Shown: positions 1-64,000 of the stretch, in pieces
How the letters are laid out: every line of letters begins with the position of its first letter
How positions within the stretch are numbered: position 1 is the first letter of the stretch
From: Candidatus Synechococcus calcipolaris G9
GTDB lineage: Bacteria; Cyanobacteriota; Cyanobacteriia; Thermosynechococcales; Thermosynechococcaceae
Length of the DNA stretch: 64,000 bases
Reading direction: 5' to 3'
Assembly: GCF_029582805.1 (NCBI RefSeq)
Contig: NZ_JAKKUT010000002.1
Coordinates: 1,637,747 to 1,701,746 of the forward strand
Translations under genes and position numbers: made by a program
The notes under the pieces: generated by a model
The model's input: only the letters and a program-made list of their open reading frames with translations
Told to the model about the DNA's origin: nothing
Database searches by the model: none

Positions 1-879
1 CCCGTTGGTGAAACCTGGAATACCTATTCTCCGCCCGCGACAACAACGGGGCAGTTTCCGGTTAATCCCCAACCCCTGGATATTGACCCTGAATCCTACG
101 GTATTGGTGCCACCCAAGCTCCCCAACCCACCCAAGTGGTGATTCAAGAACGCTCCTCCGGTTGCCAAGCGACGGTTCAATTGGGCCAGGGCGTTCCCCA
201 AGCCATTTGTGATCCAGGCGTTCGCGCCCACGCTCCAGAGACCGCTGCCCTTAACCCCAATCGCATCGGTGCAAATCTTCAGGCCAGTTTACAAGGTTCT
301 CGCCTAGAGCCAGGTTATGATAATCCCTCCGGTAATGGGCGATCGCTGACGGCCGTTCGTCGCTCTTTTCCTGGGCCAAACCCAATCAAATGGTTAGCCC
401 TAAATGGCAAGAATATGCTCTTTCCCCTGGCCAGTCCAGCCCCGATTACCTCTCCCTTTGGTTGGCGGATCCACCCCATTTTTGGGACGATGCGTTTCCA
501 TGCTGGCACAGATATGGGCGCACCGGAGGGAACCCCCGTTCTTGCAGTCCATGACGGCCGAGTTGTGGAATCGGGGGACATAGGGGGCTATGGCTTAACG
601 GTGATCTTGCAGCACCCCCCCAATCAAAAGCAGACCCTCTATGCCCATCTGTCGGAACTGTTTGTGAATCCAGGGGAATGGGTAGAACAGGGAGAAGTGA
701 TTGGTTTGGTGGGGAGTACTGGCAACTCCACGGGCCCCCACCTTCATTTTGAAATTTTAGAAATGACGGCTAATGGTTTGATCCCAGTGGATCCAGGGGG
801 GCGCTTAGAACTGGCTCTCCAGCAACTAATTCAGGCGATGCAGGTGGCGCAAAATCAGGGTAATCGTGCAACACAATGA
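1..879 (+). CDS. M23 family metallopeptidase (5' end outside window)
   Basis: The reading frame is open from base 1, so the gene begins before the window; a GTG at 136 is internal and should not be taken as the start. The visible part is about 292 residues. The C-terminal half is a LytM/peptidase M23 domain with the zinc motifs FHAGTD (HxxxD), YAHLS and GPHLHFEI. Families of this kind are zinc endopeptidases that cut peptidoglycan cross-bridges in the periplasm; some members are degenerate, but here all metal-binding positions are present. The N-terminal part is Pro/Gln/Thr-rich and looks like a linker. The next gene on the same strand, murI, also serves cell-wall metabolism but is separated by 180 bp, so co-transcription is uncertain. 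The exact substrate cannot be told from the sequence. Confidence 0.9.
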   Translation, partial: PVGETWNTYSPPATTTGQFPVNPQPLDIDPESYGIGATQAPQPTQVVIQERSSGCQATVQLGQGVPQAICDPGVRAHAPETAALNPNRIGANLQASLQGSRLEPGYDNPSGNGRSLTAVRRSFPGPNPIKWLALNGKNMLFPLASPAPITSPFGWRIHPIFGTMRFHAGTDMGAPEGTPVLAVHDGRVVESGDIGGYGLTVILQHPPNQKQTLYAHLSELFVNPGEWVEQGEVIGLVGSTGNSTGPHLHFEILEMTANGLIPVDPGGRLELALQQLIQAMQVAQNQGNRATQ

Positions 880-1059
880 CCGATTGTCAAGGGGCCAATT
901 CAAAAAACTGTCACCTTAAATTTCAGGGAACTCAATACACCTGATACACTGACCCTAGGCTAGTTCTGCTGAAGGGCTGGGGGGCGATCGTCTGGGTTCC
1001 TTACCTGATTTAGTTTGAACAAAGCAATTTAACTCTGGTGTGAGGTTACGAGGTTCGGT

Positions 1060-1980
1060 GTGAACAACTGGCGTGATCGGCCCTGGTGGGGCCATGGAGC
1101 CGGCAGTATTGGGGTTTTTGATAGTGGAGTCGGGGGTCTCACTGTCCTTCGAGCATTGCAAGCCCAACTGCCCCAGGAATCATTTCTGTATTTTGGGGAC
1201 ACAGCCCGCTTACCCTACGGGATTCGTTCAGAGGCAGAGATTTTACAGTACGTCCGGGAAATCCTTACCTGGATGACAGGTCAGGGGATCAAGATGGCAG
1301 TGATGGCCTGCAATACCAGTTCTGCCTTAGCTTTAGATACGGTTCGTTCTGAATTTCCAATCCCGATTATTGGCTTGATTTTGCCTGCGGCCCAAACCGC
1401 CGTCAAATTAGGTCGCCGCATTGGTGTGATTGCCACCCCAGCAACCGTGGGCAGTGGTAGCTATCCCCTCGCCCTCCAGGAAACGGAACCCACCATTGCG
1501 GTGGCTCAATCCGCCTGCCCGATGTTTGTTCCCTTAGTGGAAAGCAATCGGCTCGAAGATCACTATACTCGGGCCATGGCTCGCCAATACCTAGACCCCC
1601 TCTTAGATTTTGGCCTCGATACCTTAATTTATGGCTGTACCCATTATCCCCACCTGAGTCGGGTGATTACCGAATGTTTGCCCAAGGATGTTCAGCAGGT
1701 GGATCCGGCCCTATCGGTGGCGATCGCCACGGGTCGAGAACTGGATCTGTTGTCCCTGCGAAATCACCATTCCTCCTTTGGCCAGGTACAGTTTTATGTC
1801 AGTGGCAATCCCCGTAAGTTTGCTGGCTTGGCAACCCAGTGGTTAGGCTACCGACCCCGGGTGAAGCAGATTCCCCTGCGGGTTTTAAGGAGTCAAGGGT
1901 TGAAACGGATGGCCCATATTCCCCGTTCAATGGCTGCCCAAGGAAACAGAGTGCCGACGGAAGGGGTGAAAATTTCCTAG
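1060..1980 (+). CDS. murI: glutamate racemase
   Basis: Converts L-glutamate to the D-glutamate used by MurD in peptidoglycan synthesis; a cytoplasmic, cofactor-independent enzyme. The 306-residue protein has the glycine-rich start motif FDSGVGG (Asp21), the first catalytic cysteine in MACNTSS (Cys84) and the second in YGCTHYP (Cys193, followed by His195), in the order expected for the Asp/Glu racemase family. The chosen start is GTG at 1060, giving about 16 residues before the conserved IGVFDSG; no in-frame ATG lies nearer. The protein is a little longer than the usual 265-285 residues because of its C-terminal tail after residue 280. A cell-wall peptidase gene lies upstream, and the ybaB-like gene follows 111 bp downstream. 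Confidence 0.95.
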   Translation: MNNWRDRPWWGHGAGSIGVFDSGVGGLTVLRALQAQLPQESFLYFGDTARLPYGIRSEAEILQYVREILTWMTGQGIKMAVMACNTSSALALDTVRSEFPIPIIGLILPAAQTAVKLGRRIGVIATPATVGSGSYPLALQETEPTIAVAQSACPMFVPLVESNRLEDHYTRAMARQYLDPLLDFGLDTLIYGCTHYPHLSRVITECLPKDVQQVDPALSVAIATGRELDLLSLRNHHSSFGQVQFYVSGNPRKFAGLATQWLGYRPRVKQIPLRVLRSQGLKRMAHIPRSMAAQGNRVPTEGVKIS

Positions 1981-2091
1981 AGCCAAACCTAGGGTTTCTA
2001 GCCAATCTTTGAGCGAGGGCTTTTGCTTTTAATCTGGATTTGGTGTAGAAATATGGGGAGTAGCTTCAGAAACATATATCCAAGGAAAACT

Positions 2092-2439
2092 ATGGCACAA
2101 GGACAGGGTTTTGGGTTTGGCTTGGGCAAAATGAAGGAGCTGGCCACCGCCATCCAGAAAGCCCAACAGGTTCAAGAAGGTGCAAAAAAGCTCCAGGAAG
2201 ATTTAGAAAAGATGGAAATTGAGGGTGTTGCTGGAGGAGGGGCCGTTAAGGTGATTATGAGTGGCACCCAAGAACCCCGCCGAGTAGAAATTTCTGCGGA
2301 CATCCTCAGTGAAGGGGCGGAGGTGCTATCTGACCTCGTAACCGCAGCGATGAAGGATGCCTACGTTAAATCCACCACCACCATGCGGGAGCAGATGGAA
2401 GAATTAACCGGCGGATTAACCGTACCGGGACTTTCCTAG
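2092..2439 (+). CDS. YbaB/EbfC family nucleoid-associated protein
   Basis: A 115-residue protein of the YbaB/EbfC family, small dimeric DNA-binding proteins with a tweezer-like fold. An upstream TTG at 2023 would extend the frame, but the ATG at 2092 is preceded by AAGGAAA at 2082-2088 and gives a protein of the usual family length starting [10 protein letters not shown]. The helical region (about residues 12-45, rich in Lys/Glu/Gln) is followed by the conserved beta segment with GAVKVIMSG and the family-typical VTAAMKDAY region near residue 90. In other bacteria the gene is often next to dnaX and recR; neither is here. The target sites and cellular role in cyanobacteria are not established by this context. 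Confidence 0.88.
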
Positions 2440-2496
2440 GCAGGGTATCGCAGAATAAGCAGGGCATCACTTTCCCCTCCAGAGGCTTGCATCACC

Positions 2497-3138
2497 ATGG
2501 CGACTGAACCTCTAACCATTTTGATTGTTGAAGATGATCCGATGATGCAGTTGGGCCTTGAGCAATCCCTGTCGGGCCATCCTGAGTTCACGGTCGTCGG
2601 TCAGGCGGAGGATGGGTTCCGTGGAGTTGAACTGGCCCGCAGCCTGCATCCAAGGGTTGTGGTGATGGATATTGGTTTGCCTGGAATGGATGGGATTGCT
2701 GCCACCCAAGCGATTAAGGCGGAATTCCCCGATATTCATGTGGTGATGCTAACGTCCCATCAGTCCGAGGTGGAGGTGATTGCCGCCCTTTCCAGTGGCG
2801 CGGATGCTTACTGTATTAAGGGATCAACGGTGGATCGTCTCGTGGCGGCGATCGCGGCGGCCCAAGAAGGGGCAACTTACCTGGATCCGCAAATTGCCCG
2901 TCAAGTCATTCAACATTTACGACCGCCCCAGTCTCCCCCCCTGGGAATGCCCCTATCCCAGCGGGAGTTGGATGTATTGAAACTAATGGTGGAAGGTTAT
3001 AGCAATCCAGAAATTGCTGGAAAACTCTACCTGAGTCCGAATACAATTAAGACCCATGTGCGGGGCATTATGAATAAGCTATCCGTGGATGATCGGGTTC
3101 AGGCTGCTGTCGTTGCCCTGCGAACGGGCTTGGTTTAG
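2497..3138 (+). CDS. NarL/FixJ-type response regulator
   Basis: A 213-residue two-domain regulator. Residues about 6-122 form a receiver domain with the acidic pair at EDD (residues 12-14), the phosphoacceptor Asp58 in VVMDIG, Thr86 in LTS and Lys108 in IKGS. Residues about 145-210 form a LuxR-type helix-turn-helix containing LSQRELDVLKLMVEG and the recognition-helix segment LSPNTIKTHV. It should therefore bind DNA when phosphorylated by a histidine kinase. No kinase gene is adjacent, so it is an orphan here and its partner is unknown. The ATG at 2497 is 57 bp after the ybaB-like gene on the same strand. The family is large in cyanobacteria and I cannot assign a specific orthologue. Confidence 0.9.
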   Translation: MATEPLTILIVEDDPMMQLGLEQSLSGHPEFTVVGQAEDGFRGVELARSLHPRVVVMDIGLPGMDGIAATQAIKAEFPDIHVVMLTSHQSEVEVIAALSSGADAYCIKGSTVDRLVAAIAAAQEGATYLDPQIARQVIQHLRPPQSPPLGMPLSQRELDVLKLMVEGYSNPEIAGKLYLSPNTIKTHVRGIMNKLSVDDRVQAAVVALRTGLV

Positions 3139-3160
3139 ACATGACATGAGAAGCTAACAG

Positions 3161-3469
3161 CTAAAGATACTGCTGACAAATGCATTCTAGGGCTGACTGA
3201 CTCAAGGCGGTGAGGATAAATACCTCCTGTACGGTTTTGCCACGGCGGGCAATGACCTTAAATCCGCCCTTGATGGGCACAGAAACTCGTAATTGCAAAT
3301 GGGGCGATCGCCCTTTGACGGGAGCAATCACGCCAGGAATCACGGTGGTAATACCATCAGCTTGGGCAATGCGTTCTAACACTGGAATGAGCCCGGGAAT
3401 GTGAGTCGAGTGATTGAGAACAACCCGGCCGCGATCAGAGTCTCCTGCTTTTCTGGCCGATTTCCCCAT
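3161..3469 (-). CDS. DUF2103 family protein
   Basis: A 102-residue soluble protein recognised as DUF2103, a small family annotated as predicted metal-binding and found widely in cyanobacteria. Visible features are an N-terminal basic segment (GKSARKAGDSDRGR), a histidine in VVLNHSTHIPG and a C-terminal region with two cysteines near the end (LECICQQ). The gene lies 13 bp downstream of the DUF3082 gene on the same strand, so the two are probably one transcript. It is convergent with the response regulator gene, whose stop is 22 bp away. The function is unknown; no catalytic motif is evident. Confidence 0.75.
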   Translation of the reverse strand: MGKSARKAGDSDRGRVVLNHSTHIPGLIPVLERIAQADGITTVIPGVIAPVKGRSPHLQLRVSVPIKGGFKVIARRGKTVQEVFILTALSQSALECICQQYL

Positions 3470-3482
3470 GTTCTACTTGCCC

Positions 3483-3788
3483 CTACTCGTCAATCTTCGG
3501 TAAGTTACCTTGGCGCAGGGATTGAATCGTCACCTGAAGGGCTAGGCCCACCAACCCCACCGCAATTAAGCTAAAAACCCCCGTTCCCAGGGTACAGACA
3601 CCCACGACCAGGGTACGGACGGCCACAGATAAACTATAGGCCAGTTGATTGTGGCTGGTCATGGGATGGGTGGCAAAGGAATAGGCGATCGCACTGGTGA
3701 GCCGATACAGGAGGAGTCCTAGGGTTCCCGCTAGGAGGGCCCCAGTGAGACAGCGGAGGGGAGTTGTTTTAGGCGTGGTGGGTTCCAT
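3483..3788 (-). CDS. DUF3082 family small membrane protein
   Basis: A 101-residue protein with two strongly hydrophobic segments, about residues 14-36 and 60-86, predicted to be transmembrane helices. The overall pattern (short polar N-terminus, TM hairpin, polar tail ending in NLPKIDE) matches the cyanobacterial DUF3082 family. It is the first gene of a likely two-gene minus-strand unit with the DUF2103 gene and is divergent from rpe, with 80 bp between the two start codons that must contain both promoters. No function is known for the family. Confidence 0.7.
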   Translation of the reverse strand: MEPTTPKTTPLRCLTGALLAGTLGLLLYRLTSAIAYSFATHPMTSHNQLAYSLSVAVRTLVVGVCTLGTGVFSLIAVGLVGLALQVTIQSLRQGNLPKIDE

Positions 3789-3868
3789 TGGTTGCCCTTG
3801 GTTAACAGGAGCGGTAAAATTGGAAGAAATTGTTAAAAAGTAAAAAATATTACGGAAGCAGCCCTGCC

Positions 3869-4564
3869 ATGAGTGACAAATCGGTCGTTATTGCCCCTTC
3901 CATTCTATCTGCTGATTTTAGTCGCTTGGGTGCAGAAATCCAAGCCGTTGATAAAGCGGGAGCCGATTGGATCCATGTGGATGTGATGGATGGTCGGTTT
4001 GTCCCCAATATCACGATTGGCCCCCTAATTGTGGAAGCTATTCGTCCCCTCACTGCCAAACCCCTGGATGTGCATCTAATGATTGTGGAGCCAGAAAAAT
4101 ATGTGGCGGATTTTGCCAACGCAGGGGCAGATATTATTTCCGTTCATGCAGAACACAATGCCTCGCCCCACCTCCACCGTACCCTTTGCCAAATTCGGGA
4201 ACTGGGTAAGCAGGCGGGTGTGGTTCTCAACCCCTCTAGCCCCTTGGAGTTGATTGAATACGTCCTGGAAGTCTGTGATTTGATCTTGATTATGAGTGTG
4301 AATCCTGGCTTTGGTGGACAGAAATTTATTCCGGCAATCCTACCCAAAATTCGCCAACTGCGGCAAATGTGCCAGGAGCGGGGGTTAGATCCTTGGATTG
4401 AAGTGGATGGCGGCCTCAAGGTGGACAATACCTGGCAAGTCCTTGAAGCTGGTGCCAATGCCATTGTCGCCGGTTCGGCAGTCTTTAAGGCTCCCGATTA
4501 TGCCACGGCGATCGCCGGTATTCGGAATAGTAAACGGCCGACCCCAGAACTGGTTACTGCCTAA
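3869..4564 (+). CDS. rpe: ribulose-phosphate 3-epimerase
   Basis: Interconverts ribulose 5-phosphate and xylulose 5-phosphate in the Calvin cycle and oxidative pentose phosphate pathway. The 231-residue TIM-barrel protein shows the expected signature motifs: [10 protein letters not shown] at the N-terminus, the metal site IHVDVMDG (His36, Asp38), [15 protein letters not shown] (the mobile phosphate loop) and EVDGG (catalytic Asp). A TTG at 3830 would add 13 residues, but ATG at 3869 gives the family-standard start [12 protein letters not shown]. The last 11 bp overlap the 3' end of the convergent methyltransferase gene. Confidence 0.96.
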
Positions 4565-5444
4565 AGCGTTTCCGCCACTGACTACCCGATATTAAAGGGC
4601 TGCGCTGCTGCTCCTGATGGCGACGTTGAAGAATGATTGCCGCCGAATCCTTCAGGAATGGATCACGGTAGGGAATGCCGGCACGGGTGTGTAGGTAGGC
4701 TTGCTCTGCTTCCGTGAGGGGAATGGGAACCGATCGCCAGCGGGCCAGGGTTCCCGGGCTTTTTCGTCCCACGGGCGGGGTGGAGCCAAGGGTTAATCCG
4801 GCTAAACCTAGGGCGGCTCGACCGGCGGCGGCCGCTGAATAGGTGGCTAAAGAGCCTTCCGGGGCCAGGCATTGACTCACTCCGTTGAGAAATTCCACAG
4901 TCCAGAGTTGGGGACAGCGGGGCGGCGAAAAGGGATCTAAAAAAATGGCATCTGCTAAGAATCCTGACTGAATCACGCTCTGAAGGGTTTGACGAGCATC
5001 CCCCAGAAGTAATTGACCCTGGAACCGGCGATCGCCGTAGTGGTGTTTTTCTGCTAAAGCATGGCAGATGTGTTGAATCTCTAGAGGCCAAATGGCCATC
5101 GCCCCCGTAGCTAGTGCCTGGTGGGGAATCATGGGATTTAATTCTAAGCCAACCCAGTTCACCGGACAGTGGCGATTGCTGTCCCAAATGGTGGTCAGGG
5201 CCGCCGCCGTATTATGACCCAAGCCATAGCATATATCTAAAATGTGTAGGGGTTTTCCTGCCGCGCCCCGTTCCTTTAAGCCAGTGGGGCCGACAAACTT
5301 TTCTTCCGCTTCTTGTTTGGCACCATAATGGCTATGAAATGCTTCGCCAAAGTCTGCTGAATAAAAGGTGAGGGAGCCATCCCCCGTCCGTTGCAAGATC
5401 ACGGAGGAGGGTGAGTCTGGAGGTATGGGGCAGCTATGGGGCAT
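4554..5444 (-). CDS. MnmC-like SAM-dependent methyltransferase
   Basis: The protein has a Rossmann-type methyltransferase core: [16 protein letters not shown] is the SAM-binding glycine loop, GLELNP the acidic end of strand 2, [10 protein letters not shown] strand 4, and [16 protein letters not shown] the catalytic DPFSP loop typical of the MnmC N-terminal (MnmD/DUF752) family, which methylates the aminomethyl group at tRNA wobble uridine 34. The frame is open to a start at 5504 (316 residues); ATG at 5444 (296 residues, starting [11 protein letters not shown]) is preferred because the extra 20 residues are not family-like. It lacks the FAD-dependent second half of E. coli MnmC, as is normal for the stand-alone form. 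The 3' end overlaps rpe by 11 bp tail to tail. Whether it acts on tRNA in this organism is inferred from the family only. Confidence 0.8.
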
Positions 5445-5530
5445 CGAAAACTCCGGCGAAAGGCCATACACTAAGGAAAGGGTCAACCAGTTAAAGTCAA
5501 CCAATTAAAAACCAACTAAAATGGTCAGCT

Positions 5531-6076
5531 ATGGCAGTTTCTTCTTCTGGACAAGGGCAACGACTCCGTAATTTTTTACTGGCCCTGGCAGCGATCGCCC
5601 TGGGATTATCTATTTATCTAGGATTTGCATCTAGTAATCAACCCACCTCCCTCGCCTATCAAGCAGAACATTCAACCCCCTGGGATGTCGCCCAAGCCAA
5701 TGGCCAACCGACATTTCTAGAGTTTTATGCCAACTGGTGTGGCAGTTGTCAAGCAATGGCCACAGATATGGCCCAACTGAAACAAGCCTATGGCGATCGC
5801 CTCAATTTTGTCATGCTCAATGTTGATAATAGTAAGTGGCTTCCAGAAATTATCCGCTTTGGTGTGGATGGTATTCCCCATTTTGTCTTTTTAGATCAAA
5901 GCGGTAGTGAAGTGGGCATGGCGATCGGGAAGCAGCCTGTCTCTGTCATGGAGAAAAACCTGAATGCCCTCCTGCAGGGCCAACCCCTGCCCTATGTCCA
6001 GCAATCTGGTCAAACCTCTGCGTTTACCGCACCCCTTCGAGCCAACTCAGATGATCCCCGGAGCCATGGTGGTTGA
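5531..6076 (+). CDS. txlA: membrane-anchored thioredoxin-like protein (TxlA/HCF164 type)
   Basis: A 181-residue protein with one N-terminal transmembrane helix (about residues 13-32) and a thioredoxin domain carrying the redox motif WCGSC (Cys70, Cys73) inside the conserved FLEFYANWC context. The cis-proline loop is DGIPHFVF. This architecture is that of cyanobacterial TxlA and plant HCF164, which pass reducing equivalents across the thylakoid membrane for cytochrome c and photosystem assembly. The C-terminal 30 residues are low-complexity and vary in the family. Its start is 26 bp from the upstream limit of the divergent methyltransferase frame (86 bp from its preferred start). Assignment to the family is firm; the symbol is by similarity. 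Confidence 0.85.
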   Translation: MAVSSSGQGQRLRNFLLALAAIALGLSIYLGFASSNQPTSLAYQAEHSTPWDVAQANGQPTFLEFYANWCGSCQAMATDMAQLKQAYGDRLNFVMLNVDNSKWLPEIIRFGVDGIPHFVFLDQSGSEVGMAIGKQPVSVMEKNLNALLQGQPLPYVQQSGQTSAFTAPLRANSDDPRSHGG

Positions 6077-6135
6077 CGAATATTGCAGAAGATAATGATT
6101 GTTCGGTTAAAAATATCAATGTAATGGATAAGAGA

Positions 6136-8385
6136 TTAACCAATAATGTGTCCTTGGGGTAGCTCCATGTTACCCGTCACATAATAGTTCCACATGGCTT
6201 CATAGGCATTCTCCACCTCTCGCGTAAATTGCTGGGCATCCCACAAAGGTGCATACTGCTTTGCTTTTTTAAGCTTCCACGTTACCTGTTTTCTCAGGTC
6301 TTCATCTGTTCCCAAACGAATGCCCCACTCAACATACTCTTCATCTGTCCAAGCAATGCCTTCAGAAACCCCAGCATTCACTAGAAATGTATAGCTATTG
6401 CGAGCTGAAAACTGTTCCCCCACCCGGGTCACTAAGGGTATTTCCATCCAGAGAGCTTCAAGGGTTGTTGTGGCCCCATTATAGGGGTAGGTATCTAAAA
6501 TAACGTCGGCGATCGCCAAGTTTGCTCGGTGTTCTTCAGAGGTCGCAACAAAGGGTAAAAATTTAATTCGTTCCCGATTTACCTCCTCCCCATCGGCCAA
6601 TTGATAAAAGAACTCTTGTACTGCCCCTTGATCTGCTTTACCCTTAATTAAAAGATAACTATTTGGAACCTGATTTAAGATTTTGATCTGTAATTGCGCC
6701 AAATGGGGACTGCGCTTATTACCTCGTTGTCCACTGAAATAAACAATGGCATCATTGGCAATCTCTAAAGATTGTCGAGTTAAGCTAGGTGTAGAAATCT
6801 CAAAACCTTCAACGGCCAAATAAGTATGGGGCAAACGCCAGATTTTCTCTGCATAGTACGTTTGGGCATCATCGGGTAAAACGTAGGGATCTGCAAGGAA
6901 GTAATCCATACTGGGCAAACCGGTCGCATCAAAACCTAGCCATGTTAACTGAACGGGGGAAGGCTTCAGAGCCATTACTTCGTAGCTAGTATGAAACGTA
7001 AGGCTATCTAGATCAATTAAAATATCAATTTGATCACCATAGATTTTTTGAGCAATCTCCATGACATTCATATCGCCTCTAAAGGTGCTGACATCCTGGT
7101 GTTCATACCAATCTTGAATGGGATCGAAGCGTTGCTTTTGATAGGCAACAAAATAGATGTAAATAGAAAATTTTTCCTTATCATGGTTTTTGATTAACCA
7201 ACGTGCCAGAAAACCAACGGGATGGGTTCTAAAACAACTACATAGATAACCGATCCTTAGGGGGCGTGTTTTTAAGGTTCTAAGGTCATGACTAGCAAAG
7301 GAGAAATGCGTTGGCTGGTCTCCATATATACGAGAAAGATTTGTTTGAGAAAGACTAGCGATTTTATTTGAAAGTAATCGATTTGATTTTGGCTGATCCT
7401 CAATGTGGGGAAAAAGAAAACAGGGTGTTGACATAGATAATATTTCATTTGAATGATTCATGTGCATTCCTGAATCACACAACTGATGTAATAGATCTTT
7501 TAGGGTGCCATAAACTTGAATTGCCTTTTGCCAATAACCACCCCCACCCAACAGAGCAAGAAGCAGCAGGTGTTTAGTGAACATTTGATCTATTAACTGT
7601 GTTGCATTTTCATAGGCCATTTCAGCAATTTCAATGGCATTGGGGTAATCCGCAACACCTATATAAATGGATGATAAAAGTTTTAACGTCGTTAGATTTT
7701 TAGAATCCAAATCAAATGAAAGCTTTGCATACCACAGAGCCACTTCTGCATTATCTTCAACACAACGAATTCGGATGACACTTTGATTGAGCAAAGGGAC
7801 TAAATGATTACATTTATCTGGAGTATGTTTTAATATATAGTTAGCAGAAATCCGAACAAAATCAAATGTTTGATGAGATAGAGAATCTTTTTCAAGGATG
7901 AAAGATAGGGTTTGGAGCAGTAAGGATAGATCAAATGCAAGGATAAAATCTTGCTCAAAAAGAGAACATAGCTGCTTGACTGCAAGCCGATCAGATGCTT
8001 GATAGGTCTGCAATATTTCTAACTGGGCCATTTTAAGCAAATTGTTGATATTCTCGTGATTAAATTCATGAATATATCCCCTGAGTATCCAGGCGATTTC
8101 ATGATTTTCAGTAAGTTTTTGATCTTCGGCAACTCTTTCTAATAGATCAAGCAGTTGTGTTTTTAGTTCTGAATCATTTCCATCTATTTCTGATAAGGCA
8201 TACATCCATGCTGCTTGAGCATCTAATTCATTTTGATTGAGCAGAAAACATAGGCCAGCATAAAGATAGCTTTTGAGATTTTGCGGTTCAACTTCAAACC
8301 ATTCATGGCACAGTTCAAGGCCATGGGAGTACTTCTTAGATAAAATGAGTTCTTCTATTTGCTTTTCAAAGGTTGCTTGATTCAT
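6136..8385 (-). CDS. TPR protein with O-GlcNAc transferase (GT41/SPINDLY-type) domain, copy 1
   Basis: A 749-residue protein. Residues 1 to about 340 are helical and TPR-like, although the repeats are degenerate. The C-terminal half is a GT41 O-linked glycosyltransferase domain: it starts near residue 378 with LRIGYLCSCFRTHPVGFL (the His is at the position of the active-site histidine of OGT), continues with DILIDLDSLTFHTSYEV, PVQLTWLGFDATGLPSMDY, and the UDP-sugar region ILDTYPYNGATTTLEALW near residue 632. Such enzymes attach a sugar to Ser/Thr of target proteins in the cytoplasm. It is paralogous to the gene directly upstream (21 bp gap), so the two are probably co-transcribed. The C-terminal 47 residues before KAK are identical in the two proteins. 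Acceptor protein and donor sugar are unknown; the nearby pilin is one candidate. Confidence 0.85.
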   Translation of the reverse strand: MNQATFEKQIEELILSKKYSHGLELCHEWFEVEPQNLKSYLYAGLCFLLNQNELDAQAAWMYALSEIDGNDSELKTQLLDLLERVAEDQKLTENHEIAWILRGYIHEFNHENINNLLKMAQLEILQTYQASDRLAVKQLCSLFEQDFILAFDLSLLLQTLSFILEKDSLSHQTFDFVRISANYILKHTPDKCNHLVPLLNQSVIRIRCVEDNAEVALWYAKLSFDLDSKNLTTLKLLSSIYIGVADYPNAIEIAEMAYENATQLIDQMFTKHLLLLALLGGGGYWQKAIQVYGTLKDLLHQLCDSGMHMNHSNEILSMSTPCFLFPHIEDQPKSNRLLSNKIASLSQTNLSRIYGDQPTHFSFASHDLRTLKTRPLRIGYLCSCFRTHPVGFLARWLIKNHDKEKFSIYIYFVAYQKQRFDPIQDWYEHQDVSTFRGDMNVMEIAQKIYGDQIDILIDLDSLTFHTSYEVMALKPSPVQLTWLGFDATGLPSMDYFLADPYVLPDDAQTYYAEKIWRLPHTYLAVEGFEISTPSLTRQSLEIANDAIVYFSGQRGNKRSPHLAQLQIKILNQVPNSYLLIKGKADQGAVQEFFYQLADGEEVNRERIKFLPFVATSEEHRANLAIADVILDTYPYNGATTTLEALWMEIPLVTRVGEQFSARNSYTFLVNAGVSEGIAWTDEEYVEWGIRLGTDEDLRKQVTWKLKKAKQYAPLWDAQQFTREVENAYEAMWNYYVTGNMELPQGHIIG

Positions 8386-8406
8386 TTTTGTTCATTAATC
8401 ATAGAG

Positions 8407-10647
8407 TTATCCTAAAGTATGGCCCGATGGCAGTTCCAGATCACCGGTCACATAATAGTGCCACATGGACTGAAACGCAGACTCAACCTCTTGGGTAAAC
8501 TGACGCGCATTCCAGAGAGGAGAGTGGTGCTTTGCTTTTTTAAGCTTCCATGTCACCTGTTTTCTCAGGTCTTCATCCGTTCCCAAACGAATTCCCCACT
8601 CTACATACTCTTCATCTGTCCAAGCAATGCCTTCGGAAACCCCAGCGTTCACTAGGAATGTATAGCTATTGCGAGAAGCAAATTGTTTACCCACCCGGGT
8701 TACTAAGGGAATTTCCATCCAAAGCACTTCTAGGGTCGTCGTTGCCCCATTATAGGGATAGGTATCTAAAACAACATCGGCAATAGGGAGATTTCCCCGG
8801 TGTTCTTCATCGGAGGGGTAAAGGGGCAAAAATCTGAGGCGATCGCCTGTAATGCCCATTGACTCAGCAATTTCCAGAAACCAAGCTTGTAATGCATCCT
8901 GTTGTCCAGCTCCTTTAATGAACAAATAGCTATGGGGAACATTTCCAAGTATCTGCATCTGGAGTTCTGTCATACGCCGATTACGCTTGGCCGCCCGTTG
9001 ACTGGTTAAAAAGATCACGGCATCACTGGAAATATCAAAGTCTTGGCGATGCACGGTGGGATTGTTTGCCGTGAAACCATTTACAGCAACATAGGTATGC
9101 GGGAGTCGCCAAATTTTCTCACTGTAGTAGGATTGGGCCTGCTCTGGCAAAACATAGGGATCCCCAAGAAAGTAATCCACCGCCGGTAAGCCTGAGGCAT
9201 CAAATCCAAGCCAACTGATCTGAATGGGGGCAGGTTTTAGGGCTAAAATCTCACAATTTAGATCAAGAGTAACGCTATCTAAGTCGATTAAAATATCAAT
9301 TTTATCTTCGTTAATTTTATCGGCCAATTTATAGCTATCATGCTCACCGTAAAAGACTTTATTCGACTTTTTGATATACCAGCTTTGCCAGGCATCCGGT
9401 TTTTGAGGAAGACCTGCACCGTAGTAGGTATTAAACTCAAAGCGATCGCCATTGAAATATTCGTATAATCCCCACGCCAAAAAACCAATGGCATGACGCT
9501 TTAAGTGAGTTGAGAGAAAACCAATTTTGATTTTTTTCGATCCTATTTTTGCAGGTGTTTTGGCCTGATATTTTTTCCTTTTATCCGCACCATATATTTC
9601 AATATTTTCTTGACATAAAGACATTAATTGATTAAAAATAGGTTTATTGTACTGCGGGCGATCTTCCAGATGGGGCGGAGATAGCAGCAAGATAAATAAA
9701 CAACGAACCTGATGGCGTTCTAAGTTCAAGGGCCATTCCTGGAGCAGTTGACCTAAAAGTACATTTTGATGTTCTAGGGTAGCTTTAATTTCTTGTTCAT
9801 AACTACCAGCAGCCACTAAGGATTGGAGAATGGCATGGTTGGCATATAGGCGATCTGCGAGTTCCTCTTGAAGAGCAAATAGATCCTTTGCCGCCCCAAT
9901 AGATTTCTCATAGTCACGGGTAAAGCGGTAGAGGCCAGAAAGAAAACTCAGTAAGGTTGGATCTTTTGGCCATGCCTGTCGTCCCAATTCGGCATAGTCA
10001 ATAGCTAAGGAATACATATCCTGACCAAAACCAAGATTGCGAGCAGTGACACGCAGTAATGGCAACAGTTTAGGTAAATAATCAGCATATACTAAGCACT
10101 GCTCAACAAAATTAAAACTTTGGGGTAATCCAGGTACCCTAGATAAAACTAGATCCAATACATCTTGAAGTTGCTCAACGTTAATCTCATCTATAGTTGC
10201 CTGAGAAATTAAATGAGTCAGCGGCTCAATTTGCGGACTATCCCAGGAAAAACACTCCTGCTTAAAGGCAAGTTGGCATAGGGCTAGACTGTTTTTGATA
10301 TTATCGGGTTGAAATTCTTGGATGTAGCCACGAATTAACCAGGCATCCATCCACTGTTGTTGATCTTCCTTCGCGGTAGCATGGCTTTCTAAAATATTAA
10401 TGAGATCGCCATAATAGGATTCTATCGATTCGACGGACTCTTCCAGAATAGGAGCCATCCAGGCCATTTGGGCCTCAGTTTCTTCTCCCTGGAGTAACAG
10501 TGCCAATCCAAGATAACCATAATAGATTGGTTCTAAGGGTTCTATTTCAATGGTCTTTTGGCAACCCTCAATAACCTGAGCATAATCCTGGCGATCGAGG
10601 GCATCCATTAAGTCTCTAAAACCGAGTCCTCTAAAATTCGAGGTCAA
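8407..10647 (-). CDS. TPR protein with O-GlcNAc transferase (GT41/SPINDLY-type) domain, copy 2
   Basis: Paralogue of the next gene downstream, 746 residues, with the same plan: a degenerate TPR half and a GT41 half from about residue 377 (KIGFLSTHLKRHAIGFLAW, then DILIDLDSVTLDLNCEI, PIQISWLGFDASGLPAVDY and VLDTYPYNGATTTLEVLW). The longest frame starts with TTG at 10647 and would overlap the upstream DUF29 gene by 17 bp; an in-frame ATG at 10608 is an equally reasonable start and would remove the first 13 residues. The TPR halves of the two paralogues are much more diverged than their last 120 residues, which suggests a local sequence exchange. Likely part of an operon DUF29 - OGT copy 2 - OGT copy 1. 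Confidence 0.85.
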   Translation of the reverse strand: MTSNFRGLGFRDLMDALDRQDYAQVIEGCQKTIEIEPLEPIYYGYLGLALLLQGEETEAQMAWMAPILEESVESIESYYGDLINILESHATAKEDQQQWMDAWLIRGYIQEFQPDNIKNSLALCQLAFKQECFSWDSPQIEPLTHLISQATIDEINVEQLQDVLDLVLSRVPGLPQSFNFVEQCLVYADYLPKLLPLLRVTARNLGFGQDMYSLAIDYAELGRQAWPKDPTLLSFLSGLYRFTRDYEKSIGAAKDLFALQEELADRLYANHAILQSLVAAGSYEQEIKATLEHQNVLLGQLLQEWPLNLERHQVRCLFILLLSPPHLEDRPQYNKPIFNQLMSLCQENIEIYGADKRKKYQAKTPAKIGSKKIKIGFLSTHLKRHAIGFLAWGLYEYFNGDRFEFNTYYGAGLPQKPDAWQSWYIKKSNKVFYGEHDSYKLADKINEDKIDILIDLDSVTLDLNCEILALKPAPIQISWLGFDASGLPAVDYFLGDPYVLPEQAQSYYSEKIWRLPHTYVAVNGFTANNPTVHRQDFDISSDAVIFLTSQRAAKRNRRMTELQMQILGNVPHSYLFIKGAGQQDALQAWFLEIAESMGITGDRLRFLPLYPSDEEHRGNLPIADVVLDTYPYNGATTTLEVLWMEIPLVTRVGKQFASRNSYTFLVNAGVSEGIAWTDEEYVEWGIRLGTDEDLRKQVTWKLKKAKHHSPLWNARQFTQEVESAFQSMWHYYVTGDLELPSGHTLG

Positions 10648-11062
10648 TAGATTTCTCCATAATATCTATTATTGTGTAGGGGCAATCTTGGGGATAGTCC
10701 AAGCCAGTTTGCAGGATGGCATCTAATCGGGCATTTCGATACATTTTATTTATCCATTCTTGGCAGAGATACTTCTTCAGACTGGGACTATCTTCGAGAT
10801 AAAAATCGAGATTATTTCTTTCCCATTGAATCGTAACTTGCCAACTGCGGGAACGCTTACTTTTCTGAAAATCCCATTTGAGTAAATGATGTAAAATCAA
10901 ACGTAGACTGCTTAATAACTTATCTCGTTCTCGCTTTGACAAATCCCTGATTTCCGTCACTAAATGATCAATATCGAGGTCGCCAAAGCATTTTTCCTCT
11001 AGCGTTGTGGCCATGAGTTCAGCCCAACGAGCATAGTCTTCTGTATAGAGATCATCAGACAT
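10631..11062 (-). CDS. DUF29 family protein
   Basis: A 143-residue protein with the DUF29 pattern: LYTEDYARWAELMATTLEEK at the N-terminus, a central DIDHLVTEIRDLSKRERDKL helix and a C-terminal segment with ILQTGLDYPQDCPYTI (the family usually ends with a similar PxxCPY motif). DUF29 proteins are very common in cyanobacteria, often in clusters; their function is unknown. The gene runs into the GT41 gene (overlap of 17 bp if that gene uses TTG), suggesting translational coupling. The full-length C-terminus contrasts with the shortened DUF29 gene just upstream. Confidence 0.85.
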   Translation of the reverse strand: MSDDLYTEDYARWAELMATTLEEKCFGDLDIDHLVTEIRDLSKRERDKLLSSLRLILHHLLKWDFQKSKRSRSWQVTIQWERNNLDFYLEDSPSLKKYLCQEWINKMYRNARLDAILQTGLDYPQDCPYTIIDIMEKSIDLEF

Positions 11063-11116
11063 TGTTAATCTAGTGGAGGATTGTAAAAGTATTTTCTTGA
11101 AAATAAAAAATCATAG

Positions 11117-11464
11117 TTAATTGAGCGTTGTATTGCCGTAGGGTTTTAAGCTAGGGCTATCCTGAATTTTATCCTTAATTTGTTTGCGAACGTTACGGTT
11201 CTCTGCTTTCCAATGCGCGTTATTTTTTTCAATCTCGCTGTGCCAGTAGGTCAGTTTAAGTAAATGTTCCCATAGCTTTCTTAGTAAACTCTTTAGCGTT
11301 TGCTTTAGACGACGACTCAAATCTTCAACCTCATCAATCAGGTATTGCCAATCAATTGGGTCGATATTCTGATGTTTCAAGGAATCGACCGTAGCGAGAA
11401 TCCACAGATGATAATCAGTGTGATATAAGTCTTTGCTAGGTGTTGAGGAGATTTGAGTAACCAT
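11117..11464 (-). CDS. DUF29 family protein, C-terminally truncated
   Basis: A 115-residue DUF29 protein: it has the family N-terminus (LYHTDYHLWILATVDSLK) and the central helix DWQYLIDEVEDLSRRLKQTL, then ends after DSPSLKPYGNTTLN. The companion gene and the family generally run on for another 30 residues to a CPY-type motif, so this copy has lost its C-terminus, probably through a frameshift or small rearrangement near 11130. It lies 54 bp upstream of the intact DUF29 gene on the same strand. Whether the shortened protein is functional cannot be judged. Confidence 0.7.
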   Translation of the reverse strand: MVTQISSTPSKDLYHTDYHLWILATVDSLKHQNIDPIDWQYLIDEVEDLSRRLKQTLKSLLRKLWEHLLKLTYWHSEIEKNNAHWKAENRNVRKQIKDKIQDSPSLKPYGNTTLN

Positions 11465-11520
11465 CTGATCGCCCTATTCTAGGGCCAAGCGAGGTCTTAA
11501 GGGAGCAAAAGTGTCTTGAA

Positions 11521-11556
11521 ATAAAAATGCCCTGCCAAGACTAGCCTAGCAGGACA
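11521..11556 (-). terminator. rho-independent terminator of the pilin-like gene
   Basis: Read on the minus strand, TGTCCTGCTA (11556-11547) pairs with TGGCAGGGCA (11537-11528) through a 10-bp stem with two G-U pairs, and is followed directly by a TTTTT run. It sits about 25 bp after the pilin stop codon and before the DUF29 genes, so most pilin transcripts should end here; the genes beyond would depend on read-through or their own promoter. Confidence 0.85.
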
Positions 11557-11581
11557 GTATAAAAAACGTTTAACCTAGAGC

Positions 11582-12040
11582 CTATGGGCAAGCCTCAGGT
11601 GTACCATCGGTTGCAGTTAGAAGATCTGTAGCAGTTACTCCATTGGTATCTGCAGTAGCGCAACCTGTCACCGCTTTATCCGTGGTTGTATCATCAGGGG
11701 TGTATTGAACCTGGCCAAGGGCAGCAGTTCCTGCACTAAGGACAGGGACTTTATAACCCTGGGCTTCACCAGCACCAATCTTTAGATCACTAGTTGCACC
11801 GGCAAAGGTGGGATTTTCTAGGCGGTAGGCTTGTTGGGCGCGGTTAATGGCACCGGCTTGGGTTTGGGCACCCGACAAACGGGCACGGCTGGCTTGGTTA
11901 AGCATCGCTGGTAGGGCAATGGCAGCCAAGATACCAATAATGATCACAACAACCAGTAGTTCAACGAGGGTGAAACCTTCGTTAGCTTTCTTTTTGGCCA
12001 GCAAGTGCTGAAGAAACTTAGCTTTTAATTCAGTCTTCAT
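11582..12040 (-). CDS. type IV pilin-like protein (PilA family)
   Basis: A 152-residue prepilin. The leader of 22 residues is basic and ends in EG, followed by the class III cleavage site and the hydrophobic N-methylated helix: G22 then FTLVELLVVVIIIGILAAIALP, with the conserved Glu at mature position 5 (Glu27). PilD-type peptidase would cut between Gly22 and Phe23. Two cysteines near the C-terminus (GCATAD and EACP) can form the D-region disulphide typical of major pilins. The mature domain is rich in Ala, Thr and Gly and offers many Ser/Thr sites. AAGGAG at 12052-12057 is a good ribosome-binding site. A strong terminator follows the gene. Downstream on the same strand lie two GT41 glycosyltransferases, which invites the idea that this pilin is their substrate. 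Confidence 0.92.
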   Translation of the reverse strand: MKTELKAKFLQHLLAKKKANEGFTLVELLVVVIIIGILAAIALPAMLNQASRARLSGAQTQAGAINRAQQAYRLENPTFAGATSDLKIGAGEAQGYKVPVLSAGTAALGQVQYTPDDTTTDKAVTGCATADTNGVTATDLLTATDGTPEACP

Positions 12041-12138
12041 GAGGGGGTATACTCCTTAGGTCAAGTCATCTTGTCCTGTACTAAGCCTAAGCTACCCACT
12101 TAGCTCACGGTTCATAACACCCCACCCTAAAATTTTTT

Positions 12139-12325
12139 TTGAATAGGACCACACCTACCCCCCTTTCCCCTCCTAGCTCTGCCTCACCATCCTCCAATGG
12201 GGCCTCTAGGCGATCTAGTTTGGGCCCCGCGTCTTTTAGGTGGCACATCTCGGACTTGAGTGAATCAGATTATTCTCCAAATAGGACATTAGGTTCAAGC
12301 CAGCCAGCAACTAAAATGTAGTTTA
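12139..12325 (+). repeat. decayed copy of the TM/charged-tail repeat family (left flank of VapBC)
   Basis: This stretch aligns with 13123-13300 and with the two better preserved copies at 36.8 and 37.2 kb (shared blocks include the region around TCTCCAAATA and CTTGAGTGAATCAGATT). It carries many substitutions and the same internal deletion as the 13.1 kb copy: both jump from CTTGAGTG straight to the segment ending ATTATTCTCCAAATA, dropping the charged-tail coding part. No intact reading frame of the family remains. It ends just before the antitoxin gene. Confidence 0.75.
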
Positions 12326-12342
12326 GCTATCCAGAGAGAGCC

Positions 12343-12627
12343 ATGACCCTAACCCTTAATCTTCCATTTGAATTAGAAGAATATCTTTTGCAGGAGGCGA
12401 AACAGCAGGATCTTTCCCTTGAGGCTGTAGTATTGCAACTTTTAACAAACTCTCTTTTATTGAAGAAAAAACGGGCTGATGCAGTTCATTTACTTCAGTC
12501 TTGGATGGATGATGAAGATATGGAAGAGCAGCACACAACAGGTAAATACTTAATCCATGCACTGGATGCAGATCGCCTATCTGAGCGTAAGCTGTTCCCA
12601 GATGATCTCAAGGGTGTAACTTGGTGA
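12343..12627 (+). CDS. putative VapB-type antitoxin
   Basis: A 94-residue protein whose first 30 residues (MTLTLNLPFELEEYLLQEA and following) look like the ribbon-helix-helix-like N-terminus of small antitoxins, followed by a hydrophilic, acidic C-terminus that would wrap the toxin. The stop codon TGA overlaps the GTG start of the following PIN-domain gene (GTGA), which is the classic arrangement of a toxin-antitoxin operon. By analogy it binds the toxin and represses its own promoter. Decayed repeat copies lie on both sides of the pair. Confidence 0.75.
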   Translation: MTLTLNLPFELEEYLLQEAKQQDLSLEAVVLQLLTNSLLLKKKRADAVHLLQSWMDDEDMEEQHTTGKYLIHALDADRLSERKLFPDDLKGVTW

Positions 12628-13076
12628 GCCAAGTCATAGTGCTAGATGCAGGGCCAATTGGTCTAGTCACCAATCCCAAGCTTTCTGCTGAGAGTATCGC
12701 TTGTACCCAATGGCTACAAAGTCACATCATGTCATTTAGCCGCGTCATTGTTCCAGAAATTGCAGACTATGAAGTTCGGCGGGAATTGTTACGAGCAAAT
12801 AAGACCAAGGGGATTGCCCGTCTAGATGAATTAGCTCAATTTCTTGAGTATTTACCACTTACAACCATTTCAATGCGTCAGGCAGCACAACTATGGGCAC
12901 AAGCCCGTCAACAAGGACAGCCGACGGCAGGAGACAAAACGATTGATGGTGATATGATTCTGGTAGCTCAAGCGATGACCCTGGCAACTCAAAATACTGT
13001 TATAGCAACGACTAATATCGGTCATTTGTCGAGATTTATGGCAGCCGAATTGTGGCAAAACATTATCCCCATCTGA
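12624..13076 (+). CDS. PIN-domain ribonuclease toxin (VapC-like)
   Basis: A 150-residue PIN protein, intact in length. Acidic positions expected for the Mg-dependent RNase site are visible: Asp in VLDAGPIGLV near residue 8, Glu in IVPEIADYEVRREL, and Asp in KTIDGDMILVAQAM; the C-terminal strand is ATTNIGHLSRF, a form common among cyanobacterial PIN proteins. A TTG three bases earlier (12621) is possible, but GTG at 12624 overlaps the antitoxin stop and is preferred. PIN toxins of this group cleave RNA and arrest growth when free of antitoxin. The target is not predictable. Confidence 0.85.
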   Translation: MSQVIVLDAGPIGLVTNPKLSAESIACTQWLQSHIMSFSRVIVPEIADYEVRRELLRANKTKGIARLDELAQFLEYLPLTTISMRQAAQLWAQARQQGQPTAGDKTIDGDMILVAQAMTLATQNTVIATTNIGHLSRFMAAELWQNIIPI

Positions 13077-13079
13077 ACG

Positions 13080-13350
13080 TTCACAACATTCCTCTATGCC
13101 GTTGCTGCACTCCTGAGGTTTTATGGCACAAGTACCGCAATCCCCCTGCCCTGGTTCCGAGTCACCACCCTCCAGTGGAGCCTCCTGGCGTTCAGTTTGG
13201 GCACAGCGTCTTTGGTGGCTAATCTCGGCCTTGAGTGAATCAGATTATTCTCCAAATACGGCATCAGCTTCAACCCAGCCAACAAAGCCGATCAGCCCTG
13301 AATGATTTCATCGCTTTTCTTGAGGAATATGGCGAGTTTTAGGACAATAG
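13080..13350 (+). repeat. decayed copy of the TM/charged-tail repeat family (right flank of VapBC)
   Basis: Begins 4 bp after the toxin stop with sequence matching base 36773 onward (TCACAACATTCCTCTATGCC) and follows the complete copies closely for about 150 bp, then shows a deletion that joins CTTGAGTG to the distal segment, and continues to the family's normal end (GAATATGGCGAGTTTTAGGA and the CAGGTGAGATAAACT segment). In the family's true frame the deletion creates an immediate stop after LGLE, so it is a pseudogene. It is less diverged from the complete copies than the 12.1 kb copy. Confidence 0.8.
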
Positions 13351-13493
13351 GCAGGTGAGATAAACTATAAGGCACGGTTGTGGGCAAAGACAGTATCATC
13401 GAGCAAGACTACATTTTGGTTTTGACAGTCATGCATTGTAGTCGTGAGTCGGATTACTGGTGGAAAAGCCGCAAGTAGTTGAAACAGCCAGCC

Positions 13494-13617
13494 TCCTAAC
13501 ACTGCGCTGCGACAGACGAAACATAGAACTTGGTGTGCCGCCAATAGTTTACCGCTGTTGAGCTTCGCCGTTAGACCCCGCTAGTGAGTTCTCGATCTTC
13601 GCCCAGGTATAACGGCG
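13494..13617. other. palindromic element resembling an integron attC site
   Basis: Between the decayed repeat and the ferredoxin-like gene there is a structured stretch. TCCTAAC (13494-13500) and GTTAGAC (13570-13576) are placed like the outer R boxes of an attC site, with inner blocks CTGCGACAG and CGCTGTTGAGC that pair imperfectly with an unpaired base, and a further short stem (CTTGG/CCAATAG) in the middle. A second perfect 8-bp inverted repeat, CGCCGTTA (13566-13573) and TAACGGCG (13610-13617), overlaps one end. No integrase gene is present in the window. This could equally be a structured RNA or a chance palindrome; the attC reading is an inference from box order only. Confidence 0.35.
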
Positions 13618-13621
13618 CGAG

Positions 13622-14041
13622 TTACCCATCAGGGTTATGTTTGGAGGAATCCACCCCGATGACTATTTCGGGCCCAAGTGGTGCCTGGGCAAAACAATAG
13701 TCCCTAACAATTTTTCCCTCTAGGAGATGCTCTTGGAGTATCTGTTCAATGACTGGAGGTGTTGCTGAATGATACCAGACCCCATCAGGGTAAATCAGTA
13801 GGATGGGCCCCTGTTGACACACCCGTAAGCAATTTGCTTTTGTACGATAAATACAGCGGGCAGGTTCTCCCTGGGGACGGTCTAGGCCTAGCTCCCGCAG
13901 GCGTTGTTTCAGGTAGTTCCAAGATTCTAGGCCCACTGCCAAATCACAACAAAGGGGCTTGGTTTGATCGGCACAGAGAAACAGATGATGCTGAATCTGG
14001 TTAATTCCCAGACAGGTGACGGCTTGTTCTAGGCAGTCCAT
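13622..14041 (-). CDS. thioredoxin-like (2Fe-2S) ferredoxin-domain protein
   Basis: A 139-residue protein with the spacing of the thioredoxin-fold [2Fe-2S] ferredoxins: HHLFLCADQTKPLCC in the first third and KANCLRVCQQGPILLIYPDGVWY in the second. The Cys residues at FLCADQ, PLCC, ANC and RVC are candidate cluster ligands. Proteins of this type transfer electrons; the partner is not evident here. The ATG overlaps the stop of the upstream PIN/TRAM gene by one base (TAATG), implying translational coupling. The function of this pair is unknown. Confidence 0.75.
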   Translation of the reverse strand: MDCLEQAVTCLGINQIQHHLFLCADQTKPLCCDLAVGLESWNYLKQRLRELGLDRPQGEPARCIYRTKANCLRVCQQGPILLIYPDGVWYHSATPPVIEQILQEHLLEGKIVRDYCFAQAPLGPEIVIGVDSSKHNPDG

Positions 14042-15120
14042 TAAGCAATGGTTGAAATCTTCAAACGGGCAAAGATCATCCGCCCCGCAGAGGTTTGCAG
14101 GGCACTGGTGACAACCACCGGCAGCTGATCGCCAATGTGATCGATCCCTTCTTCCACAACAACCATAGTACCGTCTTCCAGGTATCCGACCCCCTGGGCT
14201 GGCTCCTTGCCTTCCTTCAAAATTTTAAGTTGCAGCAGATCCCCTGGTAGATAGATGGGCCGCAGGGCTTGGGCAAGTTCGTTCACATTAAAGACCTGAA
14301 CTTTTTGGAAGCGGGCAACCTTATTTAGGTTAAAGTCATTGGTGACTAAAACCCCATGAATTTCCTGGGCAAGACGGACGAGTTTGGCATCCACCGTGGT
14401 TAGGTCTGCATAGTCGGCAGAATGAATCACAATGCGATCGCCCAGCATGGCTTGCAGTCGATTTAGGACATCCAAACCCCGGCGACCCCGACCTCGCTTT
14501 AGATCGTTAGATGCATCGGCCACAAGCTGTAGTTCCTGGAGAACAAACTGGGGAACCAAAATTTGTCCTTCCAGAATACCCATACTTAAAAGTTCCTCAA
14601 TCCGACCATCAATGATACAACTGGTATCCAGGATTTTAGCCGCAGCAGGCTTAATCATGCCCTCCGCCAATAAGGACGTTTCTACGGAATGGGGATTGAT
14701 CAAATTCAAAAGGGCGCGACCATGACTGTCGGCCAGCGTCGTTCCCGAATAGGCAAAGAGAACACTGGTCAAAACGGCGGCAAGGGGTTTGATAAAGGAA
14801 AATTCTTTGGGAATTGGCAGGAGGAAAATAGGAGCGAGAATCAAATTTGCCAATAACAAGCCCACTACTAAGCCCACGGCCCGAGAAAGCAGCACATCGG
14901 GTGGCAACTGGCGAACTTCCCGTTCAATCCGATGGTAGAGGGTTTGAATCACCAGGCCGATGGCAACCCCCACCAGACCACCAAACCCAGAGACCACCCA
15001 CTGTAGACCATTCAAATTTGCAACTTGGGCCAGGACTGGCGTAGGCAGAAGGTCAATGCTATTAAAGCCGACGGCGGCCCCCGCGACGATAAAAATTAAA
15101 ACTAATAGGGTATCGAGCAT
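14041..15120 (-). CDS. PIN/TRAM domain membrane protein (YacL-like)
   Basis: A 359-residue protein. The first ~135 residues hold several hydrophobic helices (starting MLDTLLVLIFIVAGAAVGF, then segments near 35-60, 80-105 and 108-125). A PIN domain follows (ILDTSCIIDGRIEELL with the first Asp residues; LVTNDFNLNKVA near the C-terminal side), and a TRAM RNA-binding domain ends the protein (LKEGKEPAQGVGYLEDGTMVVVEEG). This is the layout of Bacillus YacL and its cyanobacterial relatives, thought to be membrane-tethered RNases; unlike VapC toxins they are not paired with an antitoxin. It is followed without a gap by the ferredoxin-like gene. Confidence 0.88.
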   Translation of the reverse strand: MLDTLLVLIFIVAGAAVGFNSIDLLPTPVLAQVANLNGLQWVVSGFGGLVGVAIGLVIQTLYHRIEREVRQLPPDVLLSRAVGLVVGLLLANLILAPIFLLPIPKEFSFIKPLAAVLTSVLFAYSGTTLADSHGRALLNLINPHSVETSLLAEGMIKPAAAKILDTSCIIDGRIEELLSMGILEGQILVPQFVLQELQLVADASNDLKRGRGRRGLDVLNRLQAMLGDRIVIHSADYADLTTVDAKLVRLAQEIHGVLVTNDFNLNKVARFQKVQVFNVNELAQALRPIYLPGDLLQLKILKEGKEPAQGVGYLEDGTMVVVEEGIDHIGDQLPVVVTSALQTSAGRMIFARLKISTIA

Positions 15121-15208
15121 AAGGTCTGGCTCCGATCAGGTCAGGAGTGATCCGTGAGGGTTGCGAGGCTCTCGGTGGGCAGATTCACGCAGTCGGTCTT
15201 CCTTAGGA

Positions 15209-16297
15209 TTATACTGATTTCCCTTCCCGGTTGCTCTCTGGGGAAGTCGTGATCTCCGTTTCTGTAGGGGGAGTTTCTGCCATTTCTTTGGTTTTTTGAC
15301 CATCTTGGCCGTTCCAATCCACCAGACGACCGACCCGGGTTCCGGCACGCAGGCCAACACTTTCTGCTTGGGGCCCTAAAATAACGCGGGATAGGAGTCC
15401 CCCCAGGGTAGCCAGAGCGGTTTCACCCACAAAGGCACGACTGGTCTTCATCCACCATTCCAGGACAATATTCACGGAAAGATCTGTGGGGATGGCTGCT
15501 TCTGATTTCTCCGCCACCTGACGACTGACATCTTCGCCGATTTGTCCCCCTAGCATTTCCCCTAATACACGACCGACAGCTTCCCCGGGTGGTCCCAGGA
15601 CGGTTTGTCCGGCGATTCCCCCGGCAAGTTCCCCCACCACTTCCCCCATTTTTGCACCAGAGCGGATTTCTAGGGCCTTGGCAATCTCTGCTTCTCTACG
15701 GATTTCTTCAGGGGTCAAGGCTGTTTTCGGGCCAGGTGCATCTTGCATATCCTGAAAGGTTAGCTGACTGATCTGTTCCATTGCTTCTATGCCTAGACGG
15801 CCGCCAATGACACCGCCGACAAAGGTTCCTACCTGGGCCCCCATTAACATGCCAGCGGGGCCCATGAAAACGCCTCCGGCCGTTCCGCCCACGACCCCAC
15901 CGACCACATCCCCAATTTGACCGCCGACAACAAATCCCCCCATTTGTTTTAACTTGCCTCCTACTTCCTGGGGTTCGAGTTCAAAGGCACGGGTGAGATT
16001 TTCCAGGCCTTTATGACCCTGGCCAATAATTTGCACATCCCCCCACCGCTCAATCAGGGCAAGGATCTGCAGGGGTGTGATTAAATCTAGGGCGTAATGA
16101 ATACTAAGGGATGCGGCCTGGAGATTGAGGCGAACCTCGGTGATACCTGGAATCGGTTTAAGATAGTCTTGCAAATAACGACCATAGTCTGGGTCTTTTT
16201 TGAGGAGGGGCAGACGCAGGCGCAGGCGATCGCGAGTGAGATGCACAAGCTCGGCAACGGGGGGCAAGCTCTCTTCATCGTCCGATGGTTTGGGCAT
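15209..16297 (-). CDS. HMA-like domain and glycine-zipper protein
   Basis: A 362-residue protein of unknown function. Residues about 15-85 (LTRDRLRLRLPLL through IPGITEVRLNLQAASLSIHY) resemble the HMA-like domain found next to cation ATPases, but without a CxxC metal site. Residues about 118-180 and 220-260 are runs of GxxxG/GGxxGG repeats of glycine-zipper type, likely membrane-inserting or oligomerising. A charged helix lies between them, and a Glu/Thr-rich tail ends the protein. No partner gene is adjacent apart from the minus-strand tRNA upstream. The domain assignment is by pattern and moderately certain; the biological role is unknown. Confidence 0.6.
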   Translation of the reverse strand: MPKPSDDEESLPPVAELVHLTRDRLRLRLPLLKKDPDYGRYLQDYLKPIPGITEVRLNLQAASLSIHYALDLITPLQILALIERWGDVQIIGQGHKGLENLTRAFELEPQEVGGKLKQMGGFVVGGQIGDVVGGVVGGTAGGVFMGPAGMLMGAQVGTFVGGVIGGRLGIEAMEQISQLTFQDMQDAPGPKTALTPEEIRREAEIAKALEIRSGAKMGEVVGELAGGIAGQTVLGPPGEAVGRVLGEMLGGQIGEDVSRQVAEKSEAAIPTDLSVNIVLEWWMKTSRAFVGETALATLGGLLSRVILGPQAESVGLRAGTRVGRLVDWNGQDGQKTKEMAETPPTETEITTSPESNREGKSV

Positions 16298-16352
16298 GGC
16301 TTCATCACCTGAAACGTTATGACTTGAAATATGATGCTAGAAATATTGAAAA

Positions 16353-16425
16353 TCCAGGGTGCAGGAGTTGAACCTGCCTAAGGCGAATTATGAGTTCGCT
16401 GCCTCATCCGCTCGGCCAACCCTGG
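16353..16425 (-). tRNA. tRNA with CAU anticodon, probably tRNA-Ile2
   Basis: The 73-nt minus-strand sequence folds as a complete cloverleaf: acceptor CCAGGGT pairs perfectly with ACCCTGG, discriminator A; D stem GCC/GGC; anticodon stem GCGAA/TTCGC with loop CTCATAA (anticodon CAT); five-base variable loop; T arm GCAGG-TTCAACT-CCTGC. CAU anticodons occur in initiator Met, elongator Met and Ile2 (read as AUA after lysidine modification by TilS). The D arm, with a GGCCGAGCGGATGAGGC pattern, resembles plastid trnI-CAU as remembered, so Ile2 is favoured over Met. No CCA is encoded. Confidence 0.9.
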
Positions 16426-16523
16426 TTAGGAGGACAATTCAACCCATGTTGGCTATTCTATATAGCATCTAGTTATCGTATCTAGTTTATCTCACCTTAT
16501 ATCCTGAACACCCTAACGGCCCT

Positions 16524-17204
16524 ATGAAGCTCACAATTAATCCCGGTGTTAGAACCTCCCTAACCTTAATCACTATTATGCTGGCGATCGGTGGCGTAAC
16601 GGGCCTGGTGGGTTTTATTTTTGGCCGGGAAGCTCTCCGAGGTGTCAGCCAACCCATTGTGAATCCAATTCTGAGTACCTCCATGGGGGAGGGGAACCGA
16701 GGACGGCAAAGCTTTTTGAAGGAAGAAGATATTATTGCCCAGGCTAAAAAACTTACGGGGGGTGACGAAATCAATTCACCGCCAAAACAAGAGGCCCCGT
16801 CCCCCAGTCCAAAGCCTGAGGCAAAGAATGAAAATGAACCGGAGGAGGCCCTCACCCTGGGAGAGTTTCCGATTGTGGGTGAAGATCAGGGGATTCGCTT
16901 TGAGGTGTCCTCTGCCCGCACCCAAGGGGATGAGTTGGTTTTGCAGGTCTCCCTTAAAAATGACAGCAGCCAAGGGGTACAGTTTCTCTATACTTTTTTA
17001 GAAGTGACGAATGATAAAGGGGAATCCCTTAGTGCTTTGACTAATGGTTTACCCACGGAGCTTCCCGCCGGTAGTGATGTGGCAACGGGTACGATTAATA
17101 TTTCCCAGGCTCTTTTGCGGAATGCCAAGGCGATTAATCTCAAGCTATCGAACTATCCCAATCAAGATGTTGAGTTACACGTTCCTGCCATTCCGGTTGA
17201 ATAG
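16524..17204 (+). CDS. membrane-anchored protein of unknown function
   Basis: A 226-residue protein I do not recognise. One transmembrane helix near residues 15-36 (LTLITIMLAIGGVTGLVGFIFG) is followed by a Pro/Glu/Lys-rich linker (about 85-110) and a C-terminal domain of about 115 residues with alternating hydrophobic strands (FEVSSARTQGDELVLQVSLKN, FLYTFLEVTNDKG), which looks like an immunoglobulin-like beta sandwich. It would sit on the outer side of the plasma or thylakoid membrane. The stop codon TAG abuts the ATG of the CNNM transporter gene with no gap, so the two are surely co-transcribed and may act together. Confidence 0.7.
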   Translation: MKLTINPGVRTSLTLITIMLAIGGVTGLVGFIFGREALRGVSQPIVNPILSTSMGEGNRGRQSFLKEEDIIAQAKKLTGGDEINSPPKQEAPSPSPKPEAKNENEPEEALTLGEFPIVGEDQGIRFEVSSARTQGDELVLQVSLKNDSSQGVQFLYTFLEVTNDKGESLSALTNGLPTELPAGSDVATGTINISQALLRNAKAINLKLSNYPNQDVELHVPAIPVE

Positions 17205-18608
17205 ATGATTCCAATTCTGGGAATACTGGGGCAGACGACCGTTGTCAGTCGTTTAGTTGCCGTGATTATTTTGGTCTTGATCAATGCCTTTTTTGTGGCT
17301 GCCGAGTTTTCGGTGGTGGCGATGCGGCGATCGCGGGTGGAGCAATTGGTGAGTGCGGGGGATGTGGGGGCGAAGAAAGTCTATATCCTGCAACAACGGA
17401 TTGATCGATTATTATCTACGACGCAGTTAGGGATTACCCTGTCTAGTTTGGGGTTGGGCTGGATTGGCGAAAGTACGATGGCCAGTGTCCTGTCCCAGGA
17501 GATTTTGCGATTTCCCCTACCCGAATCCCAACGCTACTGGCTGAGTCATAGTCTTGCGGCTCCCTTGGCCTTTGCCATGATTGCTTACTTTCAAATTGTC
17601 CTAGGAGAGCTATTCCCGAAGGCGATCGCCCTGCGTCATCCCGAACAGTTAGCCCGAGTCTTGGGGCCGATTAGTCTCATAATTGCGCGGGTGGTCAAGC
17701 CGATTATTTGGTTACTCAATCAATCCACTTACGGGTTACTGGGGCTACTCAAGATTTCCTACGATGGTCAACTCTGGTCCCATCAAGTGACCCCGGAAGA
17801 ATTGCAGTTAATTATTGCCTCAAAGGAATCCAGTGGCTTAGAAGAGGAGGAGCGGGAACTCCTTCGTAATGTCTTTGAATTTGGGGATGTGTTGGTGGAA
17901 GAGGTGATGATCCCCCGTACCCAAATTGATGCCCTTTCCGATACCTCTAATCTTCAGGATGTTTTAGATGCGGTAGCCGAGCATGGTCATTCCTATTACC
18001 CGATTATCCGTGACTCTCTGGATGATGTTCGCGGTATTCTAGCCTTTAAGGATCTGGCCCAGCCCTTGGCGGATGGAGAATTAACGGGCGATCGCCCCAT
18101 TAGTGATTGGGTAAAGCCGGCATGGTTTATTCCCGAAGGAACGCCCTTGGGGGAAGTCTTACCGATGATGCAAAAATATCGCCTCAGTATGATTATGGTG
18201 CGGGAAGCCGAGTCCAGTGGCACTGCCGGATTAGTGACGCTCCAGGATGTCATTAATGAAATCATTGGCGAGGAAGATAATCATCCAGCCCAAGCGGCCC
18301 CCATTCGCCGCCTAGAGGTGGGAACCTATTTGATCCAGGCCCAAACTCACCTTGAGGAGGTCAATGAAACCTTAAAGCTGATGCTGCCGGTGACGGATGA
18401 TTACCAAACCTTGGCGGGATTTTTACTTTATCAATGGCAAAAAGTACCGGAACTGGGGGAAACCCTTGTCTTTAATGATCTTAAGTTTACGGTGATTTCC
18501 CGGGACGGTCCCCGCCTAGATCAGGTGCAGCTTCAGTGGCCCGATGAGGTCAGTACTGAGATCAATGCCAGTTCCGTCACTTCTGTAGAAATACCAAAGC
18601 AACTTTAA
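17205..18608 (+). CDS. CNNM/HlyC-CorC family transporter
   Basis: A 467-residue membrane protein with the usual three parts: an N-terminal DUF21/CNNM membrane domain (about residues 10-195, including [16 protein letters not shown] and [18 protein letters not shown]), a CBS pair (about 205-335, with [11 protein letters not shown] and [14 protein letters not shown]) and a C-terminal CorC_HlyC domain (about 350-445). The family exports or exchanges Mg2+/Co2+ and related ions. It is translationally coupled to the upstream membrane-anchored gene. Its stop overlaps the metH stop by 4 bp in convergent orientation. Confidence 0.92.
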
Positions 18609-21600
18609 GTGCTAAAATACTTTGCGACTGGATGATAGCAAATAATGGCCGTCGTTGATTGTTCTGGATACAATTGTTCACTTTCATCCATATACATCCC
18701 TATCTGACTGGTTTTTAATAACTCTAGCTGGGTGTATTGATCCTCTAAATTGGGGCAAGCTGGATAGCCAAAACTATAGCGAGACCCTTGATAGCGTTGG
18801 GCTAAAATATCCCGAATATTGTCAGGATCAGGGGTACAGTTCAGTTCGCGGCGAATGCGTGCATGGAGCCACTCGGCCAGGGCTTCGGCGGTTTGGACGG
18901 CCATGCCATGGAAATAGAGATAGTCACTATATTGATCGGCGGCAAAGAGTTTTTGGGCAACTTCAGTGGCAATTTCACCCACGGTGACGGCCTGCATCGG
19001 GAATACATCCACCTGACCCGATTCCACAGGAGCAAAAAAGTCGGCGATACATAAACGACGACCAGATTTTTGCCGCGGAAAGGTAAACTGGGCGATCGCC
19101 CGTTCCGGAGCTATATCCTTGAAATCACCCTCTGGATCGTAGAGATAGAGCGTATTGCCTTGGGATTGGCAGGGAAAATAGCCATAGATCATCTGGGGAT
19201 GGAGTAAGTTCTCGTTAATAACCTTCCCTTTCCATTCCTCCAAAATCGGGTAAACCTTGTCCCCTAAAAACTGATCGTACTCCTGGCGGGATTGCTCCTT
19301 GGGTTTGCGAAACTGCCATTGGCCGGCGATCAAGGCTTGCAGATCTAAATAGCTGAAAATCTCGGTTAAGTTAATCTCAGGACTATCAATCAATCGGGTT
19401 CCCCAGAAGGGCGGGGTGGGACGTTCAATATCTAAACTCACCGCTTCGGAGCGACGGGTATCGATCGCCTGTATTGATTCTGGAGGTGTGGATTCCCCAG
19501 CGGGTTTAGGTAGGGTCTGCGGTGAATGACCATTTTGGGAGTCAATGACGTTTTCTGCCGCCCCCTGCCACTCCGTCTTAAAGCCGCGCAAATCATCCCA
19601 ATCCCCCGCTTTCTTGGCGGGCATAAGTTGATCCATAAAATGGAGATCCGCAAAGGCATCTTTGCCGTAGATCACCCGTCCGTGGTAGGTTTCTTGGCAG
19701 TCCTTGGCCACAAACTTCGGAGTCAGGGCCGCCCCTCCTAAGATTACGGGAACGGTGATCCCCCGTTCATTGAAGACCTGTAGATTCTCTTTCATAAAGG
19801 CGGTGGATTTCACCAATAAACCACTCATGGCAATACAATCAGCCCGGTGTTTTTCGTAGGCTTGGATAATGTTTTCCACGGGTTGTTTAATGCCTAGGTT
19901 AATGACGCGATAGCCATTATTGGTGAGAATAATATCCACTAGGTTTTTGCCAATATCATGGACATCCCCCTTAACGGTGGCAATAATAAACGTGCCCTTT
20001 GCATTATCCCCCGCCTCCTGTTTCTCCATAAAGGGTTGTAAATAGGCGACGGCGGCTTTCATGGTTTCTGCCGACTGCAATACAAAGGGAAGTTGCATCT
20101 GCCCCGAACCAAAGAGTTCCCCCACCACCTTCATGCCATCGAGCAAAAAGGTATTAATAATCTCTAGCGGGGCATATTTTTCCATGGCTTTGGCCAGTTG
20201 CTCATCGAGGCCAATGCGATCGCCATCAATAATCTGTTGCTTGAGGCGTTCTTCTACGGGTAGGTTGGCATCGCCACTGCGATCGCGCTTGGTGGTTTTG
20301 CCTTCAAAGAGTCGGGTGAGTTCCCCCAGGGGATCATAGACACACACCTCCCCCTCAAACCGCCGCTGATCATAAATGAGTTGGCGGCAGATCTCCTGGT
20401 GATCGGGGTCAATTTTCGCCAAAGGTAAGATTTTAGAGGCACTGACAATGGCCGCATCTAGGCCCACCTGCATGGCTTCGTGGAGAAACATGGAGTTGAG
20501 CACCTGCCTCGCCGCCGGATTTAGGCCAAAGGAAATATTGGAGACCCCTAGCAAAATATGACAGCCGGGCAACTCTTGGCGCATTTGGCGAATGGCCGCG
20601 ATCGTGGCTAGGCCGTTTTGCCGATCCTCTTCAATGCCGGTGGAAATGGGTAGGGCGAGGGGGTCAAAAAAGATTTCAAAGGGGGGAATCCCGTAGGCAA
20701 CAGCCGCATTGTAGGCCCGCTGGGCAATGGCAAATTTTTTCGCAGCGGTGCGGGCCATGCCCTCTTCATCAATGGTTCCCACCACCACCCCGGCCCCGTA
20801 GGTTTTGGCCAGTTCCAGCACTTTATAAAATCGCGGTTCCCCATCCTCAAAGTTCGTGGAATTGAGCAGGCATTTGCCCCCCGCCACCTTGAGACCCGCC
20901 TCCATTTTCTCCCATTCCGTGGAGTCGAGCATCAGGGGCAAGGTGACATTTGTGACCAGACGGGACACCAGTTCGTGCATATCCCGTACCCCATCCCGGC
21001 CCACGTAGTCCACATTCACATCCAGAATATGGGCCCCTTCTTTCACCTGCGATCTCCCCAGGGCCACTAAACCATCCCAGTCTTCGCCATTGAGAAGATC
21101 CCGGCATTTTTTTGAGCCACTGGCATTGAGCCGTTCACCAATAATCAAAAAGGAGTTGTCCTGATCGTAGGGTTGGGGACTATAGATCGAGGCGGCCGCT
21201 GGAATTCGCTGAATTTGCCGCTGCTTGGGTTTGAGGGTGGCAGCCATTTCCGCGAGGGCACCAATATGATCCGGCCGCGTGCCACAACAACCACCAATGA
21301 CCTGCACGCCCAAGTCTTCCACAAACCGGGCCAGGGCTAGGCGTAGTTCCATGGGGGTGAGTTTGTAATGGGCATGGCCACCGACATTTTCTGGCAGGCC
21401 GGCATTGGGAATACAGGAAATGGCAAAGGGAGAATGGGCAGAAAGATAGCGAATATGCTCCGCCATTAAATCCGGCCCCGTGGCACAGTTCAAGCCCAAA
21501 ATATCAATGGGATAGGGTTCTAAAATCGTTAGGGCCGCCCCAATTTCTGAACCGACAAGCATGGTGCCCTGCTGCTCCACTGTCACCGACACCATCAGGG

Positions 21601-22180
21601 GTCGCCGCTCTCCTTTTTCGCTAAAGACTGCCATCACCCCATTCAGAGCCGCCTTAATCTGGAGGACATCCTGGCAGGTTTCAATGAGAAAGAGATCTAC
21701 GCCGCCATCAAATAGCCCCAAGGCCTGCTCCTGAAACGAAGCCTGCATTGAGTCGTAGTCAATGTGTCCTAGGGTGGGGAGTTTCGTGCCTGGGCCAATG
21801 GAACCCGCCACAAATCGGGGTTTTTCGGGGGTGTCAAATTCCGCGGCCACGGATTTGGCCAGTTCAGCGGCCCGTTTACTCAGTTCGTAGGCGCGATCGC
21901 CCAGGTCGTATTCGGCTAAAACAATGGACGAGGAGCCAAAGGTATCCGTTTCAATGACATCGGCCCCGGCCGCCAGAAAATCCTGATGGACTTTCGCCAC
22001 CGCCTCCGGCTTTGAGATCACTAAATATTCATTGCATCCCTCGTACTCCTTACCGCCAAAATCTTCAGCGGTTAATTCCTGTACCTGAAGATTGGTTCCC
22101 ATTGCCCCATCAAAGACGAGGACACCTGCATCACGATTATGGAGGCGATCGAGGAAACGATTAGTCATGGCAGAACTCAA
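18605..22180 (-). CDS. metH: cobalamin-dependent methionine synthase
   Basis: Transfers a methyl group from 5-methyltetrahydrofolate through cobalamin to homocysteine. The 1191-residue protein is full length and has all four modules: homocysteine-binding domain (about 1-315, zinc cysteines in GLNCATGP and GGCCGTRP), pterin-binding domain (about 345-600, [15 protein letters not shown]), cobalamin domain with the base-off motif DVHDIGKN (about residue 740) and the C-terminal activation domain that binds AdoMet (about 955-1190). A linker of about 60 low-conservation residues precedes the activation domain. I saw no cobalamin riboswitch in the upstream 165 bp shared with ndhK. Confidence 0.97.
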
Positions 22181-22345
22181 GGGTAGCTGAGATAGAAAGG
22201 GGAATTGAATTTAGTAATTTCTACGATACCCTTATTCCGAACTCAGGGGAGGGCGCAAAGAAGAGAAGATCAGGGGATACAAACCCCAGGAAGGCGTTAT
22301 AGTGAGGGGTGAAAGAATTTCCTTAGCCCAGGTTGGGGGCCTGCC

Positions 22346-23059
22346 ATGACAAATACGACAACACCAAGCGTTCTCAATCCCATTAACCGCCCAGACGTGC
22401 CCCAGGAATTGGGTGAAAATATTATTCTCACCTCCCTCAATGACGTTTACGATTGGGCCCGCCTTTCAAGCCTATGGCCCCTCCTCTACGGCACGGCGTG
22501 CTGCTTCATTGAGTTTGCGGCCATGATTGGCTCCCGCTTTGATTTTGATCGTTTTGGTTTGGTTCCCCGGAATAGTCCCCGCCAAGCGGATCTATTGATT
22601 ACCGCCGGTACAATCACGATGAAAATGGCTCCAGCCCTTGTGCGTCTCTATGATCAAATGCCCAATCCCAAGTATGTGATTGCCATGGGAGCCTGCACTA
22701 TTACGGGGGGAATGTTTAGCTCCGATTCCTACTCCGCTGTGCGGGGAGTCGATAAACTAATTCCGGTGGATGTGTATTTGCCCGGTTGTCCGCCGCGCCC
22801 AGAGGCGATCATGGATGCCATTATTAAGCTCCGCAAAAAAATTGCCAATGAGCATATTAATGAGCGGGGAAATCTAGCCCAAACCCATCGCCTCTATACG
22901 GTGAAACACCAAATGAAGGCCGTTCCTCCCATTTTGACCGGGGAATATCTGAATGCCGCTTCCCGCCAAGCTCCACCCCAGGCGATCGCTGAGGCCATGG
23001 GAATGCCGGTTCCGGCGATTTTAGAGGCTGCTTCTGAGTCCGTTCCCCTTACCCCTTAA
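22346..23059 (+). CDS. ndhK: NAD(P)H-quinone oxidoreductase subunit K
   Basis: Subunit of the photosynthetic NDH-1 complex in the thylakoid membrane; it carries the N2-type 4Fe-4S cluster at the end of the electron path. The 237-residue protein has the cluster cysteines in [18 protein letters not shown] and PGCPPRPEA. The N-terminus is short, as in other cyanobacteria, and the C-terminal 50 residues are variable. In most cyanobacteria ndhK lies between ndhC and ndhJ, but here neither is adjacent: metH is divergent upstream and an acyltransferase follows, so the ndhC-K-J operon is split in this genome. Confidence 0.97.
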
Positions 23060-23065
23060 CTTGAC

Positions 23066-23761
23066 TTGAGCAGGGATACGGCTTCCCAGGTTCAACCCTG
23101 GTTATATTGGCTCCTCTGGCCCCTTCATCGCCTTCTGCTATTTATCTATTTCTCTAATATAAAAATAATCGGCCGCGAACATCTCCTCAGCCAGGGAGCC
23201 TGTATTCTTGCGCCGAAGCACTGTAGTCGTTGGGATCCCGTTATCCTAGCCTTGCTTCGGCCATCTCCCCTACGATTTATGACCAATGCCAACCAATTTT
23301 CAGGAATTCAGGGATGGTTTATTCGTCGGTTAGGGGCTTTTGCGGTGAATTTAAGCCGACCCCAACCCTCCTGTTTACGCCATTGTCAGGAACTATTGGC
23401 TTCTGGTCAAACTCTGGTTCTCTTTCCAGAAGGGGGCATCCAACCCGATCGCCTCCGTCCCCTCAAATCTGGTTTAGCTCGCATTGCTCTCCAGGCTGAA
23501 GCCCTGACCCATCAACCTATTCCCATTATTCCCATTGCCCTAGGATATGCCCCTGCACCTAAATTTCGCGCCCAAGTGTGCATTTATATTTGTCCCCCCC
23601 TATTTACGACGGACGCGGTAGAGAGTATCCGCCCATCGGACTCAGAATTAGAAAATATGCCAGAGCCACGGGCGATCGCCCAGGCCATGACTCAACAGTT
23701 ACAACAGTCTTTAGAAGTGGGTCTAGCCCAGATCAACACCCTGATCAATTCAATAGAATAG
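23066..23761 (+). CDS. PlsC-type 1-acyl-glycerol-3-phosphate acyltransferase family protein
   Basis: A 231-residue acyltransferase. The catalytic HX4D motif is KHCSRWDPV, the glycerophosphate-binding motif is FPEGG, and the later block IPIIPIALGY is also family-typical. An N-terminal hydrophobic stretch (LYWLLWPLHRLLLFIYF) anchors it to the membrane. The start is TTG at 23066, 6 bp after the ndhK stop, so it depends on the ndhK transcript; no ATG is placed suitably before the conserved region. It probably acylates lysophosphatidate or another lysolipid; the substrate is inferred from the family. Confidence 0.85.
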   Translation: MSRDTASQVQPWLYWLLWPLHRLLLFIYFSNIKIIGREHLLSQGACILAPKHCSRWDPVILALLRPSPLRFMTNANQFSGIQGWFIRRLGAFAVNLSRPQPSCLRHCQELLASGQTLVLFPEGGIQPDRLRPLKSGLARIALQAEALTHQPIPIIPIALGYAPAPKFRAQVCIYICPPLFTTDAVESIRPSDSELENMPEPRAIAQAMTQQLQQSLEVGLAQINTLINSIE

Positions 23762-23765
23762 GCTT

Positions 23766-24035
23766 CTAACTGTTGAGCTGTGATGTTAGCCACATTTCTA
23801 GATCATCGAAGCCTTGAAAATCCAAGAGAGCTTCCCCCAAGGATTCCAATTGGTCGAGGGATAACCCATATATCTGGTGAACAACCCCATCAGGGAGAGT
23901 CCCCAGTCGTCGGCGGAGTTGGCGGAGGACAAGGGTACATTCGCCCTCTAATCGTCCTTTTTGCAGCCCTTTGCGTTCCCCTTCCTGAAGAATTTCTTGA
24001 TAAATCACTGATTCGCGCATCATTCCCTCCCGAAA
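23766..24035 (-). pseudogene. C-terminal remnant of an Rpn/DUF4351 nuclease-family gene
   Basis: The frame encodes the typical C-terminus of the Rpn (PD-(D/E)XK, DUF4351) family: MRESVIYQEILQEGERKG, a charged segment, then LVLRQLRRRLGTLPDG and LGEALLDFQGFDDLEMWL. The nuclease domain that should precede it is missing: upstream of about 24035 the DNA switches to the leader of the TPR gene family on the opposite strand. The frame is open to a TTG at 24062, but those codons are antisense TPR leader. Full-length relatives are about 250-300 residues. Confidence 0.75.
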
Positions 24036-24044
24036 AATATAGCC

Positions 24045-24221
24045 ATGAAATACTGGATTCAATCGGTTCTCATCGCTCCCTTGGCATTGCTTTCAGTTCT
24101 TGAGTCTATCAAAACGGTACAAATTCTTCTTGTTGTTGCAGATCACGCAGTAGATAACCGGATATATTCAGAAAAAGACGTTATAAAGCTGTTGCACTCC
24201 TCTTTGAAAGTCACTGATTAG
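24045..24221 (+). pseudogene. truncated TPR-family leader remnant
   Basis: A 58-codon frame whose first 26 residues (MKYWIQSVLIAPLALLSVLE and following) match the signal peptides of the TPR genes at 24964, 26105 and 27149, and whose upstream bases (GAAAAATATAGCCATGAAA) match their ribosome-binding region. No TPR repeat follows; the frame ends after LLHSSLKVTD. It is the broken first member of the TPR array. Confidence 0.7.
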
Positions 24222-24309
24222 AGCAAAATATACTTCGTGGTAATCAGTAGGTAGACAGCCCCAACCGTCAAGCCCTTAAAATTAAAGGTAAGTGCATGAG
24301 GTCAACCCA

Positions 24310-24561
24310 ATGCAAATTACTCTGAACCTGCCTGATCACCTCAGCCAAGCTGAAACCTTTAACCAGGGCGACTGGCTTCGGGAGATTGCAATTGCGCTGT
24401 TTCAGCAAGAGCGGATTTCCCTCAGCCGCGCCAGCAAGATTGCGGGGATGGAAATCATGGAATTTCAAAAGCTGCTGGCAAATCGGGGTATTTGTGTTCA
24501 TTACGATGTAGAAGACTTTGAGCAGGATGTTCAGCATCTGCGCGATCGCGGCTGGCTATGA
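24310..24561 (+). CDS. UPF0175 family antitoxin
   Basis: An 83-residue protein starting MQITLNLPDHLSQAE, with the UPF0175 pattern: WLREIAIALFQQERISLSRASKIAGMEIMEFQKLLANRGI and a C-terminal Y/F-D-V-E-D segment (HYDVEDFEQD). The central part is a helix-turn-helix-like element. GTG at 24292 would extend it by six residues. Such genes pair with DUF3368 PIN-domain genes as toxin-antitoxin modules, as here: its TGA overlaps the next ATG (ATGA). The partner is damaged, so the antitoxin may be a leftover. Confidence 0.8.
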   Translation: MQITLNLPDHLSQAETFNQGDWLREIAIALFQQERISLSRASKIAGMEIMEFQKLLANRGICVHYDVEDFEQDVQHLRDRGWL

Positions 24562-24920
24562 TCGTTGTCAGCGACACCTCTGCCCTTTCTAATCTTGCTA
24601 TTATTGATCAGCTGTGGTTGCTAGAAGCCATTTATCAAATCGTTATTATTCCTGATGTTGTTGCCAGCGAATTAGCAGCCGCTAGCAATCTCAAGATTTC
24701 AGCCATTCTCAAAGTGGGCTGGCTTCAAACCCAATCCCTGACAAATACCCAACTTTCTGACCAACTGCAACAAGAACAGGGACTCAATGCCGAGGAATTT
24801 CTCATTAATGGACGGTTAGATCGCCGTGAAGCCACTCGCCTAGGGCTTTCCATCCCAGGTGTTTTGGGAATTTTGCTGATTGACGGACAAGCTAGACTGC
24901 TATTGTTTTCATGCCAATGA
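24558..24920 (+). pseudogene. DUF3368 PIN-domain toxin, internally deleted and 3'-truncated
   Basis: The N-terminus (MIVVSDTSALSNLAIIDQL) and the block LDRREATRLGLSIPGVLGILL are those of DUF3368 PIN toxins. Two defects are visible. The acidic block usually reading GExEAIALAxEL, which supplies a catalytic residue, is absent between QQEQ and GLNAEEFL. After GILL the family tail is lost; the last codons (LLLFSCQ) are read out of the intergenic repeat found before each TPR gene (compare 26044-26062). At 120 residues it is about 35 shorter than the family and is probably inactive. Confidence 0.7.
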
Positions 24921-24963
24921 ACCCCTAGAATAGAACATCAAACACTGTCTTGAAAATATAGCC

Positions 24964-26007
24964 ATGAAATTATGGATTCAATCGGTTCTCATCGCTCCCG
25001 TAGTGGTGCTTTCAGTTCATGAGTCTGTCAAAGCAGTGGAAAGTTCCTCGGTTGTTGAGCAGAGACTTGAGCAGCCACAAAGTGCCCAGCCTACTTTACT
25101 GACTCAGAAAGAATTAGCTCAGAAAGAACTCGACGAAGCCAATGAACTGTATCAGCAAGCCGAAAATCTCTATTATAAAAGAGACTATGAAGCCGCCCTG
25201 CCCCTATACCAGCGCAGTTTAAGGATTCGGGAAAGGGCATTAGGTGAGAATCATCCCGATGTTGCCACAAGTCTCCGTGGTCTGGCCGAGTTACACTCCA
25301 GCCAAGGAAATTATGGGGCTGCCTTGCTCCTGCATCAGCGCAGTTTAAGGATTCGAGAAACCGTATTAGGTAAGAATCATCCCGATGTTGCCCAGAGTCT
25401 TAATAATGTGGCTCTTTTGTACTCCAAACAAGGGAATTATGAAGTAGCCTTGCCTCTGTATCAACACAGTTTAAGGATTCGGAAAACCGCGCTAGGAGAA
25501 AATCATCCTGATGTTGCCCAGAGTCTTAATAATCTAGCCAGTTTATACTATAAAAAAGGAAATTATCAAGTAGCTTTACCTCTGCATCAACGCAGTTTAA
25601 GGATTCGAGAAACTGTATTAGGTAACAATCATCCTGATGTTGCAACGAGTCTTAATAATCTGGCTCTTTTATACTCAGACCAAGGGAATTATGAAGCTGC
25701 CTTGCCCCTATATCAGCGCAGTTTAAGAATTCGAGAAACCACATTAGGCGAGAATCATCCCAGGGTTGCAACGGTTCTTAATAATTTGGCCAACTTATAC
25801 CATGAACAAGGAAGCCATGAATTAGCCTTGCCTCTGTATCAACGCAGTTTAAGGATTTTGGAAACTGTATTAGGGGAGAATCATCCCAATCTTGCAACGA
25901 TCCTTAATAATTTGGCTAATTTATACTCTGACAACGGAAATGAGGCGGCCGCCATACCCCTACGTCAACGCGCTGAAAGGATTCAACAAATGGGGGGTTC
26001 TCCTTAG
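24964..26007 (+). CDS. secreted kinesin-light-chain-type TPR protein
   Basis: A 347-residue protein with a signal peptide (MKLWIQSVLIAPVVVLSV, probable cleavage after the Ala in SVKA) and 6.5 tandem TPR units of 42 residues with the consensus YEAALPLYQRSLRIRE, then LGENHPDVA and SLNNLALLYSxQGN. These are TPR_10/12-type repeats that bind peptides or assemble complexes. Unlike its two downstream relatives it has no lipobox cysteine, so it should be released into the periplasm. The final half-unit (AAAIPLRQRAERIQQMGG) is shared with the other array members. Function unknown; the tandem neighbours suggest repeated duplication. Confidence 0.85.
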   Translation: MKLWIQSVLIAPVVVLSVHESVKAVESSSVVEQRLEQPQSAQPTLLTQKELAQKELDEANELYQQAENLYYKRDYEAALPLYQRSLRIRERALGENHPDVATSLRGLAELHSSQGNYGAALLLHQRSLRIRETVLGKNHPDVAQSLNNVALLYSKQGNYEVALPLYQHSLRIRKTALGENHPDVAQSLNNLASLYYKKGNYQVALPLHQRSLRIRETVLGNNHPDVATSLNNLALLYSDQGNYEAALPLYQRSLRIRETTLGENHPRVATVLNNLANLYHEQGSHELALPLYQRSLRILETVLGENHPNLATILNNLANLYSDNGNEAAAIPLRQRAERIQQMGGSP

Positions 26008-27148
26008 GGAATGAAGTTATACAATATTTGTGTCTTTTGGTTATTGTTTTTATGCCAATAAACCCCTAAAATAAGGCATCACACACTGTCTGAAAAATAT
26101 AACCATGAAATTCTGGGTTCAATCGGCTCTCATCGCTCCCTTAGTGGTGCTTTCAGTTCTTGGATGTACAAACAATGTTGATAAAGCCGATGAACTGCAT
26201 CAGCAAGCCACAATTCTTTATGAACAAAGAGACTATGAAGCGGCCCTGCCCCTATATCAGCGCGCTCTAGAGATTCGAGAAACCGCACTCGGTGAGAATC
26301 ATCCCGATGTTGCAGCTAGCCTTAATAATCTGGCTCTTGTATACTCTAACCAAGGAAATTATGAAGCCGCCTTGCCCCTGTATCAACGCAGTTTAAGAAT
26401 TGTGGAAACCGAGCTGGGCGAAAATCATCCCAGTGTTGCAGGTACCCTTAGTAATCTGGGTACTTTATACTCTCGCCAAGGAAATTATGGAGCCGCCTTG
26501 CCCCTATTTCAACGCAGTTTAAGGATTCGAGAAACCGCACTCGGTGCAAATCATCCCGATGTTGCAGCTAGCCTTTATAATCTGGCTCTTTTATACTATG
26601 ACCAAGGGAATTATGAAGCCGCCTTGCCCCTGTATCAGCGCAGTTTAAGGATTTTTGAAACCGAACTCGGTGAGAATCATCGCGAGGTTTTAATGGTTCT
26701 TGATAATCTGGCTGAATTATACTCTCGTCAAGGAAATAATGAAGCCGCCTTGCCCCTACGTCGACGCAGTTTAAGGATTCGAGAAACCGCACTCGGACTC
26801 ACCCCGACGTTTCATTGAACCTCGCTCTCTTGGCTGCCTTGTACCACGACCAAGGAAATTATCAAGCTGCCTTGCCCCTGTATCAACGCAGTTTAAGGAT
26901 TCGAGAAACCGCACTCGGTGAGAATCATCCCGATGTTGCAGATAGCCTTGAGAATCTGGCTAGTTTGTATTCTGAACAAGGAAATGAGGCGGCCGCCTTA
27001 CCCCTACGTCAACGCGCTGAAAGGATTCGACAAATGGCGGGTTCTCCTTAGGGAATGAAGTTATACAATATTTGTGTCTTTTGGTCATTGTTTTTATGCC
27101 AATAAACCCCTAAAATAAGGCATCACACACTGTCTGAAAAATATAACC
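26008..27148 (+). repeat. about 1044-bp tandem gene duplication in the TPR array
   Basis: The 97-bp spacer at 26008-26104 and that at 27052-27148 differ at about one base, and the first 150 bp of the following genes (26105 on and 27149 on) are nearly identical with a constant offset of 1044 bp. Within the genes the 126-bp TPR units are also near-copies of each other. The array was therefore built by recent gene duplication plus repeat-unit exchange. Confidence 0.85.
26105..27051 (+). pseudogene. TPR lipoprotein gene with a frameshift
   Basis: It starts as a lipoprotein (MKFWVQSALIAPLVVLSVLGC, lipobox LGC) and reads through 4.5 TPR units to base 26818, where the frame ends in LGLTPTFH. The continuation from 26815 in another frame (HPDVSLNLALLAALY and on to MAGSP at 27051) completes the remaining 1.5 units. 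Near 26790-26805 the expected TGAGAAT before CATCCC is replaced by ACT before CACCCC, a net loss of 4 bp. The two parts together have the same layout as the neighbours. A sequencing error is possible but the local substitutions argue for real decay. Confidence 0.75.
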
Positions 27149-28258
27149 ATGAAATTCTGGGTTCAATCGGCTCTCATCGCTCCCTTAGTGGTGCTTTCAG
27201 TTCTTGGATGCACAAACAATGTTGATAAAGCCAATGAACTGCATCAGCAAGCCACAATTCTTTATGAACAAAGAGACTATGAAGCGGCCCTGCCCCTATA
27301 TCAGAGCGCTCTAGAGATTCGAGAAGCTGAACTGGGTGAGAATCATCCCGATGTTGCAGATACTCTTAATAATCTGGCTGCTTTATACTCTGACCAAGGA
27401 AATCATGAAGCCGCCTTGCCCCTGTTTCAACGTAGTTTAAGGATTTATGAAACCGAACTGGGTGAGAATCATCCCGATGTTGCAGATACTCTTAATAATC
27501 TGGCTGCTTTATACTCTGACCAAGGAAATTATGAAGCCGCCTTGCCCCTGTTTCAACGCAGTTTAAGAATTTTTGAAACCGAACTGGGTGAGAATCATCC
27601 CGATGTTGCAAATACCCTTAATAATCTGGCTGCTTTATACTATGAACAAGGAAATCATGAAGCCGCCTTGCCCCTGTTTCAACGCAGTTTAAGAATTTTT
27701 GAAACCGAAATTTTTGAAACCGAACTCAGTGAGAATTATCTCGATGTTGCAGATAGCCTTGATGTTGCAGATAGCCTTGATCTTCTGTCTGCTTTATACG
27801 TTCGCCAAGGAAATTATGAAGCTGCCTTGCCCCTGTCGCAACGCAGTTTAAGGATTCAGGAAACCGAACTCGGTGAGAATCATCCCGATGTTGCCACTAG
27901 CCTTGGTAGTCTGGCTGCTGTATACGCTCTCCAAGGAAATCGTGAAGCCGCCTTGCCCCTGCGTCAACGTAGTTTAAGGATTCGAGAAACCGCACTCGGT
28001 GCGAATCATCCCGATGTTGCAGATACCCTTAATAATCTGGCTCTTTTATACGCTCGCCAAGGAAATCATGAAGCCGCCTTGCCCCTGTTGCAACGCAGTT
28101 TAAGGATTTATGAAACCAAACTAGGTGAGAATCATCTCAGTGTTGCATATACCCTTAATATTCAGGCTCTTTTATACTCTGAACAAGGAAATGAGGCTGC
28201 TGCCTTACCCCTACGTCAACGCGCTGAAAGGATTCGACAAATGGGTGGTTCTCGCTAG
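27149..28258 (+). CDS. TPR repeat lipoprotein
   Basis: A 369-residue lipoprotein, signal peptide ending in the lipobox LSVLGC (Cys21), followed by 7.5 TPR units of the 42-residue kinesin-light-chain type. The fourth unit is lengthened by two small tandem duplications: a 15-bp unit at 27695-27724 (giving IFETEIFETE) and an 18-bp unit at 27743-27778 (giving DVADSLDVADSL). Both keep the frame. Like the preceding genes it should sit on the periplasmic face of a membrane. The same spacer sequence precedes this and the previous gene, so both probably have the same promoter. Function unknown. Confidence 0.88.
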   Translation: MKFWVQSALIAPLVVLSVLGCTNNVDKANELHQQATILYEQRDYEAALPLYQSALEIREAELGENHPDVADTLNNLAALYSDQGNHEAALPLFQRSLRIYETELGENHPDVADTLNNLAALYSDQGNYEAALPLFQRSLRIFETELGENHPDVANTLNNLAALYYEQGNHEAALPLFQRSLRIFETEIFETELSENYLDVADSLDVADSLDLLSALYVRQGNYEAALPLSQRSLRIQETELGENHPDVATSLGSLAAVYALQGNREAALPLRQRSLRIRETALGANHPDVADTLNNLALLYARQGNHEAALPLLQRSLRIYETKLGENHLSVAYTLNIQALLYSEQGNEAAALPLRQRAERIRQMGGSR

Positions 28259-28440
28259 GGCATGGGTAACTATACTCGGTGAGGTACTAGAAAAAATAAG
28301 GACAATGGCATCCCCCCTGGGGTATGGATACTCAAACCCAAGGCCAAACATTACCTTGAACCCCTTGCCTGTCACGCTGATCTCTGGGGGCTTATCCTAA
28401 ATAGGGGGGATATATCCATTGAGGAACGACAGACAACATC

Positions 28441-31338
28441 ATGGCCACTACTGCTGACTTAATGACGGATTCTACTCTTCTGCTGGTAGATGGTCATTCC
28501 TTAGCCTTTCGTTCCTACTATGCCTTTGCAAAGGGTCGAGAGGGGGGGCTACGCACATCTACCGGTATTCCCACCAGTGTTACGTTTGGTTTTTTAAGAA
28601 CACTGTTGGATGTCATGAAAACAGAGCAGCCCAATCATTTAGCGATCGCCTTTGATTTAGCAGAACCCACGTTTCGTCATCAGGCCGATGAATCCTATAA
28701 GGCAGGCCGGGTGGAAACCCCAGAGGAATTTATTCCAGATATAGAAAACTTACAGGAATTACTGGGGGCCTTAAATATTCCCATTTTGACCCGGTCTGGC
28801 TATGAAGCCGATGATGTGATTGGTACCGTGACCCGGCGAGTCCATGAACAGGGATGGAAGGTGAAAATCCTGAGTGGCGATCGCGATTTATTTCAACTGG
28901 TTGATGTCAAGGGTGATATTCAGGTTCTATATCTGAGTTCCTCGTTTAGTAAAAATAATCTCGCCCAGGCGATCGGGCCGGAGCAAGTGAAGGAAAAACT
29001 GGGGGTATGGCCCCATCAGGTGGTGGACTATAAAGCCCTTTGTGGGGATCCCTCAGATAATATTCCAGGGGTATGGGGCATTGGCCCGAAAACAGCGGTG
29101 CAATTACTGGAGCAGTATGAATCCCTTCAGAATATTTATGACCATTTAGGGGAGTTAAAAAAAGCAACGCGCCAGAAATTAGAGGACGGTAAGACAGCGG
29201 CGGATCATTCTAAATTTTTAGCCCAAATCATCTGCGATATTGCCCTAGACATTGATCCAGAGGCGTTACGTTTAAGTCCCTTTAATTGGTCTGAATTGGA
29301 TCCCCTGCTACATAAGCTAGAATTTCGGGCCCTGCGCCAAAATCTACAACAACTGGATCAGTCCTTAGGAGGTGAAACCTCGGAAGAAGAGGGAGATACC
29401 TGGTTTTTCGCGGCGGCGGATACTCCCCCAGCCTCCCCAGTACGGGTGACGATCATTGATTCAGAAGAGAAACTAGCAGATCTCGTCAAAACCCTGGAAA
29501 CCTGCAAAGATCGCGAAAACCCCGTTGCCTGGGACACGGAAACGACGGCATTGACCCCTCAGGATGCAGAATTGGTGGGCTTGGGTTGTTGTTGGGGGGC
29601 AGAACCGGATCAGGTGGCCTACATTCCCTTGGGCCATCACCAGGGGGAAAATCTAGACTGCCCTAAAACCTTGGAAACTTTACGACCCATTTTGGAGGGC
29701 GATCGCTATCCCAAGGTGTTACAAAATGCCAAGTTTGATCGCCTCATTTTACGATTTCAAGGCATTCAATTGGCCGGGGTAGTATTTGACACAATGCTGG
29801 CCAGTTATGTTCTCAATCCGGAGAGTAGTCACAATCTCACGGATATTTCCCAGAAGTATCTGGCGATCGCTGCCCAAACCTATAAAAGTGTTGTGGAAAA
29901 AGGCCAGTCCCTAGCAGATTTAGACGTAGCCACCGTGGCGAACTATTGCGGCTTAGATGTCTATACGACATTTTTGTTGGTGGCGAAACTAAAGGCCGAT
30001 TTAAGGTTGGCCCCGGCCCTGGTAGAGTTGCTCTTAAATGTGGAATTACCCCTAGAGCCGGTGTTGGCGGATATGGAGTCCCGGGGAATTCGCATTGATC
30101 AGGATTACTTAAAGGAGCTTTCCCAAGAATTAGAGGAGCGATTGGAGGCGATCGCCACAGAAAGCTATGACCTTGCCGGGGAGGTTTTTAACTTAAATTC
30201 ACCCAAACAACTCAGCGAACTGCTCTTTAATAAACTGGGTTTAGATACCCAGAAAACCCGCAAAACAAAACTGGGCTATTCCACCGATGCCGCAACCCTA
30301 GAAAAATTAGAACAGGATCACCCGATTATTCCCTTAATTACAACCCATCGTACCCTAGCAAAACTGAAATCAACCTATGTCGATGCCCTGCCCTCCTTGG
30401 TGCGTCCGGATACGGGGCGAGTCCATACAGATTTTAATCAGGCGATTACGGCTACGGGGCGGTTGTCCTCCTCCAATCCCAATTTGCAAAATATTCCCAT
30501 CCGCACTGAGTTTAGTCGCCAAATTCGTAAGGCATTTATCCCTGAACCCGGCTGGATTTTAGTGGCTGCCGATTATTCCCAAATTGAATTGCGAATTTTA
30601 GCCCATTTAAGTCAGGAACCTCGCCTTTTAGAGGCCTATCAAAATAATCAAGATGTGCATCGCCTCACGGCCCAACTACTCCTGGAAAAAGAAGACATCA
30701 CCAGTGAGGAACGCCGCCTTGCTAAAATTATCAACTTTGGTGTGATCTATGGCATGGGGGGACAACGCTTTGCTCGGGAGGCCGGAGTCAGTTTGGCCGA
30801 GGCAAAAACCTTTATTCAACGCTTTTACGATCGCTACCCCCAGGTTTTTAGTTATTTGCAACGCACTGAAAAACAGGCCGTCAGCCAAGGCTATGTGGAA
30901 ACCATTTTGGGGCGACGACGCTATTTTAGTTTTGAAAGCCGGGATGTGGTCAAATTAAAGGGCTATTCCCCAGAGGCGATCGCCGAGGTTGATTTTGGCA
31001 AACTAAAAATGAGTCAGTATGAACGTGGACTCCTGCGGGCAGCGGCCAATGCCCCGATTCAAGGCTCTAGTGCGGATATTATTAAAGTAGCTATGGTGAA
31101 ATTGGCAAAAATTTTGACTCAAAATCCTGAATGTACAGAAAAGACCAAAGGTAACGGCAAGCCCTACCAAGCCCGACTACTCCTACAGGTTCATGATGAA
31201 CTGGTGTTAGAAATGCCCCCGGATGAATGGCCCCAATTGGAGCCGATTATTACAACTACCATGATTCAAGCCGTTCCCCTATCCGTCCCGCTTCAGGTGG
31301 AGATTCACAGGGGCGAAAATTGGATGGATGCCAAGTGA
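28441..31338 (+). CDS. polA: DNA polymerase I
   Basis: A 965-residue three-domain enzyme for Okazaki fragment processing and repair. Residues 1 to about 300 are the 5'-3' exonuclease (LLVDGHSLAFRSYYAF; SGDRDLFQLV; GDPSDNIPGVWGIG). A 3'-5' exonuclease domain follows with its acidic motif DTETT near residue 365 and a later Asp in CGLDVYTT, so proofreading is probably active. The polymerase domain has DYSQIELRILAH (motif A), the O-helix RRLAKIINFGVIYG (motif B) and LLQVHDELVLE (motif C). Start ATG at 28441; a second ATG seven codons on would also give a good N-terminus. Confidence 0.97.
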   Translation: MATTADLMTDSTLLLVDGHSLAFRSYYAFAKGREGGLRTSTGIPTSVTFGFLRTLLDVMKTEQPNHLAIAFDLAEPTFRHQADESYKAGRVETPEEFIPDIENLQELLGALNIPILTRSGYEADDVIGTVTRRVHEQGWKVKILSGDRDLFQLVDVKGDIQVLYLSSSFSKNNLAQAIGPEQVKEKLGVWPHQVVDYKALCGDPSDNIPGVWGIGPKTAVQLLEQYESLQNIYDHLGELKKATRQKLEDGKTAADHSKFLAQIICDIALDIDPEALRLSPFNWSELDPLLHKLEFRALRQNLQQLDQSLGGETSEEEGDTWFFAAADTPPASPVRVTIIDSEEKLADLVKTLETCKDRENPVAWDTETTALTPQDAELVGLGCCWGAEPDQVAYIPLGHHQGENLDCPKTLETLRPILEGDRYPKVLQNAKFDRLILRFQGIQLAGVVFDTMLASYVLNPESSHNLTDISQKYLAIAAQTYKSVVEKGQSLADLDVATVANYCGLDVYTTFLLVAKLKADLRLAPALVELLLNVELPLEPVLADMESRGIRIDQDYLKELSQELEERLEAIATESYDLAGEVFNLNSPKQLSELLFNKLGLDTQKTRKTKLGYSTDAATLEKLEQDHPIIPLITTHRTLAKLKSTYVDALPSLVRPDTGRVHTDFNQAITATGRLSSSNPNLQNIPIRTEFSRQIRKAFIPEPGWILVAADYSQIELRILAHLSQEPRLLEAYQNNQDVHRLTAQLLLEKEDITSEERRLAKIINFGVIYGMGGQRFAREAGVSLAEAKTFIQRFYDRYPQVFSYLQRTEKQAVSQGYVETILGRRRYFSFESRDVVKLKGYSPEAIAEVDFGKLKMSQYERGLLRAAANAPIQGSSADIIKVAMVKLAKILTQNPECTEKTKGNGKPYQARLLLQVHDELVLEMPPDEWPQLEPIITTTMIQAVPLSVPLQVEIHRGENWMDAK

Positions 31339-31365
31339 CCTGTCCTTAAAGCTTTCAACCTTAAC

Positions 31366-32583
31366 TTAAAACTCCGGCGATCGCCCATAGACCCGCCCCC
31401 GCCATTGGTTGGGCCGCTGAAACGAGGATAGGGTAATCCGCCAAACACTCAGACTATCCGCTAGGGGGGATAGCCAGAATAATCCCGAAAATGATCCTTT
31501 ACCTTGGCCCATCTGCCAGTCGTACACCGGGGCGATCGCGGCGGTCATTAACCAGCGAATTCCCAGGAGAAGCCCATTTAAGCCTAGGGCCCAGATCAAT
31601 GTCGGGAATGGTTCTGGCACAACCATGACTGCCAAGCCAAAGAAAATGGTACCTAGCAGAGGAAACCCCTGCACTGCCCAGAGAAACCAAAGGTCTCCCC
31701 ACAGTTGGGCCGTCGCTGTGGCATCCTTCAAATCCAGGGAGCGGCCCCACTCCCGCCAAGTTTCCCGGGCCCCTTCATACATCCGCACCTTGAGAACCGG
31801 TGAACCATCCCGAAAGGAGACCCGTGCCCCCCAACGAGCCCCATGGCGCACTAGGGTGACATCATCACAAAAGGAGGTCTGCGCCGAACAATAACCATTG
31901 ATCTCCTCTAGGAGCGATCGCCGAATCAGCAGACATTGGCCATTGGCAAGGATCCGCGCCGGTTCCGGCTCCACAATTTTGGAAGCCCCAAAGCGATAGA
32001 TCAGCGTCATCAGTAGCGAGGGCTGCAACCACCATTCCCCTGGAAATTTCAAGACAAAGCGGGGAGAGAGGGAGAGAATATCTAGGTGATCCTGTTGGGC
32101 CGTTTGCACCAAACTGGCCACTAACCCTGGCTGGGGCAACGTATCCGCATCCAGTCCTAAAATCCAGGTACTCTCTGGCGAACTGTGGCGAAATCCCGTA
32201 TGCAGAGCCCATGGCCGCCCCACCCATCCTGGGGGCAGGAGATCATCCTCCACTAATCGCAACCGTGGATCCCGAGATTGGGCGGCCCGCACCAGATCCG
32301 GCGTACCATCCTGGGACTGACTATCGACAATGAGAATTTCCCGTACCTCATAGCCTTGACGCATCAACCCATCTAAACAGGGCTGAAGCCGCTGGGCCTC
32401 ATTTAGGGTTGGAACCACCACCGTCACTGAGGCTAAATCCAACACCCGTGATGTTCGGGGTTTCAGGGCCGAAGGACGATTTAAGCCGGACATCAAACGG
32501 CCCACAAGAATAGCTAATCCTGGGGTCTGAACCAATAGGCTGAGGGTGGCAATGGCCCCTAGAGCACCATTACTTAGCAACAC
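31366..32583 (-). CDS. cruG: carotenoid glycosyltransferase CruG
   Basis: A 405-residue membrane-bound GT2 glycosyltransferase with VTVVVPTLNEAQRLQPCL at the N-terminal nucleotide-binding site, DADTLPQPG as the DxD metal motif, and a QTSFCDDVTLV/QxxRW-like acceptor region. Hydrophobic segments lie at the N-terminus and in the last third. It overlaps the cruF gene by 14 bp. In cyanobacteria CruG adds the sugar to the 2'-hydroxyl of the carotenoid to form myxoxanthophyll; the pairing with cruF makes that the best call. The sugar itself cannot be read from the sequence. Confidence 0.88.
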   Translation of the reverse strand: MLLSNGALGAIATLSLLVQTPGLAILVGRLMSGLNRPSALKPRTSRVLDLASVTVVVPTLNEAQRLQPCLDGLMRQGYEVREILIVDSQSQDGTPDLVRAAQSRDPRLRLVEDDLLPPGWVGRPWALHTGFRHSSPESTWILGLDADTLPQPGLVASLVQTAQQDHLDILSLSPRFVLKFPGEWWLQPSLLMTLIYRFGASKIVEPEPARILANGQCLLIRRSLLEEINGYCSAQTSFCDDVTLVRHGARWGARVSFRDGSPVLKVRMYEGARETWREWGRSLDLKDATATAQLWGDLWFLWAVQGFPLLGTIFFGLAVMVVPEPFPTLIWALGLNGLLLGIRWLMTAAIAPVYDWQMGQGKGSFSGLFWLSPLADSLSVWRITLSSFQRPNQWRGRVYGRSPEF

Positions 32584-33514
32584 TGGAAACCGTTAGGATA
32601 TCATTGGCACTGGCCGGCGGTAGCTCTGTGGCCAAGGTGGGTAAGACGATAGGCGTTTTTGCCCACAGGAGTACCACGGGTAATACACCCATCAAAAATC
32701 CTAAACTGGCGGGAATCCAAAACCGTTCATCTAAGGAGGTGAGGGTAATCATTGCCCCAAAGGCAAAGTTCACCAGATAGACCACTAAGGGAGTTGTCAA
32801 CTGCGATCGCACCAAAAGAATCGGCTTTTGCCACCATGTCACCATTGCCACTGCCATGAAAACTGCCCCCGTTCCTGCCCAACCCAGAATATTGCGGTAG
32901 GGCATACCAAAAAATGCGCCAACTTCCTGAAACTGCCAAAAGGGAACCGCCGCCTGACTCATGGCCGGGTCTAACACAAAATCCCAGGCCGTCAGAAATA
33001 CCGCAGCAAGGGCAACCGTTGCCGCCCCCGCCCAGAGGGCAACCTTTTTTTGCTGACGTATAAATGCACCTATAACCCCACTGTAGGCGAGGAGAAAGGT
33101 GATAAACCCCATATAAAACCAGGAGAGGGGAATCGTAAAAGGGACTAAGCCAGCAATCTTGTAACCTAACCCACTCAAATAGCTGTAGTGGCCAAAGGGA
33201 AACCCCGTACTCGTTCCCAGGAGTTCACTGGTGAGGGAAATCCCCACGGCGGGCAACACAAAACCCCAGAGTTTCCAGGGGCCAACGATACGCCAGCCAT
33301 AGAGGGCGATCGCCACCGCACCTAAGACAATATAAACGACCCCACCGCTGCCCATACTCAGTTGAAATAACTGCTGGCCCCATTGGGGTAGAGAAAGAAT
33401 AAACTCTGGATGGGGAACCACTAACAATAGACCCGCAAGGCCAAAGATCATGGCGAGAATATGGGTGATCAGACACACCTGCTCGGCAAGCAGAAGGGAT
33501 TTAATCGGCTTCAT
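32570..33514 (-). CDS. cruF: carotenoid 1',2'-hydratase/hydroxylase CruF
   Basis: A 314-residue protein with seven to eight hydrophobic helices, of the CruF/DUF422 family, which adds a hydroxyl at C-1' of gamma-carotene in myxoxanthophyll synthesis. Conserved blocks include TSELLGTSTGFPFGHYSY near residue 95 and the intramembrane AWDFVLDPAM near residue 175, with acidic residues typical of the family. The cruG gene starts inside its last codons, showing an operon cruF-cruG. The products act in the membrane and protect against photo-oxidation. Confidence 0.88.
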   Translation of the reverse strand: MKPIKSLLLAEQVCLITHILAMIFGLAGLLLVVPHPEFILSLPQWGQQLFQLSMGSGGVVYIVLGAVAIALYGWRIVGPWKLWGFVLPAVGISLTSELLGTSTGFPFGHYSYLSGLGYKIAGLVPFTIPLSWFYMGFITFLLAYSGVIGAFIRQQKKVALWAGAATVALAAVFLTAWDFVLDPAMSQAAVPFWQFQEVGAFFGMPYRNILGWAGTGAVFMAVAMVTWWQKPILLVRSQLTTPLVVYLVNFAFGAMITLTSLDERFWIPASLGFLMGVLPVVLLWAKTPIVLPTLATELPPASANDILTVSSVAK

Positions 33515-33674
33515 CAGGGCAATCCTATAGACGAACGCATTGGCAACAACGGTGATTCCCTTTAGTTTACAGAAGTTTACAGAAATTTAGCCGATCAACG
33601 GCACAGATTTGCTATCAATAACCATAGCCCTGAAAATATCCCTAAAAATTTTATCCTCTCTCCACCCCTGAGCA

Positions 33675-34415
33675 ATGATCTACCACTTGCGCATTGCCGA
33701 CTTACCCAGTGGCGATCGCCCCCGCGAAAAGCTCTTAGAACATGGCAGCCGCCACCTGACCTCCGCAGAACTTCTAGCCATTCTCCTGGGGACAGGCCAG
33801 GGGCCGGGTAAGCTCTCAGCGGTGGGCCTGGGGCAACATATCCTCAGGCATCTGAACCAGGGCAACCCTAATGATAATGATCCCGGTGTCTTGAAAAATA
33901 TTACGGCCGAGGAGTTAATGGCAATTTCGGGGGTGGGGCCGGCCAAGGCGACGGCCATCCTTGCGGCCATTGAGCTAGGGAAGCGGGTACTCCAATCTCG
34001 CCCACCGGAAAACACCGAAATAAGTGATCCCAGTTTGGCGGCGGCAACCCTAGCCCAAGATTTAATGTGGCAGACAACGGAACGCTTTGCCGTCCTATTG
34101 CTGGATGTCCGCCATCGACTCCTAGGAACCCATGTGATCAGTATGGGGAGTGCCACGGAAACCATTGCCCATCCCCGGGAAATTTTTCGGGAAGTGATCC
34201 GGCGCGGTGCAAATCGCCTGATCATTGCCCATAATCATCCCTCTGGGAACCTCACCCCCAGCAAGGAAGACCTGCAATTGACCCGACAGTTATTGCAAGC
34301 AGGGCAATTCTTGGCCTTGCCTATCCTGGATCATTTAATTTTGGGTAATGGCGACTATAGTAGTCTGCGGCAAACCACATCCCTTTGGCAAGAGTATCCT
34401 CAGGGAGATACCTAG
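33675..34415 (+). CDS. radC: RadC family protein (JAB/MPN domain)
   Basis: A 246-residue protein. Residues about 1-95 form the helix-hairpin-helix part ([34 protein letters not shown]). Residues about 115-240 are the JAB1/MPN+ domain with the zinc motif [14 protein letters not shown] near residue 185. The family was long linked to DNA repair, but its biochemical role is not settled. The gene stands alone; the next gene downstream is convergent. Confidence 0.93.
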
Positions 34416-34433
34416 CTTGTCTAGATTCAGGAA

Positions 34434-34736
34434 TTAATCCTCCTCCTCAATTTTTAGAACCCGATTATTGCTCAGATCAACTTCCACTTCATATTCACGA
34501 TTTTGAGTATAAATTTCTACTTCACAAACATGGCGGCCACTTTCCCATTCAATCTCAACTTCAGCGACATTACCAGGTCTTGCAGCAGTGGCAGTTCTAA
34601 GGCAACTAATGACTTGATCCACGGGGACGGCATCTCGCCGACTCGCTAGAGCACCCTCGGTGCGAAGGACAGTAAACAGAAGGATGAGTAAGGCTAGCCA
34701 ATGATAGCGGACATTAACATTCTGATGTAAGGGCAT
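34434..34736 (-). CDS. secreted PepSY-like protein
   Basis: A 100-residue protein with a signal peptide (hydrophobic residues about 12-27, probable cleavage after ALA) and a single PepSY-type domain: VPVDQVISCLRTATAARPG, then VAEVEIEWESGRHVCEVEI and YEVEVDLSNNRVLKIEEED. Two cysteines (CLRTA and HVCEV) could form a disulphide. Single-domain PepSY proteins are periplasmic and some bind metal or inhibit proteases; the acidic C-terminus fits metal binding. No partner is adjacent. The gene is convergent with radC (18 bp apart). Confidence 0.7.
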   Translation of the reverse strand: MPLHQNVNVRYHWLALLILLFTVLRTEGALASRRDAVPVDQVISCLRTATAARPGNVAEVEIEWESGRHVCEVEIYTQNREYEVEVDLSNNRVLKIEEED

Positions 34737-34955
34737 AAAATCTCCCTTGTAGCTGCATAAAACAAAATATTAGTGACCCGTGGAAATGGTCACAAGTTCC
34801 CTAAACGATCAGACTCAATTCTTGACTGAGAACTTACTCGTTTGCAGCATGATGTTAACTTTCGGTGTATCTTGTCTCCATGGCAAAATTTCGCATTCTA
34901 GTCTATGCTTGGTTCAAGCTAAGGACTGTTTTGTTTTGTTTAGGCTGAAAACGCT

Positions 34956-35894
34956 ATGCAAATACGTCGTCGCCCCCCCAACCCCGCTGTTATGGTTCAA
35001 CAATTGCACTACCAAGTTCAGGTTTCGGATGCTGCTCCCCGCCACATTCTCGAAGAAATCGTCTGGCATAAGGAAAAAGAAGTTGCCCAACGCCGTGAGG
35101 CCCTGCCCCTACCAGAATTGCAACGCCAAGTCTTAACCGCTCCCCCGGCTAGATCGTTTTTAGCCGCTCTGCAACATCCCCAAACCCAACCGGCCCTGAT
35201 TGCCGAAGTGAAAAAAGCCTCCCCCAGTAAGGGGGTGATTCGGGGCGATTTCGACCCGGTAGCCATTGCCAAGGCCTACCAGGCTGCTGGAGCAACCTGT
35301 CTATCGGTGCTGACCGATCAGAAATATTTTCAGGGTAGCTACGACTATATGAAGCAAATCCGGGCAGTGGTGGATTTACCGTTACTCTGTAAGGATTTTA
35401 TTATTTATCCCTATCAAATGTACTTTGCCCGACTCCATGGGGCCGATGCGGTTTTACTCATTGCCGCTATTTTGCCCGATCGGGATCTACGCTACTTTAT
35501 CCGTATTGCCCAGGGTTTAGGAATGCGGGTTTTGATTGAGGTGCATACCCTAGAGGAAATGGATCGGGTCTTAGCCCTAGATAATGTCCAAGTGATTGGT
35601 ATAAATAACCGCAATCTTGAAGATTTTTCCGTCAATATTGAAACCACGGAAAACCTTATGGCGCAACGGAAGGAGCAAATTGTGGCAAAAAATGTCCAAA
35701 TCATTAGTGAATCTGGCCTCCACTCGCCTGAGGATATTGCCCGGGTTTCCCAAGCTGGGGCAACGGCGGTGCTTATTGGTGAATCCCTTGTTCGTCGGGA
35801 TGGAGCCGATGACCATCTCAGTGAGGGCGATCGTATGAAAAAACGAGTTACCCATCTATTGGCGCAAACAACGCCACCGCTACTTAACCCATAA
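34956..35894 (+). CDS. trpC: indole-3-glycerol phosphate synthase
   Basis: Closes the indole ring in tryptophan synthesis. The 312-residue TIM-barrel protein shows [14 protein letters not shown] (catalytic Lys, Ser and Pro block), [22 protein letters not shown] (catalytic Lys), [12 protein letters not shown] and [11 protein letters not shown] with GESLVRR at the phosphate site. An N-terminal extension of about 25 residues precedes the family start at about LHYQV, as in other cyanobacteria. ATG at 34956 is used. It is not in a trp operon here; single-gene trp loci are usual in cyanobacteria. Confidence 0.96.
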
Positions 35895-35941
35895 ATTCAA
35901 TTCATAAATTCATAAACTACTAATATTTACCTTTGTAACTT

Positions 35942-36670
35942 ATGCCCTTAAAGGCGGTTTTATTTGACTTTAATGGTGTGATTATTGATGACGAAAACCT
36001 ACACCAGGAACTCATCAATGAGATTCTTCTCGGTGAAAATTTACGTCCCCAGCCAGAGGAATATCAGCAGTTTTGCCTAGGCCGCAGCGATCGCGACTGT
36101 TTGGATAATTTACTGCGGCGGCGGGGCCGTTTTATTACGCCGGACTACCTAGATAAATTAATTGCCCAAAAGACCCAAGCCTACCAAACTCGATTGGGAA
36201 CCATTGATCCCTTTCCCTTTTTTCCTGGGGTAAAGGAGTTTATTCACCAACTAACCCAAGGAGGCATTGTCGGGGCGATCGTGACGGGGGCGATCCGCCA
36301 AGAGGTAATGATTGCCCTAGAGCGGGGGCAACTTAAGGAGTTCTTCGGGGTGATTGTGACTGCGGAGGATGTCTGCCAAGGAAAACCGGATCCGGAGGGC
36401 TATCTTCTTGGGGTAAAGCGGCTTCAGCAGATCTATCCAGAGATGGACATTGAGGTAGGGGATTGCCTGGCGATCGAGGATACCTTTACGGGGATAGAAG
36501 CTGCAAAAAAGGCAGGCTTGGCGATCGTGGGGATAGCCCATACCTATCCGTTTCATATGTTGCAGCGACGCTGTAATTGGGCGATCGATCAGTTTGAGGC
36601 CTTAGAACTGGATCGAGTTAGGCAGGTTTGGGGAGCAGAACCTGTCTCCAAGAGTATATCTGGGCGTTAG
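35942..36670 (+). CDS. HAD-superfamily hydrolase (beta-phosphoglucomutase-like)
   Basis: A 242-residue class I HAD protein. The catalytic motif is FDFNGVIID (nucleophile Asp9 and Asn in place of the second Asp, which is then followed by DDE), motif II GAIVTGA, motif III lysine in QGKPDPEGY, and motif IV IEDTFTGIEAAKKAG. A four-helix cap is inserted after motif I. The FDFNG form instead of FDxDG is a notable change: the second Asp normally acts as acid/base, so activity as a mutase is less likely than phosphatase activity. Substrate unknown. Confidence 0.85.
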   Translation: MPLKAVLFDFNGVIIDDENLHQELINEILLGENLRPQPEEYQQFCLGRSDRDCLDNLLRRRGRFITPDYLDKLIAQKTQAYQTRLGTIDPFPFFPGVKEFIHQLTQGGIVGAIVTGAIRQEVMIALERGQLKEFFGVIVTAEDVCQGKPDPEGYLLGVKRLQQIYPEMDIEVGDCLAIEDTFTGIEAAKKAGLAIVGIAHTYPFHMLQRRCNWAIDQFEALELDRVRQVWGAEPVSKSISGR

Positions 36671-36734
36671 TCATCCCAACCCTTTACTCAGCAACTTCTC
36701 AAGGATTCCTCGGCAAATGGGATAGATTAAGAAC

Positions 36735-37052
36735 ATGGTTAGCTTTTTGGCCCTGTTGCCGCGATCGCTCACAACATTCCTCTATGCCGTTGCTGCACTT
36801 CTGAGGTTTTATGGCACAAGTACCGCAATCCCCCTGCCCTGGTTCCGACTCACCACCCTCCAGTGGAGCCTCTTGGCGTTCAGTTTGGGCACAGCGTCTT
36901 TGGTGGCTAATCTCGGCCTTGAGTGGAACACTGAGCGTCGAAGAAGATATAAAGAGGCTGAGGAAAGAGACCGAGCTAATGAAGAAAGAGAACGAGCGAC
37001 TCGCCGAACTAGAATCCAAAATCGATGGATTATTTTCCAAATACGGCATTAG
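36735..37052 (+). pseudogene. TM/charged-tail repeat family protein, copy with premature stop
   Basis: Near-identical to the next gene: MVSFLALLPRSLTTFLYAVA, a second hydrophobic segment (TLQWSLLAFSLGTASLVANLGL), then an Arg/Glu-rich tail. A CAG to TAG change after IIFQIRH ends the frame at 37052, about 26 codons before the family's normal end (LEEYGE at about 37125 remains readable beyond the stop). It also lacks a 42-bp in-frame segment present in the neighbour. It may still make a shortened protein; I score it as a damaged copy. Confidence 0.7.
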
Positions 37053-37157
37053 CTTCAACCCAGTCAACAAACCCGATCAGCCCTGAATGATTTCATCGCC
37101 TTTCTTGAGGAATATGGCGAGTTTTAGGACAATGGGCCGGTGAGATAAACTAAAGGG

Positions 37158-37592
37158 ATGGTTAGCTTTTTAGCCCTGTTGCCGCGATCGCTCACAACAT
37201 TCCTCTATGCCGTTGCTGCACTTCTGAGGTTTTATGGCACAAGTACCGCAATCCCCCTGCTCTGGCTCCGATTCACCACCCTCCAGTGGAGCCTCTTGGC
37301 GTTCAGTTTGGGCACAGCGTCTTTGGTGGCTAATCTCGGCCTTGAGTGGAACACTGAGCGTCGAAGAAGATATAAAGAGGCTGAGGAAAGAGAACGATCA
37401 GATAGAGAACGATCGTTTGCAACTGAGGAAAGAGACCGAGCTAATGAAGAAAGAGAACGAGCGACTCGCCGAACTAGAATCCAAAATCGATGGATTATTC
37501 TCCAAATACGGCATCAGCTTCAAGGGAGCGAACAAACCCGATCAGCCCTAAGGGATTTTATGTCATTTATGGAAGAATATGGCGAGAGTTAA
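37158..37592 (+). CDS. small membrane protein with Arg/Glu-rich coiled tail (repeat family, intact copy)
   Basis: A 144-residue protein of a family I recognise only as a recurrent cyanobacterial hypothetical. Two hydrophobic helices (about residues 2-22 and 42-62) are followed by a charged tail (RRRRYKEAEERERSDRERS, then NEERERATRRTRIQNR) and a C-terminal helix ending FMSFMEEYGES. Relative to the copy just upstream it has a 42-bp in-frame insertion bounded by CTGAGGAAAGAG on both sides, a slippage-type duplication. The stop overlaps the convergent transglutaminase gene by 4 bp. Two more, decayed copies flank the VapBC module at 12-13 kb. The same DNA is also open in another frame, which I take to be a shadow. 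Confidence 0.65.
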   Translation: MVSFLALLPRSLTTFLYAVAALLRFYGTSTAIPLLWLRFTTLQWSLLAFSLGTASLVANLGLEWNTERRRRYKEAEERERSDRERSFATEERDRANEERERATRRTRIQNRWIILQIRHQLQGSEQTRSALRDFMSFMEEYGES

Positions 37593-39328
37593 CTACTATT
37601 TTCGCTGGAGGGAGGAATCTCGGCATGGATTGTAAATCGAACATGATTCAAGGCTAAATCCCCTAAGCGCAGACCGCGATCGCGGTAATTTGTGGTTTCA
37701 AACCGCATCCCTTTACTGAGTTCCACATGGTACCAGGGTAAACCCATAAAAAAGCGGGTGGGATAGGGGCCCCGATCAATCACATCATCTGGATTTGATT
37801 CCATGGGCAACCAGCCATAACCCGGCACATAGAATTCTAACCAGACATGATTGTAGGTGGGTTGGAGGGGAACTCCCCGCTGATCCGGTAGTGGCGGACA
37901 TTTATAACGGCCGACGGTGCGGCAAGCAATCCCATTCAAACGAGCCAAGGCTAAAAGCACTCCCACATACTCGCCACAGGAGCCGACTCCCCGCTCTAAT
38001 ACTAAATCAGGGGTTTCAATTTTGGGCCGTAGGGCATAGGAGAGGCGATCGTAGACATAATTACGGATTTTAAGCATCTTCCGTAAAATATTTGTTTCTG
38101 TGCCCACTGCTTCGCGAGCCGCATCTTGAACAATCGCCGTACTCATCGATAATTCATCATTATCAATCAGGTAAAGCTGAGCAAATCCTTCCGGCAACGA
38201 TAGCGTCTCATCAATATCATCGGGACGTAAGTGATATTTAATTGCCCGTAATTCGAGCCAGGCCCGCCAACCAAAGAAACGGGATTCCTGGGGACGCAGT
38301 TCTGGGAAATCAAAAATAGCGACCTGTTGATCACCGACGGTATCTAAACGAAAAGGAGTACCGACCGGCTCAACCCGCAGAACTTTCTGGCGTAAGGATT
38401 CCGCTGGCAGGGCAATACGCCACTCCAGATTATCTAAATGCACGGAGTCGAGGGGCGAAATCTCTTCCACATAGGACATCTCGACTAAATAGCCATTGGA
38501 GAGGGTGTAATGCTCCTGCTCTTGGGTCTCAAAAACAAGGGGATGGATGGAGGTGTAGTCGCGGGAGGCAATTTCTAAGGGGGTCTCTAAGTTATTGGGA
38601 TTATCCCGTAGGTAAGGTTCTTCGCCGGCGTAGGTAACCCAGAATAGTCCCTGATCACTAAAGCTGAGGGCCGTAGGATCGGTAAAGGGCGTAAGGGCCG
38701 CAGCTAAAATCTCTCCTGTCTGACGATCCAAGCGATAGACTGACTGCTCAAGGCGATCGCACACCCAAAGGGCATCCGGGCGGATAGCCAAGTTTTCTTC
38801 ACCAATGCCAGGGGCAGGAAGTTTCCCCAGTTCCTTACCCGTTTGCCGATCTAGGTGATGAATATACCCCGATTTTTGACAGGTGATATAGACCCCCTGC
38901 TCATCAACGGCCACCCCCTGCACGGGATAGCTAAATCGCTCAAAGGGATGGATGGTTAAATCCGGTAAGACACAGTAATAAACCCAGTCATCTTGACAAA
39001 ACCAGAGGGTATCTTGCCAAAGACAGAGACCCTGGGCATCCAGGAATTCATCCCCGTGATAGGGATTAAGTATTTCACTGTGATCATTCTCAGGATTAAT
39101 CAGAAGTAAATAGCCCCGCACCCGATCTAGGGCCAACAAACTAGAACCAACCGTTCCCTGGCAAAAGGGCATCCGAGGTAGTTGACGTAACCAGAGTGCT
39201 TGGGGATCCACCCAGGCTAACCCATAGAGCTGATAAGCTCCTAGGGGCATGACCGTGCGCCATTGGGCATCAACTGTACTCACTACCTTAGACAAGAGAT
39301 CTCCATGGGCAGTCTCTTCACTGGTCAT
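37589..39328 (-). CDS. propeller-like protein with C-terminal transglutaminase domain
   Basis: A 579-residue cytoplasmic-looking protein without signal peptide. Residues about 40-270 contain repeated short blocks (GYLLLINPENDHSEIL, GYIHHLDRQTGKELGKL, QSVYRLDRQTGEILAA) of beta-propeller type. Residues about 410-540 are a transglutaminase-like domain with the catalytic triad visible: Cys in RGVGSCGEYVGV (about residue 448), His in TYNHVWLEF and Asp in ESNPDD. Such domains act as proteases, amidases or cross-linkers. The combination is unusual to me. The gene lies 31 bp downstream of clpC on the same strand, so it may be co-transcribed with that chaperone gene. Confidence 0.75.
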   Translation of the reverse strand: MTSEETAHGDLLSKVVSTVDAQWRTVMPLGAYQLYGLAWVDPQALWLRQLPRMPFCQGTVGSSLLALDRVRGYLLLINPENDHSEILNPYHGDEFLDAQGLCLWQDTLWFCQDDWVYYCVLPDLTIHPFERFSYPVQGVAVDEQGVYITCQKSGYIHHLDRQTGKELGKLPAPGIGEENLAIRPDALWVCDRLEQSVYRLDRQTGEILAAALTPFTDPTALSFSDQGLFWVTYAGEEPYLRDNPNNLETPLEIASRDYTSIHPLVFETQEQEHYTLSNGYLVEMSYVEEISPLDSVHLDNLEWRIALPAESLRQKVLRVEPVGTPFRLDTVGDQQVAIFDFPELRPQESRFFGWRAWLELRAIKYHLRPDDIDETLSLPEGFAQLYLIDNDELSMSTAIVQDAAREAVGTETNILRKMLKIRNYVYDRLSYALRPKIETPDLVLERGVGSCGEYVGVLLALARLNGIACRTVGRYKCPPLPDQRGVPLQPTYNHVWLEFYVPGYGWLPMESNPDDVIDRGPYPTRFFMGLPWYHVELSKGMRFETTNYRDRGLRLGDLALNHVRFTIHAEIPPSSENSS

Positions 39329-39359
39329 ATGTTCTCCTTGGAGATCTCGAGACGATTAA

Positions 39360-41852
39360 CTACTCAACGGTTTGCGGCTCAACAGCTTGGGGGAGTAGTT
39401 CCCGCCGTTCCGTTGTTTTGATTTTGACCTGGCCCGACTCGTCCACATCAATGAGGGCCGTGTCTCCATCTCGCACCCGCGCCGAGAGCATTTCTTCCGC
39501 TAGGGTATCCTCTAGGAGCCGCATAATGGCCCGACGCAGGGGCCGTGCCCCGTAGCTGGGATTATAGCCTTCATCAATGAGGCGATCCTTGAACCGCTCG
39601 GTGACTTCCAGGGTAATACCTTTTTCCGTTAAGCGGGCAAAGACTTCCTTGAGCAGAATCTCGGCGATTTCCTTCACCTCATCCTTGGTCAACTGCCGGA
39701 AGACAATGATCTCATCCAAGCGGTTGAGAAACTCAGGACGGAAATACTGTTTCAGTTCTTCATTCACGAGGGAACGAATCCGGTTGTACTGGGATTCCGC
39801 CGGATTATCACTGCCAAACTCAAAGCCGAGGCCACCGGCCCCCTTCTCAATCACCTTGGAGCCAATATTGGAGGTCATGATCAAGAGGGTGTTTTTGAAG
39901 TCTACGGTGCGTCCCTTGGAGTCCGTTAAGCGGCCATCTTCCAGGATTTGCAGGAGCAGATTAAAGACATCGGGGTGGGCTTTTTCAATCTCATCAAAGA
40001 GAACCACCGTGTAGGGCCGCCGGCGTACTGCTTCGGTGAGTTGACCGCCTTCGTTGTAACCCACATAGCCCGGAGGAGAGCCAATGAGTTTAGAGACGGT
40101 GTGCCGCTCCATGTATTCCGACATATCTAGGCGGATCATGGCTTCTTCGGAGCCAAAGAAATAGGTGGCCAGGGCTTTGGTTAGCTCGGTTTTACCTACC
40201 CCGGTCGGCCCGGAGAAAATAAAGCTGGCAATGGGACGATTAGGATTTTTGAGACCCACCCGTGCCCGTCGAATCGCCCGAGAAATGGCCTTTACCGCTT
40301 CGTCTTGGCCAATCACCCGCTGGTGCAGGGTATCTTCCATGTGCAATAGTTTTTCGGACTCGGTTTCGGTGAGTTTGCTAACGGGTACGCCCGTCCAAGA
40401 GGCAACAATATGGGCGATGTCCTCTTCTGTCACCATGGGGGATTCATCTTCACCCGTGGTGGTTTCTGCTTTTTTCTGCTGGGCAATGGAGCGAATTTGG
40501 GATTTGAGTTCCATTTCCCGATCGCGCAGTTCACCCGCTTTATCAAAGTTCTGGGCCCGCACGGCATCGTCTTTGTCCTTGAGGACTTGTCGCAGTTCTT
40601 TATCCAGTTCCTTGGCCGCAGGGGGCAGTTGGGAATTAATTAAGCGCACCCGGGATCCCGCTTCGTCAATCAGGTCAATGGCCTTGTCGGGCAGATAGCG
40701 ATCGCTGATGTAGCGATCGGAGAGCTTGGCGGCAGCTTCTAGGGATTCATCTAAAATTTTCAGCTTGTGGTGCTTCTCGTAGCGTTCCCGCAGACCATAG
40801 AGGATTTCAATGGTTTCTTCTACGGAGGGTTCACCCACCATTACGGGCTGGAAGCGTCGCTCTAGGGCCGCATCCCGTTCAATGTGCTTACGATACTCAT
40901 CGAGGGTGGTCGCGCCAATGCACTGTAATTCACCCCGCGCTAGGGCTGGCTTAAGAATATTGGCCGCATCGATCGCCCCTTCCGCTGCTCCGGCTCCAAT
41001 CAGGGTATGGACTTCATCAATCACCAGCACAACGTTACCGGCCTGGCGGATTTCATCCATGATTTTCTTGAGCCGCTCTTCAAATTCGCCGCGATATTTG
41101 GTTCCGGCAACCAGTAACCCAATATCTAGGGTGACAACTCGTTTTTCGTGGAGAATATCAGGAATATCATTATTGGCAATGCGTTGGGCTAACCCCTCGG
41201 CGATCGCCGTTTTACCGACCCCAGGCTCCCCAATCAAGACGGGATTATTTTTCGTCCGCCGACCTAGAATTTGGATTACCCGCTCAATTTCTTTTTGCCG
41301 ACCCACCACAGGATCCAACTTGCCGTCGATAGCCATCTGGGTGAGATTGGCCCCAAACTCGTCTAGGGTAGGCGTTTTAGTGCGTCCCTGCCCACCACCT
41401 CCGGCGGCAACTTCGGCGGTTTCTCCCAACATCCGAATCACTTGGGTGCGGACTTTAGAGAGATCAACCCCCAGATTTTCTAGTACCCGGGCCGCCACCC
41501 CTTCTCCCTCCCGGATTAAGCCTAGGAGTAAATGCTCCGTACCAATATAGTTGTGGCCCAGTTGACGAGCCTCCTCAAGAGAGAGTTCTAAAACTCGCTT
41601 AGCACGGGGGGTAAAGGGAATTTCTACGGCGACAAAACCGGAACCGCGACCGATAATTTTTTCGACTTCAATCCGGGCATCCTTTAGATTTACGCCCATT
41701 GAGCGCAGCACCTTGGCAGCCACCCCGGTTCCTTCGCCAATTAAACCTAGAAGAATTTGCTCTGTACCGACAAAGTTATGTCCCAGGCGGCGGGCCTCTT
41801 CCTGAGCCAGCATAATCACCTTGATGGCTTTTTCTGTAAACCGTTCAAACAT
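39360..41852 (-). CDS. clpC: ATP-dependent Clp protease ATPase subunit ClpC
   Basis: An 830-residue Hsp100 unfoldase that feeds proteins to ClpP; in cyanobacteria it is essential and also helps protein import or turnover in photosynthetic membranes. Two N-terminal repeats (residues 1-145, both with the [16 protein letters not shown] form), AAA module 1 with Walker A GEPGVGKT (209-216), a UVR-type middle domain (around residue 430), AAA module 2 with GPTGVGKT (about 555), and a C-terminal region with the ClpP-binding loop are all present. No degradation of any motif. The start MFERFTEKA is the family start. Confidence 0.97.
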
Positions 41853-42026
41853 GACCCTACCCCAAATGGTTCCTGCGTGCTGGTATGAACAATCTTAACA
41901 CGATAATTTCCTTGGCATTATTTATGCTAACGTACCTCCAGTCTAGATTTCCTGACCCGATCGCGACAGGTACGGATTTCGCCCATCCATCGTTTTTGCA
42001 GATCCCTTGACTATGGGGCTTAGTTG

Positions 42027-42416
42027 TTATACAAGAACAACATTTTCCTGTTCATTGGGATCATTCCGGGCAACAATGGCCTTTGCGGGTTCTGTTTGAC
42101 TTAGGTTAACAGGTTGGTGGGGTACATTGGCGGGAATATAGATAAAGTCGCCAGCCTCATTGATGATTGATTTTTGCAGTCCTTGGCCATAACGGGTTTC
42201 CACCCGGCCCTCGAGTAGGTAAATGGCGGTTTCAAAGTCTTTGTGGTAGTGGGGTTCCGCTGCCGCCCCCGGTGGAATAATCACCAGGTTCATGGAAATT
42301 CCCTGGGCTTGGGCGGTTTGGGCTGAGACACCAACAAAGTAGGGCAGTTTTTGGCGAGTATGGATGCTGGCATCAGGGCGAATGGTGGTAATGTCGCCAT
42401 CGGTGGATTCAGACAT
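42027..42416 (-). CDS. cupin-domain protein
   Basis: A 129-residue single cupin. The metal motif is seen as EPHYHKDFETAIYLLEG (His, His, Glu) with the second motif GDFIYIPANVPHQPVN (His). ATG at 42416 is preferred over GTG at 42425 because AGGGTGA stands just before it. The family includes dioxygenases, isomerases and small binding proteins, so the reaction cannot be named. The gene stands alone, between clpC (divergent side 174 bp away) and pepA. Confidence 0.8.
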   Translation of the reverse strand: MSESTDGDITTIRPDASIHTRQKLPYFVGVSAQTAQAQGISMNLVIIPPGAAAEPHYHKDFETAIYLLEGRVETRYGQGLQKSIINEAGDFIYIPANVPHQPVNLSQTEPAKAIVARNDPNEQENVVLV

Positions 42417-42489
42417 GGTGATCACCCTAGTCGTTAAGATTGTTGCTTACATAGATTGTATTTTAAGTCCTTGGTTTGCTATGGGTGAT

Positions 42490-43989
42490 TTATGCCTGAT
42501 CTAGGGATCGATCTAGAACCCACTGAACCAATGTTCGCACCGCAAATCCGGTGCCGCCGGGGTTATTGTAACCGTCTTCTTTGTCTGTCCAAACCGGGCC
42601 AGCCACATCTAGGTGGGCCCAGGGGGTTGAATCAATAAATTGCTTCAGAAAGAGGGCGGCGGTAATGGCTCCCCCCGGTCGGGGGCCGGTATTTTTCATG
42701 TCTGCGACAATGGATTTTAGACCGTCAAAGTATTTTTCCTCTAGGGGCATAGCCCAGAGCTTTTCCCCCGCGGTTGCGGCTGCATTGGTGAGTTGACTGG
42801 CTAATGCTTCATCGTTACTCCAAATTCCGGCGATGGTTTCACCAAGGGCAACGATACAGGCTCCCGTCAAGGTGGCCAGATCCACGATGGCATCCACGGA
42901 GAGCTTTTCCGCATAGACGAGGGCATCGGCTAAGGTGAGGCGGCCCTCCGCATCGGTATTGTTGACTTCAATGGTTTTGCCGTTGGAGGCGGTGAGAATA
43001 TCCCCAGGATGGAGCGCGTTGCCACTAATCATGTTTTCTGTGGCCGCAACAATAAAGTGAACTTCGACCTTGGGGTGGAGTTGGGCGATCGCCTGGGCTG
43101 CACCAAAGACCGCCGCCGCACCGGACATATCGGTTTTCATCATTTCAATGCCACTGCCGGCCCCTTTAATATTCAAACCACCGGAGTCAAAGGTGAGACC
43201 TTTACCGATAATGGCAATTTTTTTGCAGGCGGGGGTTGAGGGGCGATAGGTGAGATGGATAAATTTAGGGGGAATATCCGAGGCCTGGGCAACCCCTAAA
43301 AAAGCTCCCATCCCCAAGTCCCGACAGTCTGCTTCGTCTAAGATTTTCAGACCCATGCCGTAGGTAGCGGCTAGGTTTTGGGCCGTTTCGGCCAGGGTTA
43401 GGGAACTGACAATATTGGCGGGGGCATTCACCAGTTCTCGGGCAAGAATCACTCCCCTGGAAATAATATCCGCCTGGTTCAGGCTTGTTATTTGATGCTC
43501 CATCCCCATCAGTTGAACCGTTTGGGGATACTCGGCTAGTTTTGCTGCTTCGGGATCGGACTTAAAGCGATGATCCTGATGCAGGCCTAAATAAACCCCT
43601 TCGGCGATCGCCTGGGTGGTTTGTGACGGGGACTGCCACTGGGGGAAATGGAGGGCCAGGGTGTTCACTTTTTCCCGGCGGGCTGAACGGGCTACCGCTG
43701 CCGCTGTCCGTCGTAGGATTTCTCCGTCTAACTGATCGGCTTCGCCCAGACCAATGAGCATGAGTTTGCGGATGGGGGAATGGGGTGCGAGGCGCACGAT
43801 CAAGGATGTGCCGGTTTTCCCTTGAAAATCTGCCTCTTGAATGACATCTTGAAGGGTTCCCCCCAGTCGTTGATCCAAACTAGCGTAGGCATTGTCCAAA
43901 ATGATGGTCTGATCACTTTGGCAAAAACCAATGGCCATTAAGTCCCCTGACCATGCACTGAGGGAAGTTCCATTCGTCTCGATTTTCAT
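42490..43989 (-). CDS. pepA: leucyl aminopeptidase
   Basis: A 499-residue M17 cytosolic aminopeptidase that removes N-terminal residues during peptide recycling. The C-terminal catalytic domain has [14 protein letters not shown] (metal and bicarbonate site), [23 protein letters not shown] (the family signature) and [12 protein letters not shown]. The N-terminal domain is of usual length. The start ATG gives [15 protein letters not shown]. It is 64 bp upstream of the cupin gene on the same strand. Confidence 0.96.
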
Positions 43990-44134
43990 AGGGTATTGCT
44001 GTCCTCGATCGCCCCCACAAGGGTATGGCTAAAATGCTACAGATGTTATTATGCCTAAAAGTGTTGAGTTTAGATCAAAACATTTCTGGAGGATATCGAT
44101 GGTTAGCCCAGGATTCTCCTAACCTGGCAACTCC

Positions 44135-44506
<372 letters not shown>

Positions 44507-44620
44507 TTAGCAGGGCTGTATGACCCTTGCACTGGGTTCCAATATACCATGGAGGAAATCGTCAGTTTTTCGATAAGGAAAAAGAATCATGGTGATCCCG
44601 ATAGCGGGAGGTGGGAAATA

Positions 44621-45379
44621 GTGCTGGATCAGGTGTTGGAATTGTCTCCGGTTTGGGGATTAGATACCCTACTGTTACTGGTCATTTTAATCAGTTTGGA
44701 GGCGGTTCTCTCTGCGGATAATGCCATTGCTTTAGCGGCCCTCGTTCAAGGAATTGAAGATGCCAAGCAACAGCGGCAGGCCCTAAATTTTGGCCTGGCG
44801 ATCGCCTATTTCTTTCGGATTGGTTTAATTTTGGCTGCCACCTGGGTTGTTAATTTTTGGCAATTTGAACTGGCCGGGGCCTGTTATCTACTGTGGTTGG
44901 CCATTAAATACTTTAGTTCCAACAAGGATGCCGCTGAACATCACCACGCTCAGACTTTTACTTCGTTTTGGCAGGCCATCCCCCTACTGGTCTTAGCGGA
45001 TCTAGCGTTTTCCCTCGATAGTGTGACAACGGCGATCGCCCTGTCCGATGAACGCTGGTTGATTTTACTCGGGGGCACCATTGGGGTGATCACGCTGCGA
45101 TTTATGGCGGGGTTATTTATCCGCTGGTTAACCGAATTTCCGCGCCTAGAAGATGCGGGCTATCTCACCGTTACCCTGGTGGGACTACGGCTATTGTTGC
45201 GGGTGATTAACTCTGAGCTAGTGCCACCGGAATGGATCATGATTAGTCTCATTGCCCTTTGTTTCGTCTGGGGATTTTCACGGCGGCAGTTACCCGAACA
45301 GATCGAGCCATCCCCACCGCCGTCACCGGAAGCAGAACCCCTATCGAGTTCCCCTACATCTCATAAATCCAAGGAGTAA
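44621..45379 (+). CDS. TerC family integral membrane protein
   Basis: About 252 residues with seven hydrophobic helices. The first helix holds the family motif [16 protein letters not shown] and a later one [16 protein letters not shown]; both acidic pairs are thought to bind metal ions. Chosen start: GTG at 44621, with a strong GGGAGGTGGG box just upstream; an ATG at 44549 extends the frame by 24 residues of poor family fit and has no such box. Cyanobacterial and plastid TerC proteins are involved in thylakoid biogenesis and metal (Mn) homeostasis. The Pro/Ser/Glu-rich tail is variable. Convergent with ndk, overlapping 26 bp. Confidence 0.85.
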
Positions 45380-45806
45380 GACGGGGTTCCCAAACGACCA
45401 ACTCCTGGGTTTGGAACCAGAGAGCAATTTCCCGTTCCGCCGTTTCTGGGCCATCGGAGCCGTGGATAATATTGCGGCCCACATCAATGCCAAAGTCTCC
45501 CCGCAGCGTCCCTGGCTCGGAATTTAGGGGATTGGTCGCACCAATGAGTTTTCGGCAGGCAGCTACGACACCGCGGCCTTCCCAAACCATGGCAACCACC
45601 GGCCCCGAGGTAATGAAATTCACTAGCCCAGGGAAAAAGGGCTTATCTTTATGTTCGCCGTAATGGGTTTCCGCGAGTTCACGGGTGACTCGCATCAGCT
45701 TTAGTCCCACGAGGGAATAGCCTTTATGCTCCAAGCGTTGAATGATCGTCCCCACCAACCCCCGCTGTACTCCGTCTGGCTTGATGGCTAGAAATGTTCG
45801 TTCCAC
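45354..45806 (-). CDS. ndk: nucleoside diphosphate kinase
   Basis: Exchanges the gamma-phosphate between nucleoside triphosphates and diphosphates. The 150-residue protein begins [19 protein letters not shown] and has the phospho-histidine in NIIHGSDG, with all conserved blocks ([35 protein letters not shown]). Length is exact for the family. The 3' end overlaps the TerC gene tail to tail by 26 bp. Confidence 0.97.
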
Positions 45807-45960
45807 GCATTGCCTCCCAGGCTTGCTTTACAGATAAATTTTAGACCCGATTGGGGAACACCTGGAGGTCAATTCCAAGATTTTACCCTGGACAACTTTG
45901 CCAAACACCGCACGGGAAGGTGAAAATAGGATGGCAAGCGCACCGCCCTGATCTAGGTTT

Positions 45961-47376
45961 ATGCCCGTTTCTCCTTCGCCGACATTTGATCTGAGTGCCC
46001 AACACCAATTTCGACAGCAGTTGGTTGCGGGATTAACCCAGGCCCGTAATCAGGGGTGCTTATTTTTAAGTATCAGTCGTGACCTGCCCCCCATTGATCC
46101 GCTCCTTGCCCTAGCGGGATTATCTGACTGTGGGATGGATCCGCAGGCGGATTACTTTTATCTGGAGCAGCCGGGTACGGGGATGGCGATCGCCGCCTTG
46201 GGGGCATTACGCACCTATACCGCCGAAGGTTGCCAACGCTTTCAGGATGTGCGCCATTTTTGCCAGACCACGTTTGCCCAAATATTTTGCCTAGATGGGG
46301 GCCACCCCCGTATTTTTTGCCATTTTACGTTTCACGATCGCCCCACGGGCCACCAAGGAACCAGTGCCAGCCGGGCAATTTTACCCCAGTGGCAGATTCA
46401 TCAGCGCGATCAGCAGGTGCAACTTACCCTTAATTGTGATGTTTTACTGGAGCCTGGGGAGATCGATCGCCTCTGTGGGCAATGGCAGCGGATATGGGAA
46501 CATCTGCAAACGTTGCCCCCAACCTTTGACATCGAGTCGGTGATGGTTCCCACCATTTCGTTGCCTAATCTCACGGTTCAGCATCAGGGGTTTGTTCGTG
46601 GTGTCCATACCGCCCTGAAGGTGTTGCAAACGGGGGAGATGGAAAAATTAGTTTTGGCCTGTGCTGCGGATATTACTGCTCCTCGTCCCTTTTCCTGGGA
46701 AGCGACTCTGCAAAATCTTCGCCACCACTACCCCAACTGCTATTTGTTTAGTGTGCGCTGCGATGGTGGCTCTACGTTTGTGGGAGCTAGTCCTGAACGT
46801 TTGGTGAGTCTGGAGCAGGGGGTGTTAACGGCCGATGCCTTGGCCGGTTCAAGTCCTAGGGGGGGCGATCGCCACCAGGATCAAGCCCTCACCACCGCCC
46901 TGTATCACAGCGAAAAAGACCGCCACGAACATCAGGTGATTGTTCAGTTTCTCAGCCATACCTTGAAAAATTTGGGTTTGTTGATTCCACCCCCAGGGGA
47001 ACCCCAAGTGCTCAAGTTGGCCAATATCCAACACCTGCAAACCCTGATCCGGGCCACTCCCCATCCGGCGGTACATCTCCTGGATATTTTGGCCGCTCTG
47101 CATCCCACGCCAGCGGTGGCCGGTTATCCACGGGCGATCGCCTACGAATGGATGCGCCAACTGGAAACCTTTGAGCGGGGAATGTATGCCGCCCCCCTAG
47201 GTTGGGTGGATTGCAACGGTGAAGGAGAATTTATTGTCGGTATTCGTTCTGCCCTATTACAGGGAACCATGGCACGGCTCTATGCAGGGGCGGGAATTGT
47301 GCGCGGATCAGACCCGGAACGGGAATGGCAGGAGGTGCTTTTGAAGTTACAGGCCCTTGTTTCGGCGATCGCCTAA
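45961..47376 (+). CDS. menF: isochorismate synthase
   Basis: Makes isochorismate from chorismate for phylloquinone, the photosystem I quinone. The 471-residue protein has the chorismate-utilising fold in its C-terminal half: GEMEKLVLACAADI, FVGASPERLVSL, LAGSSPRGGDR, EKDRHEHQVIVQFL, HPTPAVAGYP and GRGMYAAP-like FERGMYAAPLGW. The N-terminal half is weakly conserved as usual. Standing alone here, it is not next to menD. ICS rather than anthranilate or aminodeoxychorismate synthase is indicated by HPTPAVAG and DRHEH. Confidence 0.9.
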   Translation: MPVSPSPTFDLSAQHQFRQQLVAGLTQARNQGCLFLSISRDLPPIDPLLALAGLSDCGMDPQADYFYLEQPGTGMAIAALGALRTYTAEGCQRFQDVRHFCQTTFAQIFCLDGGHPRIFCHFTFHDRPTGHQGTSASRAILPQWQIHQRDQQVQLTLNCDVLLEPGEIDRLCGQWQRIWEHLQTLPPTFDIESVMVPTISLPNLTVQHQGFVRGVHTALKVLQTGEMEKLVLACAADITAPRPFSWEATLQNLRHHYPNCYLFSVRCDGGSTFVGASPERLVSLEQGVLTADALAGSSPRGGDRHQDQALTTALYHSEKDRHEHQVIVQFLSHTLKNLGLLIPPPGEPQVLKLANIQHLQTLIRATPHPAVHLLDILAALHPTPAVAGYPRAIAYEWMRQLETFERGMYAAPLGWVDCNGEGEFIVGIRSALLQGTMARLYAGAGIVRGSDPEREWQEVLLKLQALVSAIA

Positions 47377-47557
47377 TAAAATTGATACTGTATTCCAGAA
47401 AATAATTATGGCATCCTCAGCCGGTTATCCCTTAAACCATGACCCATAAAGACCAATCCAGAGGGCGATCGACCTTCCCAGGCATTGGCTTATCGTCGTC
47501 ACCTTCCTGCCCTAGGGGCCATTTAGATATATTTTTCTGTTATTCCATCGTATTAAC

Positions 47558-47586
47558 TTGCAAAATAGACGAGAGCAAGGTATAAT
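47558..47586 (+). promoter_or_regulatory. near-consensus sigma-70 promoter of the GTPase pair
   Basis: TTGCAA at 47558-47563 and TATAAT at 47581-47586 are separated by exactly 17 bp, a strong group 1 sigma promoter. Transcription should start near 47593, within a run of ten A. AGGGA at 47599-47603 is the ribosome-binding site of the first GTPase gene. Confidence 0.8.
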
Positions 47587-47613
47587 TCCAAAAAAAAAAG
47601 GGACAATAGCATA

Positions 47614-48456
47614 ATGATGAATATTGACTCAATCGAATTTCTGGAAAAACTAAAAGAGAAGTTGACTGAACGCCATGAAAACGAATTTACGTTTTTAATT
47701 CTTGGAAAGACAGGTGTAGGTAAATCTAGCACGATTAATAGTCTAATGGGGCAAAATATTGCTCCTGTAGGAGATTTCGAGCCTACAACAATGACGGTTG
47801 AAAAATATACTACTGAAATGTCAGGAATAAATTGCAATATTATCGACACCCCAGGATTATGTGATGACTTACCTGAACATGGTAACGATGAAAAATATTT
47901 AGAGATGGTTAGAAGTAGTGTAAAGAAGGTTGATTCACTGTGGTTTGTAACTAAGTTGAAAGATAAAATAGGTTTTGCTGATAAGAGAGTAATACAATTG
48001 ATTTCTAATGTTTTTGGACAAGACATTTGGAAGCAAGCTATTATAATCCTTACCTATTCTTGGGATGTATCAGATGAAGAAAAATTTAAGGAAGGATATA
48101 AAATAAGAACTCGACTCATAAAAGAAGAAGTAAAGAAATATACTAACGATGAAATTGCATCGGGTATACCATCGGTAGCTGTTGATAATACAAACACATT
48201 AACACCAGATGGAAAAAATTGGCTTGGCGAACTTTACACAGAAGTATTCTTGAGAATGTCTGAAAATGGAGCTATTCCTTTCTTGATGGCAACAGTGAAT
48301 AGAATTAATCCTGTTGAGCCGTCTAAATCGGAAACAGTAAAATATATATACTTAGACAAAAATCAAGAAGAGAAAGTTAAGAAGAAATCCAAGAACCTTT
48401 TAGAACAGGTAGCAAAGTTCGCAGGAGTTATAATCAAGGGGTTTTTTGGTTTTTAA
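47614..48456 (+). CDS. AIG1/Toc34-like GTPase, first of pair
   Basis: A 280-residue GTPase. G1 is GKTGVGKSS (residues 31-39), G2 a Thr in EPTTMT (about 58-60), G3 DTPGLCD (78-84); G4 is not NKxD but ILTYSWD, the degenerate form seen in the AIG1/GIMAP and Toc34/Toc159 group. The C-terminus (LLEQVAKFAGVIIKGFFGF) is an amphipathic hydrophobic helix suited to membrane contact. The DNA is AT-rich (about one third GC, against about half in neighbouring genes), lacks HIP1 sites and uses AAA, ATA and AGA codons freely, signs of acquisition. Another ATG one codon downstream (47617) is possible. Three bases separate its stop from the second GTPase gene. Confidence 0.85.
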   Translation: MMNIDSIEFLEKLKEKLTERHENEFTFLILGKTGVGKSSTINSLMGQNIAPVGDFEPTTMTVEKYTTEMSGINCNIIDTPGLCDDLPEHGNDEKYLEMVRSSVKKVDSLWFVTKLKDKIGFADKRVIQLISNVFGQDIWKQAIIILTYSWDVSDEEKFKEGYKIRTRLIKEEVKKYTNDEIASGIPSVAVDNTNTLTPDGKNWLGELYTEVFLRMSENGAIPFLMATVNRINPVEPSKSETVKYIYLDKNQEEKVKKKSKNLLEQVAKFAGVIIKGFFGF

Positions 48457-48459
48457 TTC

Positions 48460-49365
48460 ATGAAGCAATATTTAGTTATTGGTCGAACTGGTGCTGGTAA
48501 ATCTAGCCTCATTAATCATGTTATTGGACAGAAGGTTACTGAAACCTCCGAGTATGTAGCTTGCACTCGTTTTGTCTCTCACTATATACTGAACACCCCT
48601 GAAAAAAATATCTGTTTGATTGATACTCCAGGTTTATGTGATGAGATCGATGAAAGTTATGATATTGCTTACTTGAATCAAATCATCTCCAAAGTAAACC
48701 TTAATCATCTCTATGGAACTCTTTATGTAACCCCACTTAATGATTATTTTCGATCAGATGATATGAGAGCCTTTCGCTTATTAGATTCGGAACTTGGCAG
48801 TCATATATGGGCGAATTGTAAGATCGTATTTACTTTTTCTATGTCCGTGCCAAGGGAAGAGCAGATAAATCAAGCCGATCGCCGAATTAAGCAAATAGAA
48901 AATTATTTTAGTGATGAGATTAAAAAATCTTGTTTTTTAGGTTTTAGCAATTATTTCCTCATTGACTGTGTAAAGGAACCTAGCAATAACACCCTATTAA
49001 CAGCATTACTGAATGATGCTAGTGATAAAATTGACGACAAATATCTAGCGGAAATACATGGTACTGCATCTTATTTTTATAAGATGTCCGCAAAAATTAA
49101 GTTGTATCACTCAGATCATGGTGCAACCCTTGTAGATGCATCAATACTAGAAAGTAATTACATCAATACAATAAGTTCAATAAAAAGTGTTCAGTCTTCT
49201 TCTGATCTCACAAACTTAATTAAACAATTAGAGGCTTTGAAGATAAAGGTGAGTCGTTTTAATCATAGAAAAGAAAAGTATAGATGGTCAAATTCTCTAG
49301 AAAATGAGGTGATATCCAAGTTGAAAAATATTGCTAGAAGTATTAACGAAAAAACAAAAATCTAG
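48460..49365 (+). CDS. AIG1/Toc34-like GTPase, second of pair
   Basis: A 301-residue protein whose GTPase domain begins at the very N-terminus: VIGRTGAGKSSLINHVIG (G1 at residues 8-16), a Thr in ACTRF (G2), CLIDTPGLCDEI (G3) and VFTFSMS at the G4 position, again without NKxD. Residues after about 190 form a helical, Lys-rich domain (KTSA-free; LEALKIKVSRFNHRKEKY) with no membrane helix. It is related to, but clearly diverged from, the first GTPase, so the pair may work as a heterodimer in the way AIG1/Toc GTPases dimerise through their nucleotide sites. Same AT-rich composition. Its 3' end is 21 bp before the truncated repeat copy A. Confidence 0.85.
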   Translation: MKQYLVIGRTGAGKSSLINHVIGQKVTETSEYVACTRFVSHYILNTPEKNICLIDTPGLCDEIDESYDIAYLNQIISKVNLNHLYGTLYVTPLNDYFRSDDMRAFRLLDSELGSHIWANCKIVFTFSMSVPREEQINQADRRIKQIENYFSDEIKKSCFLGFSNYFLIDCVKEPSNNTLLTALLNDASDKIDDKYLAEIHGTASYFYKMSAKIKLYHSDHGATLVDASILESNYINTISSIKSVQSSSDLTNLIKQLEALKIKVSRFNHRKEKYRWSNSLENEVISKLKNIARSINEKTKI

Positions 49366-49386
49366 TATCCATATAATCCTTTTAAT

Positions 49387-49635
49387 CCTTTCCTGCAAGA
49401 ACAATATCACGTTAAAGAACTCGGAATTTTCGGTTCCTTTGTGAGACAAGAACAAACAGAAGCCAGTGATGTAGATGTCCTCGTTGAATTTTCCCAGACT
49501 CCGAGCTTGTTGAAATTTATTAATTTAGAGAACTATCTCAGTGATAATCTTGGGGTCAAAGTTGATTTGGTTCATAAGGCAGGCTTAAAACCCCGGATTG
49601 GTGAACGGATTTTGGCCGAGGTTATTTATCTATGA
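49387..49635 (+). pseudogene. 5'-truncated MntA-like nucleotidyltransferase antitoxin
   Basis: Same protein as the intact gene at 50985 (FGSFVRQEQTEASDVDVLVEF carries the GSx10DxD site) but the start codon and first 15 codons are missing. Translation could begin only internally, for example GTG at 49441, which removes the catalytic Gly-Ser. It is a broken duplicate. Confidence 0.8.
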
Positions 49636-49691
49636 CTCAGCGGCAGATTCAGGATATTTTAGATGCTGTAGCCGATCTATTCTCAGTTTAA
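49632..49691 (+). pseudogene. 19-codon stub of a HepT-like toxin (copy A)
   Basis: Starts with ATG overlapping the antitoxin stop (ATGA) and reads MTQRQIQDILDAVADLFSV before TAA. The sequence looks like the first helix of a HEPN/DUF86 toxin; the remaining 90 or so residues, including the catalytic RX4H, are gone. The same stub occurs at 51275. Confidence 0.65.
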
Positions 49692-49721
49692 CCTGCCATT
49701 ATTATATAGGTTTATTTAGGG

Positions 49722-49976
49722 ATGTTTAGTAGACATCAAATCTTGTCCGCGATTAGTGGGTATCCCTGGAAAATATGCCTGTTGATGCTAGCGATCGCCG
49801 CCTGTGCTCCAAATCATGTCCAGCAATGTCAGCAAATTGGCCAGGCAACCTATACCGTCATGGCAAGGGTAAAGGGGTTTATGACGATCAAGTTGGTGAC
49901 GAATCCGCTTGTTTCGGCGATGCTGCCGGAATTGTATGGACAGTTGCCGGAGCCAGGGCACTTGGCAAGGTTGTGA
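49722..49976 (+). pseudogene. truncated duplicate of the lipoprotein gene (copy A)
   Basis: The first 50 codons (MFSRHQILSAIS, then lipobox LAIAAC) match the intact gene at 51365, after which similarity stops near 49866 and the frame runs into unrelated sequence for about 35 codons. It could still produce a short lipoprotein, but the conserved domain is absent. Confidence 0.75.
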
Positions 49977-50048
49977 AGGTTTTGGTTTGGGTGGGATAGC
50001 AAAAGTTTTCTATCATGCAACGAGGAGGTTAACGATCGGAGGTGAAGA

Positions 50049-50360
50049 ATGGCCATCAAAACAGGTTTAGGAATCCCTGATCTCTTAGATGAGCAACGAG
50101 ATGAAATCCTTAAAATTGCAGCTAAACATGGTGCTTATAATGTGCGAGTGTTTGGTTCTGTAGCACGGGGAGAAGCAGACGAAGAGAGTGATATTGATTT
50201 TCTGGTAGATTATTCCCTGGATCGCATTAGCCCTTGGTTTCCGGCGGGTTTGGTATTGGATTTAAAAAAGCTGCTGGGGCGTAAGGTGGATGTAGCAACC
50301 GAGGCTGCTCTAAAGGAACGAATCCGGGAGCAGGTCTTAACTGAGGCAGTTCCGCTATGA
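50049..50360 (+). CDS. mntA: MntA-type nucleotidyltransferase antitoxin
   Basis: A 103-residue minimal nucleotidyltransferase: VRVFGSVARGEADEESDIDFLVDYS has the GSx10DxD metal and nucleotide site, and a third Asp lies in RKVDVATE. In MntA/HepT modules this protein adds AMP to a tyrosine of the toxin and so neutralises it. GGAGGTGA a few bases before the ATG gives a strong start. Its TGA overlaps the ATG of the HEPN gene (ATGA). The module is complete and lies between the two copies of the 480-bp repeat. Confidence 0.88.
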   Translation: MAIKTGLGIPDLLDEQRDEILKIAAKHGAYNVRVFGSVARGEADEESDIDFLVDYSLDRISPWFPAGLVLDLKKLLGRKVDVATEAALKERIREQVLTEAVPL

Positions 50361-50695
50361 GGAGTGATACTGAACGATTAAGGGATATGTTAGAGGCGAT
50401 CGCTCAGATTGAACGATATGCAACGCGAGGACAAGATACATTTAATCAGGATGAACTCTTGCAAGTTTGGATAATTCATCATCTGCAAATTGTCGGTGAA
50501 GCCGCTAGTAAATTATCAGAGTCTTTTCTCACACAGCACTTAGAAGCTCCTTGGCCTGCGATCGTAGAATTTAGAAATATTCTAGTTCACGAATACTTCA
50601 GAGTAAATTTACAGATTGTCTGGCAAATTGTGGAACAGGATTTACCTAATCTCAAAGCCATAATCACAGATATTTTGCATAATGATTCAAGCTAG
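50357..50695 (+). CDS. hepT: HepT-type HEPN ribonuclease toxin
   Basis: A 112-residue all-helical DUF86/HEPN protein. The RNase motif RX4H is RNILVH, followed by EYFRV (the Tyr after it is the usual AMPylation position RX4HXY). The N-terminus RSDTERLRDMLEAIAQIERY is family-typical. As a dimer such proteins cut RNA or tRNA; AMPylation by MntA silences them. The gene overlaps its antitoxin by 4 bp, and both appear intact. Confidence 0.88.
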   Translation: MRSDTERLRDMLEAIAQIERYATRGQDTFNQDELLQVWIIHHLQIVGEAASKLSESFLTQHLEAPWPAIVEFRNILVHEYFRVNLQIVWQIVEQDLPNLKAIITDILHNDSS

Positions 50696-50984
50696 CCTGA
50701 TTAGGCATTAGTTGTTAATGTAAGACACCCAGGGTAAACGCATCAAAAACAGTCTAAACTGCAACTTTCTACTAGCAATTTCTGACAGTTAGTTACTATT
50801 GAACTGAAGAGTCACGCTAATGCGGCTTCTAACAACCTAGATGACATGGTTCCTCGTGATTTATCGAGATTTGTCGATTCAAAAATCCCTGTGTTTTATC
50901 GAACAGCCTGGAGACTTTATCATATTAGCTTGGGCTTTGATAAAGTATGAACTTTCTGACCGTTAACTAAATAGAAATAGAGTC

Positions 50985-51278
50985 ATGAAAACATTAAGAG
51001 AAATAATGAACTGGCTAAAAAATCATAAACCTTTCCTGCAAGAACGTTATCACGTTAAAGAACTCGGAGTTTTCGGTTCCTATGTGAGACAAGAACAAAC
51101 AGAAGCCAGTGATGTAGATGTCCTCGTTGAATTTTCCCAGACTCCGAGCTTGTTGAAATTTATTAATTTAGAGAACTATCTCAGTGATAATCTTGGGGTC
51201 AAAGTTGATTTGGTTCATAAGGCAGGCTTAAAACCCCGGATTGGTGAACGGATTTTGGCCGAGGTTATTTATCTATGA
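50985..51278 (+). CDS. MntA-like nucleotidyltransferase, orphaned antitoxin (copy B)
   Basis: A 97-residue minimal nucleotidyltransferase of another subtype (LGVFGSYVRQEQTEASDVDVLVEF, GSx10DxD intact; VDLVHKAGLKP for the third Asp). It keeps its full N-terminus, unlike copy A. The toxin gene that should follow has been reduced to a 19-codon stub at 51275, so the antitoxin is now without its partner. It might still modify the intact HepT of the neighbouring module, but that is speculation. Confidence 0.82.
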   Translation: MKTLREIMNWLKNHKPFLQERYHVKELGVFGSYVRQEQTEASDVDVLVEFSQTPSLLKFINLENYLSDNLGVKVDLVHKAGLKPRIGERILAEVIYL

Positions 51279-51509
51279 CTCAGCGGCAGATTCAGGATAT
51301 TTTAGATGCTGTAGCCGATCTATTCTCAGTTTAACCTGCCATTATTATATAGGTTTATTTAGGGATGTTTAGTAGACATAAAATCTTGTCCGCGATTAGT
51401 GAGTATCCCTGGAAAATAAGCCTGTTGATGCTAGCGATCGCCGCCTGTGGTTCAAATCATGTCCAGCAATGTGAGCAAATGGGCCGTGCAACTCAAGATG
51501 TCATGGCTG
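51030..51509 (+). repeat. 480-bp direct repeat, copy B
   Basis: The more complete partner of copy A, in the same orientation 1643 bp away. Recombination between the copies would delete the intact mntA-hepT module and one repeat. Confidence 0.9.
51275..51334 (+). pseudogene. 19-codon stub of a HepT-like toxin (copy B)
   Basis: Identical in protein to the stub in copy A (MTQRQIQDILDAVADLFSV), with the ATGA overlap to the antitoxin retained. Because both copies share the truncation, the toxin was lost before the segment was duplicated. Confidence 0.65.
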
Positions 51510-51847
51510 GTGTGAACGAAATTTACCAAGCTCATCTAGGTCAGCCTGTTTACAATCGAGCCATGGAAGAAAAGGTTGCTGCCGCGTGGGCACAGGGGGC
51601 TGATATTCTGGAAGCTGTTCAGGTTTCCGATCGCCAACTCCAGGCCATTCAAGCAGATTTAGTAACGGCCTACACAACCGCCGCCGATGTCACCGCAGAA
51701 TTGGCAGACTATCTTCCAGCGACCGCAATCCTAAAACCAGAGCAGGAAAAAGCCTACACTAAGTATCAACATCGGGCCCAGTCTGGGGTTGCCACAGCTA
51801 TTGCTGCCTTAAATCGATATTGTATTGCGGGCGATCGCCATTTTTAG
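51365..51847 (+). CDS. lipoprotein of unknown function
   Basis: A 160-residue lipoprotein: signal peptide with lipobox LAIAAC (Cys about residue 28), then a helical domain rich in Ala, Gln and Tyr (VQQCEQMGRATQDVMAGV; LQAIQADLVTAYTTAADV) and a conserved-looking C-terminal Cys (LNRYCIAG). The layout resembles the lipoprotein at 52825 (Q-C after the lipobox, YC near the end), suggesting one family that I cannot name. The duplicate at 49722 keeps only the leader. Confidence 0.75.
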   Translation: MFSRHKILSAISEYPWKISLLMLAIAACGSNHVQQCEQMGRATQDVMAGVNEIYQAHLGQPVYNRAMEEKVAAAWAQGADILEAVQVSDRQLQAIQADLVTAYTTAADVTAELADYLPATAILKPEQEKAYTKYQHRAQSGVATAIAALNRYCIAGDRHF

Positions 51848-51877
51848 GATGACGTTAGGCTACTGTAGCAAAAGAAT

Positions 51878-51910
51878 TAGCCACAGTTTCAAATTCAAAA
51901 GCTGTGGCTA
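51878..51910. terminator. candidate bidirectional terminator hairpin
   Basis: TAGCCACAG (51878-51886) and CTGTGGCTA (51902-51910) form a perfect 9-bp stem with a 15-nt loop, located between two convergent genes. There is no clear T run on either side, so factor-independent termination is only possible, not shown. Confidence 0.4.
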
Positions 51911-51931
51911 TAGTGCGATGAAGATAGGAAC

Positions 51932-52462
51932 TTATCGCTTGATGACATCATTGTTAAGAATCTTTGGCCAGTTGGCATTAGCCTTCACAATTTTGGTAGC
52001 CGTATCCTGTCGCCATTCATTCTGAGCCTGTGCACTGTAATTGAGGTAGAGCTTACCGTCACGGACTTCCCACGCAGTTGGCACAGTCGTTGCCAATACT
52101 CCACCTGCTGCTGCTTTAGCACAGTAGCCACCGTACTGAGGAGCATACTGTTCAGGGTTTTGGGCAAATAAGTCACGATGGGCAGCATTGGAAAAGAGCC
52201 AGCGTACACCATTCCAGGTATAGGAAAATTCTTGCTTACCCTCTACAAGGGCATTCTGAACAAAGTAAGCCACAACATCCTGGCCATCAAGTGCTATACC
52301 ATTTTCGGTATAAACAGCAGGGTGACGAGTCGTCGCTACGCTTTGAGCTACAGTTTGTGACGTGTCAGATGCAGGTGTAGGAGTGGATGCACTTAGGCTA
52401 TCACCCAAGCCCACCGTGAGCAAACTCGTGAGAAATAGCGTTGCTAGATACTTAACATTCAT
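51932..52462 (-). CDS. exported YHS-domain protein
   Basis: About 176 residues from ATG at 52462 (MNVKYLATLFLTSLLTVGL, a signal peptide); the frame is open to 52618 but the added 52 residues look non-coding. The mature part is a YHS-like domain: ALDGQDVVAYF, FSYTWNGVRWLFSNAAHRDLF, NPEQYAPQYGGYCAKA (with the Tyr-Gly-Gly-Tyr-Cys block), and a tail ending in the KANANWPKI segment. Proteins of this type are periplasmic and are often proposed to bind metal; the exact role is unknown. Another in-frame ATG at 52474 is possible. Confidence 0.8.
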   Translation of the reverse strand: MNVKYLATLFLTSLLTVGLGDSLSASTPTPASDTSQTVAQSVATTRHPAVYTENGIALDGQDVVAYFVQNALVEGKQEFSYTWNGVRWLFSNAAHRDLFAQNPEQYAPQYGGYCAKAAAGGVLATTVPTAWEVRDGKLYLNYSAQAQNEWRQDTATKIVKANANWPKILNNDVIKR

Positions 52463-52824
52463 AATTTTTATCATCCATGTTAGTGGGTATTCCGTTATCC
52501 TGCCTAGAGTTTTGAACCCATAGCAGAATCTACTAGATATACGGAAACTACTCAGGATTGGATTGAAGGTTGCCAGAGCTAGGTCAATCTTGGCAGGGCT
52601 GAACTGAGCGTCAAGCAATTACCTGTACTCGACCTCGAAATCGCTCAACACTGTTTTGATAATTTTCTTTGGAAAACTAAAACTGCTACCTGGAATTTGG
52701 TGTGGCAGTCATAGGATTACTCCTGAGCCAAATCCCATGGATGTCCTACTTAACGAGCTAGAGTTAGTCAAGTATCTTACATTTTTAATTTTTCTAGTTT
52801 TAATCATTCTAGCAAGTCTAAACT

Positions 52825-53334
52825 ATGCAACGTTTTACTAAGGAACCCATCCCGCCCATCCTGCCCATGCCGTTTCCAAGGGCGATCGCCCATTCTTGCT
52901 GTTTGCTGGTGGTTGGAAGCCTTTCTATTCTCTTGGCTAGTTGTGGGCAAAGCTTACAGGAGCAATGTGCAGCCGTGATCGACACCGTTCAGGCAAGCCA
53001 GAGTCAACAGATATTAGGAACCCAAACCCGCGCTACCACCTTGGAAAATGCCCAAATTTACCAGACCTTGGCTGAAGATCTCCAGGCCCTAGAGCTTCAG
53101 GATCAAACCCTAGGGGAGCATCGACAGGTTATGGCCGCCGCCTACGAGCATTTAGCCACGGTGATGGAGGATCGGGCAGAATTGATGGATACCGAAGGTA
53201 CCCTCACCTATCGTCAAGGCGATACCAGTATGGAGCAAATCATTGAGAATCTCCAGGCCGCTGAACAGCAAGCCTACAAGGATCTGCAAACGCTCAGTCA
53301 GGCCTATGCTAATTACTGCCTTGAAAACCGTTGA
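52825..53334 (+). CDS. lipoprotein of unknown function
   Basis: A 169-residue lipoprotein with a long N-terminus before the signal helix (about residues 24-40) and lipobox LLASC (Cys40). The mature domain is helical, Gln/Glu-rich (LQEQCAAVIDTVQASQSQQI; LGEHRQVMAAAYEHLATV) and ends ANYCLENR. The Cys pair after the lipobox and near the C-terminus matches the lipoprotein at 51365, so both may belong to one cyanobacterial family of unknown role. A shorter start inside (Met near residue 12) is possible. Confidence 0.75.
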   Translation: MQRFTKEPIPPILPMPFPRAIAHSCCLLVVGSLSILLASCGQSLQEQCAAVIDTVQASQSQQILGTQTRATTLENAQIYQTLAEDLQALELQDQTLGEHRQVMAAAYEHLATVMEDRAELMDTEGTLTYRQGDTSMEQIIENLQAAEQQAYKDLQTLSQAYANYCLENR

Positions 53335-53410
53335 TATGCTCCACAATTCCAACGGGTTGAGTTTTAGGCTTAAAATTTTTGATCGTTTTTCATAGGGCTA
53401 AGGTAGACTG

Positions 53411-54619
53411 CTAATTCGGCTCAATCCGCAGGAGTTGACCATTATTGCGGCTATCCGTTAAAACGTAGAGAAAATCATCGGGGCCTTGGCGTACATCCCG
53501 CACCCGTTGCCCTATGGGTATAGAGGTTTCCCGCAAAACTTGTCCCTGATCATCCAGTTCAATGCGATGAACCTCCTGGGAAACTAATCCCCCCGCAAAG
53601 AGATTGCCCTGCCATCCCCCATGGCGATCGCCCCGGTATAGGGCCAATCCTGAGGGAGCAATGGCGGGAGTCCAAACCACTAAGGGGTCTACCATGCCTG
53701 GTTGAGACGTTTCCGTGGAAATAATCGCCCCTGAATAATCCCGGCTGTGGGTGACAACGGGCCAACCATAATTTTTACCCGGCTCAATTAAATTAAGTTC
53801 ATCCCCCCCCAGGGCCCCATGCTCCGTAGACCATACCCGATCTGTCAGCGGATCGTAGGCTAGTCCTTGACTATTGCGATGGCCATAACTCCACAGTGCC
53901 CCATCCCTATCCCCTCGCCCCACAAAGGGGTTATCTACGGGTATGGAGCCATCCCCATTGATCCGTAAAATTTTGCCGAGATGACTTCGCCGATCTTGGG
54001 CCTGTTCGCGAATTAACGCCCCTGCCAACTGTAGGGGAGCATTGCCCCCATCCCCCACGGACACGAGTAGGGTTTCATCGGGCAACCACAGTAAGCGAGA
54101 ACCAAAGTGCTGCCCTCCGGGTTTAGCGGGGGATACCTCAAAAATGACCTGCCAATCCTCTAGGGACTGCTCCTGAAGGCGGGCCCGGGCTACGGTGGTT
54201 CGATTTGCCGCTGCTGTTCCCTGGGCATAGGTAACGTAAACCCACTGATTTTCGTCAAAGCGAGGATGCAGGGCAATGTCTAACAAACCACCCTGACCCA
54301 ACGCCAACAAATTGGGAATATCGGGAATACCAGCAATGGGTTCGGGTTGCAGTTCTCCGTCTTGAACTAGGCGTAATCGGCCGGGCCGCTCCGTAATCAG
54401 GATGTCCCCGTTGGGTAGCCAGGCCATGGCCCAGGGATGTTCCAGTCCTTGGGCGATCGCCACCAGTTCCCATCCCGGCTCTGGCTGGACAGACATCGTT
54501 GACATTGATTCATTACTAGGAGAATCAACATCCGGGGCTTGGCCATTACTCGAACCAACCCCACAACCCAGCAAGCAGGTGGTGATTAAAACGGCAAGGG
54601 CAATCGACCAACGCACCAT
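53411..54619 (-). CDS. PQQ-type soluble aldose sugar dehydrogenase family lipoprotein
   Basis: A 402-residue beta-propeller protein of the glucose/sorbosone dehydrogenase family. A lipobox (LLGC, about residue 19) marks it as a lipoprotein. Family blocks are GLEHPWAMAWLPNGDILITERPGRL, GGLLDIALHPRF, GSRLLWLPDETLLVSVGDGG, GKILRINGDGSIPVDNPF and SYGHRNSQGLAYDP. Members oxidise aldoses with pyrroloquinoline quinone; no PQQ synthesis genes are in the window, so the cofactor source is unknown. The next gene upstream on the strand is unrelated. Confidence 0.88.
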   Translation of the reverse strand: MVRWSIALAVLITTCLLGCGVGSSNGQAPDVDSPSNESMSTMSVQPEPGWELVAIAQGLEHPWAMAWLPNGDILITERPGRLRLVQDGELQPEPIAGIPDIPNLLALGQGGLLDIALHPRFDENQWVYVTYAQGTAAANRTTVARARLQEQSLEDWQVIFEVSPAKPGGQHFGSRLLWLPDETLLVSVGDGGNAPLQLAGALIREQAQDRRSHLGKILRINGDGSIPVDNPFVGRGDRDGALWSYGHRNSQGLAYDPLTDRVWSTEHGALGGDELNLIEPGKNYGWPVVTHSRDYSGAIISTETSQPGMVDPLVVWTPAIAPSGLALYRGDRHGGWQGNLFAGGLVSQEVHRIELDDQGQVLRETSIPIGQRVRDVRQGPDDFLYVLTDSRNNGQLLRIEPN

Positions 54620-54644
54620 AGACAGAGATAGATTCCGTTATTGA

Positions 54645-55808
54645 TTAACGGATGTACTCTTTGAGGACACTATTCCGGTTGGGATGACGCAGTTTCCGCA
54701 ACGCCTTGGCCTCTATTTGCCGAATCCGTTCCCGGGTGACATTGAACAGTTGCCCAATCTCTTCTAGGGTTTTCATGCGGCCATCATCCAAGCCATAGCG
54801 CAGCTTTAATACATCCCGCTCCCGGGGGCTGAGGGTGCAAAGGACGGTTTCCAGGTCTTCCCGCAGCAAATGTTTGGACACTTGATCTTCGGGGGTCTCG
54901 CCATCGGATTCAATAAAATCCCCCAGGCGCGAATCTTCTTCTTTACCAATGGGGGTTTCTAGGGAGATGGGCAGTTGGGCGGACTTGGCAATGAACCGAA
55001 GTTTCTCAATCGTCATTTCCATGCGATCTGCAATTTCTTCTTCGGTTGGTTTGCGGCCCATTTCCTGGGAGAGGAGTTTTGTGGTCTTTTTAATCCGAGA
55101 AATGGTTTCGTAGAGGTGCACGGGCAAACGAATGGTTCGCGATTGATCGGCGATCGCCCGGGTAATGGCCTGACGAATCCACCAGGTAGCATAGGTGGAA
55201 AATTTATAGCCTTTCTCGTGATCAAACTTTTCGGCAGCGCGAATGAGGCCGAGACTCCCCTCTTGAATCAGATCCTGAAACGAGAGGCCCCGGTTCATGT
55301 ATTTCTTTGCAATGGACACCACCAACCGCAGATTGGACTGCACCATCTTTTCCTTGGCTTTGCGACCCACAAACAGGCGATGGCGAAAGGCGGGGAGGGA
55401 TAACTCCAGTTCTTCGGCCCAACGGCTGGGATGACGCTCTAAATCCTCTGGGTCACAGTCGAGATCCTCACTGAGGCGATCGCGAACCCGTTCCAATTCC
55501 AGTAAGTCGGCAATTTTCCGAGCCAATTCAATTTCTTCATCCGCCCGCAACAGCCGAATCCGACCAATTTCCTGCAAGTACAGTCGGATTGAATCTTCGG
55601 TGTAGTGTTTTTTCTTGGCTTGGGTGCGACGGCGACCGGCTCGAGGTTTACCTGTCTTAGCATCTAGATCGGCATCGTCAAAGTCCTCTGCTTCCTCATC
55701 GTCGGTTTCTGCCTCTACAGTGCCTAAGCCATATTCCGGCAATAAAACAACATCATCAATATTGTTGGCTGCCTGTTCATAAACTTCGAGTACGTTCGCC
55801 TGAGTCAT
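54645..55808 (-). CDS. sigA: RNA polymerase principal sigma factor SigA
   Basis: A 387-residue group 1 sigma factor. Region 1.1 is short and acidic, then region 1.2 ([16 protein letters not shown]), region 2 with [25 protein letters not shown] and [20 protein letters not shown] (2.3-2.4), region 3, and region 4 with [15 protein letters not shown] and [20 protein letters not shown] basic stretch ([15 protein letters not shown]) precedes region 1.2 as in other cyanobacterial SigA proteins. It drives housekeeping transcription. Promoter region 55809-56104 (296 bp) holds no gene. Confidence 0.96.
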
Positions 55809-56104
55809 GCCGTTTTCCTCATAATCTCCCTAAGTTCCAATTGCAAATTTGTTCAGCCTGATTGCTGTAGATGATTGACTGACGAATATTGATGACTTGC
55901 ATCCTGGGGGGTGTTGACCCACGCACAGGCTCGGCGATCGTCAGATCGAATTCTACAGAGTTCTGATAACTAATTTAAGCTAAAGCCTAGTTGATTGTAG
56001 CCTTTCTAACAAAACTTGCCCATGAATATGGGGATCTTTTTTTACCTGCATCCTTACCCTATGCACATTTTGTCAACAATTACTAACAATTGCGCAATAA
56101 GTCG

Positions 56105-56554
56105 TTACAATTGTGGCTGCTGATAGCCATAGAAGTCAATGCGATAGTCCACAATTTTGACCCCCGTTTCCGCCTCAATCTTGGCGATCAAATCTGCTGG
56201 AAGTTGAACATGGACATCCAGAATCTTTTCGGTATCTAGGCAATTTACATGGCTATGACTATCGCTAATATTGCCATAGAGGCGGCCGTCGGCCCGTTCC
56301 ACACATTCAATGATGCCCTGCTCAGAAAGTGCGTCAAGGTTTTGGTAAACGGAGGTGTGGCCAATATCCTTGCCCTCTTGGTTAAGGCGATCGTAGATTT
56401 GGCGGGCGGATAAATGATCCTCTGTCTGCCACAGTAATTCTAGAATCGCCCGTCGTTGACGACTTAGACGCATTCCCATTCGCTGGCATTGCTCTAAGGC
56501 ATCGGCTAGGGAGCGGATGGGGGAAAAATTGGTGTCAGAAGATGAACTTAACAC
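56105..56554 (-). CDS. Fur/PerR family transcriptional repressor
   Basis: A 149-residue Fur-family regulator: winged helix (RLSRQRRAILELLWQTEDHLSA; HTSVYQNLDALSEQGI) and dimerisation domain. Metal site residues are visible in SDSHSHVNCLDT, but the paired CxxC motifs of zinc-structured Fur proteins are missing, and the C-terminus reads VDYRIDFYGYQQ. This points to the PerR/FurC-like branch in cyanobacteria, which senses peroxide, but the subtype is not certain. Two direct copies of ATTGATAT upstream may be its operator. Confidence 0.85.
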   Translation of the reverse strand: MLSSSSDTNFSPIRSLADALEQCQRMGMRLSRQRRAILELLWQTEDHLSARQIYDRLNQEGKDIGHTSVYQNLDALSEQGIIECVERADGRLYGNISDSHSHVNCLDTEKILDVHVQLPADLIAKIEAETGVKIVDYRIDFYGYQQPQL

Positions 56555-56587
56555 AAGGCTGGCCTTCGGTATTCGACGTTTTGAATG

Positions 56588-56606
56588 ATTGATATGGTAT
56601 TGATAT
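56588..56606. promoter_or_regulatory. candidate operator of the Fur-family gene
   Basis: ATTGATAT at 56588-56595 and 56599-56606 is a direct repeat with an 11-bp period, one helical turn, 34-52 bp upstream of the regulator's start codon. Fur-like proteins bind AT-rich sites in this position and often repress themselves. Binding is inferred from position only. Confidence 0.35.
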
Positions 56607-56740
56607 TATTAAGTAAGATTAAATCTCATTTACTTTCTAGTACTTTCCTTGTTCTTATATCATAGGGCCGATTTTAGATCATTGGCAGGGGGACACTCAT
56701 TGGTGGGGAAACATTGGTAGGGAAACAAGGTAGCTACTGA

Positions 56741-57031
56741 TTAATCCTCACTACCTTTGTCTGTCGGTTGCCAGAGTAAATAAAATCCCAACAAGGCAAA
56801 TCCCACCGCCGCGATCGCCTTTATAAAGAGGACGGGTAGGAGTTCAGCAGCCCCATTGCCCAGGAGAACCCCCAAGAAACTGGTAAAGACCAGGCCAGCG
56901 GCAACGCCCAAGAAGGCAATGCGGGGCGATCGGGCATTTCCCCCCAAGGTAATGGCGGCCAGTTGACTTTTATCGCCTAACTCCGAGAGAAAGACCACTA
57001 GAAAACTTACACCCAGGAGTTGCCAGTCCAT
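56741..57031 (-). CDS. UPF0016/GDT1 family half-size transporter, second subunit
   Basis: A 96-residue protein with three hydrophobic helices and one copy of the family motif, SELGDKSQLA (E-x-G-D-K-S). Fused members (yeast Gdt1, human TMEM165, cyanobacterial Mnx) have two such halves in one chain and carry Mn2+/Ca2+ across membranes. Here the halves are separate genes 22 bp apart on the same transcript and should form a heterodimer. Confidence 0.85.
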   Translation of the reverse strand: MDWQLLGVSFLVVFLSELGDKSQLAAITLGGNARSPRIAFLGVAAGLVFTSFLGVLLGNGAAELLPVLFIKAIAAVGFALLGFYLLWQPTDKGSED

Positions 57032-57053
57032 CCGAGATTTCTCCGTTCTTACG

Positions 57054-57362
57054 CTAAAGATGCCCCAGATCCCACAGCAGCCATAGGGAAATGCTCAATA
57101 AACTAGCTCCCGTCATGGTTTGCAGGGCTTGGGCCGAAAGTCGCCCCGCCAGCCAACGCCCTAGGGCAATCCCCAACACGCTGGTCATGATCAGGGCAAA
57201 GGCCGCCCCCGTAAAGACGACCCAAGGGGCATGGGACTCCGCCGCCATTAACACAATGGCAATCTGGGTTTTATCGGCAAACTCTGCCAAGAAGATCGTG
57301 ACAAAGGCCGCCAGAAATTCTTTCCAGGGGCCGGAATTGGCAGGCGATGAGTCCTTAGCCAT
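57054..57362 (-). CDS. UPF0016/GDT1 family half-size transporter, first subunit
   Basis: A 102-residue protein with three hydrophobic helices. Its motif is AEFADKTQIA, where Ala replaces the Gly of E-x-G-D-K-T. It precedes the second half-size gene and together they provide the two inverted halves of the family. The likely role is Mn2+ export from the cytoplasm to the thylakoid lumen or periplasm, important for photosystem II; this is inferred from family members. Confidence 0.85.
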   Translation of the reverse strand: MAKDSSPANSGPWKEFLAAFVTIFLAEFADKTQIAIVLMAAESHAPWVVFTGAAFALIMTSVLGIALGRWLAGRLSAQALQTMTGASLLSISLWLLWDLGHL

Positions 57363-57430
57363 GGGCTATCTCTCTACCGGAGTAACGGCCGTATTCTTGA
57401 GAACAACTGGGCCTTGAAAACGATTTGGGG

Positions 57431-57607
57431 TTAGGATTCGTTGGATTCTTCGCTGTTTGCTGCATCACCAGCTTTATTTTCGTTCGTCCGGTTGTCATTA
57501 TGGCTGAACCGCCGACCAAACCGCCCAGAGGAACGCTTCCGAAATTTACGGGCGTAGGCTTGATTACGAAGTGCTTTTTCTTTCTTGGGATTGCGGCGTT
57601 TTGCCAT
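57431..57607 (-). CDS. 58-residue basic protein
   Basis: A short gene missed by a 60-residue cutoff. It begins MAKRRNPKKEKALRNQAYAR and continues KFRKRSSGRFG, a very basic first half (many Lys/Arg), then an acidic Asn/Glu-rich tail (NENKAGDAANSEESNES). GAGGT stands six bases before the ATG. The first half resembles small ribosome- or RNA-associated proteins, but I recognise no family. It is 68 bp upstream of the UPF0016 pair on the same strand. Confidence 0.7.
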   Translation of the reverse strand: MAKRRNPKKEKALRNQAYARKFRKRSSGRFGRRFSHNDNRTNENKAGDAANSEESNES

Positions 57608-57728
57608 GCTTACCTCGGATTGTTGGATTGCCGCTCATAAAAAGAGCAAATTTCCATTATATAGCAGCCCATGGGCCCAAAAAACTGTTTTTTCAGAACT
57701 TTAGATAAAACTAGGGCAAGGTGAGTTC

Positions 57729-60700
57729 TTAATCCTGGGCTTGTTTTGGATCACAGAGGTCTTCTAGCTCGGCATTGACTGTGGGCACTCCGTCAATATC
57801 TAAGGGGGATTCATCCCCAGCAACCTCACAGAGGCTTTTTTCAAGGGGGAGGTTACCTTCTTCTTCACCCTGAAGGATCGTGGCGATATTACCTGGAAAA
57901 GAGAACTCTAGGGAAGGGATAGCACTATCCGCTGGGAATGGAGGGGGGGCAGATGGCTCTAATACAGTGGTACTGATCACTGTTGTACTGGGTTGAACAG
58001 GGCGACTCACCCGATAGAGAAAACCACTGCCACTGAAGCGCGGATTGGTTGGATAGGGGGACTCAAACTGAGCCGATCCTTCTAACCCGCCCAGTTGATC
58101 CAAGTTGGGATCGGTGGAATAGACGAGCCAGCGACCATTGGGTGCTTGAATTGCCAAACTTCCGGCATTGTTTGTGAAATTATTGGCAGCAGCTAGGACA
58201 ACGGCATCTCCCCCCGCCTGCGATCGCACCGGCTGATTCAGGACAATATTGCCATTGAGGGTTTGCAGAAAGACCGATCCACCACTACTAATCCCGGTCG
58301 GGTTCACCGTATCAACCGTGAGTGTGCCATTATTGACCAGACTTAAACTGCCCGTGGTTTCGGCGGCGACGCGATTGATTTGATTATTGGGATTCATGAG
58401 GCTGACATTCCCATTCACCGTCAAGGCTAATCCACCCGTTTGAATGGGTGCCGTTTGGTTGAGATTCCCGCCCGTGGTCAGGTTCAGAATATTGCCATTG
58501 GTATTTACCCCCGCCAAGGTCAGGTCATTGACATCGCGGTAAGTAATAGAGTTCGTGGTATTTGCCGTCAGGGTATTAACATTATTGTTGGCATTTGTCA
58601 GAATCACGGGGCCTGAACCATTCAGTTGTAGGGCATTAGCAGTAATAGGGGCAGATTGGGTGACGGGGCCGCCGCTATTAAAGCCCAAGGTATTATTGCC
58701 AACACTGACCGGGCCAGTAACCTGAATTCCTTGGCTACCAGCACCACCACTTTGAAATGTCACGTTATTCGTGAAGGTGTATCCTTGGGCTGTAACCAGG
58801 CCCGTACCATTGCTACGGCCAAAGTTAATCTGACTAAATTGATTGAAGGCAGGATCATTGAGGAGGTGATCCAGGATAGGGGTCGATAGCTGTAAAGTTC
58901 CGGGGGCCCCATCACCAATCCCCATAGTTGCACTGGGGGTAAGGGGTTGAAGCGTTAGGGTACCGCGTCCCAGTACTTGGACAAATTCTAAATCCATACG
59001 GTCTGCGGCTAGAGTAATATTAGCGGTGCTGTTGATATTGCCGAGAAAACTATCGATGCAGCCACAGGGATTAATAATTCCAATGGCTCCATTGCCACCA
59101 ATGCCTTCTAGGACAAGACTGCCAGACACATTATTGGCGATCGTTGGCATGGCAGGATCCGACTCGCCTAACAAGATGCCATAGTTATCCGTGCCTCCAC
59201 TACCCCCTTGGCCCCGAATAAAGATGTTACCTGTTTCAGTCATAATGCTGGCGATAGGAGCGATGACAACTCCCGGATTATCGTCACCGTTATTGCCCCC
59301 TTGACCTTGAATAGAAATATTGCCACTGATAGTCTCAATTATCGCAAACGGTGAGAGCACAACTCCACCATTAAAGTCATCGTTATCCCCTGCTTGGCCC
59401 TGGAGAGTGACATTGCCAGTGGTGGTCTCAATTACTGTAGAAGGCGTTAGCAAAATTCCGTCATTGAATGTACCGTCATTCCCTCCTTGACCTTGGATAA
59501 AGACGTTGCCGCTCCCCGTCTCAAAAAATGCACCGTCTAGGTACACCCCCGCAGCATCATCAACCCCATCCTGTCCCTGTCCACGCATGGAGATATTGCC
59601 GCCATTGGTTTCAATCCAAGCTCCGGCATAAATACCCGCTCCAAGGGTACCATTGGTTCCCATCGCTGGGATATTAAGTGGATCCAATCCACCCCCCATG
59701 ATCACATTCCCGCCATTGGTGAAAATATTGGTGCAGCAGAGGTAAATGCCACCACCATTTCTATTGCGATCTGAATTCAGGACGACATTGAGGGGGCCAT
59801 CTAAACTTTCGATATCAATGGGATCAATAAAAATATTACCTTCAGCTTGCAGGATTAAGTTAGAGGTTCCTGGCCCAGTTTTAATAATGTCTTCAATAAC
59901 AAAAACATCACCTTCCCCAAGGGCTGTGAGAGTAACATTGCCCGTAAATTCCAAGCCAACAGTACCATTGACTGTACCAACCTCAAGCTCTCCGGCATTA
60001 GTAAACTGAATATCCCCCGTTGTATTCGCTGCCAGGGTCATAATGCTATTGGTGGAGCTATTTAGGGTAAAAGAGCCGCCTCCTAATAATTCCAAGCCTA
60101 CTGCTTGTAAAGTACTACTCCCATCTTGAGTCACATTGCCATTAGCATTCAAAGTAATATTGCCTGTTGCTGTGACAATGCTAGAGTTTGTTAAAGAGAT
60201 GTTGCGATCGGCATTGAAGGTAATATCGCGCAAACCACCGGCAACCCCCGTCACGCTATTGAGGCGAGTATCTTGACCCGCATCAAAGAGAATATTTCCT
60301 GTCCCTGAGGCCACCCCTGAGACGGAATTCAATTCAATATCACGGCCCGCATTAAAGGTAATATCACCAGAGACTGAGGCGACTCCCGCCACCGAGTTAA
60401 TTTGAATGTCGCGATCGGCGTTGTAGGTAATATCCCCTAAGACTGAAACCACCCCGGAGCCAAGACTCATAGTAATGTCGCGATCGGCATTAAGAGTTAG
60501 GCTATTGCCAGATAACCAAGACACTAGAGCAAGATTTTCAAAGGTAATATCCCCATTTCCCCCCATTCCAGTAGTTTCAATAATCAATGAACCCGTATTT
60601 TGCAGGAAAAAATTAATATCCGCTGCACCTAGGGTGTTGGCATTCGTGGGACTAGCACCAATGGGAGTAACATTCCCGCCCTGAATCGTAATGTCATTGG

Positions 60701-62018
60701 GATCAAATAAGAGGGTTCCCGCCTGCCCAAGGGGAGCCGCCAGATCAATCCGATTCGACCACCCCGGCCCAATACTCAGAGTCTCCCGCCCAGAAATTTC
60801 GGCAAAGCCGCCATCGCCTCCTAGTTCACCACCCCGCGCCGATAAAGAACCATTAAATGTGGTGCTATTGTCTGCCCAGGTAATAATCGTGCCGCCATTG
60901 CCTTGGGTCACTGCATTCGCACTCAAGACACTGTTATTGTCGACAAAGGTATTTTGGGCATTGAAACTAGAATCTAAACGCCCCGTGCCTGCCCGTCCCC
61001 CTAGATAATCGCCGCCGCCTAGAATCGTGCCACCCCCCAATTGTCCATCGGCCCGCAGGTTGGCATTGATCACAGCCACGTTTTGACCAAGGACATTAAT
61101 CTGTCCACCAATCCCCGTCGGATTTGATACATCCACCGTGCCACTCACCACCGCAGTGGGGGTATCCATGGGGAGATTAACCTTATTGGGGTCATGAACC
61201 AAGCTAAACGAGCCATCGTCATGATGCACCACACTATTCACCCGTGGACGATCTTCTCCCCCCGTGATCAGTCGGGGCAGATCCACCGCTTCAATCACCC
61301 CATCTTCAGGAATCCGATCCGCTGGAATCTCTAAGCTGAGGATCATTCCTTCCTGGGAAATCCGTACCATTCCCGTTTCTGGAACCGCCTGAATCGTAAT
61401 CCGTCCCCCTGGTGCCGATAGGGTTCCGGTATTAAACACCTGATGCCCCATCAACGTTAAATTCTGCCCTGGGCCAACGGCTAAATTTCCCTCATTAATA
61501 ATAATTCCCGTGCTTAAAAACTCAAATCCAGTGGGGTTGCCAACTAAATTGGTGTAATCATTCATGGCATTGAGATCAAAGATGCCGCCATCAAAGTGTA
61601 CCCGTGAAGCAGTAGAGGCATGGAAGGCTGCGGGCACGTTTAATTGGGCATTGGGGCCAAAGACAATTCCAGCAGGATTGAGTAAATAGAGGTTGCTATT
61701 TCCCCCCATGACTTGAATAAGTCCATTGATATAGCTAACATCGCCACCATTCACGCCAGCGAGAATATTGCGAACGCCGGGATTGGATAAAAAATTGGCA
61801 ATCTGTCCATCATTGAGACCAAACTGCTTAAACAAATGAAAAAGGTTCTGACCATCCTGGGAGAATGCACCGCCACCAATATCAAACTGCTGACCATTCA
61901 CCGTCACAGTGGTACCTGTACCATTAACCGCTGGGGTAATTTGGGCAGTAGTGGGGCGAGGAATAAATACGCTTAAAACAGCAAAAAAGGCGAACCAAGA
62001 GCGGGCAACCTTAAACAT
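57729..62018 (-). CDS. secreted filamentous-haemagglutinin-type adhesin
   Basis: About 1429 residues from ATG at 62018 (MFKVARSWFAFFAVLSVFIP, signal peptide); a TTG at 62033 is also in frame. The N-terminal 260 residues are the two-partner-secretion (TPS) domain: GGGAFSQDGQNLFHLFKQFGL, SNPGVRNILAGVNGGDVSYINGLIQV, SNLYLLNPAGIVFGPNAQLNV. The rest is a long beta-helix rich in Asn, Gly, Thr. Two internal repeat blocks are clear: about residues 500-630 (units like DITFNADRDI and NSVxGVAS) and about 815-1010 (units around GNVFIQGQGGN). It should be exported by an outer-membrane TpsB partner, not in this window, and lie on the cell surface. It has no protease or toxin domain at the C-terminus. Confidence 0.85.
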   Translation of the reverse strand: MFKVARSWFAFFAVLSVFIPRPTTAQITPAVNGTGTTVTVNGQQFDIGGGAFSQDGQNLFHLFKQFGLNDGQIANFLSNPGVRNILAGVNGGDVSYINGLIQVMGGNSNLYLLNPAGIVFGPNAQLNVPAAFHASTASRVHFDGGIFDLNAMNDYTNLVGNPTGFEFLSTGIIINEGNLAVGPGQNLTLMGHQVFNTGTLSAPGGRITIQAVPETGMVRISQEGMILSLEIPADRIPEDGVIEAVDLPRLITGGEDRPRVNSVVHHDDGSFSLVHDPNKVNLPMDTPTAVVSGTVDVSNPTGIGGQINVLGQNVAVINANLRADGQLGGGTILGGGDYLGGRAGTGRLDSSFNAQNTFVDNNSVLSANAVTQGNGGTIITWADNSTTFNGSLSARGGELGGDGGFAEISGRETLSIGPGWSNRIDLAAPLGQAGTLLFDPNDITIQGGNVTPIGASPTNANTLGAADINFFLQNTGSLIIETTGMGGNGDITFENLALVSWLSGNSLTLNADRDITMSLGSGVVSVLGDITYNADRDIQINSVAGVASVSGDITFNAGRDIELNSVSGVASGTGNILFDAGQDTRLNSVTGVAGGLRDITFNADRNISLTNSSIVTATGNITLNANGNVTQDGSSTLQAVGLELLGGGSFTLNSSTNSIMTLAANTTGDIQFTNAGELEVGTVNGTVGLEFTGNVTLTALGEGDVFVIEDIIKTGPGTSNLILQAEGNIFIDPIDIESLDGPLNVVLNSDRNRNGGGIYLCCTNIFTNGGNVIMGGGLDPLNIPAMGTNGTLGAGIYAGAWIETNGGNISMRGQGQDGVDDAAGVYLDGAFFETGSGNVFIQGQGGNDGTFNDGILLTPSTVIETTTGNVTLQGQAGDNDDFNGGVVLSPFAIIETISGNISIQGQGGNNGDDNPGVVIAPIASIMTETGNIFIRGQGGSGGTDNYGILLGESDPAMPTIANNVSGSLVLEGIGGNGAIGIINPCGCIDSFLGNINSTANITLAADRMDLEFVQVLGRGTLTLQPLTPSATMGIGDGAPGTLQLSTPILDHLLNDPAFNQFSQINFGRSNGTGLVTAQGYTFTNNVTFQSGGAGSQGIQVTGPVSVGNNTLGFNSGGPVTQSAPITANALQLNGSGPVILTNANNNVNTLTANTTNSITYRDVNDLTLAGVNTNGNILNLTTGGNLNQTAPIQTGGLALTVNGNVSLMNPNNQINRVAAETTGSLSLVNNGTLTVDTVNPTGISSGGSVFLQTLNGNIVLNQPVRSQAGGDAVVLAAANNFTNNAGSLAIQAPNGRWLVYSTDPNLDQLGGLEGSAQFESPYPTNPRFSGSGFLYRVSRPVQPSTTVISTTVLEPSAPPPFPADSAIPSLEFSFPGNIATILQGEEEGNLPLEKSLCEVAGDESPLDIDGVPTVNAELEDLCDPKQAQD

Positions 62019-62663
62019 GGCAGTGATTCTCAATCCAGATATCTCATTGTAATACCAGTTGTAATATCAGGGAATAATAGATATCTTATTGCCACAACGT
62101 TGTAATAACTTTGTCATAGCATTGTCATAACTGTATTGTTATAACTGGTTTCAACCTAAACCGCAAGTTGTCACATTTCTTTTGCCATCCCATTCATAAA
62201 GAGAGTTAAACGAATCCTTTTTAATACGCTTGCGGGAGCAAATAACGACCAACACCTTCTGATTTCCGACACATCAAGGGAACCTCAATTAACCGGTTTC
62301 TCCAAAGCCTGCCTCAATCGATCAAAATCAAGTCTGATCTCGACAAAAGCCCCTAAAAAGCATCTAAGCAAACCTCTAGTGAAAAGTTCTTAGAGGGCAG
62401 CGATTTTTCGGCATATTTTGTAAGTTCAACAACAGTGGCCTGTCTTCGAGTAGCCGTATTCAATGAATTTGGTTTCGATACAAAAATGATTATTTAATGA
62501 TTCGTAATATATCTCGCCGCAATATATACAAAAAACAAGAAGCATTAACTATTGTTGCAAAGTCTTTCATTTCTTCGACATTTAAGGCTACATTGCAAGT
62601 AACCTTGGGCCTAAATATCTTAGGTTTCAAGGAAATGTCATTTATCTTGAACTCATTTAAATT
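62019..62663. other. gene-free interval between the adhesin and psbA
   Basis: About 640 bp without a supported gene. It must contain two divergent promoters. Near the adhesin end six copies of a TTGTNATA-like motif occur (62047, 62059, 62100, 62111, 62122, 62136). Near psbA I found no clear consensus promoter and no ribosome-binding site within 15 bp of its ATG; the nearest purine block, AAGGAAA, is about 28 bp upstream. Confidence 0.5.
62047..62145. promoter_or_regulatory. iterated TTGT(A/C/T)ATA motif upstream of the adhesin
   Basis: TTGTAATACC, TTGTAATATC, TTGTAATAAC, TTGTCATAGC, TTGTCATAAC and TTGTTATAAC start at 62047, 62059, 62100, 62111, 62122 and 62136. Most are 11-14 bp apart, so they lie on nearly the same face of the helix. 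This is the pattern of a cooperative regulator binding site, 30-130 bp from the adhesin start. Confidence 0.5.
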
Positions 62664-63746
62664 ATGACTACAACTCTCCAACGCCGCGAAGGTGCGAACG
62701 TATGGGAGCGTTTCTGTAACTGGGTCACCAGCACCGATAACCGCCTTTATATTGGCTGGTTTGGTGTTATCATGATCCCAACGCTCCTAGCTGCAACCGC
62801 CTGTTTCGTTATTGCCTTTATCGCCGCTCCGCCAGTGGATATTGATGGCATCCGTGAGCCTGTGTCTGGCTCCTTGATTTATGGGAATAATATCATCACT
62901 GGCGCAGTCGTACCCTCTAGTAATGCGATCGGTCTGCACTTTTACCCCATTTGGGAAGCTGCTTCCTTAGATGAGTGGCTGTACAATGGCGGCCCCTACC
63001 AGTTGATCATTTTCCACTTCCTCCTTGGTGCTTCCTGCTACATGGGTCGGCAATGGGAACTGAGCTATCGCTTAGGGATGCGTCCTTGGATTTGTGTGGC
63101 TTACTCGGCTCCTTTGGCTTCTGCCATGGCCGTGTTCCTCATCTATCCTCTGGGTCAAGGTTCCTTCTCCGATGGAATGCCCTTGGGAATTAGCGGTACC
63201 TTCAACTTCATGATTGTGTTCCAAGCTGAGCACAACATTCTCATGCACCCCTTCCATCAATTGGGTGTGGCCGGAGTCTTCGGTGGTGCCTTGTTCTCGG
63301 CAATGCACGGTTCCTTAGTGACCTCTTCCCTCATTCGGGAAACCACTGAAACCGAATCCCAGAACTATGGTTACAAGTTTGGTCAGGAAGAAGAAACCTA
63401 CAATATTGTGGCTGCCCACGGTTACTTTGGTCGGTTAATCTTCCAATATGCCAGCTTCAACAACAGTCGCGCTCTACACTTCTTCTTAGCTGCTTGGCCC
63501 GTTGTCGGCATCTGGTTTACGGCTCTGGGCATTAGCACCATGGCCTTCAACTTGAATGGCTTTAACTTTAACCACAGTGTGATTGATTCCAAGGGAAATG
63601 TGATCAACACTTGGGCTGACATCATCAACCGTGCCAACCTGGGTATGGAAGTGATGCACGAGCGCAATGCCCACAACTTCCCCCTCGATTTAGCTTCGGC
63701 TGAATCCCATTCTGTGGCTCTGGTTGCTCCTAGCATCAACGGCTAG
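62664..63746 (+). CDS. psbA: photosystem II protein D1
   Basis: A full-length 360-residue D1. All Mn4CaO5 ligands are present: Asp170, Glu189, His332, Glu333, His337, Asp342 and the C-terminal Ala344 after which CtpA cuts. Tyr161 (YZ), His190, His198 (P680), His215 and His272 are in place. Residue 130 is Gln, the form usual in low-light D1, Tyr147 is retained, whereas 212 is Ser and 270 Ala. The helix B segment [17 protein letters not shown] resembles Thermosynechococcus PsbA1. No Shine-Dalgarno box is close to the ATG. Other psbA copies usually exist in such genomes; none is in this window. Confidence 0.98.
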
Positions 63747-63775
63747 ACCTCCAGCAGGAATTTAACAATGTATTG

Positions 63776-63803
63776 ACCGCCTTCCTTTTGAGGGCGGTTT
63801 TTT
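63776..63803 (+). terminator. rho-independent terminator of psbA
   Basis: ACCGCC (63776-63781) pairs with GGCGGT (63793-63798); the stem is followed by a run of T ending at 63803. It stands 30 bp after the psbA stop codon. Confidence 0.9.
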
Positions 63804-63853
63804 GCTTTTATCTATTTGCTTGTTTACTGGGTGTCTCTAGGACTGTTTGACCT

Positions 63854-64000
63854 GTGACTTGGATACTATTGCTTGGCGGCTTGATCGCAGGACTACTCTC
63901 AGGGCTTTTGGGTATTGGCGGCGGCTCGATTATGGTGCCCCTCTTGGTGAGTCAAGGGTTTGCGCCCGTAGCAGCGGTGGGAACAAGTACGCTAACCATT
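63854..64000 (+). CDS. TauE/SafE family permease (3' end outside window)
   Basis: A frame opening with GTG at 63854 and running to the last base reads MTWILLLGGLIAGLLSGLLG, then GIGGGSIMVPLLVSQGF and VGTSTLTI. The glycine-rich GLLGIGGG and the VGTS block are signatures of the TauE/SafE (DUF81) family of anion or sulfonate/sulfite exporters. Only 49 codons are visible, with the first hydrophobic helix. An alternative start a few codons earlier or later cannot be excluded. Confidence 0.75.
   Translation, partial: MTWILLLGGLIAGLLSGLLGIGGGSIMVPLLVSQGFAPVAAVGTSTLTI

Follow-up and report, generated by a model that had tools for sequence, protein, structure and literature searches.

An operon of two AIG1-family GTPases in a cyanobacterium and its relatives in three bacterial phyla

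Identification of a two-gene AIG1 GTPase operon

We identified an operon of two intact genes on the + strand of a 64-kb window (the whole stretch of DNA that was analyzed): gene A (47614-48456, 280 aa) followed by gene B (48460-49365, 301 aa). As stated in a preliminary description of this DNA, the genes are 3 bp apart, the stop of A being at 48456 and the start of B at 48460. Nowhere else in their own genome is the AIG1 profile cut-off exceeded, other matches being weak and below it. The stretch had also been described as more AT-rich than its surroundings, which proved correct: its GC content is 33.2%, compared to 48.5% for the window, and over a length of 1.8 kb the GC content falls this low nowhere else in the window. 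A second AT-rich stretch, with 37-45% GC and few HIP1 sites, was observed at 6500-11500. Two further features of the preliminary description are present but carry less weight. The near-consensus promoter (TTGCAA-17-TATAAT, 47558-47586, + strand) matches the consensus at 10 of 12 positions; however, 8 promoter-like sites were found in the region against 8.8 expected by chance, so it is suggestive only. HIP1 sites are indeed missing from 47365 to 49791, but this is one of three gaps of at least 2.4 kb in the window. As neither feature is above chance, we rejected both as signs of foreign origin.

Both proteins belong to the AIG1 family (Pfam PF04548, cut-off 27 bits), A with 82.1 bits (E=4.5e-23) and B with 53.2 bits (E=3.1e-14). 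Each contains a G1 motif of the GxxxxGKS type (GKTGVGKSS in A, GRTGAGKSS in B), a G3 motif DTPG and a non-canonical G4, in which the N/TKxD sequence is replaced by ILTYSWD in A and VFTFSMS in B. A and B share 34% identity over 158 aa, confined to the G domain, and are thus different GTPases. AlphaFold2 models, made from alignments of relatives, had a pLDDT of 88 and pTM of 0.87 for A and a pLDDT of 87 and pTM of 0.63 for B. When A was compared with solved structures using Foldseek, pea Toc34 and Arabidopsis Toc33 were found first and GIMAP2/7 next; sequence searches agreed, with about 28% identity to Toc34/Toc33 across about 220 residues. The best match of B was GIMAP7, followed by Toc34. Profiles, models and phylogeny therefore identify A as an AIG1-family GTPase with a Toc34-like G domain and B as a second member with an additional C-terminal helical domain, as the assignment of two different GTPases with degenerate G4 to the AIG1/GIMAP/Toc group had proposed.

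A hydrophobic tail had been noted at the C-terminus of A. It is present in the alignment (48397-48453, + strand, LLEQVAKFAGVIIKGFFGF) but short, and was modeled with low confidence (pLDDT about 50). Most A relatives have a longer C-terminal stretch with a glycine zipper (e.g., GAIAGPAGAAIGGAIGGVIGFFGGLFG in L051); the window protein has no zipper, its remaining tail is just FAGVIIKGFFGF, and the hydrophobicity of this tail is the weakest in the family. A few A relatives have an additional hydrophobic region at the N-terminus. This region, found in L066, L069, L079 and L081, is rich in Gly and Ala (GLPGVIL..GAAAIT.ALA.LGGP.GMLGG).

A mobile helical domain in B

The usual B relatives have 187-201 aa and consist of a G domain without extra parts. 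In the window protein the G domain is followed by a helical module of about 115 aa (49012-49350, + strand), designated C-domain, which is missing from the other 15 B proteins. Its helical and Lys-rich character had been recognized beforehand and was supported by the model, in which residues 193-300 are helical at high confidence, and by composition, the C-terminal part of B having 15 Lys in 117 aa. Searches with the C-domain against Pfam gave no family above the cut-off. Foldseek with the whole B model gave no structural match for the domain, since the G domain dominates the result. Conserved motifs of the C-domain include YHxDH, SRF/Y-H, KYRWS and LE-EV-KL.

Whole-genome searches detected the C-domain in 14 of 386 cyanobacterial genomes, with one copy in the genome of the window. 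The domain occurs behind a zinc ribbon and a Ser/Thr kinase domain, in two copies in L141 (682-2793, - strand) and in one copy in L144 (1477-2931, - strand). In L090 (1492-2439, - strand) it is located 3' of an LRAT-like domain, whose Pfam match is weak (E=0.028) and which contains the motif RFNCEHWARLV (NCEHW); this protein is a possible effector partner. Small proteins (L091, L092 and L145-L149) also contain the C-domain. It is thus a mobile domain common to kinases, an LRAT-like protein and window B. Its occurrence in an NTPase, in kinases and in a possible effector is reminiscent of the adaptor domains in the conflict systems of Kaur et al. (PMC7159879), a likeness that we draw by analogy and without a claim of membership. 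MNT genes were located near L091, L092 and the window C-domain; a direct link between the two was rejected as coincidence because the MNT proteins were unalike by eye and toxin-antitoxin (TA) genes are common.

Loss of the arginine-finger residue in both proteins

The alignment column corresponding to Arg133 of Toc34 and Arg130 of Toc33 contained Arg in 37 of 38 A proteins and 15 of 16 B proteins, the two exceptions being the window proteins. The column could be assigned to Arg130 of Toc33 because solved structures of the R130A mutant have Ala at this position. In window A the finger region (KLKD-KIGFAD, 47953-47982, + strand) has Lys instead of Arg and a one-residue deletion. In window B (PLNDY-FRSDD, 48733-48762, + strand) the Arg column is a gap, again with a one-residue deletion; a second Arg is retained two columns past the missing position and may compensate for the loss. 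In pea Toc34 the R133A mutation lowers the dimer fraction and reportedly abolishes GTP hydrolysis (PMC12973003). GIMAP2 is membrane-anchored and does not hydrolyze GTP alone, and is stimulated by soluble GIMAP7 (PMC8201404). As some GIMAPs cannot hydrolyze GTP on their own, the absence of the finger Arg is no bar to AIG1 membership: the arginine finger is common in the family but not required.

Compared with its relatives, the pair in the window is thus derived: the finger Arg has been lost from both proteins, the zipper has disappeared from A and a C-domain has been attached to B.

Occurrence and evolution of the A-B pair

Scanning about 85,000 genomes yielded 32 loci, to which whole-genome searches and a plasmid match were added, and B-like genes were sought beside every A relative. 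The order A then B, on the same strand and with a spacing of -16 to +50 bp, was found at 15 loci besides the window, in three phyla (Cyanobacteria, Chloroflexota and Bacteroidota). The hosts included Nostocales, Microcoleus and related filamentous cyanobacteria; pairs beyond cyanobacteria were detected in an Anaerolineae MAG (L064) and a Saprospiraceae MAG (L073). One pair, whose genes overlap by 8 bp, is located on a Calothrix plasmid (L048). A divergent pair was found on a Prochlorococcus single-cell contig (L079), its B-like protein having a very long branch. At this locus (7692-10621) the A-like gene overlaps the gene of a B-like GTPase of 553 aa with a response-regulator receiver domain at its C-terminal end. 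Several related loci contained A without an adjacent B, suggesting that A can work by itself or with a partner encoded elsewhere. Within the phylum, A was present in only 10 of 386 genomes; among 97 near relatives, the window genome included, it reached strong scores in 3. One relative (L097) has decayed and contains stops.

Searches with B were less productive. Scanning the genome collection with B alone gave no relatives, the patterns being too specific, and no B relative was found in scans of viral contigs. For A, the viral contigs gave weak GTPase matches, at 26-45% identity and limited to a portion of the G domain. The sole match in a phage collection (MT837830) was rejected as a GIMAP; it is bacterial DNA with an MnmE-like gene.

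In a phylogenetic tree of 54 proteins, a single branch separated all A from all B proteins (SH-aLRT 99), and window B had a long branch (1.83). Pairwise distance matrices of A and B were correlated (Mantel r=0.86 for n=14 pairs and 0.72 for n=11 after removal of near-duplicates, permutation p=5e-5). This co-divergence supports contact between A and B but does not prove it, because shared vertical descent contributes. Two separate clades with correlated divergence suggest that A and B form a heterodimer, which we consider probable from this correlation and by analogy with known AIG1 dimers.

Genomic context

The preliminary description placed the operon next to TA modules, which we could verify. 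An intact MNT/HepT pair is located at 50049-50695, and an MNT fragment (49383-49682) corresponds to an intact copy at 50985-51278. The fragment is part of a 467-bp direct duplication (97% identity, 49383-49849 and 51026-51492, 1643 bp apart) that encloses the MNT/HepT pair; the first copy, on the + strand, comprises an MNT nucleotidyltransferase gene that lacks its 5' part, followed by the beginning of a lipoprotein-like gene. Its truncation lies where it meets gene B, at the 3' junction of the AT-rich pair (49383), which suggests recombination at this point. The gene upstream of A encodes a chorismate-binding enzyme, and the neighbors scanned in the window further include NDK, TerC, HIT, NTP_transf_2, HepT, a YHS-domain protein and lipoprotein-like ORFs. 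No known defense genes were found beside the pair apart from the TA modules, which are common in cyanobacteria. Signs of the suggested mobility of the pair were few: one plasmid copy was detected, while searches for a tRNA in the 40-58 kb part of the window and for a target-site repeat flanking the pair found neither. A search for an empty site via the upstream gene found no genome of the same genus among those searched, and the neighbors differed.

A survey of the relatives, proposed earlier as a check for recurrence near defense genes, gave a mixed outcome: the pair does recur and PIN-domain ORFs are enriched, but PADLOC gave only isolated single matches on the neighbors. The PIN-domain ORFs accounted for 13 of 124 ORFs within 2 kb and at most 1 of 111 beyond 3.5 kb (36 loci; Fisher p about 0.002, counted over loci that are not phylogenetically independent). 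A divergently oriented ATPase of the HTH + NB-ARC/NACHT type (STAND-type) was located 170-251 bp from A at five of the loci searched and at none of the remaining ones (L058 2523-3959; L078 5899-7323; L083 2-337; L086 2362-3543; L087 2214-3416); the L083 copy runs off the end of its locus, and at least two members of this set nearly duplicate others.

Single, syntenic homologues, which the preliminary description had set against its reading, do occur for part of the family. An A-only subgroup is located just downstream of a phosphoketolase gene, on the same strand, at nine Nostocales loci (L055, L057, L059, L061, L062, L068, L070, L071 and L080), and A-B pairs flank alaS at three loci. The 737-aa neighbor in the former group was rejected as glutamine synthetase III, as Pfam identified it as phosphoketolase. 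With neighbors this stable, some members of the family seem more likely to have a physiological role than a mobile one.

Discussion

Several known systems resemble the A-B pair in part. Toc34/Toc33 is the best solved match of A by both sequence and fold, and the Toc GTPases (Toc34/Toc33/Toc159), which work as homo- and heterodimers, likewise combine an anchored with a partner GTPase. However, A scored far below the curated Toc cut-offs (82.3 vs 421.6 bits for TIGR00991 and 75.7 vs 660.7 bits for TIGR00993), the window pair lacks the finger Arg, and no import channel is linked to it. GIMAPs share the AIG1 profile, GIMAP7 is the best fold match of B, and the GIMAP2/GIMAP7 couple similarly has a hydrophobic C-terminal tail on one partner while the other is soluble. 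Identity to GIMAPs is nevertheless only 15-20%, the pair is bacterial, and B has an unrelated C-domain. The bacterial dynamin-like system LeoA/LeoBC of PADLOC, known as Eleos, also consists of operon-linked membrane GTPases, and a weak GTPase-domain similarity to LeoBC was detected (E=1.3e-11). This match covers only profile positions 58-161 of 601, whereas a member should match over its full length (about 560-600 aa), the dynamin-like helical part included; a dynamin stalk would not fit into proteins of 280 and 301 aa.

Previous work has described both AIG GTPases that belong to bacterial conflict systems and TRAFAC GTPases that occur in pairs, the DO-GTPases (Kaur et al. 2020, PMC7159879). 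The DO-GTPase/GAP1 systems of that study have two paralogous TRAFAC GTPases per operon, membrane links and small helical adaptor domains, as has the window pair in part. In contrast, the latter is AIG1, with no DO-GTPase family among Pfam matches up to E=1 and no GAP1 gene among the scanned window neighbors. The iSTAND vWA-MoxR ternary systems (PMC7159879) include bacterial AIG GTPases in predicted conflict systems, but there AIG is a single effector domain rather than a two-gene pair; neither vWA nor MoxR partners were found among the scanned window neighbors or the recurring neighbor families of relatives. In addition, GIMAPs are said to derive from antiphage systems (PMC11249213). In the literature searched, most subscription papers being outside it, we found no account of an AIG1 A-B pair, a finger-less form or the C-domain.

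These comparisons suggest that the A-B operon encodes a heterodimeric AIG1 switch with a stress- or invader-responsive role at the membrane, in conflict or defense, an interpretation by analogy to which we give an even chance. The conflict or defense role taken by itself is plausible and the likeliest that we see, though at somewhat less than even odds. In such a switch, A would be the membrane-side GTPase, as its family carries a glycine-zipper tail, and B the soluble partner. Like those of Toc34 and GIMAP dimers, their G domains would face each other with the nucleotides in between; once GTP is bound, an assembly would form at the membrane, to be dismantled when the partners activate each other's hydrolysis. 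In the window pair, the loss of the activating Arg from both proteins would give a slower-hydrolyzing switch with less self-activation, and its output may have shifted from membrane insertion of A to recruitment of another protein by the C-domain of B.

Three other explanations have to be weighed. A pair of housekeeping or metabolic membrane GTPases, serving envelope or thylakoid maintenance or regulating a neighboring pathway with no defense role, would account for the stable chromosomal positions beside phosphoketolase and alaS; it is unlikely in view of the very patchy distribution, the presence in few species of distant phyla, the low GC in the window and the PIN and STAND neighbors. We regard as still more doubtful a TA-like or abortive-infection module, in which membrane insertion of A would kill the cell and B would restrain A until infection. 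The bicistronic layout, the hydrophobic glycine-zipper tail of the A family, the TA-rich surroundings and the divergent STAND-type ATPase near A at five loci are in line with it, but A often occurs without B alongside, and window A has the least hydrophobic tail of all. Least probable of the three is that the window pair is decaying, finger and zipper having been lost as the system became defunct, with the fused C-domain and the truncated copy of MNT as recombination debris in a TA-rich island: finger losses in both partners, the missing zipper tail, the long B branch and the existence of a decayed relative would fit, as would the MNT duplicate at the 3' junction, but the frames are intact across 581 codons, P-loop and DTPG are kept, the C-domain retains its conserved residues (YH.DH, KYRWS), and it forms an in-frame fusion whose fold was modeled at high confidence.

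Returning to the heterodimeric switch, its most extended form can be put forward only tentatively. The pair might represent a bacterial two-gene AIG1 heterodimer system, distributed in at least three phyla and similar to GIMAP2/GIMAP7 in having an anchored GTPase and a soluble activator, of which the window version would be rewired, both activating Arg residues being lost and the soluble partner carrying a hitherto undescribed adaptor domain in common with cyanobacterial Ser/Thr kinases, which would link GTPase, kinase and effector proteins in one signaling network.

In animals and plants, AIG1 GTPases serve in immunity, and the Toc GTPases run chloroplast protein import. A bacterial two-gene version would be a tractable model for GTPase pairing and membrane action, for which natural variants are available, with the finger kept or lost, the zipper kept or lost and an adaptor gained. 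The A-B family further provides a bacterial outgroup for studying how Toc and GIMAP GTPases arose, and the new helical domain of window B appears to connect GTPases with kinases.
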